Both the position numbers and the translations under genes were made by a program. The notes beneath the pieces are model-generated. The model saw nothing but the letters and a program-made list of their open reading frames with translations. It ran no database searches and was not told the origin of the DNA. 32,399 bases of DNA from a virus: the IMG/VR virus record IMGVR_UViG_3300027806_000109, positions 1-32,399 of that record. The stretch is one strand, 5' to 3'. Shown here piece by piece: positions 1 to 32,399 of the stretch (its first letter is position 1; every line of letters begins with the position of its first letter).

Positions 1-40
1 CTTGTTCGTCGTCTTCTTCATCCCAGTAGTTGTTGCTCAT
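1..40 (-). CDS. Start of an acidic late protein, truncated by the window edge
   Basis: Only the first 13 codons are present, reading MSNNYWDEEDDEQ. An SD-like run, AGAAAGGGTGG, lies just upstream of the ATG, which makes the start convincing. The gene is the next member of the leftward operon that begins with the terminase. An acidic N-terminus at this place, after terminase and portal genes, would fit a scaffolding or capsid-assembly protein, but that is inference from position and charge only. The product cannot be identified from 13 residues. Confidence 0.7.
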   Translation of the reverse strand, partial: MSNNYWDEEDDEQ

Positions 41-60
41 AGCAACCACCCTTTCTATCG

Positions 61-163
61 TTAGTTAGTCGCAAGCCACAGTTCTGTCCAGGGGTTGACA
101 GGCTGGCTCTTGCTACCAGTCTTATACACCGCGTGGGGCTGGTTGGTCCACGTCGGGAATCTA
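61..163 (-). other. Candidate +1 frameshift extension of the 452-residue virion protein
   Basis: Directly after the stop codon of the upstream gene, the +1 frame is open for 33 codons and ends with TAA at 61-63. It reads as plausible protein, with segments WTNQPHAVYKTG and NPWTELWLATN. There is no ATG or TTG start in this frame. The only in-frame GTG would give 22 residues and has no SD. The junction is GGT ACA TTC TAG A with an SD-like AGAGG just before it, which resembles the layout of the prfB +1 site (SD-like run, slippery codon, stop). If used, the extension closes an otherwise anomalous 120-nt gap in this tightly packed operon. A sequencing error or a decayed small gene are the alternatives. 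Confidence 0.35.
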
Positions 164-1519
164 GAATGTACCTCTTGCTGCTTGGTCTAGCGCAGTCTTG
201 CCTAAACCACTAGCGCCACCAAAGGCTGCTATTTCACGCTCTGCAAGTGCACGTCTCTTACGTTGTGCTGATGCAAGGGTATTAAATACTTCTTGTTCAG
301 CCTCTGATTGACGGTACTCATCTAAAGTACCCTTGTAAATATCAGATAGTTTTTCAGCCGTAGGTAGAATGTCTGCAATAGTTGCATAACCCTTTTGAGC
401 CTGTGCTTTAGTAATACCTTGTGCAGCCAATTGCTCAGCCACAGTAACTCCAGCGGTAAGACCTTGCAGCCCTGCTGCTGCACCGATTTCGGCTGCTGCA
501 ACCTGACGTTCAATCTTTTGATATTGTTGATTAGGGTCAAGAACATAGGCAACTAAGTCGTTATCACTAATGCCGTAATAGCCACGAAGGGTAGCCAAAA
601 TTGCTGGGTCAGCGTTCTGTACTCGTTGAACTGCAGTAACTACACGATTAGATAATTCTGTAGTTGCAATGTCATTAGCAATAAACTGCTGGACATAAGC
701 ATCAGTATCAAACTGCTTAAGACCATAGGCTCTAAGAATCTGACGGTAATCATCTTCAATGTTTAGATAATCGCTAGGGTCTAAAACTCTAAGACCCTTT
801 TTAATACGGTCCTGATTAGCCTTAAAACGTGTTTTATATTCTTCTGATTCTTGTAGTTGGAGAGTAATTGTAGATTCACTGGCTCCACTAATAGCCAACT
901 GTTTAATCCTAGGAACTAAACTGGCTAAACCATATCTTGTAAATCTATCAGTAAGAACAGCAATAGCATTCTCAGCCTTTTCTTGCTTGGCTGCAGCATC
1001 GGCTGCTGCTCTATCTATAGCAGCCTGCTGTGTATTTGCAGTTAATGAGGCTATTTGACTTTGTAATGATTGAATTAATGCCAATGTAGCAGCGTCTAAA
1101 CCTGTGGATGTAGAGGTTACTACTGGTGTAGGGGTAACTACTGGAGTACTTGTAACTACTGGAGTAACAGTAGTTACTGAAGTATAAGGATTAAATGTAC
1201 TTGCAGAGGTTACAACAGGTGCAGGAGTATTTTGTTGTACTATTGTTTCAACAAAAGTCTTTGTCTGGAAAGGTCCATACCCAGATGCTTTTGCAATCTC
1301 CTTAGCAGCGGCTGTCATACCAGCAACATCGCCTTCATTAGCAGCCATCTCAAATTTAATTGTAGCAATTTCTATATTTTTTTCTTTTACAATTGCTTTA
1401 CCTGTAGGAATACTTTCTTGAAGCGCTGCTAAAGAATCTGCAAGTGAAGTTGGTTTATTTGCAGCAACAGCATATTCTCTTGCTTGACGGGCGCGGCGCA
1501 TTTCTTCTTTGTCAACCAT
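161..1519 (-). CDS. Putative virion or morphogenesis protein with Val/Thr/Pro-rich linker
   Basis: This is a 452-residue soluble protein that I do not recognise. The first ~100 residues are Ala/Lys/Glu-rich and look helical. Residues ~100-140 form a low-complexity linker made of repeated VVT and TPVV units, visible in the DNA as imperfect repeats around 1090-1210. A Gln/Ala-rich probable coiled coil follows (~143-190), then a long helical region. The N-terminal half resembles a flexible assembly or ejection component more than an enzyme. The ATG sits directly after the stop of the upstream gene, so translation is probably coupled. Its stop is followed by an unusual open +1 frame, described separately. 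Function unknown; the virion role is inferred from its place in the terminase-portal operon. Confidence 0.6.
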   Translation of the reverse strand: MVDKEEMRRARQAREYAVAANKPTSLADSLAALQESIPTGKAIVKEKNIEIATIKFEMAANEGDVAGMTAAAKEIAKASGYGPFQTKTFVETIVQQNTPAPVVTSASTFNPYTSVTTVTPVVTSTPVVTPTPVVTSTSTGLDAATLALIQSLQSQIASLTANTQQAAIDRAAADAAAKQEKAENAIAVLTDRFTRYGLASLVPRIKQLAISGASESTITLQLQESEEYKTRFKANQDRIKKGLRVLDPSDYLNIEDDYRQILRAYGLKQFDTDAYVQQFIANDIATTELSNRVVTAVQRVQNADPAILATLRGYYGISDNDLVAYVLDPNQQYQKIERQVAAAEIGAAAGLQGLTAGVTVAEQLAAQGITKAQAQKGYATIADILPTAEKLSDIYKGTLDEYRQSEAEQEVFNTLASAQRKRRALAEREIAAFGGASGLGKTALDQAARGTF

Positions 1520-2383
1520 TTATGCCAACCCCATATCTCTTAGCACTCTAAGTCCTAGGTCATCAAAAGTCTGCTGTGCATTTTTTGTGTACAACCATTC
1601 ATCACGACTTTTAATAATCTTTTCTGCTTCCCACAATGGGACAATTTCTGGCGTCTGAGTTTTAGGATTTACATAACCAGCCAACTGTTTAAATACTGGG
1701 TTATCATTAGTTACAGTATCTACATCTACTTCAAGAGTATTAGCAATCAACTGACGTAGCGCTGAAGTTTGTAATCCAAATGAACGACCTGCTTGGATAC
1801 CCTTTGAGTATGCAGGATAAGCAGATATAGCAAAACCTTTAAGTTCTTCCTGGATGGTTTCATCAGTTAGGCTACCATCTAGAATACCCATAGATACTTT
1901 ATCCCAGTAATTCTTGGGTAGAATAGTATTAACACCTTGGTCATCTGCAAATGTCTTTAGGGCATTAACCGTGCCTAGGGCACTACCGCCAATCTTTGTA
2001 CCCATCTTGCCAGAGTTAAGAATCATTATCTCTAACTGGGTATCTGTATCACCTTTAAGATATGAAGTCTCAAACATTGCTTCAATCTCAGGAGTTACTA
2101 AGAATCCTTTGGCTATTAGTCTTTGCTTCTGTGCTTGCTTCCAAGCATCAAACTCTTGAGCGTATACACCAGGCTGGGTCTTTTGTTTAGTCTGTCGTGA
2201 CTGGGCATTGCCAGTTAAGTTCTTAAAGTAGTTAGAGTTGTAATAATCTAAACGTGCTTCAGCAATATCGCCCACAGCAAACTTCTGAAATATAGGACCT
2301 AGTTCTGGAAATGCTTTAATTATTACATCAGTAATACCAAGAGCAAGAGCGGCTGCTTCGCCAGCCTTATTAATGTCAGCCAT
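1520..2383 (-). CDS. Unknown late protein, 287 residues
   Basis: The protein has no signal peptide or clear membrane segment, apart from a mildly hydrophobic N-terminus (residues 5-30, Ala/Ile/Leu/Phe). Its composition is mixed alpha, with several Tyr/Trp/Lys-rich stretches. The start ATG shares its A with the TAA of the upstream gene (a TAATG overlap), so the two are translationally coupled. It lies in a run of three medium-sized proteins following the giant 1787-residue gene. In podovirus-like genomes such a run often holds internal virion or ejection proteins. That placement is the only evidence for a structural role; I do not recognise the family. Confidence 0.6.
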   Translation of the reverse strand: MADINKAGEAAALALGITDVIIKAFPELGPIFQKFAVGDIAEARLDYYNSNYFKNLTGNAQSRQTKQKTQPGVYAQEFDAWKQAQKQRLIAKGFLVTPEIEAMFETSYLKGDTDTQLEIMILNSGKMGTKIGGSALGTVNALKTFADDQGVNTILPKNYWDKVSMGILDGSLTDETIQEELKGFAISAYPAYSKGIQAGRSFGLQTSALRQLIANTLEVDVDTVTNDNPVFKQLAGYVNPKTQTPEIVPLWEAEKIIKSRDEWLYTKNAQQTFDDLGLRVLRDMGLA

Positions 2384-3252
2384 TATCCTAGTTGTGCTCC
2401 CATTCCATCAAGAAACGCTAAGAAGTCTAAACTTTTCTTAGGGTCTGTAGCCCCAGGTTTTTCTTCAGCAATCCGCTTAGGCAACTCTGCTTCTACCTGC
2501 GCTGCGCTAAATGGTTTAGTTGTCTTACGAACATTAACTCCGCCCTTTTTGTCAAGGGTAGTGAGTGTGCCCTGTTCAATCTGATTCATATAGCGGTCAG
2601 TTTCTTGCTTAAGAAAGTCATCATCAATAGCCATATCAGTAGTCTTGGCATAGACATCTTTAACAATAGCCTCTACCACATCACGGTCCATCATATCAAT
2701 GTCACGCATTGGATACTGGCTATCTCCACCACCGTCACCACCAGCAGCAGGAATGCCCTTTAACCAACTGGTAAATGTAGGAAACTTAGTCTTGCCATCA
2801 ATGCGGTATGAATCAACAACATCAACCGTATATTCATTGGCTACTTTAAGAATACCGCTAGTTAAAGCCTGTTCACCACGAGTTGTATAGTCCCGCTCTG
2901 TCATATAACCAAGGTCAAACAGAGTCTTACGTAGACCTTCTTTGTTATTTTTAAAATATGTACGGACTTGTTTTACAACTGAATCAGCATTGATTAGGTC
3001 GTAATCAACACCATTGGCATCTACAATTAAAAAGCGTTGTTCTGGTTCATTACCGACAATTTCCTGTAACTGACGAACATTGCCATAAGTATCAAAAGAT
3101 ACAAAGAACTTAGGCTTAGTACCACCAAAGTCACTAGCAAGAGACTTACTCTGCGCAACAGCGCCTTGTTGAGAAACTAGTCTTTTTTGCTTGGTGCCTT
3201 TAGCACTCTGACGCAACGTAGCACGTCCAGCAACATCTTTATTTTCTGCCAT
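2383..3252 (-). CDS. Unknown late protein, 289 residues
   Basis: The N-terminus is basic and low in hydrophobic residues (1-45, many Lys/Arg/Gln/Ser), followed by a mixed alpha/beta core (~48-160). A Gly/Asp-rich linker (about 168-180, PAAGGDGGGDSQ) leads into an acidic, helical C-terminal half. There are no cysteines or membrane segments. The ATG follows the stop of the giant gene by two nucleotides, and its own stop overlaps the next start (TAATG), so it belongs to a tightly coupled operon. A role in the virion or its assembly is inferred from context only. A DNA-binding or scaffold function would fit the basic N-terminus but is not shown. Confidence 0.6.
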   Translation of the reverse strand: MAENKDVAGRATLRQSAKGTKQKRLVSQQGAVAQSKSLASDFGGTKPKFFVSFDTYGNVRQLQEIVGNEPEQRFLIVDANGVDYDLINADSVVKQVRTYFKNNKEGLRKTLFDLGYMTERDYTTRGEQALTSGILKVANEYTVDVVDSYRIDGKTKFPTFTSWLKGIPAAGGDGGGDSQYPMRDIDMMDRDVVEAIVKDVYAKTTDMAIDDDFLKQETDRYMNQIEQGTLTTLDKKGGVNVRKTTKPFSAAQVEAELPKRIAEEKPGATDPKKSLDFLAFLDGMGAQLG

Positions 3253-3254
3253 TA

Positions 3255-6200
3255 CTACCTTCCTGCTCCTGCTTGGACTGCATCTCGTGAGAATGAATTA
3301 AGTAGCGGTCTAAATACCACTCGGTTTGCTTCATTAATTGCTGGGTAAGCCTTTGCTAACTGGTTAATGATTGCCTGTACTTCTTCCCGTTGCTGTTCCT
3401 TTAGCGAACTAAAGTCATAACGACGGGAGTTGTAGTCATCAGTAGCATTGGCTACGAAGTTAGCAACTTCTTCTAGGGCTATCTGCATAGCCTCTTTAGT
3501 CTTAGCATCGGCTGGATTGCGCTTATCCTGGTTAGCCTCAAACAAAGCCTTGAACTTAATCCTTAGTGCACCCTGCTCAGCAATAGAACCATTGACCTCA
3601 GCCTGAAGGTATGGGTTAGCAGTAGTCATATCTTTCTTAGTCTTGGCTGCAATATTGATTAACTCTTTACGCTCCTGGGTAATGCCAGTAGTAGCAAGAC
3701 GTTCTTCTAATTGTTTTTGTACTTCAAAGTATCTTTCTTTATCTACTGCTACCTGTAGTTTAACTAAGTAATCTTCAAAAGTAGGTAGATTAATCAGACC
3801 TTCTGCTTCAAGGAAATTATAAACATCGCCATTAAACTCACCAGTCTTGGGGGCATAGACATAACTCATCTCCTTGTAGGTATCTACAAAGGTTCCATTT
3901 CTATTAACCCAATTTTTAACTTCGTCGGTCATAGCAATAACGACCTTCCACTCTTTTTCAGTGGTGGGTACAGTGTAAATAAGTTTACCTGGATTTTTTC
4001 CTACGTAAGTTGCTACTGCTAGGTCATATACATTGCCAATATCTTCGCCTTGATTGCGAAGAATGCTGTCATAAATATCCCAGAACTCAGCCTTAAATCC
4101 TGTAATGCCAACTTTCTTTAAAAACTCTGGTAGGTCTTTTGACTCCTTGAATGTAGGCATACCTGGGCTTATGTAGCCAAGGATAGTTCTAGCAATAATA
4201 ATATTGCTGGTAGCAATCTTTAGGTTTTTCTGATACTTGTATTTTTCTTCTTCAGTAGCAGATTCGTCAATGCCTAAACCAAATGCTTGGAAATAACGCA
4301 TAGCCTGCATAACAGCACTAGTTTGTTGACGGTTTAATTCATTATCTCTTATTGCTTGTTCATCAATTGTAAGTGTTGCTAGTGCCTGACCAAGTGTACT
4401 AAAAAACATAGGAATCGCAGCATTAGCAAAGTTGGTTGTATCGGCAAAATTACCTAAACCAATTTTGGCAATTATGTCTTGACCCTTTTTTGTCTTGGCT
4501 TCAAGTACATCTGCTTTTTCTTCAGATAGTCCTAATCGTTCTAAGAAAGGCACAACTTGTCCAACAAGTGACTTAAGGACTAATGTACTGTAAGCACCTG
4601 CTGGTCCAGACAGCGCAGGATAACCTGCATCTGGAGCAAAAGAAGGGTTAATAAGTCTTAACTTTAAAGACAATTCATTAAAGGTAGGTATGTTAAAGTC
4701 TTCGTTACCAGTAAATGCCCTAACAACTGGCTCTACAGCAGAGTTAATAATTGTATCTGTAGGGAAGATAATGTATTTATCGCCCTTGTCGTCTTCATAA
4801 ATATCACCATTAGCATCTAATCCTGTATTAAGTAGACGCAATCTGTAAAGACTTCGTAGCGGTGTCTTGCCAAAGACACGGTATAGACGGCGATAGAAAT
4901 CTTCAGTTGCTCGGTAGAAGCGACCTACTGAACGTATAGCAATAGCCATATTGCTTCGGATATTTGGATTATCTACATACTCTAAAATTTCTTCTGTAGA
5001 TTGTCTCCAAGCAATTTCGGTCACACGCTTTTCAGCAAGTGCTTTTGCGTGCCGCTCAGCCTGACCAATGTTTTGACCACTAGAAATATTTGCCTGCTTA
5101 TAGCGTTCATAAAGCATTTTTTCATATGGTTTTAATCTGCCCATATTTGCATCGTATGCAATCCATAAAGCCTTCTGGCGGTACATACCAGTTACTTGTG
5201 CATCCATAACTTCCATAGACCAGTTTTGGAACTTACTAAAAATATGGTCTAGACCGCTATTGTCTTCAAATATTTTCATATCCTTGACTTCGCCCATAGT
5301 TACAAGGTCTGTGTTTATTTCACCCATTGGGTGCATACCCACGGTCATATCCTCAAAGTCTTTGAATGTCAAACTTGCTGCAGCATTTTCCCAGGCTCCG
5401 CCAAACTCATCGCCATCAACAAGACCTTTACGCTTCTTTGCTCCAGCCTGAATACGGAAATCAATAATTTCTCTATGCTTTTCTTTAATAGCATCTAGCA
5501 ATTTTTGATTAAAAGAGTTAGGTGCACCGTGGAATGTATTACGCATATCTAGCAACATACGCTCTACGTGCAAACGAGCAATCTCAGATTCGCCTAATCC
5601 TTGCTGGCGACTGTAAACAGAAGACGAAAACTTATTATTAAAAGCCTTGACTGCTGCTTCATTAGCAATAGCAAAGCCGCCTATCTCATCAGAATAGGCT
5701 ACTCCTACTTTTTCTAACAATTCATTTCTAGCAGCAGTAAAATCATTAACTGTCTTTAATGCGTTGTTCTTAAAGAAAGCGGTAGCAGGGGAAATATATA
5801 TTCCCTGTGCAATTGTCTTACTGTTATAGGGAAAACGTAAAGAAAAGTTACGGTAGTGGGCAATGGCTTGTTGTTTTTCACCCATCTTGCTAACATTGAT
5901 AGGTCTAAACTTCTTACTTGCTGTTAAACCATAGTCTTCGTAAACCTTGCTTAGGTTGCTTGGCGTAAACATAGTGTCTACTAAGTCAATATCCATTTTG
6001 CCTGAGATAGAAGAACGAGCAGCCAGTGAGTTAACAACCGAATCCAACACTTGTGGATTGTGTTTCATCAACTTACGGATATTACTCCACATTTCTGGAG
6101 TAAGCGTGTCGCCATAAATTTCTTCTGCTTGTTTAACTACATCCTCACGGATAAGGGACATAGCAATTTCAGCCTCTGGAACGTCATACCCACGGCTTTC

Positions 6201-8618
6201 TGATTCTTTTTTAGCCAGATTCTTAACAACTTCATACCGTTGTTGTGGTGTAATCTTTTTAGTTGGGTCCAACAATCGCCCAAGACCAGGAACTCTATAA
6301 GCCAAACGGCGATACATACCAATAGAACTCTTACTACCAGTAATAGATTCAAGAACACGGCTTGGCTTAACAGCAGCGCCAGTTAAATATTGGCGGACGT
6401 TATACCACGGTGCTGCCATATACATAAAGAACGCTTCATCAATAGCAGAACGGACACCTAAACGTGGGAACAAAGTAAAATTAGCCCAAAAGTCTGTGTA
6501 TTTTCTAATAATGTCATTACGGATAGCGCCACCATTGGCAATAAGAGCCTGCCCTTTTGCTTGGCGCTTAGATGCTGCACCGTATTGGTAGATTAAATCA
6601 TAAGGAAGTGGAGCAATACCTTCTGTTAACTGGCTTGGTTGAATAACTCCTTTACCAGTCATCAAAGGTACATCATTTTCCATACGGAAAGCGCTAGGAG
6701 AAATAACATCTGCAAAGTCAAGTGGTATTTCTGTGCGTACTGCGCTGCCCATACCTAGTTCATTGAAGGTAGATGACAGGATTTGTGCCATATGCGCTTC
6801 GCCACCAGGCGAACCAGCCATACCAACCTTAGTCATTACAGCCTGATATAGATTACGGACAATAGTAATCTGGTTTTCTACTGTTTCATCTAGGAAAGAC
6901 TCAACTAAAGCATCAGCAATTCTTGCATTTCCTGTTGCTAGGTTGGCAAGATTACGAAAATCTTGTGATGTCTTAGCAGCATCTTCGCCAAAAAGAATAC
7001 GTCCTGGGCTACGGGATAGCGCTGTGCCTAACTTCTCAACTTGACGTTGAACAAAAGATACATTCTTGCCAAGTTTTAATATCTCATTAACATTAGGATT
7101 AATAAGCGTGTCATCGGAATCTGCTACAGTTTTAAGAACCTGCATAACATCTGTAGCCTCTTTATCTACTTTAGCCAAAACTTCAGGGTTAGTCTTTGCA
7201 GATATAGTAGGACTGAATACAGCACGTGCTGTTTTTTCTACAGTAGTAGCAATCTTGCGTGAAAAATTAGCAGAAGGAATGCCGTTGCGGCGGTAACTAA
7301 TACCATCTACACGGCTAGTTAATAGTCTGTTAAAGTCATCAATGTTTGTAAAGAAGTTCTCTGCACCAGCAGCATCAAAGGCTTTTACATCTGGGCTAGC
7401 AAGTTCTTTAATAATGCTTCGGTTAGCCCAGTCTGGAAAGTTCTGTGCAATTTCGTTATAAGCAGCACCCTTAGCAGTAGAGCCATTAGCATCTGCATAG
7501 TTCTTAATTAGCGGACCAAGTTGGTTATCCCACAGATTAATAACATCTGGCTGAGTAAATGCCCACTTGATAGCATTAGAAGCATTGCCATTGCGTTCTG
7601 CAATAACCTGATAAATGTCTGCTAGTTTTTCGCCTTTAGGTTTTAATCCAACTAAAGTCTTAGCCTCAGCGCCTGTCATCTGTACACCACGAATACCTGT
7701 GGTTACAGCCTTAGCAGCAGGGGTAATGCCTACATATGACAATGGGTCAATTGCTGTCTGATAGATACCATCTAGCGGACCAGATACAAGACTCTTAGCC
7801 TTAAGCCGACCCTTCTTAGTAGATACATCTATGCCAAGCATCTTTGTAAATTTAACTGCCCAGTGATTAGTATTAAGCGTATCACCAGAGGCTGCCGCTT
7901 CTGTAGGAACATACTTATTAAGAATATCTCTACCCCAAGAAACCTGTGCATCCATCTTTACTGACTTCATAAACGTATCAAAACGCTTAGGTTGGTCATT
8001 CATAAACTGAATAGCAGCGTACATATCTGAATCAAACTTGCCATACAAATCAATGGCTTCGCCAGGAGTTCTGCCCTCTGCAATAGCGCGGGCTAGCGTT
8101 GTCATAGCAACGCCATACTTTTTGTTGTATTCCTCTACACGGTCCCAACGCCAGTTATTCTTACCGTAATAAGTATCGGTAAGAACACGAAGATTAAAAA
8201 CATTCTCGCCTTGTTCACGCTTTTGCTCTAACTGATACGGCGTATTAATTGCACGACCATAGGTCTCAGCAGCCTGAAAAGCACTGATAATGGGACTACC
8301 AGCAAATTTAATTGCTGCGCCTAAAGCGCCAGTAACTTTCTGGAATCCACTCTGCAGAGCATTCTGCTCTGGCATAAATTCTTCACGATTAGGAAACATA
8401 TACCTAATTGTGGCTTGTACATCAGGAGTTAATTCTAAGAATTGCTTACGGGCTTTTTCTTTACCCAACTTCATTAGTGAGTTAGCAGTTTTCCAGGACA
8501 GCGCTGCTTGCGTAACTAATTGTTGTTCACTAGTGGAAAGTTGCGATTGCAAAGCCGCGTTATAAAAATTAGGGCTTACTTCCGCAATAGATGGGTCAAG
8601 TAAGTTTTTACGTGGCAT
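3255..8618 (-). CDS. Giant late protein, possible internal virion or ejection protein
   Basis: At 1787 residues this is by far the largest gene here. It follows terminase, portal and two small genes, and starts in a TAATG overlap. It is rich in Ala, Lys, Asn and amphipathic helices, with few cysteines. I see no transglycosylase, peptidase, polymerase or ATPase motif. Residues ~1250-1300 are strikingly basic and aromatic, with the segments RFYRATEDFYRRLYRVFG and LYRLRLLN, and the C-terminal ~250 residues are a long helical, charged region. Large internal proteins of podoviruses (such as T7 gp16 or N4 virion proteins) occupy comparable late operons and are similarly helical. The ejection-protein proposal is inference; no homology could be established. 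Confidence 0.7.
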   Translation of the reverse strand: MPRKNLLDPSIAEVSPNFYNAALQSQLSTSEQQLVTQAALSWKTANSLMKLGKEKARKQFLELTPDVQATIRYMFPNREEFMPEQNALQSGFQKVTGALGAAIKFAGSPIISAFQAAETYGRAINTPYQLEQKREQGENVFNLRVLTDTYYGKNNWRWDRVEEYNKKYGVAMTTLARAIAEGRTPGEAIDLYGKFDSDMYAAIQFMNDQPKRFDTFMKSVKMDAQVSWGRDILNKYVPTEAAASGDTLNTNHWAVKFTKMLGIDVSTKKGRLKAKSLVSGPLDGIYQTAIDPLSYVGITPAAKAVTTGIRGVQMTGAEAKTLVGLKPKGEKLADIYQVIAERNGNASNAIKWAFTQPDVINLWDNQLGPLIKNYADANGSTAKGAAYNEIAQNFPDWANRSIIKELASPDVKAFDAAGAENFFTNIDDFNRLLTSRVDGISYRRNGIPSANFSRKIATTVEKTARAVFSPTISAKTNPEVLAKVDKEATDVMQVLKTVADSDDTLINPNVNEILKLGKNVSFVQRQVEKLGTALSRSPGRILFGEDAAKTSQDFRNLANLATGNARIADALVESFLDETVENQITIVRNLYQAVMTKVGMAGSPGGEAHMAQILSSTFNELGMGSAVRTEIPLDFADVISPSAFRMENDVPLMTGKGVIQPSQLTEGIAPLPYDLIYQYGAASKRQAKGQALIANGGAIRNDIIRKYTDFWANFTLFPRLGVRSAIDEAFFMYMAAPWYNVRQYLTGAAVKPSRVLESITGSKSSIGMYRRLAYRVPGLGRLLDPTKKITPQQRYEVVKNLAKKESESRGYDVPEAEIAMSLIREDVVKQAEEIYGDTLTPEMWSNIRKLMKHNPQVLDSVVNSLAARSSISGKMDIDLVDTMFTPSNLSKVYEDYGLTASKKFRPINVSKMGEKQQAIAHYRNFSLRFPYNSKTIAQGIYISPATAFFKNNALKTVNDFTAARNELLEKVGVAYSDEIGGFAIANEAAVKAFNNKFSSSVYSRQQGLGESEIARLHVERMLLDMRNTFHGAPNSFNQKLLDAIKEKHREIIDFRIQAGAKKRKGLVDGDEFGGAWENAAASLTFKDFEDMTVGMHPMGEINTDLVTMGEVKDMKIFEDNSGLDHIFSKFQNWSMEVMDAQVTGMYRQKALWIAYDANMGRLKPYEKMLYERYKQANISSGQNIGQAERHAKALAEKRVTEIAWRQSTEEILEYVDNPNIRSNMAIAIRSVGRFYRATEDFYRRLYRVFGKTPLRSLYRLRLLNTGLDANGDIYEDDKGDKYIIFPTDTIINSAVEPVVRAFTGNEDFNIPTFNELSLKLRLINPSFAPDAGYPALSGPAGAYSTLVLKSLVGQVVPFLERLGLSEEKADVLEAKTKKGQDIIAKIGLGNFADTTNFANAAIPMFFSTLGQALATLTIDEQAIRDNELNRQQTSAVMQAMRYFQAFGLGIDESATEEEKYKYQKNLKIATSNIIIARTILGYISPGMPTFKESKDLPEFLKKVGITGFKAEFWDIYDSILRNQGEDIGNVYDLAVATYVGKNPGKLIYTVPTTEKEWKVVIAMTDEVKNWVNRNGTFVDTYKEMSYVYAPKTGEFNGDVYNFLEAEGLINLPTFEDYLVKLQVAVDKERYFEVQKQLEERLATTGITQERKELINIAAKTKKDMTTANPYLQAEVNGSIAEQGALRIKFKALFEANQDKRNPADAKTKEAMQIALEEVANFVANATDDYNSRRYDFSSLKEQQREEVQAIINQLAKAYPAINEANRVVFRPLLNSFSRDAVQAGAGR

Positions 8619-9019
8619 TAACCAAGACCTTTATTCTGGAACATCATCATAAATAATTCTGTGTCCCCAGTAGGGTCATTCTGATTAATCTTGCCAAGGG
8701 TGGTTAAAATTGTTGGTTGCTGATATGGGAGGTTTAGCAAAGCAGAATCGCCTTTGTTGCTGAAACTTGCACCAGTTAAAATATCTTGGTCAGGGTACTT
8801 AGACTCAGCGCTAATCGGAGTTACATCTAACGCACCGATACCAACTGCTTCAATCTGCGGTGTAGCATACATAGGCATAGCAGTCTGCTGATTATATGTT
8901 GCCTCACCTTGTCCTTGCGGTAATCCAGAGATATAACGCGCTGGTTGCTGAGAAACATTAAGGTCAGTACGTTCGGACATAGAACCAATACCAGAAACTT
9001 TTTCGTTAATAGTTGTCAT
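8618..9019 (-). CDS. Small Gln/Pro/Gly-rich late protein
   Basis: This 133-residue protein is low in charge, rich in Gln, Pro, Gly and Thr, and likely extended or disordered in its first ~100 residues. It ends in a short hydrophobic stretch containing ELFMMMFQNKGLG. Both of its ends overlap neighbouring genes in TAATG junctions, so it is coupled to the 83-residue gene before it and the giant gene after it. The composition would suit a linker or tail-like structural component. No family is recognised and no enzymatic motif is visible. Confidence 0.6.
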   Translation of the reverse strand: MTTINEKVSGIGSMSERTDLNVSQQPARYISGLPQGQGEATYNQQTAMPMYATPQIEAVGIGALDVTPISAESKYPDQDILTGASFSNKGDSALLNLPYQQPTILTTLGKINQNDPTGDTELFMMMFQNKGLG

Positions 9020-9270
9020 TAGTCTTCGTCCTCCTCATCTAGATATTTTTTAATTTCATCTTCGGTAGGTGCTTTATATTCAACCCAGTTCGGGTAAGAA
9101 GTTTTATCCATAACAAATGACAGCGCTAAATCTGATTTAAATCCAGCCTTTAGCAATGAGTTGTAATACTCATTAAGCCAAATGCAATACATCTCTAAGG
9201 CTGTATATTCTTCATTCTCAACAGTGCGTGGTTTACGAGCACGTGGTTGTTTCTTTTTACGCGGTGGCAT
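9019..9270 (-). CDS. Small basic/acidic late protein after portal
   Basis: This 83-residue protein has a strongly basic N-terminus (Pro/Arg/Lys in residues 2-16), an aromatic helical middle (MYCIWLNEYYNSLLKAGF), and an acidic tail ending EDEIKKYLDEEDED. It starts two nucleotides after the portal-like gene and ends in a TAATG overlap. A short charged helical protein next to the portal could be an assembly factor, but no homology is visible to me. A longer start in another frame covers the portal C-terminus and was rejected because it crosses the portal coding sequence. Confidence 0.6.
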   Translation of the reverse strand: MPPRKKKQPRARKPRTVENEEYTALEMYCIWLNEYYNSLLKAGFKSDLALSFVMDKTSYPNWVEYKAPTEDEIKKYLDEEDED

Positions 9271-9272
9271 AA

Positions 9273-11006
9273 CTACCTCCGAATAGCAGTTCTTGCGCTA
9301 GCGCTTGCTGTTCCACCAGCCGAAAGGCTGGATAGTAAAGTTTGTAGTGATGGTTGAGTAGGAGCGCCTCCCACTGGCGCAGCGGGAGCAGGGGACGGTT
9401 GCTCAACCTGTGGAGCGCCAGCAGGAGGTAATTCTGGTGCGAAGACTTCTTCAACTGCGTCTTCAATAGGCACACCTTTCTGGCGTGCTTTGATAACGTC
9501 AGCAACCTTCTTGATTACCATTGATGGGTCCCCGCCTTGCACTGCCATCTGTGGAATGGCTTGTGTATAGGCTTGCAGAGATTGAACAAGCGACTTACGC
9601 ATATTCTCAATCTCAATCTTTTCTTGCTCCTGTGTTACGTTAATGCCAAACGGCAACTCACGCATAGCAAGGTCTGTTGAAATCAAACCTCCGCCAAGTG
9701 CTTGCAACATAAAAATAAGACCCTGTGCTGGGTTAAGTCCTGCCAACATTCCGTAGCGAACATCGGCTGAGTAATCCTTCTTAATATCCTTAGATGGCTT
9801 ATATGTAATCTGATATGGGCTACCAGCATCTACGCCACGGATAGTCTTTTCGTAATCAAAAAACTTTTCGTCTACTTCAAAGCAAACAGAAATAACATCA
9901 CGTAGTGATGAAGCAAAGATAGCCTGAGCAGACTTAACCTGTGTATCAAAGCCTCCCATAAGCGCCTGCACACCTTGTCCCGTGATGATGCTGGCATCAA
10001 TGTTTCCTGTACGTCCCTCTGGATAACGTGTTCCAGTACGTAATTCTTGTTGTAGTAGCGCTTGTTCTGTAAATGCTCCAGGTGGAATGTTAAGGTCAAC
10101 ACGGCGTACACCAGCAGGGTTAGCAGTGCGGATAACTGCATCGCCACCCATCTCCAGTTCATTAACATCTGATGGAAGAACAATCGGAGACTGAACGGAT
10201 TTTTCCGCTGCTTCCATCGCAAGTAATGCGAACCTATTGCGAAGCAACTGAATACCGAGTACGTCATCAAACTGTCCCCGCATCTCGCCGTCAACTGACG
10301 GACGGCGTGCTACTACAACCATCATCTTGCCGATAGGATTTTTAGCCTGTGACAGTACTAGGTTGTTGCGTTCTGGTACATACAGAATAGATTGCTGGTC
10401 GTCATAATAACGAACAACCTCTAACTGTGAGTTCATATCTGACTTGTACATTTCTCTGCCAAGCAAGATATTTGCATACTCAGGGAACTGCGAAGCAAGT
10501 TCTCCAGTAGCCATATAGTAGCGTTTTGCAAAGGCAATGCAGCGACCATAGCGGTCAAACTCTGGGTAAGCGCCCACTGGGTTTTCTATGCGGATACGCG
10601 GCAGCCCTGCTTCTTCGTCCAACTCAATTATGAATGGAACGAAACCGAATGTGATGTATAGGTCTGCGCCTGTATACATCTGGACCTGAAGGTCCGAATG
10701 AGCAAAATAATTAGTAGCAATACGAGTGCGGGTGTCAGCAAACTTACGAGCGCGGTCATTAGCCTGATTCGCTGCCGAACAGTTGACCGACGGTAGAGGC
10801 GCCATAACCTCTGACAAGTCACGTGCAACAATGTCAATAAAATTTGCAACGACATTTGCATCTACACCTTCAGGAAAGAAATCAGGATATACGCTAGCAA
10901 TCTGACCTTTACGGACAGCAAGCACGTCTTGTTGGCGTGCATCACGCTCAGCAGAGCGCTCACGTAGGTTCTCTACGCGGGCTGAGATTTGCTCAATAGA
11001 TAACAT
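9273..11006 (-). CDS. Portal-like protein
   Basis: At 577 residues, directly downstream of the large terminase, this occupies the classical portal position and has a typical portal length. It would form the dodecameric channel at one capsid vertex through which DNA is packaged and ejected. The first ~60 residues are helical and charged. A mixed core follows (~100-330), with segments such as VQMYTGADLYITFGFVPF, characteristic of actinophage portals. A helical stem-like part comes next (~380-480). The C-terminus (~515-577) is Pro/Ala/Gly-rich and probably disordered, with the acidic segment EDAVEEVFAPELPPAG. Identification combines position, length and general resemblance; no catalytic motif is expected in a portal. 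The ATG lies seven nucleotides after the terminase stop. Confidence 0.75.
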   Translation of the reverse strand: MLSIEQISARVENLRERSAERDARQQDVLAVRKGQIASVYPDFFPEGVDANVVANFIDIVARDLSEVMAPLPSVNCSAANQANDRARKFADTRTRIATNYFAHSDLQVQMYTGADLYITFGFVPFIIELDEEAGLPRIRIENPVGAYPEFDRYGRCIAFAKRYYMATGELASQFPEYANILLGREMYKSDMNSQLEVVRYYDDQQSILYVPERNNLVLSQAKNPIGKMMVVVARRPSVDGEMRGQFDDVLGIQLLRNRFALLAMEAAEKSVQSPIVLPSDVNELEMGGDAVIRTANPAGVRRVDLNIPPGAFTEQALLQQELRTGTRYPEGRTGNIDASIITGQGVQALMGGFDTQVKSAQAIFASSLRDVISVCFEVDEKFFDYEKTIRGVDAGSPYQITYKPSKDIKKDYSADVRYGMLAGLNPAQGLIFMLQALGGGLISTDLAMRELPFGINVTQEQEKIEIENMRKSLVQSLQAYTQAIPQMAVQGGDPSMVIKKVADVIKARQKGVPIEDAVEEVFAPELPPAGAPQVEQPSPAPAAPVGGAPTQPSLQTLLSSLSAGGTASASARTAIRR

Positions 11007-11013
11007 TTAGTTC

Positions 11014-12900
11014 CTATCCGTATGTCTGTTGCCATTGGTCTGCAATGGCTTCGTCTAGATTTACTGAATAACGTTTTTGTGCCTGCGCCCTAGTAGCCCA
11101 ACGATTGTGAGCATACCTTTGCACATAAGAGTTTTGTTGCATAAATTCACGACAGCGTAGAACACCAAACCACATAGCCATCACGCAGTCAGTCTTGCCT
11201 CTGGTGTTAGGCTTCCACGTAATTAGTTGTTGAACTAAAGCCTTAAGTCCTTCAGAACCTTCAGTGCTAGGAAGTTCAATAATGTTGTTCTTTTGGTGCT
11301 TGCCATTGGTGACAGTTCCAAAGAGCGTAGACATTCCTGCGACTCCGAAGTTAGTGTCCCATTTGTTTTTTCCAGTGAAGTGAGCATTGAGGCGAACACC
11401 ATAAGATGCCAGCCATTGCTGTAAGTCGGAGTCAAGGGCATAGGCTTTTTGGTGGGCGTTGATTTCAACGCGGAGTTCCTGCGGCTTAAACCTTTGAACA
11501 AAGTCTTCAATTGCTTGCCTAATCTTCTGTGGTGTAGGTTCTGCCATATTCAGGCAGTCAAGTATGTAAATCTTTCCATCGTGTCTGTTGTATGTCATCG
11601 CAACAAAAGCAGCGTTGCCAGCCATAGCAGGGTCAAAACCTACAACGGTATAACCTTCAACTTGTGCAGGATGTCCTGCAGCGCCAGGTCTTAGCGGACC
11701 ACGCTTACGCATTCCATTGAGCGAACCTTGAACCAGTTCGGCTGGAAAAATAGAATCTTCGTTAACATCTTCTTGCTGGTAGACCAGCGCCCACGTAGAT
11801 GGAGTTACCTCTCCCCTACGTCGGGCGAGTGTTGGACCGTCCCATTTCGGGTAGAGCCCTTGCTCGTCAGGTGTCTCATCATCGCCATCCCACGGAACGT
11901 CCGATTTAGCCCAGAGAGTTTCCCAGTCTTTTGGGTTATCCGCATATGCCAGCACGGCAGGCATACCCATGTAAGTGAACGGGCTTTTACCGCCCGACCA
12001 ATGTTTCGGGTCACGGAGTTCTTTGTAAAAGTCTGTCGGCGCAATTCTTGTCCCCACTACTAATAGTTTGCCGTTCTTACCTAAACGGGTGATAACTTCT
12101 TTTTGTAGCCAGTTAATCTGCTTTTCATACTCGTGGGCATTGGCAGTGGTAATGCAGTCATCCAGAATGATGAGGTCGGCACGGGCACCGTAGATTTGAC
12201 CCCCCATACCGAGAGCCTGAATAGTCGGGTCCTTCTCAGATGAATTACGGGCATCGCTTCCCAAATAGACGGTGTCAACACGCCAGGTATCGGAATCTTC
12301 TTTCCATCCCCCTTCTGGTCCAAATGTTGTTTGCAACTTCAACCAGCGCGGGTGGCTTAACCTTTGTTTGATGGCATACACGAACTCACGTGCTTTGACC
12401 AACGTCTTAGAAACTACGATGATTCTGACATTGGGATTTAGTGCGATGCGGTAGGTAGAGTAGTTCACCGTAATAACGGTGGACTTAGCGTGCTCAGGCG
12501 GCACATTTACAAGAAGGCGGTTAGGGTCGCCCTTCTCATAAATCATATTTTGGTGGAGCCAACTAGGCTCCTGTCCCTCAAGTAGGTCAATCCAATCCTG
12601 ATGGTGGGGGAAGACCTTCTGCTCTAAGAACATCTCAGAGAACTGTGGAAAACTTATATCCTCACGGGCTATGCCAAGGGCTGTCAGGGAACGCTCTTTA
12701 GCGTCTTCCTTTGCCTGTGTCAGGTCAGCGGCAAACTTCTTATCCCGCATCATCCAGATTCGGATGGTGTCGGGTTGCTTGCCCACCTCAGCCATTGCTT
12801 TGTGGGGAGCCCAACCTTCAGATACAAGGGCTATTACTTTAGCCTTTGCTCCAGCCATAGCCTCTGCCCTGGGGTTGGCTTTACCCTTCTGAAAAGTCAC
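11014..12900 (-). CDS. terL: Terminase large subunit with N-terminal HTH-like extension
   Basis: The 628-residue motor-nuclease packages DNA into the procapsid. The ATPase shows a Walker A-like PPEHAKST (134-141), a Walker B LIILDDC (243-249) and a VVGTR segment (281-285). The RNase H-like nuclease begins with VVGFDPAMAGN (419-429, Asp423 a likely metal ligand), and KTDCVMAMWFG near 592 supplies another acidic residue. Residues 1-75 carry an additional helical segment (GWAPHKAMAEVGKQPDTIR) that looks like a helix-turn-helix of the small-terminase type. No separate TerS gene lies next to it. The start is GTG, with only a weak GGGA upstream. This is the first gene of the leftward late block, facing the 962-bp hub that probably contains its promoter and perhaps the packaging site. 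Confidence 0.93.
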   Translation of the reverse strand: MTFQKGKANPRAEAMAGAKAKVIALVSEGWAPHKAMAEVGKQPDTIRIWMMRDKKFAADLTQAKEDAKERSLTALGIAREDISFPQFSEMFLEQKVFPHHQDWIDLLEGQEPSWLHQNMIYEKGDPNRLLVNVPPEHAKSTVITVNYSTYRIALNPNVRIIVVSKTLVKAREFVYAIKQRLSHPRWLKLQTTFGPEGGWKEDSDTWRVDTVYLGSDARNSSEKDPTIQALGMGGQIYGARADLIILDDCITTANAHEYEKQINWLQKEVITRLGKNGKLLVVGTRIAPTDFYKELRDPKHWSGGKSPFTYMGMPAVLAYADNPKDWETLWAKSDVPWDGDDETPDEQGLYPKWDGPTLARRRGEVTPSTWALVYQQEDVNEDSIFPAELVQGSLNGMRKRGPLRPGAAGHPAQVEGYTVVGFDPAMAGNAAFVAMTYNRHDGKIYILDCLNMAEPTPQKIRQAIEDFVQRFKPQELRVEINAHQKAYALDSDLQQWLASYGVRLNAHFTGKNKWDTNFGVAGMSTLFGTVTNGKHQKNNIIELPSTEGSEGLKALVQQLITWKPNTRGKTDCVMAMWFGVLRCREFMQQNSYVQRYAHNRWATRAQAQKRYSVNLDEAIADQWQQTYG

Positions 12901-12936
12901 AGAACTGTCCCATCTACATACTATACTGATAGTTAT

Positions 12937-12972
12937 ACAGACAGTTAGAAACAGACAGTAGATACAGTCTGT
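12937..12972. repeat. Three iteron-like 9-mers just upstream of terL
   Basis: ACAGACAGT occurs at 12937-12945 and 12951-12959, and the variant ACAGTCTGT, which is nearly palindromic, at 12964-12972. The spacing is 14 and 13 bases, close to one and a third helical turns. They end about 35 bases from the terL start codon. Candidate roles are operator sites for late transcription, TerS/TerL recognition sites (cosB or pac-like), or origin iterons. The last is less likely at only three copies. Confidence 0.5.
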
Positions 12973-13215
12973 AACGCAAGCCCTAAAGGCTTGCTACTAT
13001 CAGTGGGCACTTTGTGCCCCTATATAGTATTAATCCGTTCAAACAGCCATTCCGAACGGTTTATAACAAAACTGTTATACAACTCACATAAAATACGGAC
13101 AAAATAGGACAGTGCAGGGGTGCTATCTCTGTACGGGAAAATCTTTTTGGTAGATACTCTACTGTGTCTAACCCGACTTTAATAAGTCTGGGGTCTACAT
13201 AGACTCAGCACAGAC

Positions 13216-13260
13216 ACAGACCAGTCCTGCTCTGTTCTGTAGCAGGGCGTTCTGGTCTGT
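13216..13260. repeat. Nested inverted repeat
   Basis: A perfect 9-bp outer stem (ACAGACCAG at 13216-13224 with CTGGTCTGT at 13252-13260) encloses a perfect 6-bp inner stem (CCTGCT at 13226-13231 with AGCAGG at 13241-13246). No T-run follows on either strand, so a simple terminator is unlikely. It could be a cruciform, a protein-binding site or a transcript structure. Confidence 0.6.
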
Positions 13261-13442
13261 AGACTATCTCCGCTCCTAGTCAGTCGCGCCAGTCCTGTTA
13301 TAAATATATCCTGTGCACTGGCTAATAAACTGAAATCTAAAAGCCAATGCTAACTGCGCCATCCCCACCGCGTCGCGGGAGCGCCGCGCCCTCTGGCTGA
13401 ATCTCTGCCTCCGACCGTTCGTTCACACAGTCAACGGAGTCC

Positions 13443-13521
13443 ACGGGCACGGCGTGTCAAAGCCACGCCCGTCCCATTGTCTGCCTCCATAGACCTTTTG
13501 CTTATGGCTTCAAGGTCTATG
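13443..13521. repeat. Two adjacent strong hairpins
   Basis: The first is ACGGGC-ac-GGC / GCC-ac-GCCCGT (13443-13472), with a symmetric AC/AC internal loop and an 8-nt apex. The second is a perfect 10-bp stem, CATAGACCTT at 13488-13497 with AAGGTCTATG at 13512-13521. Neither is followed by a T-run. They lie upstream of the proposed rightward promoter, so they would be in a leftward leader transcript or act as DNA structure. Confidence 0.55.
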
Positions 13522-13587
13522 TTCGGCGCCACACCGTCTCCGTGTTCTCTCACTGGGGGACGCCATCCTAGTGTATCGGCATCGCCG

Positions 13588-13657
13588 TTTTGTCAAATGA
13601 GTCGCAGCCAGCGATTTTTTGCAGGCAAAAAATAACTGGGCTCCGTATTTGACAAAA
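13588..13657. promoter_or_regulatory. Long inverted repeat with TTGACA on both arms
   Basis: TTTTGTCAAAT (13588-13598) and ATTTGACAAAA (13647-13657) are perfect inverted 11-mers. Each contains a consensus -35 hexamer TTGACA reading outward: plus strand 13649-13654, minus strand 13596-13591. Between them is a second inverted repeat, CCAG..ATTTTTTG (13608-13621) with CAAAAAAT..CTGG (13626-13639). The symmetry would allow two divergent promoters controlled by one symmetric operator or hairpin. The minus-strand arm has a TACACT -10-like element at 13575-13570 with a short 15-bp spacer, so that direction is less certain. Confidence 0.55.
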
Positions 13658-13677
13658 TAGTTGGGCGCTTCTCTAGT
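13649..13677 (+). promoter_or_regulatory. Candidate early rightward promoter
   Basis: A perfect -35 TTGACA (13649-13654) is followed, after 17 bp, by TCTAGT (13672-13677), which matches four of six -10 bases but lacks the conserved A at position 2. It faces the first early gene and would give a leader of about 180 nt. The -35 lies within the right arm of a long inverted repeat, so a repressor or structure there would directly affect it. Confidence 0.45.
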
Positions 13678-13713
13678 CGCGTGGTTCTTCGGCTCAACGG
13701 CTCAATCACTCGC

Positions 13714-13837
13714 TGAAGCCTTTGTATCTTTTGCCTAAAGTCAAAAGATGGACGGCTTCAAAGCACACTCGTGATGACAGGTCGGCGCAAGCGCCGCTGT
13801 CTCGCCTGCCGATATTAGTGACTTGTTTTTGCGTCAC
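13714..13837 (+). promoter_or_regulatory. Structured early leader with three hairpins
   Basis: Downstream of the candidate promoter the transcript could form three hairpins. The first is nested: TGAAGCC (13714-13720) with GGCTTCA (13754-13760), enclosing ATCTTTTG (13726-13733) with CAAAAGAT (13742-13749). The second is GACAG/CTGTC enclosing GGCGC/GCGCC (13776-13801). The third is GTGAC/GTCAC (13818-13837). The SD AGAAAGG of the first gene follows at about 13852. None ends in a U-run, so stabilisation, antitermination or translational control are more likely than termination. Confidence 0.5.
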
Positions 13838-13862
13838 AAGGACCGAAAACAGAAAGGTAAAG

Positions 13863-14003
13863 ATGAATACCAAGTACGAAATCACTTGTCCGAACGCTGA
13901 CGAAGTGTTCATCACGGACGAGTCTGGTCTCTATGAAATAGGTGACCAGCCTCGCTGCTACTGCGGTATGTACTACGAGATAAAGGAGATAACAAATGCG
14001 TAA
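13863..14003 (+). CDS. Small Cys-containing protein, first early gene
   Basis: The product has 46 residues, beginning MNTKYEITCPNADEVF, with Cys at about positions 9, 32 and 34 (RCYCGMYYEI). It resembles half of a zinc ribbon. The start is the ATG at 13863, preceded by AGAAAGG. A longer reading from 13722 was rejected because it runs through the hairpins of the leader and has no SD. The end overlaps the next gene by eight nucleotides, so the two are coupled. As the first gene after the early promoter it is a candidate host-takeover protein, which is inference. Confidence 0.65.
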   Translation: MNTKYEITCPNADEVFITDESGLYEIGDQPRCYCGMYYEIKEITNA

Positions 14004-14514
14004 CGTCCAGTACCTACCACTTGACGTGGTTGCTATGGAACAGGCTCGCGCTTTCAGCGCCGATGCCTGCTCCGAATGTGTAGGGCTAACCGAACTATGC
14101 CCTGCGTGCCAAGACCTACGTGACGTGCGTGACGTAGAGAACGCTCAACTCATTGTAGATGAGAGTTCTGATTACTACATCAGCACGTTCCGTGGCACTG
14201 TCTTGAGGGCTGTGCCCGACAAGCCAGTTGCCAACGGTGGCTCTGTAGCAGAGCCAAGACCGCTCAGCGTCGCACGCGACGCAGAGAGCGGTCACGATTG
14301 GGTAGGCTCAGTTACCAAACTAACCCGCTCATTCAGACAGCAAGACGGTACATTGGTAGAGGAACGTTATGAGTTCCTTGACCCAATCAGTATCATCACT
14401 GACCGTATCTTTGACCTAGAAACCTCTATCACAGTCACCGCAAACGAAATCGTATGCGGTTCCTGCAACCTAATCTACAACAAACACCAGCAAGACTGTC
14501 CAGTCTGCTACTAA
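13996..14514 (+). CDS. Early protein with two Cys-pair modules
   Basis: This 172-residue protein starts behind a strong SD (AAAGGAGATAACAA then ATG). Two Cys-rich modules bracket it: CSECVGLTELCPACQDL near residues 25-41 and CGSCNLIYNKHQQDCPVCY at the C-terminus. Each has a CxxC...CxxC spacing expected for a zinc ribbon. The middle (about 70-95, VANGGSVAEPRPLSVARDAESG) is a linker whose DNA forms two consecutive GC-rich hairpins. No enzyme motif is seen. A nucleic-acid or RNA-polymerase binding role is possible for a double zinc-ribbon protein made early, but it is not demonstrated. Confidence 0.7.
   Translation: MRNVQYLPLDVVAMEQARAFSADACSECVGLTELCPACQDLRDVRDVENAQLIVDESSDYYISTFRGTVLRAVPDKPVANGGSVAEPRPLSVARDAESGHDWVGSVTKLTRSFRQQDGTLVEERYEFLDPISIITDRIFDLETSITVTANEIVCGSCNLIYNKHQQDCPVCY
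14239..14291 (+). repeat. Two tandem GC-rich hairpins inside a coding region
   Basis: GGCTCT-gtagc-AGAGCC (14239-14255) is followed within five bases by a nested stem: CCGCTC (14260-14265) with GAGCGG (14286-14291), enclosing GCGTCGC (14267-14273) with GCGACGC (14276-14282). They encode a Gly/Ala/Arg-rich linker between the two Cys modules. Such stems resemble small mobile palindromic elements or an RNA processing site, but no second copy is evident here. Confidence 0.55.
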
Positions 14515-14530
14515 CCCAACCAACGCGGTA

Positions 14531-14551
14531 CCCCCGTCCGAGTGACGGGGG
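14531..14551 (+). promoter_or_regulatory. Strong intergenic hairpin without U-run
   Basis: CCCCCGTC (14531-14538) pairs perfectly with GACGGGGG (14544-14551) over a 5-nt loop. It sits 17 bases after one stop codon and about 35 bases before the next start. Lack of a following T-run argues against a standard intrinsic terminator. A partial terminator, RNA processing site or stabilising 5' hairpin for the next gene would fit. Confidence 0.55.
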
Positions 14552-14585
14552 ATACCCCGACAGAAAGTCTAAAGGAGACTAAGCA

Positions 14586-14906
14586 ATGAATACAGTAAAT
14601 CAGTTCAAGTTCAACAACGCACTTGTCAAGTCAGTCAAAGATTACGGCAACGTCGTCAAAGCAATCGTTCAGTCCCGTCAAACTGAATACACACCAGATG
14701 GTCAGATGCGTGCCAAGTTCATCGCTTCACGCCAAATCACGGTCACCGACCCTGCGCTAGTAGCACAGATTCGCTCACTCATCTCTGACAAGACTGAGTT
14801 CTTCGCCAATCTCACAGGCTATATGACCACCACAGTCCGTGAAGATAAGGGTCAAACCAAGTGGTACGATAACCAAATCGTTACCGAGTTGGAAGTTCTT
14901 TCCTAA
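14586..14906 (+). CDS. Small beta-rich protein, possible OB-fold/SSB-like
   Basis: This 106-residue protein is preceded by AAAGGAGACTAAGCA and a following ATG, and followed immediately by the strongest terminator in the block. The sequence looks like alternating strands: VVKAIVQSRQTEYTPDG, AKFIASRQITVTD, a helix VAQIRSLISDK, then FFANLTGYMTTTV and KWYDNQIVTELEVL. This pattern recalls OB-fold single-stranded DNA-binding proteins, and an early monocistronic position with its own terminator would suit an abundant SSB. No diagnostic residues are present, so the call is tentative; it could be any small beta protein. Confidence 0.6.
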   Translation: MNTVNQFKFNNALVKSVKDYGNVVKAIVQSRQTEYTPDGQMRAKFIASRQITVTDPALVAQIRSLISDKTEFFANLTGYMTTTVREDKGQTKWYDNQIVTELEVLS

Positions 14907-14913
14907 GTAACCA

Positions 14914-14959
14914 GCGGGCTAGTCGGGCTTCGGCTCGGCTAGTCCGCTTTCTTTTTTTT
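14914..14959 (+). terminator. Strong intrinsic terminator
   Basis: A long GC-rich stem (GCGGGCTAGTCGGGC with GCTCGGCTAGTCCGC around a TTCG-type loop) is followed by TTTCTTTTTTTT. It lies eight bases after the stop codon of the SSB-like gene. This is a textbook rho-independent terminator for rightward transcription, so the following small-gene cluster needs readthrough, antitermination or its own promoter. Confidence 0.92.
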
Positions 14960-15021
14960 CACAGCGGTGGAGCAACATTAGCGGTCTAAGACAAGTCCAA
15001 AAGTTCAGACAGGAGATACAG

Positions 15022-15177
15022 ATGTATCTAGATACAGGCACACTGATAGCAGTATGTATAGCACTAGTTAGTCAGTTAATTATGATGATAGTTCTGTTCC
15101 GCTCATCCTATTTCTGGGAACAGAAGTACCGTGATGCAGTAAGACTATTAAAAACAGAAAGGGCAGCACGCCGATGA
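15022..15177 (+). CDS. 51-residue single-pass membrane protein
   Basis: The product has a short N-terminus, a hydrophobic helix (about residues 7-27, ending QLIMMIVLF), and then a charged cytoplasmic tail rich in Arg/Lys. The SD AGGAGATACAG precedes the ATG. The TGA overlaps the next ATG as ATGA, so the genes are coupled. Small membrane proteins made early in infection can act on host membranes or in superinfection exclusion, but this one is not recognised. It is too short for many gene callers. Confidence 0.65.
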   Translation: MYLDTGTLIAVCIALVSQLIMMIVLFRSSYFWEQKYRDAVRLLKTERAARR

Positions 15178-15395
15178 TGACAGCATTCGCAACCCGCAGG
15201 TGTCCAGTCTGCTACAAGACTGGCACAATTATGGTGGAGGAAAACGAGTTGTTCACCTATCTCCGTGGTGAGTATGTACAAAACGCATTCAAATCCTTGA
15301 CAGTGCCCCTTCGGGAGCAGATAATCAGCGGGATGCATCCAGACTGTTGGGTATCTGTATTCGGAGAAGACCGAGAGGAGACATACAATGACTAG
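15174..15395 (+). CDS. 73-residue Cys-motif early protein
   Basis: The N-terminal CPVC (about residues 10-13) and the later HPDC (about 55-58) together could hold one zinc ion in a treble-clef or zinc-ribbon arrangement. The C-terminus is acidic (FGEDREETYND). It starts in an ATGA overlap with the membrane-protein gene and ends eight bases inside the next gene. No family recognised. It belongs to the set of tiny Cys-rich proteins that fill this part of the early block. Confidence 0.65.
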   Translation: MMTAFATRRCPVCYKTGTIMVEENELFTYLRGEYVQNAFKSLTVPLREQIISGMHPDCWVSVFGEDREETYND

Positions 15396-15525
15396 CAAAT
15401 ACAAAGAAGCAGACTGTCGCAAGTGCGGCACACCAATTGTAGTTCCAGTCTATGACTGGGAACCAAGTGGTGAGAACTTCTGCCAGCCCTGCGCTATGAG
15501 TTATGTCGGGCAAATCAATGGGTAA
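15388..15525 (+). CDS. 45-residue zinc-ribbon protein
   Basis: CRKC (about residues 10-13) and CQPC (about 32-35) form a textbook two-knuckle zinc ribbon in a protein of only 45 residues. The SD is GAGGAGACATACA. The start lies inside the end of the previous gene and the stop lies after the next gene's ATG, so translation is overlapping on both sides. Function unknown; similar mini-ribbons in phages often bind RNA polymerase or nucleic acid, which is only a family-level possibility. Confidence 0.65.
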   Translation: MTSKYKEADCRKCGTPIVVPVYDWEPSGENFCQPCAMSYVGQING

Positions 15526-15670
15526 GAAACAACTCTGCGATATATGTGACGACATAGCCAAACACTTTCCAGTAGCAGACTGGAAAGGTACAGCAGAACA
15601 GTATTGCTGTTACTGCTATACAGGAAGCAACAACTGTGACTACTGTAAGGAGACAATTAATGTTGGATGA
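15518..15670 (+). CDS. 50-residue Cys-rich protein
   Basis: Seven cysteines occur in 50 residues: CDIC near position 7, CCYC near 30 and CDYC near 40. This would suit one or two zinc sites. It begins eight bases before the stop of the previous gene (caATGGGTAA), with no strong SD, so reinitiation is likely. The SD of the following gene (AAGGAG) lies within its last codons. Not recognised; it is one of several mini zinc proteins here. Confidence 0.6.
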   Translation: MGKKQLCDICDDIAKHFPVADWKGTAEQYCCYCYTGSNNCDYCKETINVG

Positions 15671-15827
15671 GAATGAAGTAAGAAGCAAGCGCAGACTAGC
15701 CTACAAAATGGCTATAGAGATAGTAGCAATGCGTCACCCAGATGAACTAGGTGAAATGTATGCCAGCATACAAAAGACTCTTGGTCTAGTTCAAGAAAAG
15801 GAACCAACAGATGTGGCTACTAACTGA
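15660..15827 (+). CDS. 55-residue helical protein, paralogue of the 58-residue gene downstream
   Basis: The start is ATG at 15660, seven nucleotides after AAGGAG; an upstream GTG reading was rejected because the SD would lie inside it. The product is all-helical and charged. Its core, RRLAYKMAIEIVAMRHPDEL, aligns with the core of the protein at 15953-16129 (RTRAYGIALRVLARKRPEEF), both followed by a (MY/IYA) segment. The two are therefore likely a diverged duplication separated by a zinc-ribbon gene. Function unknown. Confidence 0.65.
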   Translation: MLDENEVRSKRRLAYKMAIEIVAMRHPDELGEMYASIQKTLGLVQEKEPTDVATN

Positions 15828-15951
15828 TAGCGGCAACTTGAAGGGCTACGCATATCAATGTCCTAAGTGTGAATTCAAAACACTCAATGACAGAAAGTAC
15901 TACTGCGACAACTGCAACATACAATTAGATGAAGTTAGAATAGGAGACTAA
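15811..15951 (+). CDS. 46-residue zinc-ribbon protein
   Basis: CPKC (about residues 17-20) and CDNC (about 32-35) make a complete four-Cys ribbon in MWLLTDSGNLKGYAYQ...IGD. It starts 17 bases before the end of the previous gene. Its last codons GGA GAC TAA contain the SD of the next gene, so the C-terminal -GD is dictated by the ribosome-binding site. No specific family can be named. Confidence 0.65.
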   Translation: MWLLTDSGNLKGYAYQCPKCEFKTLNDRKYYCDNCNIQLDEVRIGD

Positions 15952-15952
15952 C

Positions 15953-16129
15953 GTGCCAAAGAAAGAACACACAGTAGCAGAGAAAAGAACGAGAGCATAT
16001 GGCATAGCACTCAGAGTGCTAGCCAGAAAAAGACCAGAAGAATTCAGGGCTATCTATGCCAGAGTTCTTGAAGAAGAATACGGACTCAAGACTAACAGCA
16101 CTAGCGAAACAATTGAGAAGTACCTATGA
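15953..16129 (+). CDS. 58-residue helical protein, paralogue of the 55-residue gene upstream
   Basis: The start codon is GTG (15953), behind TAGGAGACTAAC. The protein is basic in its first half and acidic later. Similarity to the product of 15660-15827 spans the central ~35 residues, with a conserved Tyr-x-x-Ala, a Pro-Glu/Asp-Glu pair, and a closing GL. The stop overlaps the next start as ATGA. A DNA- or polymerase-binding function would be compatible with small basic helices, but it is speculation. Confidence 0.65.
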   Translation: MPKKEHTVAEKRTRAYGIALRVLARKRPEEFRAIYARVLEEEYGLKTNSTSETIEKYL

Positions 16130-16263
16130 GCCTACTCAAAGAACTACAAGATATTAACAAGTGGCTAGACGAAATCATATGGGAGGTAAACAAGTTCAAT
16201 GAAACCATTGAAGACCTATCAGCCAGATACGCAGACCGCTATTCAGATAGTACAAAACTATAG
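16126..16263 (+). CDS. 45-residue coiled-coil-like protein
   Basis: It reads MSLLKELQDINKWLDEIIWE and continues as an amphipathic helix with heptad-like Leu/Ile/Trp spacing and no Cys. It starts in an ATGA overlap. The last 65 nt are also used by the next gene in another frame. It may be a small oligomerising or inhibitor-type peptide; this cannot be determined from sequence. Confidence 0.55.
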   Translation: MSLLKELQDINKWLDEIIWEVNKFNETIEDLSARYADRYSDSTKL

Positions 16264-16387
16264 AAACACAGCCGACTACTGGGTTCGTTATTACTATAGT
16301 AAAACTTGGGATACTGATGAACAACAGTGGAAACTGGTAAGACTAATACTTGACCGTATACTAACTGACCTAAATAAAGGAGACTAA
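16199..16387 (+). CDS. 62-residue Tyr/Trp-rich protein, overlapping the previous gene
   Basis: It starts inside the 45-residue gene with a GGGAGG sequence 11 nt upstream, and it ends with AAA GGA GAC TAA, which supplies the SD of the following gene. The product is rich in Tyr and Trp (YWVRYYYSKTW) with a helical C-terminus. Codon pattern and operon fit support it, but the overlap means either of the two genes could be the minor one. Confidence 0.55.
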   Translation: MKPLKTYQPDTQTAIQIVQNYRNTADYWVRYYYSKTWDTDEQQWKLVRLILDRILTDLNKGD

Positions 16388-16388
16388 T

Positions 16389-16862
16389 GTGGGACTAGAT
16401 ATGTATTTACAAGCCAAAAAATATATTAATGTATATGACTATGATGCCAGTGAACAACAAGACCAGTTAGTTGTGAATCCAAAATGGAAAGAAATAATTG
16501 CGGCTGCTGATATGACAGACATCGCAGCCGAAGAAACTGGTGTATCAATAGAAGTAAACGTAGCCTATTGGCGCAAAAATAATGCAGTTCATAAGTGGTT
16601 TGTAGATACCCTAAACAATGGTGAAGATGACTGCCAAGAATACTACGTACCAAGAGGACATCTGCAAGAACTACGTAACCTATGCAAGCAGGCTATCAAT
16701 ACTAAAGACGCTGACCTATTGCCGACAGCAAGTGGTTTCTTCTTTGGGTCAACAAATACAGACGAATATTATTGGAACAAGATTAAAGATACAGTAAAGA
16801 AACTAGATAGGGTACTATCTCTACCAGAAAACTTACGGTTCTATTACCAAGCATCCTGGTAA
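16389..16862 (+). CDS. Conserved phage protein of the MGLDMYL type, function unknown
   Basis: This 157-residue protein begins MGLDMYLQAKKY, with GTG as start after AAAGGAGACTAAT. I recognise the overall pattern: the N-terminal MGLDMYL, a central AYWRKNNAVHKWF (near 59-71), DDCQEYYVPR, then LLPTASGFFFGSTNTDEYY and a C-terminal FYYQASW. This combination recurs in hypothetical proteins of many phages and bacteria. No biochemical role is established to my knowledge. The conserved aromatic and acidic residues suggest a binding or enzymatic pocket. It precedes the membrane-peptide and transglycosylase pair. Confidence 0.75.
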   Translation: MGLDMYLQAKKYINVYDYDASEQQDQLVVNPKWKEIIAAADMTDIAAEETGVSIEVNVAYWRKNNAVHKWFVDTLNNGEDDCQEYYVPRGHLQELRNLCKQAINTKDADLLPTASGFFFGSTNTDEYYWNKIKDTVKKLDRVLSLPENLRFYYQASW

Positions 16863-16872
16863 GGAGGAGAGT

Positions 16873-16968
16873 ATGAATGAAGTTGTCTTTCCGCACATCT
16901 CAACAGCAGTCACCTGGCTATACCTCATTGCAATTGGCTATTGCCTATACAGATGGAGTACTAAATGA
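16873..16968 (+). CDS. 31-residue transmembrane microprotein
   Basis: The SD AAGGAGGAGAGT, one of the best in the window, directly precedes the ATG. The product has a hydrophobic segment VTWLYLIAIGYCLY and a positively charged end RWSTK, so it should be a single-pass membrane peptide. The stop and the ATG of the transglycosylase share ATGA, coupling the two. A 95-residue reading in another frame over the same bases was rejected because it lacks this SD position. A helper, anchor or holin-like partner for the wall enzyme is possible but unproven. Confidence 0.65.
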   Translation: MNEVVFPHISTAVTWLYLIAIGYCLYRWSTK

Positions 16969-17399
16969 AAACCAGATTAGCAGCGCTATTCAGTTGGGCA
17001 TTGACGCTATCCAGCACAGTCTTTCCCAGTCAGTCATACGCAATAGCAGTAGCCGACAGGCTGCAGCACAGGGACGAGAACAAGCCCTTAACAAAGAAGG
17101 AGATACGCTGGACGAAGTCCTTAAGCAAATCCTATGCGAAGGCTCTCATCTCAGCACAGTATGAGACGTGGGGTCATTCAGAATACAAAGCACTGCTCAA
17201 ACTTTGGGGTAAAGAATCTGCGTGGGACCACACTGCAGACAACCCTAAGTCAACAGCATATGGCATACCACAATTACTAAAGATGAAACCTAATACGCCT
17301 GCGCCCGAGCAGATTGCTCGTGGCTTGGCATACATTGAACATCGGTATGGCAAACCATCAGTTGCTTGGGCACACTGGCGCAAGCACGGTTGGTACTAA
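16965..17399 (+). CDS. Exported lytic transglycosylase
   Basis: This 144-residue protein begins with a signal peptide (about residues 1-26, MKTRLAALFSWALTL and a cut after SYA). The SLT-like domain shows GKESAWD with the catalytic Glu at about 84, then STAYGIPQL (96-104). The C-terminus (YIEHRYGKPSVAWAHWRKHGWY, shown here in two parts: YIEHRYGK and PSVAWAHWRKHGWY) is the signature of short actinobacterial transglycosylases. It would cleave glycan strands outside the membrane. Its place among early genes, far from the endolysin and holins, is odd. Roles in early wall remodelling, superinfection exclusion or auxiliary lysis are open. Confidence 0.85.
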   Translation: MKTRLAALFSWALTLSSTVFPSQSYAIAVADRLQHRDENKPLTKKEIRWTKSLSKSYAKALISAQYETWGHSEYKALLKLWGKESAWDHTADNPKSTAYGIPQLLKMKPNTPAPEQIARGLAYIEHRYGKPSVAWAHWRKHGWY

Positions 17400-17402
17400 G
17401 TT

Positions 17403-17519
17403 TCTACTCTGCGTTCACAGCATAATTTATTGTGCATAGTCCCCTGAGTAGATAGACGGAGAGATTGCAGGTCTAACCAGCGTAATCCGTCAGACCTGAG
17501 CAAGTCTTAAAACTGCTCA
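17403..17519 (+). promoter_or_regulatory. Structured leader with stem, pseudoknot and hairpin
   Basis: Four elements follow one another before the SD at about 17534. First, a stem TCTACTC (17403-17409) with GAGTAGA (17446-17452) encloses a small hairpin (17420-17435). Second and third, GACGGA (17455-17460) pairs with TCCGTC (17486-17491) while CAGGTCT (17468-17474) pairs with AGACCTG (17492-17498). The two 3' strands are contiguous, giving an H-type pseudoknot. Fourth, GAGC-A-AGT / ACT-GCTC (17498-17518) overlaps the last base or two of the pseudoknot, so the two may compete. The element has no U-run. It is a candidate cis-regulatory RNA, or the 3' portion of a small RNA, upstream of the DUF932 operon. 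Confidence 0.6.
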
Positions 17520-17544
17520 CAATAAACAAACAAAGGAGACAACA

Positions 17545-17970
17545 ATGGCAAGACAAGGTAAAGGAATAAAAGTAAATGTTCCTAGATTAAAAGTAATTGA
17601 GGCTCTTGAAAAGAGTCTTAATAAACTAGAAACAGATTATCAAATAGGAAAGAAACTAGATGCTGACTATGAAAAACAAAAGTCAGACTGGCATAAGAAA
17701 GTTCTTAAACTTACTTTGCCTCTAATTAATAAAGCAGAGTACTGCAATATAACTACTAGATACAATGGCACTATTAGCGTAGACTTTAATCTATCTGCTG
17801 GCAGCCTTACATTACCTGAAGAACCTAAGTTTGAGGGTAAAGAACAGATAGCAGAATGGCAGTATGAACAACAAAAAGAAGAAATGGAAAGCGCAATAAG
17901 ACTTCTTCGTATGTGCGAAGATGAAACTGTAAACACAGCGACTTATGCATCCATAAGTCAGTACCTATAA
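17545..17970 (+). CDS. Unknown 141-residue charged protein
   Basis: It begins with a clear SD (AAAGGAGACAACA then ATG). The first ~55 residues are helical and Lys/Glu/Asp-rich (probable coiled coil: VIEALEKSLNKLETDY). The middle is beta-like (ITTRYNGTISVDFNL). The rest is another acidic helix ending in SISQYL. No motif recognised. It is the first gene after the structured leader and is followed after ten bases by the DUF932 gene, with which it probably forms a transcription unit ending near 19650. Confidence 0.65.
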   Translation: MARQGKGIKVNVPRLKVIEALEKSLNKLETDYQIGKKLDADYEKQKSDWHKKVLKLTLPLINKAEYCNITTRYNGTISVDFNLSAGSLTLPEEPKFEGKEQIAEWQYEQQKEEMESAIRLLRMCEDETVNTATYASISQYL

Positions 17971-17980
17971 GGAGACAACA

Positions 17981-18985
17981 ATGACAACCACAGTTGTGGA
18001 TAGACCACAAGTTGCGCCGAAGAATATGTCGGCGTGGATTAAGTCAGGTGTTGCAGTAACAGCAACATCAGCCAGTGATGTATCCAGACAAGCAGGTCTT
18101 GACTGGACAGTATCACTACACGATGTGACTACTACCTACCAGATTCCTGGACAGGGACTACCAATTCACATCCCAGTTAAAAACAAACAAGCAGTTGTTA
18201 AGACAACACCAACGGGAGAAGTTATTCCTCTTGGTATTGTTGGCACTAAATACAAACCATTTCAAAACGCAGAAGTATTCTCCGTGCTAGATACCCTGAT
18301 TGATTCAGGCGATGCTCGCTATGCAGCAGCAGGTGAGTATGATGCAGGGGCAAAGGTATGGATGCTATTGCAACTACCCAATGAGATGGAAATTAAAGGC
18401 GACCCACACGCAGCATTCTTGCTAGCCAAAACTACACACGATGGTAGCGGTTCAGTTCTTATCCGCCCTATCATTGAGCGTCTATGGTGCAGCAATCAAA
18501 TTAACAAAATCTTCCGTGCTAGAGATAAGCAGCACACATATACACTACGACACACCTCTAATGCAAGACTAGATGTTAATGATGTTCGCAACATTCTTAA
18601 CATTACCTACTCCAGCATTGAGCAGTACAGCAACCTAGCAAATGTATTGCTAGAGCGTGAGGTTACTCGCAGTTATGCCGTTGATTACTTCAAGAAAGTC
18701 TTCCCATTACCCAGCAAAATAGAAGATACACCAGTACATCTACTATCACAGGGTGAGAAGAAGCAGCGCACCAACGCTAACTTTGCACGGCATACTGCAA
18801 TGAACATCTTTACCAGCAGCCCAACACAGGAGAATATCCGTGACACCCAGTTCGGATTGTGGCAAGCAGTTGTTGAGTATGCAGACCACGGTAAGCCGAA
18901 CAAGGCTAAATCGCTGGGCATCAGGACGATGTCTGGTGCCAGCGACAATATCAAGTTGCGTGCATTAGAACTACTAACAGTATAG
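17981..18985 (+). CDS. DUF932 family protein (phage/plasmid-like protein)
   Basis: This 334-residue protein matches the DUF932 pattern of phage and plasmid proteins. Segments include VGTKYKPFQNAEVFSVLD (about 87-104), AAAGEYDAGAKVWMLLQLP, FLLAKTTHDGSGSVLIRPIIERLWCSNQ (shown for orientation as AKTTHDGSGS and RLWCSNQ), and TLRHTSNARLD. The family is common in mobile elements. Its function is not firmly established; links to DNA repair/recombination have been suggested. SD TAAGGAGACAACA precedes the ATG. The neighbours on both sides are unknown proteins of the same operon. Confidence 0.85.
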   Translation: MTTTVVDRPQVAPKNMSAWIKSGVAVTATSASDVSRQAGLDWTVSLHDVTTTYQIPGQGLPIHIPVKNKQAVVKTTPTGEVIPLGIVGTKYKPFQNAEVFSVLDTLIDSGDARYAAAGEYDAGAKVWMLLQLPNEMEIKGDPHAAFLLAKTTHDGSGSVLIRPIIERLWCSNQINKIFRARDKQHTYTLRHTSNARLDVNDVRNILNITYSSIEQYSNLANVLLEREVTRSYAVDYFKKVFPLPSKIEDTPVHLLSQGEKKQRTNANFARHTAMNIFTSSPTQENIRDTQFGLWQAVVEYADHGKPNKAKSLGIRTMSGASDNIKLRALELLTV

Positions 18986-18994
18986 GAGACTAAA

Positions 18995-19411
18995 ATGGAA
19001 TACTTACATACAAATACAGACGGCACCACAGTGAAGTACACAGATGAGATGATTAAACACGTCATTGAATCTAATGATTACAACAAGAAAAAAATGCAGG
19101 AATATCTAGACCGCTTTCACAAAGCACGAGTATCTGTATATGACTTCTTCAAAGAGCGTCACGATACAGGCAGCGATGAGATTACCTGTTCAGTTGAGGA
19201 TGTAAATGAGTTGCTTGAATCTATGGGTTCAGAAAAACTCAAGTCATTGTTCTCAGTATCTGGTCGTATCAACTTTGTCATCACAGACATAGAAGCAGAC
19301 TCAGAAGAAGATGCCCGTGACATTGTAGAAAGCGAACTCAATGTAGAGTTCAATGGTTATGGTAATCTTGATGAATGGGATGTTGACATCTCAGATACTA
19401 GTCAACAGTAA
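18995..19411 (+). CDS. Unknown acidic 138-residue protein
   Basis: It is strongly acidic and probably soluble. The N-terminal half is helical (YNKKKMQEYLDRFHKARVS), and the C-terminal half has beta strands with an acidic helix (INFVITDIEADSEEDARDI). The SD TAGGAGACTAAA is good. The stop overlaps the next ATG by one base (TAATG). Acidic small early phage proteins can mimic DNA or inhibit host nucleases, but there is no specific sign of that here. Confidence 0.65.
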   Translation: MEYLHTNTDGTTVKYTDEMIKHVIESNDYNKKKMQEYLDRFHKARVSVYDFFKERHDTGSDEITCSVEDVNELLESMGSEKLKSLFSVSGRINFVITDIEADSEEDARDIVESELNVEFNGYGNLDEWDVDISDTSQQ

Positions 19412-19563
19412 TGCCTAAGATAGCAGACCACACCTATAGTGAGGCACTGCGTACTGGCAAGTGTATGGTAGGCAAACACAGTGAATGCACAGGTACTGCG
19501 GTCATCAGTATCCACGCACTCAGGAGACCTTGTGATTGCCAATGCCACAGCAAATCAGAGTGA
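19411..19563 (+). CDS. 50-residue Cys/His-rich protein
   Basis: The product begins MPKIADHTYSEALRTGKC. It carries Cys at about positions 18 and 26, then CDCQC near 42-46 followed by His, so a zinc site is likely. It is coupled to the previous gene by TAATG. It is the last gene before the double hairpin and terminator. No family recognised. Confidence 0.6.
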   Translation: MPKIADHTYSEALRTGKCMVGKHSECTGTAVISIHALRRPCDCQCHSKSE

Positions 19564-19588
19564 GCAGATAACCGCCTTTCTATCTGCT
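19563..19588 (+). repeat. Short hairpin after the DUF932 operon
   Basis: AGCAGATA (19563-19570) pairs perfectly with TATCTGCT (19581-19588). It begins with the bases of the stop codon region of the previous gene and precedes the main terminator. It may protect the 3' end of the upstream transcript or help termination. Confidence 0.55.
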
Positions 19589-19602
19589 ACACTCTGCCTA
19601 CT

Positions 19603-19650
19603 GAAACAGGCTGGGTTTTGATTAGTCTCCTTTCTCAGCCTGTTTCTTTT
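19603..19650 (+). terminator. Terminator-like hairpin with anti-SD in its loop
   Basis: GAAACAGGCTG (19603-19613) pairs perfectly with CAGCCTGTTTC (19636-19646), followed by TTTT. The loop (22 nt) is long for a terminator and contains GTCTCCTT (19625-19632), a perfect complement of the SD AAGGAGAC (19654-19661) of the next gene. Forming both pairings creates a pseudoknot covering that SD. Both termination and translational control are possible. Confidence 0.7.
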
Positions 19651-19673
19651 AACAAGGAGACAAGGACAGACAA

Positions 19674-20459
19674 ATGCGAGTAGAAATAGAACGAGACCGA
19701 TACGGTCGTCCATTAGTTGTACCCAAAGCAGGTGGCAAACCAGTTGCTTATACACGGGCTACAACAATTGCCAATAGTCTTGATGACCCAGCAGCACTAA
19801 CTGCTTGGAAGATGCGAATGGCAGCAATAGGTTTAACAGTACGCAGCGACTTACTACTAGCCATCAGTGCTGCACAAGAAGATAAGATGGCTATTAATAG
19901 ATACATTGAAGATGCTATGGAAGTTGCAGGCGCTAGCCGTGCAGCAACTATCGGTACAGCACTGCATTCATTTGCAGAAAAAATAGATTTGGGACAGGAC
20001 TTCGGACCTATCCCAGATGAGTGGGCAGCAGACTTAGTTGCCTACCAGAAAGCAACAGAACAACTTAATAAAATCTTTATAGAACAATTCTGCGTGCTAG
20101 ATAAATTCAAAATTGCTGGCACACCAGACAGAGTTGTTGAGTATAAAGGTGAAAGATTCATTGCAGATATTAAGACTGGTCGCATTGACCATCCTAATAA
20201 CATTGCTATTCAGTTAGCGATATATGCTAACGGCTCCCCGTATGATATTGCTACGGGTCGCCGTGGTAGTTGGGGCGATGTCAACAAAAACAAAGCCATC
20301 ATCATTCATCTTCCAGCAGGAACAGGTCTATGCAAATTAGTTTGGATAGACATTGCAGAGGGTTGGAAAGGTGTACAATTTGCAATGAAGGTAAGACAGT
20401 GGCGAGACAAGAAAGGTCTTGCTACACCATTCCAGGAACAGGAGACAATCAGTGGCTAG
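19674..20459 (+). CDS. RecB/Cas4-type PD-(D/E)XK exonuclease
   Basis: This 261-residue protein carries the full motif set. It has GTALHSFAE with His at about 98, then GTPDRVVEYKG with Asp at about 152, and FIADIKTGR with Asp165 and Lys167 completing the metal-binding PD-(D/E)XK site. An N-terminal region precedes the nuclease core; no four-Cys iron-sulfur cluster of Cas4 type is seen. Phage enzymes of this group degrade DNA 5' to 3' for recombination, and they usually pair with an annealing or accessory protein. The next gene overlaps it by eight nucleotides and is the likely partner. The SD is unusually far from the ATG (12 nt) and may be sequestered by the upstream hairpin. Confidence 0.85.
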   Translation: MRVEIERDRYGRPLVVPKAGGKPVAYTRATTIANSLDDPAALTAWKMRMAAIGLTVRSDLLLAISAAQEDKMAINRYIEDAMEVAGASRAATIGTALHSFAEKIDLGQDFGPIPDEWAADLVAYQKATEQLNKIFIEQFCVLDKFKIAGTPDRVVEYKGERFIADIKTGRIDHPNNIAIQLAIYANGSPYDIATGRRGSWGDVNKNKAIIIHLPAGTGLCKLVWIDIAEGWKGVQFAMKVRQWRDKKGLATPFQEQETISG

Positions 20460-20910
20460 CACTGAAGCACCAATCAGTATCACAGTTAAGACACCAGCAG
20501 GTTCACTAGTGACAGTTCGTGCAGAGCACGGAGATGAACTAGACCAGTTAGTAGCAACAGCACTAGATGCTATCAAGTCAGCAGTAACAGAACTTGAATC
20601 AGCAGCAAGAGGACAATCTGCACCAGCAGTTCAGCCAATGGCACCAGCACAAGTAGCGCAAGCACTTGGTGCATCTATCATTGATAACACACCAGCCGAT
20701 AACGGTGGCTGGTCAGCAGCACCATCACTCGGTGGCAAGAACTGCCCACACGGAAAGATGACTGCCATCCAAGGCACAGGTAAAGACGGTAAGACCTATC
20801 GTGGTTACTTCTGCCCAGCACCAAAGGGTGCATTTGACAAGTGCAAGAATCAGTATGTTCGTGCTGGTTCACCAGAGTGGAACACATTTGTCGCTGACCA
20901 AGTAAAGTAA
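20452..20910 (+). CDS. Exonuclease-linked protein with C-terminal Cys module
   Basis: The start is GTG at 20452, seven nucleotides after AGGAGACAATCA. Residues 1-50 form a small beta/helix part (ITVKTPAGSLVTVRAEHGDEL), followed by a Gln/Ala/Pro linker. The C-terminal ~50 residues form a compact module with NCPHGKMTAIQG, RGYFCPAPKG and DKCKNQYV. This last arrangement (CPHG...FC...C) occurs in actinophage proteins next to recombination nucleases. A zinc-bound DNA-binding accessory or annealing factor is a reasonable guess. Length is 152 residues. It overlaps the exonuclease gene by eight bases. Confidence 0.7.
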   Translation: MASTEAPISITVKTPAGSLVTVRAEHGDELDQLVATALDAIKSAVTELESAARGQSAPAVQPMAPAQVAQALGASIIDNTPADNGGWSAAPSLGGKNCPHGKMTAIQGTGKDGKTYRGYFCPAPKGAFDKCKNQYVRAGSPEWNTFVADQVK

Positions 20911-20984
20911 TGACAAACAAAACAGGATGGGACGAATGTACAGAACCAGACTGCGACAAATGTCATTGTGAGGAATGCAATTGA
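20910..20984 (+). CDS. 24-residue Cys-rich microprotein
   Basis: The product is MTNKTGWDECTEPDCDKCHC followed by EECN, with five Cys and one His in 24 residues. It starts within a TAATG overlap with the previous gene. Its stop TGA overlaps the TTG that may start the ATPase gene. It could hold one zinc or simply be a translational coupling peptide. Its tiny size makes it uncertain, but the junction arrangement repeats the pattern of all surrounding genes. Confidence 0.5.
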   Translation: MTNKTGWDECTEPDCDKCHCEECN

Positions 20985-21799
20985 GAACACTCAAACGCAG
21001 CATTAGCAAAGCAGAGGTGGGCGGAGAACCATTACCGCCCGCCTTTGCGGCATTTGAACGAGCAGGAATTATCCTGCGCCGTGCAGAAATCACGATGGTT
21101 GCTGGCACTCCAGGTGCAGGTAAGTCATCAGTTGCACTGGCAATAGCAGCCAAATCTAAAGTACCTACGCTATACTTCAGCGCAGATACTAATGCTCACA
21201 CTATGGCAATGCGTCTTGTTGCAATGTCTGGTCGTATGACACAGACAGCAGCAGAGCAGTTGCTCAAGCGTGAGCCACATCAAGCAGAAGAAATTCTTAC
21301 CCTAAACAATCACTTGTTCTGGTCCTTTGAATCCACTCCCACTCTAAAAGATTTAGATGATGAGGTCAGTGCATTTGAAACTGTATGGGGTAGAAGTCCA
21401 ACGCTTATTGTGGTTGACAACCTAATGGATATTGCAATGGATGGTCACGAAGAATTCCAAGGTATGCGTGCAGCAATGAAGGAACTTAAGTATCTTGCAA
21501 GAGATACCAACGCAGCCGTGCTAGTTCTGCACCATACCAAGGAAGGCTTTGAGGGTTTTCCCTGCCAGCCACGCTCTGCCATTCAGGGTCTTGTCAATCA
21601 GATACCAGCAATGGTATTAACTATCGGTCAGATGAAGCAGGGCGATGAGACCTATCTCTGTGTAGCCCCAGTCAAAAACAGATATGGACGAGCAGACCAG
21701 ACAGGTAATAACTACGTCAGCCTAGCCTTCAACCCTGACAGTATGTATCTAGATGATGTCCAAGTTAAGTATATGCAGGAGCAAATGTATGGAAACTAA
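20975..21799 (+). CDS. RecA/DnaB-type replicative ATPase
   Basis: This ~274-residue protein has one RecA-fold ATPase domain. Walker A GTPGAGKS lies at about 44-51, Walker B TLIVVDN at about 143-149, a VLVLHHTKE motif near 182-190, and a later KNRYGRADQTGN segment typical of DnaB C-terminal and RepA-like helicases. No N-terminal DnaB domain is present, so it is shorter than full DnaB. It probably unwinds the phage fork together with the split primase downstream. Two starts are possible: ATG 20975, or TTG 20981 with GAGG seven bases upstream and overlapping the microprotein stop. Confidence 0.82.
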   Translation: MQLRTLKRSISKAEVGGEPLPPAFAAFERAGIILRRAEITMVAGTPGAGKSSVALAIAAKSKVPTLYFSADTNAHTMAMRLVAMSGRMTQTAAEQLLKREPHQAEEILTLNNHLFWSFESTPTLKDLDDEVSAFETVWGRSPTLIVVDNLMDIAMDGHEEFQGMRAAMKELKYLARDTNAAVLVLHHTKEGFEGFPCQPRSAIQGLVNQIPAMVLTIGQMKQGDETYLCVAPVKNRYGRADQTGNNYVSLAFNPDSMYLDDVQVKYMQEQMYGN

Positions 21800-21965
21800 G
21801 ATATGGGATATGTCATTCAGCCGTGAAGATATTGAAGTTCTTTTAGGAGCAGCAGTATCAGATGGTGAGTGGAACATTATTGTTGATGAGTTATACAACA
21901 GCGATAATCTTTACAACAAAGTACAATCAGAAGTATTGAAGGTAGCAAGAGCAGCAATTGAGTAG
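21789..21965 (+). CDS. 58-residue unknown protein in the replication cluster
   Basis: ATG at 21789 follows AGGAG by seven bases; an earlier start inside the ATPase was rejected. The product is acidic and helical (REDIEVLLGAAVSDGEWNIIVDEL). It overlaps the ATPase gene by eleven bases and the resolvase gene by eight. A short helical protein next to a helicase could be a loader or regulator, but nothing in the sequence proves that. Confidence 0.6.
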   Translation: METKIWDMSFSREDIEVLLGAAVSDGEWNIIVDELYNSDNLYNKVQSEVLKVARAAIE

Positions 21966-22302
21966 CGCAGCCAAACGCAAGGGCAGCCAAGCAGAACGTG
22001 ATGTAGTTGCTTGGCTTAAAGCCAATGGTTACAAGTATGCAGACCGCAGACTCGCAGGAGCAACCTTAGACAAAGGCGATATAAGCGGTGTGCCAGGAGT
22101 TACCATTGAGATTAAGAACCACGCAAAGATGGACCTTGCAGGCTGGACAGCAGAGTTAGAAGTAGAGATGAAGAATGACAATGCTTGGACAGGTGTAGTC
22201 TTACACAAGCGCAAAGGCAAAGGAGATGTTGGTCAGTGGTATGCCAGTATGCCAGCACAGGTATGGCTAGCACTGCTCAAGAAAGCAGATGGACAAACAT
22301 AG
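21958..22302 (+). CDS. Holliday junction resolvase-like nuclease
   Basis: This 114-residue protein starts with TTG at 21958. It has the compact PD-(D/E)XK arrangement of Hjc-type resolvases and actinophage homologues: GSQAERDVVAWL with Glu at about 13, LDKGDISGV with Asp41, and VTIEIKNH with Glu51 and Lys53. A basic, Gly-rich segment (KRKGKGD) follows. It probably cuts branched DNA intermediates in replication or before packaging. It lies between the ATPase and the primase genes and overlaps its neighbours on both sides. Confidence 0.82.
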   Translation: MSSAAKRKGSQAERDVVAWLKANGYKYADRRLAGATLDKGDISGVPGVTIEIKNHAKMDLAGWTAELEVEMKNDNAWTGVVLHKRKGKGDVGQWYASMPAQVWLALLKKADGQT

Positions 22303-22681
22303 TATCGCTGCCTATCTAGAACATATAGGCGCCAGACTGCCAGCGGTGGGCAGTGGCTGGCGCAAAATGCGCTGTCCATTCCACCCAGATAAACACGCAT
22401 CAGCAGGTATTAACTTTGATGAAGGCAGATTTAAATGCCACGGTTGTGGCGTTGGTGGTGACGTATACGATTTGATTATGCACAGAGAAGGAGGCAACTA
22501 TCGTGAGGCTGTCAAGTACGCAGAGACAGTTTCTCCTACAGGCGGCGACAGAGTACGCCCAGCACATACATCAAGCAACAGACTATCTGGCAACACGGGG
22601 TCTGTCGGTAGAAGAAGCAAAGAAGTTTCATATCGGAGTAGTGGACAATCCATTACCAGGTCACGAAGGCTACAAGGGTAA
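22289..22681 (+). CDS. Primase zinc-binding domain, separate reading frame
   Basis: Residues 1-80 match the CHC2-type zinc-binding domain of DnaG primases: CPFH with Cys29 and His32, then FKCHGC with Cys50 and Cys53, and GGDVYDLIMHREGGNYREAV. From about residue 81 the sequence becomes Ser/Arg/Gly-rich with no domain likeness, because this part is overprinted by the TOPRIM gene in another frame. Total length is 130. It starts 14 bases before the resolvase stop. It should recognise the single-stranded template and must act together with the catalytic part encoded from 22503. Confidence 0.82.
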   Translation: MDKHSIAAYLEHIGARLPAVGSGWRKMRCPFHPDKHASAGINFDEGRFKCHGCGVGGDVYDLIMHREGGNYREAVKYAETVSPTGGDRVRPAHTSSNRLSGNTGSVGRRSKEVSYRSSGQSITRSRRLQG

Positions 22682-23135
22682 GTTAGTAATTCCCTACATC
22701 ACGCCATCAGGCGTGGTTGACCTGCGCTTTCGTAGCATCCACGGCGAAGACCCTAAGTACATAGGTCTACCAGGGGCTAAAACAACAATGTTTAATGCAC
22801 AGTCAGTGCTCACTGCAGATGGTTATATCTGTGTCACCGAAGGTGAGATTGACTGCATCACAACAGTAGTTAAGACAGGACATCCAGCAGTCGGCATCCC
22901 AGGTGCTAACAATTGGAAGCCCTACTACAGCAAAATACTTGACGACTTTGATACAGTTATTGTGCTAGCAGATGGCGATAGCCCAGGACTAGAGTTCGGC
23001 AAGAAGATTAGTAGAGAGTTAGGCAATGTGAATATAGTTCAGATGCCCGAAGGGCACGATGTCAACAGCATTGTATTACAGGAAGGGGCAGGTTGGTTAG
23101 ATGAGCGAATCAGAAAATGCATCAACGAGCGATGA
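22503..23135 (+). CDS. Primase catalytic TOPRIM protein
   Basis: The start is GTG, eight bases after AAGGAGG inside the zinc-domain gene. The 210 residues contain the pre-TOPRIM segment TDYLATRGLSVEEAKKFHIG (about 26-45), DLRFRSIHGEDPKYI, the TOPRIM Glu motif CVTEGEIDCIT (110-120), and the DxD motif VLADGDSPG (154-162). The family makes RNA primers. Alignment logic places the two fragments as halves of one ancestral primase joined near 22525-22540 by a +1 shift. A +1 recoding event could still fuse them, but the excellent SD here favours two subunits. The end overlaps the next gene. Confidence 0.85.
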   Translation: MRLSSTQRQFLLQAATEYAQHIHQATDYLATRGLSVEEAKKFHIGVVDNPLPGHEGYKGKLVIPYITPSGVVDLRFRSIHGEDPKYIGLPGAKTTMFNAQSVLTADGYICVTEGEIDCITTVVKTGHPAVGIPGANNWKPYYSKILDDFDTVIVLADGDSPGLEFGKKISRELGNVNIVQMPEGHDVNSIVLQEGAGWLDERIRKCINER

Positions 23136-23409
23136 ATCAGTGTGGGATTACATAGAGAAAAACCCAAAGATTATTGGGCTACCTATCACAGATACCAAAG
23201 GTATAGACCTACTGTCAGCACTCAGAGATGTTTATATTCACACCGAAAAAGACCCAAAGGTAGGGCTTAGCCTGCTCACAATCCTAGCCAACTTCCTTGT
23301 GGCATCCGCACAGGGTGAAGCACAGGAATTTATTGACGAAGTTACTGTTATAGAATTAACCTCAGATTTAGATACAGAACTACGGAAGGTGCTAGATGAA
23401 GGACATTAA
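23101..23409 (+). CDS. Unknown acidic 102-residue protein
   Basis: The N-terminus (about 1-14, Ser/Glu/Asn-rich) lies over the primase C-terminus. The remainder is helical and acidic (VGLSLLTILANFLVASAQGEA is partly hydrophobic, shown here as TILANFLVASA). It could be a small soluble or weakly membrane-associated protein. It overlaps the next gene by 14 bases. No family recognised. Confidence 0.6.
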   Translation: MSESENASTSDESVWDYIEKNPKIIGLPITDTKGIDLLSALRDVYIHTEKDPKVGLSLLTILANFLVASAQGEAQEFIDEVTVIELTSDLDTELRKVLDEGH

Positions 23410-23698
23410 ATACTTTGATGACATCCTGTCAGAACTTAAGATAACTATGGTGCGTAAGCACGCTGACTATGGTCCTAACAATATTGGTCAAGCACCAGGC
23501 GGTGCTATGAATGGCATCGTAGTTCGTATGCACGACAAGATGACACGGCTAGAGCATTTGTATTATAAAAAGATAGACACGCCGAACTATGAATCTATTG
23601 AAGATACGCTGCTTGACTTGGCAAACTATGCCATAATCGGACTATTGGTACAAAGGGGGCAGTGGGAAGGTATAGATGAACCAGGAGTACATAACTGA
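23396..23698 (+). CDS. DUF1599-type (Nmad1-like) nucleotide-metabolism protein
   Basis: This 100-residue helical protein has the pattern of the DUF1599 / nucleotide-modification-associated family: RKHADYGPNNI (20-30), GIVVRMHDKMTRLEHL with Glu53, and YESIEDTLLDLANYAIIG with Glu/Asp near 69-74. The family resembles MazG-like pyrophosphatases, in which such Glu/Asp residues bind metal. It is linked in phages to nucleotide pools or modified bases, but no other modification gene is visible here. It overlaps both neighbours by 14-23 bases. Confidence 0.75.
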   Translation: MKDIKYFDDILSELKITMVRKHADYGPNNIGQAPGGAMNGIVVRMHDKMTRLEHLYYKKIDTPNYESIEDTLLDLANYAIIGLLVQRGQWEGIDEPGVHN

Positions 23699-24332
23699 GT
23701 ATGACTCGCTAGTTTCATCACTAGCAGTTGAGTACCACAGGCGCTATCCGATGATAGATGCACTAGATATACAGCAGATATTATGGCTTTGGTTCATTTC
23801 CCATCCCAATAAATACTCCGAATGGTCAACCCTAGACCAAAAAGATAAAGACAAACTCATAGCAAAATCCCTCCGCAATGCAGCCATCAAGTATTGCGAA
23901 AAGGAAAAAGCAAAGACAGTCGGATACGAGTTGCTTGACCTGTATTACTATGACGCAACAGTCATAGAAGCATTTATGCCTAGCATTATCTCCGAGTCAT
24001 ATGAAATGCCAGCCAAGATTAAAGACTTAAACTTCAAAGCAGTTAAGTCAGACCCTAGCAATGATGGCAATAACTGGCTAGTGTTACGGTCAGACATAGC
24101 CACCGCTTTCTATCGGCTCACAGAGGCTAAGCAAAATGTGCTACGGATTAGATTCAGCACAGACAATAACGAGTGGAGCCTAATAGCCAAGGATTTAAAG
24201 ACAACACCAGATGGTGCTAGAATGAAAGTTCAGCGTGCTATCAATTCCCTAATTAGAAACCTAGGTGGATGGCGTCCCTTTGCAGATGAGGATGCCCCAG
24301 TCATTGAAGAAGATGATGACCGAACCGAGTAA
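23676..24332 (+). CDS. Sigma-70-like phage transcription factor
   Basis: In this 218-residue protein, residues ~160-195 (EWSLIAKDLKTTPDGARMKV and QRAINSLIRNL) form a helix-turn-helix of sigma region 4 type, and the preceding RLTEAKQNVLRIRF is the usual helix before it. The N-terminal DALDIQQILWLWFISHP (28-44) resembles sigma region 2 of phage factors. The middle is unusual and Tyr/Asp-rich. The C-terminus is acidic (DEDAPVIEEDDDRTE). It probably redirects host RNA polymerase to late phage promoters. It could alternatively be a nucleoid or terminase-type HTH protein. Confidence 0.7.
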   Translation: MNQEYITEYDSLVSSLAVEYHRRYPMIDALDIQQILWLWFISHPNKYSEWSTLDQKDKDKLIAKSLRNAAIKYCEKEKAKTVGYELLDLYYYDATVIEAFMPSIISESYEMPAKIKDLNFKAVKSDPSNDGNNWLVLRSDIATAFYRLTEAKQNVLRIRFSTDNNEWSLIAKDLKTTPDGARMKVQRAINSLIRNLGGWRPFADEDAPVIEEDDDRTE

Positions 24333-24558
24333 GGATATTCGTGACCTGCTTCATTTAGTGGACTATAGCAAGTCAATGGACTTACGTGGTGAGCCAACAG
24401 AAATTTGTGCTTGTGGTTGTGAAGTATTTGTAATGTTAGGTGGATTTGTAGATGGTGAGATTGCCTTCTACTTTACAGATGCTGAGTGTGCTAGTTGTGG
24501 GAGTATGGTCACGTTACCTACACCAACAGGAGAGGAGAATGGTTGTGCCGACATATGA
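24313..24558 (+). CDS. 81-residue Cys-pair protein
   Basis: The start is ATG 24313 (or 24316), inside the end of the sigma-like gene. CACGC (about 28-32) and CASCGS (about 58-63) could form a zinc ribbon around a beta-rich middle (FVMLGGFVDGEIAFYF). The end overlaps the FmdB-like gene. Function unknown. It belongs to the group of putative zinc proteins that surrounds the sigma-like factor and WhiB. Confidence 0.65.
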   Translation: MMTEPSKDIRDLLHLVDYSKSMDLRGEPTEICACGCEVFVMLGGFVDGEIAFYFTDAECASCGSMVTLPTPTGEENGCADI

Positions 24559-24706
24559 TTTTAAATGTAAGTCTTGCGGAAGTATTACTGAAACAACCAG
24601 CAATCTTCCTATCCCTTGCGAACTATGCGGTGAAACAATGATTAGGATTTGGACAGCAAACCCAGTACACTTTAAAGGTACTGGATTCTATAAAACAGGA
24701 GGCTAA
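24539..24706 (+). CDS. FmdB-type zinc-ribbon protein
   Basis: ATG at 24539 follows AGGAGAGGAGA. The 55 residues match the FmdB/CxxC_CxxC_SSSS type: YDFKCKSCG (Cys10, Cys13), then CELCG (Cys27, Cys30), and VHFKGTGFYKTGG, with the classic FKGxGFYxT ending. Members are putative regulatory or nucleic-acid-binding ribbons. Many bacterial homologues are similarly short. It lies between a Cys-pair protein and WhiB genes. Confidence 0.85.
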   Translation: MVVPTYDFKCKSCGSITETTSNLPIPCELCGETMIRIWTANPVHFKGTGFYKTGG

Positions 24707-24856
24707 ATGAAACTTAGATACAGCAACGGCTGGAACTATAAACGATTTACTTTGGTTATAGGTGGCAGCCTCACTAGATTTGGATTTGGTTTTTGCATTA
24801 GCCGTTGGCACGCAGACTTAGACCTTGGTTTCTTTTGGATTGGAGTTGAGTGGTAA
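24707..24856 (+). CDS. 49-residue hydrophobic/aromatic protein
   Basis: The product begins MKLRYSNGWNYKRFTL and ends DLGFFWIGVEW. It is Phe/Trp/Gly-rich, with a beta-like pattern (alternating hydrophobic residues) rather than a clear membrane helix. Similar short proteins with the closing FxWIxxEW pattern are frequent in phages. The stop overlaps the WhiB start as TAATG. Function unknown. Confidence 0.6.
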   Translation: MKLRYSNGWNYKRFTLVIGGSLTRFGFGFCISRWHADLDLGFFWIGVEW

Positions 24857-25131
24857 TGACTGAATTCAAAAACAAACCAGCCTGCGAAGGCACTGATACT
24901 GAGCAGTGGTTTAGCAAAGACTCTGGCGAGTATATGAATGAGCGGATGTTATTTAGAATTTGTCAGGGCTGCCCAGCCAACAATGAATGTTTAGATTATG
25001 CACTAAACAACAAGGTACTTGGATACTGGGCAGGAACTACTGAGCGTAAGCGTAAGTTAATTCGCAGACAACTTGGCATCACAGCCAAACCTGTACTACC
25101 AGAGTGGGAGTTAAATAGACGTGGCGCTTGA
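24856..25131 (+). CDS. whiB: WhiB-family iron-sulfur transcription regulator
   Basis: This 91-residue protein contains the four conserved Cys (Cys10, and CQGCPANNEC with Cys36, Cys39, Cys45), the GYWAGTTERKRK turn (56-67) equivalent to the GVWGG signature, and a basic C-terminal stretch. WhiB proteins bind a [4Fe-4S] cluster and contact the principal sigma factor region 4; phage copies such as TM4 gp49 inhibit host WhiB2 function. This strongly implies an actinobacterial host. The start is the ATG of a TAATG overlap. The nearby sigma-like protein makes a local transcription-control cassette likely. Confidence 0.93.
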   Translation: MTEFKNKPACEGTDTEQWFSKDSGEYMNERMLFRICQGCPANNECLDYALNNKVLGYWAGTTERKRKLIRRQLGITAKPVLPEWELNRRGA

Positions 25132-25594
25132 ACCTATACGACAAGTAGCAGGGGATGGTAAACGGGAGCAGATAGCAAGCAAGGCGTTGACTGAATACTT
25201 TGGCAACTGGAAGTTATATCCAACACCACGCTTCTTCTTTACTGACTTTCACATCACTGTATTACACGGGAATGGTAGAGAAAACTACATCGGAGACCTA
25301 GAAATCAAATGGCTCAAGACAGATAGCAGCAAGCCAGCCATCTTCCCATTCAACAAACTGCAGCAAATTATGATTGCACCACCATATACAGATACAGATT
25401 ACTCATACCACCGTATCTGCTTTAGATATTCAGACGGCATACTTGTAGTCCCAGCCAGAGAGATAGCCCACCTACAACCAGTCTTTCATACCCGTTGGGA
25501 TACCAAAGAGCGGGACCTAGTAGTCTTTGTTAATGCCTCAGACTACCCTCAGTATTGGCACAACCTGATAATCAATGAGGTTTCTACCAGTTAG
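25121..25594 (+). CDS. Possible PD-(D/E)XK-like nuclease, last early gene
   Basis: This 157-residue protein starts with GTG inside the WhiB gene. The segment TDFHITVLHGNGRENYIGDL then EIKWLK gives Asp42 or Asp59 with Glu61-x-Lys63, which looks like a PD-(D/E)XK active site. FPFNKLQQI and a C-terminal Trp/Tyr region follow. The family match is not secure. It ends just before the bidirectional terminators. Alternatives are a general beta-rich early protein without enzyme activity. Confidence 0.6.
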   Translation: MALEPIRQVAGDGKREQIASKALTEYFGNWKLYPTPRFFFTDFHITVLHGNGRENYIGDLEIKWLKTDSSKPAIFPFNKLQQIMIAPPYTDTDYSYHRICFRYSDGILVVPAREIAHLQPVFHTRWDTKERDLVVFVNASDYPQYWHNLIINEVSTS

Positions 25595-25619
25595 GGGAAG
25601 ACTGGATAGAAAGCAGAAA

Positions 25620-25655
25620 AGACCCCTCTACCTATCGGACTAGGTAAAGGGGTCT
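25620..25655 (+). terminator. Hairpin ending the early rightward block
   Basis: AGACCCCT (25620-25627) pairs with AGGGGTCT (25648-25655), enclosing ACCTA/TAGGT. There is no long U-run, only ATTCGTGTCT. Together with the facing hairpin it marks the convergence of early and late transcription. It could also work with roadblock or be read from the other strand. Confidence 0.7.
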
Positions 25656-25664
25656 ATTCGTGTC

Positions 25665-25688
25665 TAAAAACCGCCTTAGAAGGCGTTT
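25665..25688 (-). terminator. Intrinsic terminator of the late leftward block
   Basis: Read leftward, CGCCTT-CT-AAGGCG is followed by GTTTTTA (25672-25685 stem, A-run on plus at 25665-25670). It lies just beyond the stop of the 61-residue membrane protein, so it should end the lysis operon transcript and prevent collision with early transcription. Confidence 0.8.
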
Positions 25689-25694
25689 ACGGGG

Positions 25695-25880
25695 CTAGTT
25701 TGCTCCGCGTCCAAACTCTGTGGCAGATGGGTCTAGCCACTTTAGGACAGGTCCAAGGAAGCCAGCGAGTGCTGCAGTTCCTAGAACTTTCACATCAGTC
25801 TCTCCTGCAAGGTAGAGTGCAATAGCAGCAGATGCTGCAGCACGGAACCAAGATAGGGATAGTTGCTTTAGAGTTTCCAT
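25695..25880 (-). CDS. Holin-like small membrane protein, last late gene
   Basis: The start METLKQLS at 25880 follows AGAAAGAGAGAG; a start at 25904 was rejected because no SD precedes it. The 61 residues contain two hydrophobic segments (AAASAAIALYLAG and VLGTAALAGFLGPVL) separated by a short acidic loop, then LDPSATEFGRGAN. Two-helix small proteins next to endolysins are usually holins or antiholins that open the membrane at lysis. It begins in a TAATG overlap with the zinc-ribbon gene. Confidence 0.72.
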   Translation of the reverse strand: METLKQLSLSWFRAAASAAIALYLAGETDVKVLGTAALAGFLGPVLKWLDPSATEFGRGAN

Positions 25881-26005
25881 TAACTCTCTCTTTCTTCTAT
25901 GCATTTACCGCATAAGAATGCCCAGCCTTTGTAGACATAAGCACCTTCTGCATTGCACCCATCACAGTCTAGTAATGGGTTAGGTTCTCCTTCAGGCAGT
26001 AGCAC
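25880..26005 (-). CDS. 41-residue zinc-ribbon protein in the lysis cassette
   Basis: The GTG start (26005) lies inside the last codons of the endolysin gene, with AAGGTG upstream. CDGC (about 14-17) and CGKC (about 32-35) give a full four-Cys ribbon: MLLPEGEPNPLLDCDGC and then a Tyr/Trp-containing middle. The stop overlaps the next start (TAATG). It fills the otherwise empty gap between endolysin and holin. A role in lysis or merely a small regulator is unknown. Confidence 0.65.
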   Translation of the reverse strand: MLLPEGEPNPLLDCDGCNAEGAYVYKGWAFLCGKCIEERES

Positions 26006-26513
26006 GGTGCACCTTGCAACAGGTACATACAAGAGCAGGAGAAACAACAACTTTCTTTTTAGGAGTAGGTTGCAGTTTAGCCTTTACCTGATTGAGAACT
26101 TTAGGTTGATTTAACCACCAGAACCAAGGACTAGTGTCATTACCGTAAGCCCTATTAATAGAAATATGTAGGTGCTTATTGTGAGGATTGCTACCACTGT
26201 ACTTACGGTTGCCCTCTTTGCGTCTAGTCCGTGACCAAATCTTTCCTTGAAAGATAAGATAGTTGATGCGGTTATCTTCTTTAAGTTTTTCAAAAATGAT
26301 TTCACAATCTACGCCATTGTCAGGGTCGTGGGTCAGGTCTACTGCTAGCCCAGTATTGTGGTCCGAATTCGGGCTCGCCTTTTGATGCGCTAACGACGGC
26401 AAAAGCCCGTCGGACAGTTTCTTGCGCTTCGGAAATAATGCTGTCGCTTGTCTCAGTACAGCAATAGCCGCAGGCGTGGCTTTCCCTACCACAGGTTTTC
26501 CCGTAGGTTTCAT
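25992..26513 (-). CDS. Endolysin, M15-type D-Ala/peptidase
   Basis: This 173-residue protein has an N-terminal helix-rich part (1-40) and then the M15 peptidase signature: SDHNTGLAVDL with His52 and Asp59, and NKHLHIS with His116 as third zinc ligand. These metallopeptidases cut peptide cross-bridges in the cell wall. The C-terminal 25 residues are Lys/Pro-rich and end in CTCCKVHRATA; this could be a wall-binding or zinc tail. A holin-like gene precedes and a second one follows nearby, making a complete lysis cassette. It carries no signal peptide, so it needs the holin for export. Confidence 0.85.
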   Translation of the reverse strand: MKPTGKPVVGKATPAAIAVLRQATALFPKRKKLSDGLLPSLAHQKASPNSDHNTGLAVDLTHDPDNGVDCEIIFEKLKEDNRINYLIFQGKIWSRTRRKEGNRKYSGSNPHNKHLHISINRAYGNDTSPWFWWLNQPKVLNQVKAKLQPTPKKKVVVSPALVCTCCKVHRATA

Positions 26514-26519
26514 TGTCCC

Positions 26520-26723
26520 TCATTTCTTTAGTGCTTCTTTAATTAAGTCTGTTAGTAAATCTACTTTAGTTTCTAAACCATTTACTTTATCCTTAAGACT
26601 GGAGCCACCGTTGGGCTTAAGTTCTGATAAGTAATGTTTAGTTAGATGTTTAACTCCCATTGATAGTGCACCTATGAGAGTAGTAATTGCAACGGCTAAG
26701 CCAGCCCAGTCAGCAGGATTCAT
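26520..26723 (-). CDS. Holin-like protein with membrane helix and coiled coil
   Basis: In these 67 residues, a hydrophobic N-terminal helix (AGLAVAITTLIGALSMG, about 7-23) is followed by a Lys/Ser linker and a heptad-like helix (DKVNGLETKVDLLTDLIK). This layout recurs in actinophage holins. It starts one nucleotide after the stop of the 659-residue virion gene and ends six bases before the endolysin start. An alternative is a small tail-assembly protein, but the lysis position favours holin. Confidence 0.7.
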   Translation of the reverse strand: MNPADWAGLAVAITTLIGALSMGVKHLTKHYLSELKPNGGSSLKDKVNGLETKVDLLTDLIKEALKK

Positions 26724-28703
26724 TTATACAGTCCTTATGAGTATGTCAATGATTCCACCATAGCCAGAGAACCCCCTGTCTGGTGGAGTTTGTCGGGTAA
26801 AAGTAACTTGCTCAACTACAACTTGGCGAGATTCGCCAGTCTGTAAATCCTGCCAGGTAATGACATCGCCGTTCTGTTCAATGGTTTCTAGTTGAGCCAC
26901 ACGTGCAATAGCACGTCCTTCATAGCCAACTAGTACATTGTACTTATCCGTCTCAATGTCATAGTTAAAGACAGGAAACTTAATGATTCTTTGGCGGGGA
27001 GTAGCAATAGTTGCCTTTGCCTGATAGCCCTTGAAGATAGGACCTTTAGTATTATCTGTGCCATCTCTGTAAAGTAGGAACTTGTAGCCTATGTATTCCT
27101 GTGAACCTACTGGCTGGCTAGTAGTTACTTCTACTGGCGGAACTGATGCATCATATGAAATCAAGTCATACTCTGTATCGTTTTTATCTACAGTTTCTAA
27201 CGTCAAAGAACCATAGGTAAAGTCACCGCGTCCAATAAGACGCTTAAAGTTTTTAGGTTCCAGAGTGTTGTAGCGGATATAGCCAGTGGTGAGATAGCCG
27301 CTAGGCATTAAAGCACCAGTTGATTGTGAGTAAACATATCCATCTGCTGATGAAGCATTAGTTGTGCAGTAAGCAAGACGGTCGGTTGTGCCCAAGAAGG
27401 CACAAGCAGTAGTGCTATGACCAGTCACACCTGAGTAGTACAGGTCATTAGCATAGGCAAATTGCAATGGTGATAGTTCATTACCTAGGTTAATGCGGAT
27501 AACTCCAGGGTTACCATCAACTCCAGTGGCACACCAGATATAATTCTGTCTAGCAGCAAAGTCATAGCAAGGCTGAGTAGTTTCTACAAGTAAAGGACCA
27601 TAGGTTATAGAACCATCTTGGTCATTGACTGTGGCAATACGGATACCTTTGCTAGTTCCGATAGCCATATATCCTAGATAGTAGAAGATACGGTGAACAA
27701 TCTCACCAACTGGTAATTCTGCTGCCACTACCGCCGACGTAAGCGTCGGCATAGCACCTGCTGTGCTGAGAGTAAACTTCTGAATTGTAGACTGAATACC
27801 ATTGTAGCCAGAGATATAGATGGCTGGACCTGATGCTGTAATGCTGGTGTAAATGTGAGTGGTTGCTGGATGTGTGTAAACTGCTGTAGGCAGTGATGAT
27901 GCTGCTGAGGTAAACTCATAGACAGCATTGTTGGCACACATAACAATACGTTCTTTAACAAACTCCATCACCGCATTGTTTACAGTAATACCATTAGCCG
28001 TAAACATAACAGTAGCGGATGTAGACGAGTTGCCAGTCAAAGGTTTTCTATTTACTTCTAACTTACCTGATGGACCAGTGTCATTAGTTACCCAATAAGC
28101 GTCAGTACCGTCATCACAAATAGCATAGACTTGGTCATCAGTACCAGCATTATAATCAATAAAGTGAGTGACAGTTCCAGCGGTATCAATTTTGTCTACA
28201 TCATACTCGTCTAGTACGAGTACACCATTGGTGCCAGACCATTGAATGCTACGCATATGCTGGCTAGGACGACCATTAGATTCAATCGGTCCAGTAATAT
28301 TATGTCCTTGGCTACTGGAATTAAGGAGAGTTACTTCACCTTCAGTCCAAACATCTACGCCTTTACTATCCTTAAACTGGAATGTGCCTTCTCCAGGAAT
28401 TAAAGCGGGGTCATAAAAAGTAATGCCAGTCCCGTCGTGAAACGAGGACTGGCTTCTTATCCACCACCCAGTAAGACTTTGCTCACCAGGTTCAGTCTGA
28501 TTATCAAACTGTTCCTTTCGGTAAGGTGCAGTCTGGCGGACATATGGACGCTGGTCAGAAATAGCGTAAATAAATGGCATACCACCAAGGGCTACATCAT
28601 AGGCAATATCAGTGTTCTGCCAGATAGAAGTATCAGATACAACACCTACATCAACTGCAATCGCTCTACTAGAGCGACCTTCGGTAATATCACGACCAGC
28701 CAC
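26724..28703 (-). CDS. Large beta-rich virion protein
   Basis: This 659-residue protein starts with GTG (28703) after AAGGAGAATAA. It is rich in Thr, Gly, Asn and Tyr. Repeated beta-blade-like segments (for example VYAICDDGTDAYWVTNDTGP, MAIGTSKGIRIATV and NYIWCATGVDGNPG) suggest a beta-propeller or tail-appendage fold. The C-terminal ~150 residues are more like a tail or baseplate domain (TRQTPPDRGFSGYGG). It lies between the glycosyltransferase and the lysis cassette. A minor tail or adsorption role is inferred from this context. Confidence 0.7.
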   Translation of the reverse strand: MAGRDITEGRSSRAIAVDVGVVSDTSIWQNTDIAYDVALGGMPFIYAISDQRPYVRQTAPYRKEQFDNQTEPGEQSLTGWWIRSQSSFHDGTGITFYDPALIPGEGTFQFKDSKGVDVWTEGEVTLLNSSSQGHNITGPIESNGRPSQHMRSIQWSGTNGVLVLDEYDVDKIDTAGTVTHFIDYNAGTDDQVYAICDDGTDAYWVTNDTGPSGKLEVNRKPLTGNSSTSATVMFTANGITVNNAVMEFVKERIVMCANNAVYEFTSAASSLPTAVYTHPATTHIYTSITASGPAIYISGYNGIQSTIQKFTLSTAGAMPTLTSAVVAAELPVGEIVHRIFYYLGYMAIGTSKGIRIATVNDQDGSITYGPLLVETTQPCYDFAARQNYIWCATGVDGNPGVIRINLGNELSPLQFAYANDLYYSGVTGHSTTACAFLGTTDRLAYCTTNASSADGYVYSQSTGALMPSGYLTTGYIRYNTLEPKNFKRLIGRGDFTYGSLTLETVDKNDTEYDLISYDASVPPVEVTTSQPVGSQEYIGYKFLLYRDGTDNTKGPIFKGYQAKATIATPRQRIIKFPVFNYDIETDKYNVLVGYEGRAIARVAQLETIEQNGDVITWQDLQTGESRQVVVEQVTFTRQTPPDRGFSGYGGIIDILIRTV

Positions 28704-29429
28704 TTATTCTCCTTGCTGTTCCTTAAGTTTATTCTTTAAATGTTCGTTAGACCAGTACAATGCATAGTAATCAAAGTCAAGACTAAAGCGCTTCATATGC
28801 TTGACTATTGCCCCAGTATGAGCGTGTAATGGTACGTTTGCTGCTTTCATTCTGCGGAAGAAAATAATATCTTCGCCAATAAAATGGTCATCATCTCCAT
28901 CGCCAGTCTCAGTAAACATACCCTTACCAGGGTTAGCCTCACGGAGTTTAGGAATGATTGACTTGTGCATTAAGACAAAACCAAATCCTGCATTATCAAT
29001 CTTGATAACTTCGTTGTCAGGTAGCGGATGGATGTACTGAATCTGATACTCAGATACATCATTGAACAAGACTGGAAATGGTTTCATTAGGCTACCCTCA
29101 TTCTCCTTAGAGATGAAGTAGACACCTGATACAACAGGCTTGCCTATCTTGTCTGCTGTCTTCCACAGTTTAGCCATAGCATCTAGGCTAAGGACTATGT
29201 CTGAATCTACCCACAGTAGCCAGTCAGTCTTAATCTTATCTGCCCAATGGTCAAAGAGTACTTGGCGTTGTCTGCCAATCTGATTGCCTTGGACTCGGAT
29301 ACTGGTGTGGATAGGCATACCGTTGGCACCGCCAGTGATTACTGCTGTCATTAACCCTTCGGTAAACTTGCCGTCAGTTGTGCCGTTGTCACACCAGCCG
29401 ATTGCTACAGTTTCATTCTTTTGTATCAT
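28704..29429 (-). CDS. GT-A type glycosyltransferase
   Basis: This 241-residue protein has the GT-A plan: IGRQRQVLFDHW (51-62), then the nucleotide-sugar/metal DxD motif LLWVDSDIVL with Asp75 and Asp77, VVSGVYF and GFGFVLMHKS in the middle, EDIIFFRRM (with Glu/Asp for acceptor activation), and HAHTGAIVKH near the end. Phage enzymes of this type decorate DNA bases, virion proteins or host surface. The gene lies amid tail and receptor-binding genes, which favours decoration of virion or receptor, but substrate cannot be told from sequence. Confidence 0.82.
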   Translation of the reverse strand: MIQKNETVAIGWCDNGTTDGKFTEGLMTAVITGGANGMPIHTSIRVQGNQIGRQRQVLFDHWADKIKTDWLLWVDSDIVLSLDAMAKLWKTADKIGKPVVSGVYFISKENEGSLMKPFPVLFNDVSEYQIQYIHPLPDNEVIKIDNAGFGFVLMHKSIIPKLREANPGKGMFTETGDGDDDHFIGEDIIFFRRMKAANVPLHAHTGAIVKHMKRFSLDFDYYALYWSNEHLKNKLKEQQGE

Positions 29430-29445
29430 TGTCCCCTTGCTTTCT

Positions 29446-29673
29446 TTACTTGCCTAGTGCTGCGATTTCTTCTGCGGTTAGACCGAGTGCTGCAAGTTTA
29501 GCCTGTGCTGAAGCCTTGGCTTCTGCCTTTGCTTCTAGTGCTGCATCTTCTGCAGCCTTTGCATCAGCGTATGCTTGAGCATCTGCTTGCATCTGTGCTA
29601 CTTCTTCAGCAGTAAGTTCTACCTCAGTGGTGACTCCTGTTGAGCAGTCCACTACGAGTTTATGTTGTGTCAT
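29446..29673 (-). CDS. 75-residue Ala-rich coiled-coil protein
   Basis: ATG at 29673 follows AACGAAAGGAAAACA; a longer reading to 29751 overlaps the upstream gene and is rejected. After a short beta start (HKLVVDCSTGVTTEVELT), the product becomes a strongly Ala/Glu/Lys-rich helix ending ALGLTAEEIAALGK. This resembles small tail-fibre or assembly-associated proteins found after fibre genes in actinophages. No specific function assigned. Confidence 0.65.
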   Translation of the reverse strand: MTQHKLVVDCSTGVTTEVELTAEEVAQMQADAQAYADAKAAEDAALEAKAEAKASAQAKLAALGLTAEEIAALGK

Positions 29674-29686
29674 TGTTTTCCTTTCG

Positions 29687-30208
29687 TTAGGAGTTTTTAA
29701 TGCCGTATAAGGTGGCGGTTGAGTATTGAACCCAATTTTTAGACTCTTCAATATAAAGTGTTACTCTATTGATTGCTGAAGAATTAGACCATAGCCCACC
29801 AATTAAAGTAGCATAAATGGGTGCGCTCGCATCATTTGATTCTTGCACAGCGTCTACTGAATAACTTTTATTATTACTACTTGTATAATTTGGGATGTAA
29901 ATTTCTGTATTTGCAAAAGCAGATGTTGTATTAGTAGAGCCATTAGAAGTTCCAATACCACCAGCAGGTGAACTTGAAGAACCAGTACTTGCTGCACCGC
30001 CTGCACCATATAACTTTTTCAAAGTAAGGTTGCTTGCATCATTATTAAATTTAATAAAACAATCAGCGTTTGTTGCAACTCTATCGGTTCTGCTTGATAA
30101 CTTTATTACCAAATCAGTATAAGTCGCAGGGATGCTTTGAAAGTCTATATTAGCCGCCCCACCGCTACCAACTGTTACTGTGGCTATTGCCTCATAAGTA
30201 TTTGCCAT
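29687..30208 (-). CDS. Putative receptor-binding/tail protein, paralogue 3
   Basis: This 173-residue protein is beta-rich and Ser/Thr/Asn/Gly-rich. It begins ...EAIATVTVGSGGAANIDF, then SIPATYTDLVI, and ends STATLYGIKNS. Together with the two genes upstream it forms a tandem family that shares the opening IATVTVGSGG-like strand, the SIPxTYTDL/HL segment and the closing LYGIK. A jelly-roll-type head on the virion surface would fit. It is coupled by TAATG to the gene before it. The virion role is inference. Confidence 0.75.
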   Translation of the reverse strand: MANTYEAIATVTVGSGGAANIDFQSIPATYTDLVIKLSSRTDRVATNADCFIKFNNDASNLTLKKLYGAGGAASTGSSSSPAGGIGTSNGSTNTTSAFANTEIYIPNYTSSNNKSYSVDAVQESNDASAPIYATLIGGLWSNSSAINRVTLYIEESKNWVQYSTATLYGIKNS

Positions 30209-30714
30209 TATGCCGCCTTTATGCCGTAGAGAGTGAAGGTTGAGCCAGCAAGAAAAGTAGAACTTCCTGTAATAAAATCAACTCTATTTACTGCAGCAGT
30301 AGAAGCCCACATACCAACTATTGCTGATACTTCACCACCGACACCTGGTCGTTCTATATTTCCTCTGACCAACATAGTTTTATTTGTTGTGGTATTACTA
30401 TAGTTTTGTATTTGAACAATAATTGTTCCTGGATTTGTAGTATCCCAAGCGGTATTGGGTGTCAAAGACAGGAGATTTTGTGCTGTTGCGCGACTTGAAG
30501 AAGCGGAAGAACCATTGCCTAATAAACGAGTAGCCGATAAAGTGTTGGTTGTATCGTTATTCAAACGAAGATTTACATAGATACCATCAGCGCTAGTTCT
30601 TCCGTTAGCAACCAAAACCAAATCAGTATAACTACCACTAATGCTAGAAAATGTTACAGTTGCAGTAGCAGTTGAAAGCGTTGTCGTTGCTATCGGCTCA
30701 TAAGTAATTGCCAT
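30208..30714 (-). CDS. Putative receptor-binding/tail protein, paralogue 2
   Basis: This 168-residue member of the tandem family carries EPIATTTLSTATATVTF, SISGSYTDLVLVANGR, a variable Ser/Thr-rich middle and FTLYGIKAA at the end. It is more diverged in the middle than the other two. Conserved edges with changing centres are typical of receptor-binding domains under selection. It begins three nucleotides after the stop of paralogue 1. Confidence 0.75.
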   Translation of the reverse strand: MAITYEPIATTTLSTATATVTFSSISGSYTDLVLVANGRTSADGIYVNLRLNNDTTNTLSATRLLGNGSSASSSRATAQNLLSLTPNTAWDTTNPGTIIVQIQNYSNTTTNKTMLVRGNIERPGVGGEVSAIVGMWASTAAVNRVDFITGSSTFLAGSTFTLYGIKAA

Positions 30715-30717
30715 TGG

Positions 30718-31308
30718 CTATGCTCCTTTTATGCCGTAAAGGGCGAAGTGTGAGTATTGGGTAATACTGCCAGAAGAAAATTTACTAAATGCGAGGCTTG
30801 TTATTGCATTAGTGTTTTGCCACAAACCACTATAAAGCGCAACATTTCCACCACCATTAGTGTCAATACCTGTCAAAAGACGAGTTGTTTTATATTTATT
30901 TGTATTGGCATAATCTAAAATATCTAGTACTACTACTGCAAAAACATTTGCAGAATTAGTTACATAAGTCCCAGGGATTTCAGTTTGACTTGCACCGCCA
31001 GCAGCGCTTGCTGCGGTTCCACTGCCAAATAAATAATGATACGCATAATTAGAGCCACTATCAGAATTTATCCTCAACTTCCAATTATCAGAACCAGAAA
31101 GTTGAACAGATGCTCTTATTTGTAAGTGTGTATATGTGCTAGGAATTGAAGTAAATTCAATACTAGAACTTCCACCTGAACCAACGGTGACAGTAGCGAT
31201 GGACTCAAAGTCACCAGGAGGTTCATAAACAGGATTACCTGCCAGCATACTCCCATAGATAGTTCTGCCGTTCTTTACAGAGTTAGCAGATAATTTATAG
31301 ACTCCCAT
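30718..31308 (-). CDS. Putative receptor-binding/tail protein, paralogue 1
   Basis: This 196-residue protein has an extra ~30-residue N-terminus (GVYKLSANSVKNGRTIYG) that is absent in the other two, and then the family core: ESIATVTVGSGGSSSIEF, SIPSTYTHLQIRASV, and FALYGIKGA at the end. The N-terminal extension could attach it to the tail. It begins two nucleotides after the stop of the 104-residue gene. It is the first and longest of the three copies. Confidence 0.75.
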   Translation of the reverse strand: MGVYKLSANSVKNGRTIYGSMLAGNPVYEPPGDFESIATVTVGSGGSSSIEFTSIPSTYTHLQIRASVQLSGSDNWKLRINSDSGSNYAYHYLFGSGTAASAAGGASQTEIPGTYVTNSANVFAVVVLDILDYANTNKYKTTRLLTGIDTNGGGNVALYSGLWQNTNAITSLAFSKFSSGSITQYSHFALYGIKGA

Positions 31309-31310
31309 TG

Positions 31311-31625
31311 TTAGGCAATCTCCACTCCACTGATGTGAAAGTTAACACCAGTAGTAGAAGCAGAGCCAGTGATGGTTGCTGCTGGATTAGATGCTGGAAT
31401 TACCTGCTTTAAGTCAATGACTGTAGTGTCATAGGCACCAACAGATACTGATGAGGCTGAGGTTGTGCCAGCAAAAGCAAGAGTAAAGTTTGCCGTGCTG
31501 CTAGTGGTGTTAGTTACCAATACATTTGTGACAACCGTAATGGTTGAGGTATTTGGTTGGGTGTATAGGGTTGCGCTTGTAGTGGCTGCTGCTGTGCGAG
31601 CCAGTACCTTAGATGTTGTAGCCAT
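31311..31625 (-). CDS. Small Thr/Ala/Ser-rich structural protein
   Basis: The 104 residues consist almost entirely of beta-forming Thr, Val, Ser and Ala (TNVLVTNTTSSTANFTLAFA), with a single acidic loop and a closing NFHISGVEIA. Low charge and repeated short strands recall decoration or tail-associated proteins in which a small Ig-like or beta-sandwich fold is used. The SD AGAAAGG lies about 12 bases from ATG. The function is inferred. Confidence 0.65.
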   Translation of the reverse strand: MATTSKVLARTAAATTSATLYTQPNTSTITVVTNVLVTNTTSSTANFTLAFAGTTSASSVSVGAYDTTVIDLKQVIPASNPAATITGSASTTGVNFHISGVEIA

Positions 31626-31660
31626 TAGTTACTACATACCTTTCTGTTAGTTGTCATACT

Positions 31661-31813
31661 CTATAAAGATTGTGCCTCTTTAGCGGCTTCCAATTCGTCC
31701 CATACCGACTTAGGCATTGAGGTAAATTCCCCGTTGCCTCGGTCAATGATTGCGTGTTCTGTAACCTCATTAGTAAATGGGCTTGTAACTTCAATAAATG
31801 TAATGTTTTCCAT
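31661..31813 (-). CDS. 50-residue acidic late protein
   Basis: The product begins MENITFIEVTSPFTNEVTEH and closes with WDELEAAKEAQSL. It is acidic, with a beta start and helical end, somewhat like the Ala-rich 75-residue protein further along. It fills the gap between the fibre-like gene and the small structural gene. No family recognised; a chaperone-like tail assembly role is only conjecture. Confidence 0.6.
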   Translation of the reverse strand: MENITFIEVTSPFTNEVTEHAIIDRGNGEFTSMPKSVWDELEAAKEAQSL

Positions 31814-31815
31814 TT

Positions 31816-32399
31816 TTATAACTCCGCACTAAATCCGAGGTAGGCAGTTGCATTACCATTGGCTTGCAAAAAAGCATTTCTTGCTGCGGTTAAAGTTCCG
31901 CTTACAGTTACTTCTACTGCTCCGTTTGTATTTCCTGATAGGTCAGCATTCAATGCAAGTGCAGTAACAGTATAACCAGACCCACCATCATAAATCCTTA
32001 ATGTTGAGTAATCAACAGATGATGGTTTTACTCTCATTGTTACACCTAAGGGAACAAATCCAAAAGCATTAACCGTTGTGTAGCAAGTTCCAATCGCAAA
32101 TTGAGCAAAAAGGTTGTTAGCGGTTTGGCGGTAATAGTAACGCTGGCAAGCCGCCAACTCCCCTTGGAGTGTGCCTGTTGCAGTTTGGAAGGCGGTTGCT
32201 ACTGAGCCTGCTTCAACCTGAACGCCCCAAAAATCAATGGTTGCATTTTGAATACCTAATGAGTTCGTGGGAGCGTTGAAATCTGTTCCTGCAGAAGTCC
32301 ACAATCTAACATTAAGAGCATCGTCGTTTGCTGTTCCGATTGTTTTGCCAGAGATTGAGGGAACCGCAAAAGTTACAGAATATCTAGCCCAAGATGTAG
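31816..32399 (-). CDS. C-terminal part of a tail-fibre-like protein (5' end outside window)
   Basis: The frame is open from 31816 to the window edge, so the first part lies beyond 32399. The visible ~190 residues include TWARYSVTF-like beginnings (SWARYSVTFAVPS), TIDFWGVQVEAGSVATAF, and LAACQRYYYRQ. The FWGVQxEAGSxATxF ... CQRYY pattern is the hallmark of a carbohydrate-binding-like end module of many phage tail fibres. The remaining ~90 residues form a further beta module ending YLGFSAEL. It heads the visible right late block. Confidence 0.8.
   Translation of the reverse strand, partial: TSWARYSVTFAVPSISGKTIGTANDDALNVRLWTSAGTDFNAPTNSLGIQNATIDFWGVQVEAGSVATAFQTATGTLQGELAACQRYYYRQTANNLFAQFAIGTCYTTVNAFGFVPLGVTMRVKPSSVDYSTLRIYDGGSGYTVTALALNADLSGNTNGAVEVTVSGTLTAARNAFLQANGNATAYLGFSAEL

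Follow-up and report, generated by a model that had tools for sequence, protein, structure and literature searches.

Small H-type pseudoknots are an established kind of RNA structure, represented by the preQ1-I riboswitch and the type III toxin-antitoxin RNAs and, in phages, by the short pseudoknot in the gene 32 mRNA leader of T2 and T4, a single gene-specific autoregulatory site. Barriers at gene boundaries are familiar from chloroplasts, where intercistronic mRNA ends are capped by PPR proteins that bar both 5'->3' and 3'->5' exonucleases. Repeated elements have been described in the Cluster K mycobacteriophages, whose SAS/ESAS repeats lie ahead of a subset of genes, some with inverted repeats, the SAS itself being a 13-bp sequence, GGGATAGGAGCCC, that adjoins start codons in a single phage cluster (PMC3203893). 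In the xrRNAs of flaviviruses and plant RNA viruses, the apical loop of a hairpin pairs with a strand just downstream, and one viral xrRNA with a pseudoknot of this kind brings bacterial RNase J1 to a stop in vitro (PMC5760640).

The locus that we compare with these systems lies in a 32,399-nt stretch of viral DNA (the window; IMG/VR record IMGVR_UViG_3300027806_000109), in the spacer between a transglycosylase-like gene and a short gene followed by a DUF932 gene (Table 1). Comparison with relatives indicates that three small, structured, cis-acting RNA modules, D, A and E, stand in tandem in this spacer; a further module, B, is absent from the window and occupies E's place in relatives. E resembles the gene 32 leader pseudoknot in its loop lengths and in residing in a phage mRNA leader, but many phage groups carry it, in multiple copies and ahead of tRNAs as well as genes that have nothing in common. 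Unlike the preQ1-I and type III toxin-antitoxin RNAs, E is dispersed and has no Rfam match, and a tandem array of the type III toxin-antitoxin kind was not found, a single copy lying in the window and the others being scattered. With SAS/ESAS, E shares the character of a repeated, conserved element ahead of genes in a phage genome, whereas it differs in being a covarying pseudoknot that sits farther upstream and extends across host phyla; direct reading did not find the 13-bp SAS within positions 17400-17545. The PPR-capped chloroplast ends embody the same barrier that we propose below, with the difference that a bound protein provides it there and the RNA fold itself would provide it here. 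As to the viral xrRNAs, whose loop-to-downstream pairing E and B share, B may add a three-way junction, but the 28 nt of E leave no room for a closing helix or for a three-way junction ring around the 5' end; the likeness is one of topology, between RNAs without evident common sequence, E and B being intercistronic elements of DNA phages. We do not class E among the xrRNAs, whose defining property is to stop a 5'->3' exoribonuclease.

Table 1. Features of the spacer and its surroundings in the window.
Feature	Position	Strand	Description
Upstream gene, transglycosylase-like	16965..17399	+	PHROG 12661 transglycosylase, E = 9.7e-18
Intergenic spacer	17400-17544		145 bases
Module D, hairpin TCTACTC/GAGTAGA	17403..17452	+	stem changes on both sides in relatives
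D outer stem, TCTACTC/GAGTAGA	17403-17409/17446-17452		
D inner hairpin, GCATAAT/ATTGTGC	17420-17426/17429-17435		
Module A	17455..17491	+	stem GACGGA/TCCGTC, conserved internal loop GAGATT/GTAA
A outer stem, GACGGA/TCCGTC	17455-17460/17486-17491		
Module E, 28-nt H-type pseudoknot	17492..17519	+	covariation in both helices
E helix S1, AGAC/GTCT	17492-17495/17504-17507		
E helix S2, TGAGCA/TGCTCA	17497-17502/17514-17519		
E loops L1 (C), L2 (A), L3 (TAAAAC)	17496; 17503; 17508-17513		
Rejected helix, CAGGTCT/AGACCTG	17468-17474/17492-17498		
Shine-Dalgarno sequence AAAGGAG of the 141-aa gene	17532..17538	+	read directly
Downstream gene, 141 aa	17545..17970	+	ATG at 17545; no Pfam or PHROG match
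Next gene, DUF932	17981..18985	+	PF06067, E = 5.3e-36

Judged from the window sequence alone, the case for a structured RNA is weak, and it is comparison alone that settles it. The fold energy of the spacer gives z = -0.60, and a pseudoknot with both helices at least 6 bp long turns up in 251 of 1000 dinucleotide-shuffled spacers, while 6-mer helix seeds are numerous, their count being matched by 2/1000 shuffles. No Rfam 15 family reached its gathering threshold, whether in the window or in 12 loci that bear modules; at relaxed thresholds the spacer returned only a chance match to isrF (E = 4.1) and the E copies of four loci returned none, Rfam models leaving pseudoknots unscored and being such that very short families may escape. 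A DNA-level search of the phages collection with this region produced no match, and neither Pfam nor PHROG matched the downstream gene, which has relatives at 16 loci in IMG/VR.

A sequence-only reading had placed here a structured RNA with a pseudoknot, and all the strands that it named are found where it located them. It was right about the outer stem of D, about the stem GACGGA/TCCGTC, which covaries in relatives, about the 145-nt gap and about the distance of some 15 nt from the last hairpin to the Shine-Dalgarno sequence, whose GGAG lies 15 nt past the last helix of the spacer, that of E. The pseudoknot as drawn was mistaken: CAGGTCT/AGACCTG is intact in only one of 36 distinct relatives and is a coincidence, AGACCTG spanning the S1 strand and L1 of E together with the opening two letters of its S2, and CAGGTCT being part of A. 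The last hairpin, TGAGCA/TGCTCA, does exist and covaries, but rather than competing with a pseudoknot it constitutes one helix of the pseudoknot E, the partner helix of which, AGAC/GTCT, had been overlooked. The general claim of a structured RNA with a pseudoknot holds and is stronger than first made, and the view that chance is unlikely holds by covariation for A and E, but not for the pairing originally drawn, comparable ones occurring in 25% of shuffles.

The consensus of E, N4-C-UGAGYA-U-N4'-NNUAAAC-UGCUCA, describes an H-type RNA pseudoknot whose two interlocked helices are backed by covariation. Two-sided changes affect four of the five S1 pairs and five of the six S2 pairs, with a covariation score of 0.509 versus 0.217 (0/500 shuffles). 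The first alignment was chosen by a descriptor demanding pairing, and the test was rerun without any S2 condition; among 78 candidates outside the fetch pattern, 39 pair at 6/6 positions in S2 and 18 at 5/6, where about 0.3% would be expected at 6/6. Compensated S2 types comprise UGGACA/UGUCCA, UAAGCA/UGCUUA, UGGGUA/UGCCUA and UAGACA/UGUCUA. The E model R1 recovers a single copy in the window at 41.8 bits, the next best hit scoring 9.8. Within the same gene block, the gap at 19563-19674 carries an inverted repeat, AAACAGGCTG...CAGCCTGTTT, ahead of a Shine-Dalgarno sequence, which is not an E copy by this model.

E is one of a large and unrecorded family of elements that lie between phage genes. 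One strict pattern retrieves at least 120 IMG/VR contigs, and E occurs in phages of cyanobacteria, actinobacteria, Bacillota and alphaproteobacteria and in crAss-like phages, with up to 7-9 dispersed copies per record ahead of unrelated genes. Named carriers, confirmed by sequence reading or by model, include the cyanobacterial phages Synechococcus S-EIV1 (7 copies), S-SM2 and Nostoc NMeng1, Mycobacterium Labelle, Arthrobacter Molivia, Lactobacillus Lj771 and phig1e, the thermophilic phage D6E, Paracoccus ParMal1, Lentibacter ICBM2, Roseobacter SIO1 and the crAss-like cr7_1, with variants in Staphylococcus PMBT9 and StB12; further BLAST matches, placed but not base-checked, fall in Streptococcus Javan271, Microcystis, Moorella and Anoxybacillus. 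Among 84,980 species genomes the strict pattern occurs in 14, none titled a gammaproteobacterium, and one E query against 28 Gb of E. coli genomes found nothing. No description of E, A or B was found in the open PMC literature, and an earlier one in subscription papers or preprints is possible.

Module A combines a freely varying outer stem with the conserved letters GAGAU(U)GCAGGYCUARCCAGCGUAA, which include an inner stem GC-A-GGT/ACC-A-GC and a triloop CTA. In copies chosen by loop letters alone, the outer stem pairs at 6/6 positions in all 21 distinct copies, with two-sided changes in 6/6 pairs and a covariation score of 0.666 versus 0.151, reached in none of 500 shuffles. An exact-pattern scan found A in 37 contigs, and a scan for its strands in the opposite order returned 32 distinct stretches, nearly all of them circularly permuted A (about 30 copies) laid out as ACCAGCGUAA-hairpin-GAGAUGCAGGU within an outer stem such as GGCAUA/UAUGCC. 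Because the motif survives circular permutation, A very probably acts as a folded RNA. Many permuted copies have E directly 3', and in those of L085, L110, L158 and L225-L260 E or a B-like sequence usually follows within a few nt. As read by eye, A stands alone directly after promoter-like sequence in the L018 family, L029 and L047, and in L051 and L052 a further structured element, GTGCTGGGT...ACCCAGCAC, follows A at the usual position of E or B. Module A was not found in GTDB genomes. An apparent occurrence among the clustered tRNA genes of Streptomyces phage Targaryen was rejected, the 17-nt match being tRNA-like and devoid of GTAA and of the outer stem; its source is a possible unannotated tRNA-like sequence at about 1441-1550 of that locus (L194), between the annotated tRNA-Val and tRNA-Leu.

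Support for D is weaker than for A and E and consists of stem changes on both strands: relatives that keep TGC...CCT carry the stems TCTACCT/AGGTAGA, CTGCCT/AGGCAG, GTTCCT/AGGAAC and TTTCTC/GAGAAA, and the loop edges TGC...CCCCT recur. Five other loci (L075, L146, L163, L176, L187) hold several E copies per record, some at a gene 3' end without a nearby downstream start, and in some of these loci a D-like hairpin, CTGCG..TTCACGCTA..TAGCAAG..CCCCTG, adjoins E.

Among relatives of the downstream gene, the spacer behaves as a cassette site. Two carry the same spacer as the window (L002, L015), two have A followed by B (L001, L003), four have other hairpins followed by B (L004, L006, L011, L012), and six with the same gene pair (L005, L007-L010, L013) have no module at all, the Shine-Dalgarno sequence AAAGGAG being kept in every relative compared, modules present or absent. 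The modules of the window's spacer are thus dispensable, since close relatives of its phage do without them. B, which occurs also in L024, L060, L229 and others (22 contigs by exact-pattern scan), has the consensus RRRUGG-GUN-GUCCCG-CYAYCY-GCGAACA-CGGGAC; in copies chosen by conserved letters only, its variable positions are fully paired in 21 of 24 distinct cases, the rest missing one pair, and covariation reaches 0.494 versus 0.195 (0/500 shuffles). An upstream CGC and a hairpin precede 45/45 folded copies, 41 of them with z below -1. This CGC could pair with the loop GCG, both being invariant, so that the closing helix is a candidate and B a possible three-way junction formed by CGC/GCG, the hairpin and the pseudoknotted hairpin. 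E and B interchange in one spacer, and because they share topology and place but no sequence, the obstacle itself is probably what matters.

The fetched loci contain 187 distinct E copies versus 1.0 in shuffled loci, counts that are no census, many loci having been fetched by pattern match. Only seven of the 187 lie inside an ORF of at least 100 aa, versus 58% of random positions. The stop-to-E distance has its mode at 5-6 nt, and the E-to-start distance is mostly 19-28 nt, just beyond an initiating ribosome; gene calls came from a simple heuristic that misses starts, and distances in large gaps are unreliable. An anchoring of E to the stop codon in large gaps is accordingly weakened, many such gaps being missed starts of the gene caller. 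E lies on the strand of the upstream gene in 157 of 167 copies and on that of the downstream gene or tRNA in 154 of 167. In nine cases E is separated by 2-10 nt from a tRNA gene on its 3' side, and in one more by 32 nt. Scaffold/capsid genes follow E in D6E, Lj771, StB12 and Javan271, whereas in PMBT9 and phig1e the gene that follows belongs to the capsid operon.

The reading that we favour, with a probability of about 0.42, is that E may act between genes as a mechanical obstacle to exoribonucleases, fixing stable mRNA ends. How the modules would act in RNA decay or processing, and which nucleases they would stop, we infer from the pairings, distribution and placement observed. An endonuclease or RNase P would cut near E, which would then keep RNase J, moving 5'->3', out of the downstream mRNA and keep PNPase and RNase R, which move 3'->5', out of the upstream mRNA, such that segments of one phage transcript would acquire different half-lives without separate promoters. 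Next to a tRNA, the RNase P cut would leave E as the 3' end of the upstream mRNA; ahead of a coding gene, E would be the 5' end left where RNase J stops. The wider proposal, that E and B are protein-free, phage-encoded barriers that stop host RNase J and 3' exonucleases and set mRNA stability within operons, as a tool common to phages of cyanobacteria, actinobacteria, Bacillota and alphaproteobacteria, is more tentative still.

Several observations favour the barrier. The tRNA-adjacent copies suit it because there is no downstream start to translate, yet RNase P cleavage is expected, and the replacement of E by B in the same spacer is as expected if the obstacle itself matters. It is further favoured by the presence of RNase J (TIGR00649) in each of the ten E carriers whose bacterial lineage is identified, and by the empty search of E. 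coli genomes with one E query, E. coli being a species not known to have RNase J. The covariation of both helices, the intergenic placement of E and the precedent of an xrRNA that stops RNase J1 (PMC5760640) speak for it as well. Against it, topology is no proof of exonuclease resistance, close relatives do without the modules, and four further carriers of E, all unplaced or archaeal MAGs, encode RNase J in part or not at all, E possibly deriving there from stray phage contigs. Nor is the host contrast absolute, since a Vibrio phage group (L219) has a fair E match, and Vibrio hosts are not known to have RNase J. The roles of A and D would go beyond the barrier model alone. A processed small RNA, as suggested in the sequence-only reading, or an mRNA-processing boundary is a possibility that comes close to this favoured reading.

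Rather less probable is that E, and likewise A and B, are recognised by an RNA-binding protein of the host or the phage, such as an antitermination factor or a global mRNA regulator, for which the conserved loop and S2 letters would be recognition letters. The C of L1, the UAAAC of L3 and most S2 letters are indeed conserved far beyond structural need, and the rigid conserved internal loop of A outlasts circular permutation. However, compensated changes do occur in the S2 letters, B fills the same role with other letters, and the protein would need to be very conserved to serve hosts in several phyla; an antiterminator at the start of an operon is, moreover, ill-suited by up to 7-9 dispersed E copies per record.

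Unlikely, in our judgement, is translational control, whereby the pseudoknot, lying between two genes, would tune the loading of ribosomes or their termination and reinitiation. The distances to many starts and from stops would accommodate it, as would the 15 nt between E and the GGAG in the window, but no E-SD pairing was seen and the spacing from the stop does not keep frame (39, 34 and 27 in the three frames), all of them being occupied, on which ground readthrough of the stop codon was likewise rejected. The position of nine copies 2-10 nt ahead of tRNA genes, together with the many unrelated genes downstream, argues against a gene-specific translational switch and equally against a metabolite riboswitch. 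The translational switch put forward in the sequence-only reading would need two conserved, mutually exclusive folds at the Shine-Dalgarno sequence, and its alternative helix CAGGTCT/AGACCTG survives in 1/36 relatives; six relatives with the same gene pair carry no spacer module.

More doubtful is that E acts as a substrate, at which polycistronic RNA would be cut by a processing endonuclease or by self-cleavage. Phage mRNAs are frequently processed between genes, and the intercistronic and tRNA-adjacent position fits such a role, but RNase III requires longer helices than the 4-6 bp present in E, Rfam ribozymes give no match, and known self-cleaving ribozymes are larger than 28 nt. A small ligand-sensing riboswitch is very improbable: E has the H-type topology, the A-rich L3 and the size of preQ1-I, but Rfam, preQ1 families included, offers no match, and several copies per genome stand ahead of unrelated genes and tRNAs. 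Chance complementarity without function, which does account for the CAGGTCT/AGACCTG pairing, is negligible for E and A given their covariation, distribution and placement.

E, being so widespread in phages, covariant in both helices and absent from Rfam, would constitute a new viral family of cis-acting RNA. How genes within one phage operon, for instance scaffold and capsid, come to be unequally expressed without extra promoters is a standing question, part of which a portable RNA barrier would answer, and such a barrier would provide a bacterial-virus parallel to the eukaryotic viral xrRNAs.

As regards transcription signals, E shows no association with intrinsic terminators (1/167 copies versus 1.1% in controls), and a role in blocking Rho was set aside, cyanobacteria not being known to have Rho. 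A TATAAT lies within 110 nt upstream of 17 of 191 copies, the corresponding figures being 4.3% for random windows and 1.6% for the reverse strand, a promoter proximity that is modest overall and derives mostly from one phage group. In seven loci (L078, L098, L125, L130, L157, L179, L184) the stop codon of a gene is directly followed by TATAAT and, between this and E, by a small hairpin or two, an arrangement that puts a likely promoter upstream of a short leader containing E.
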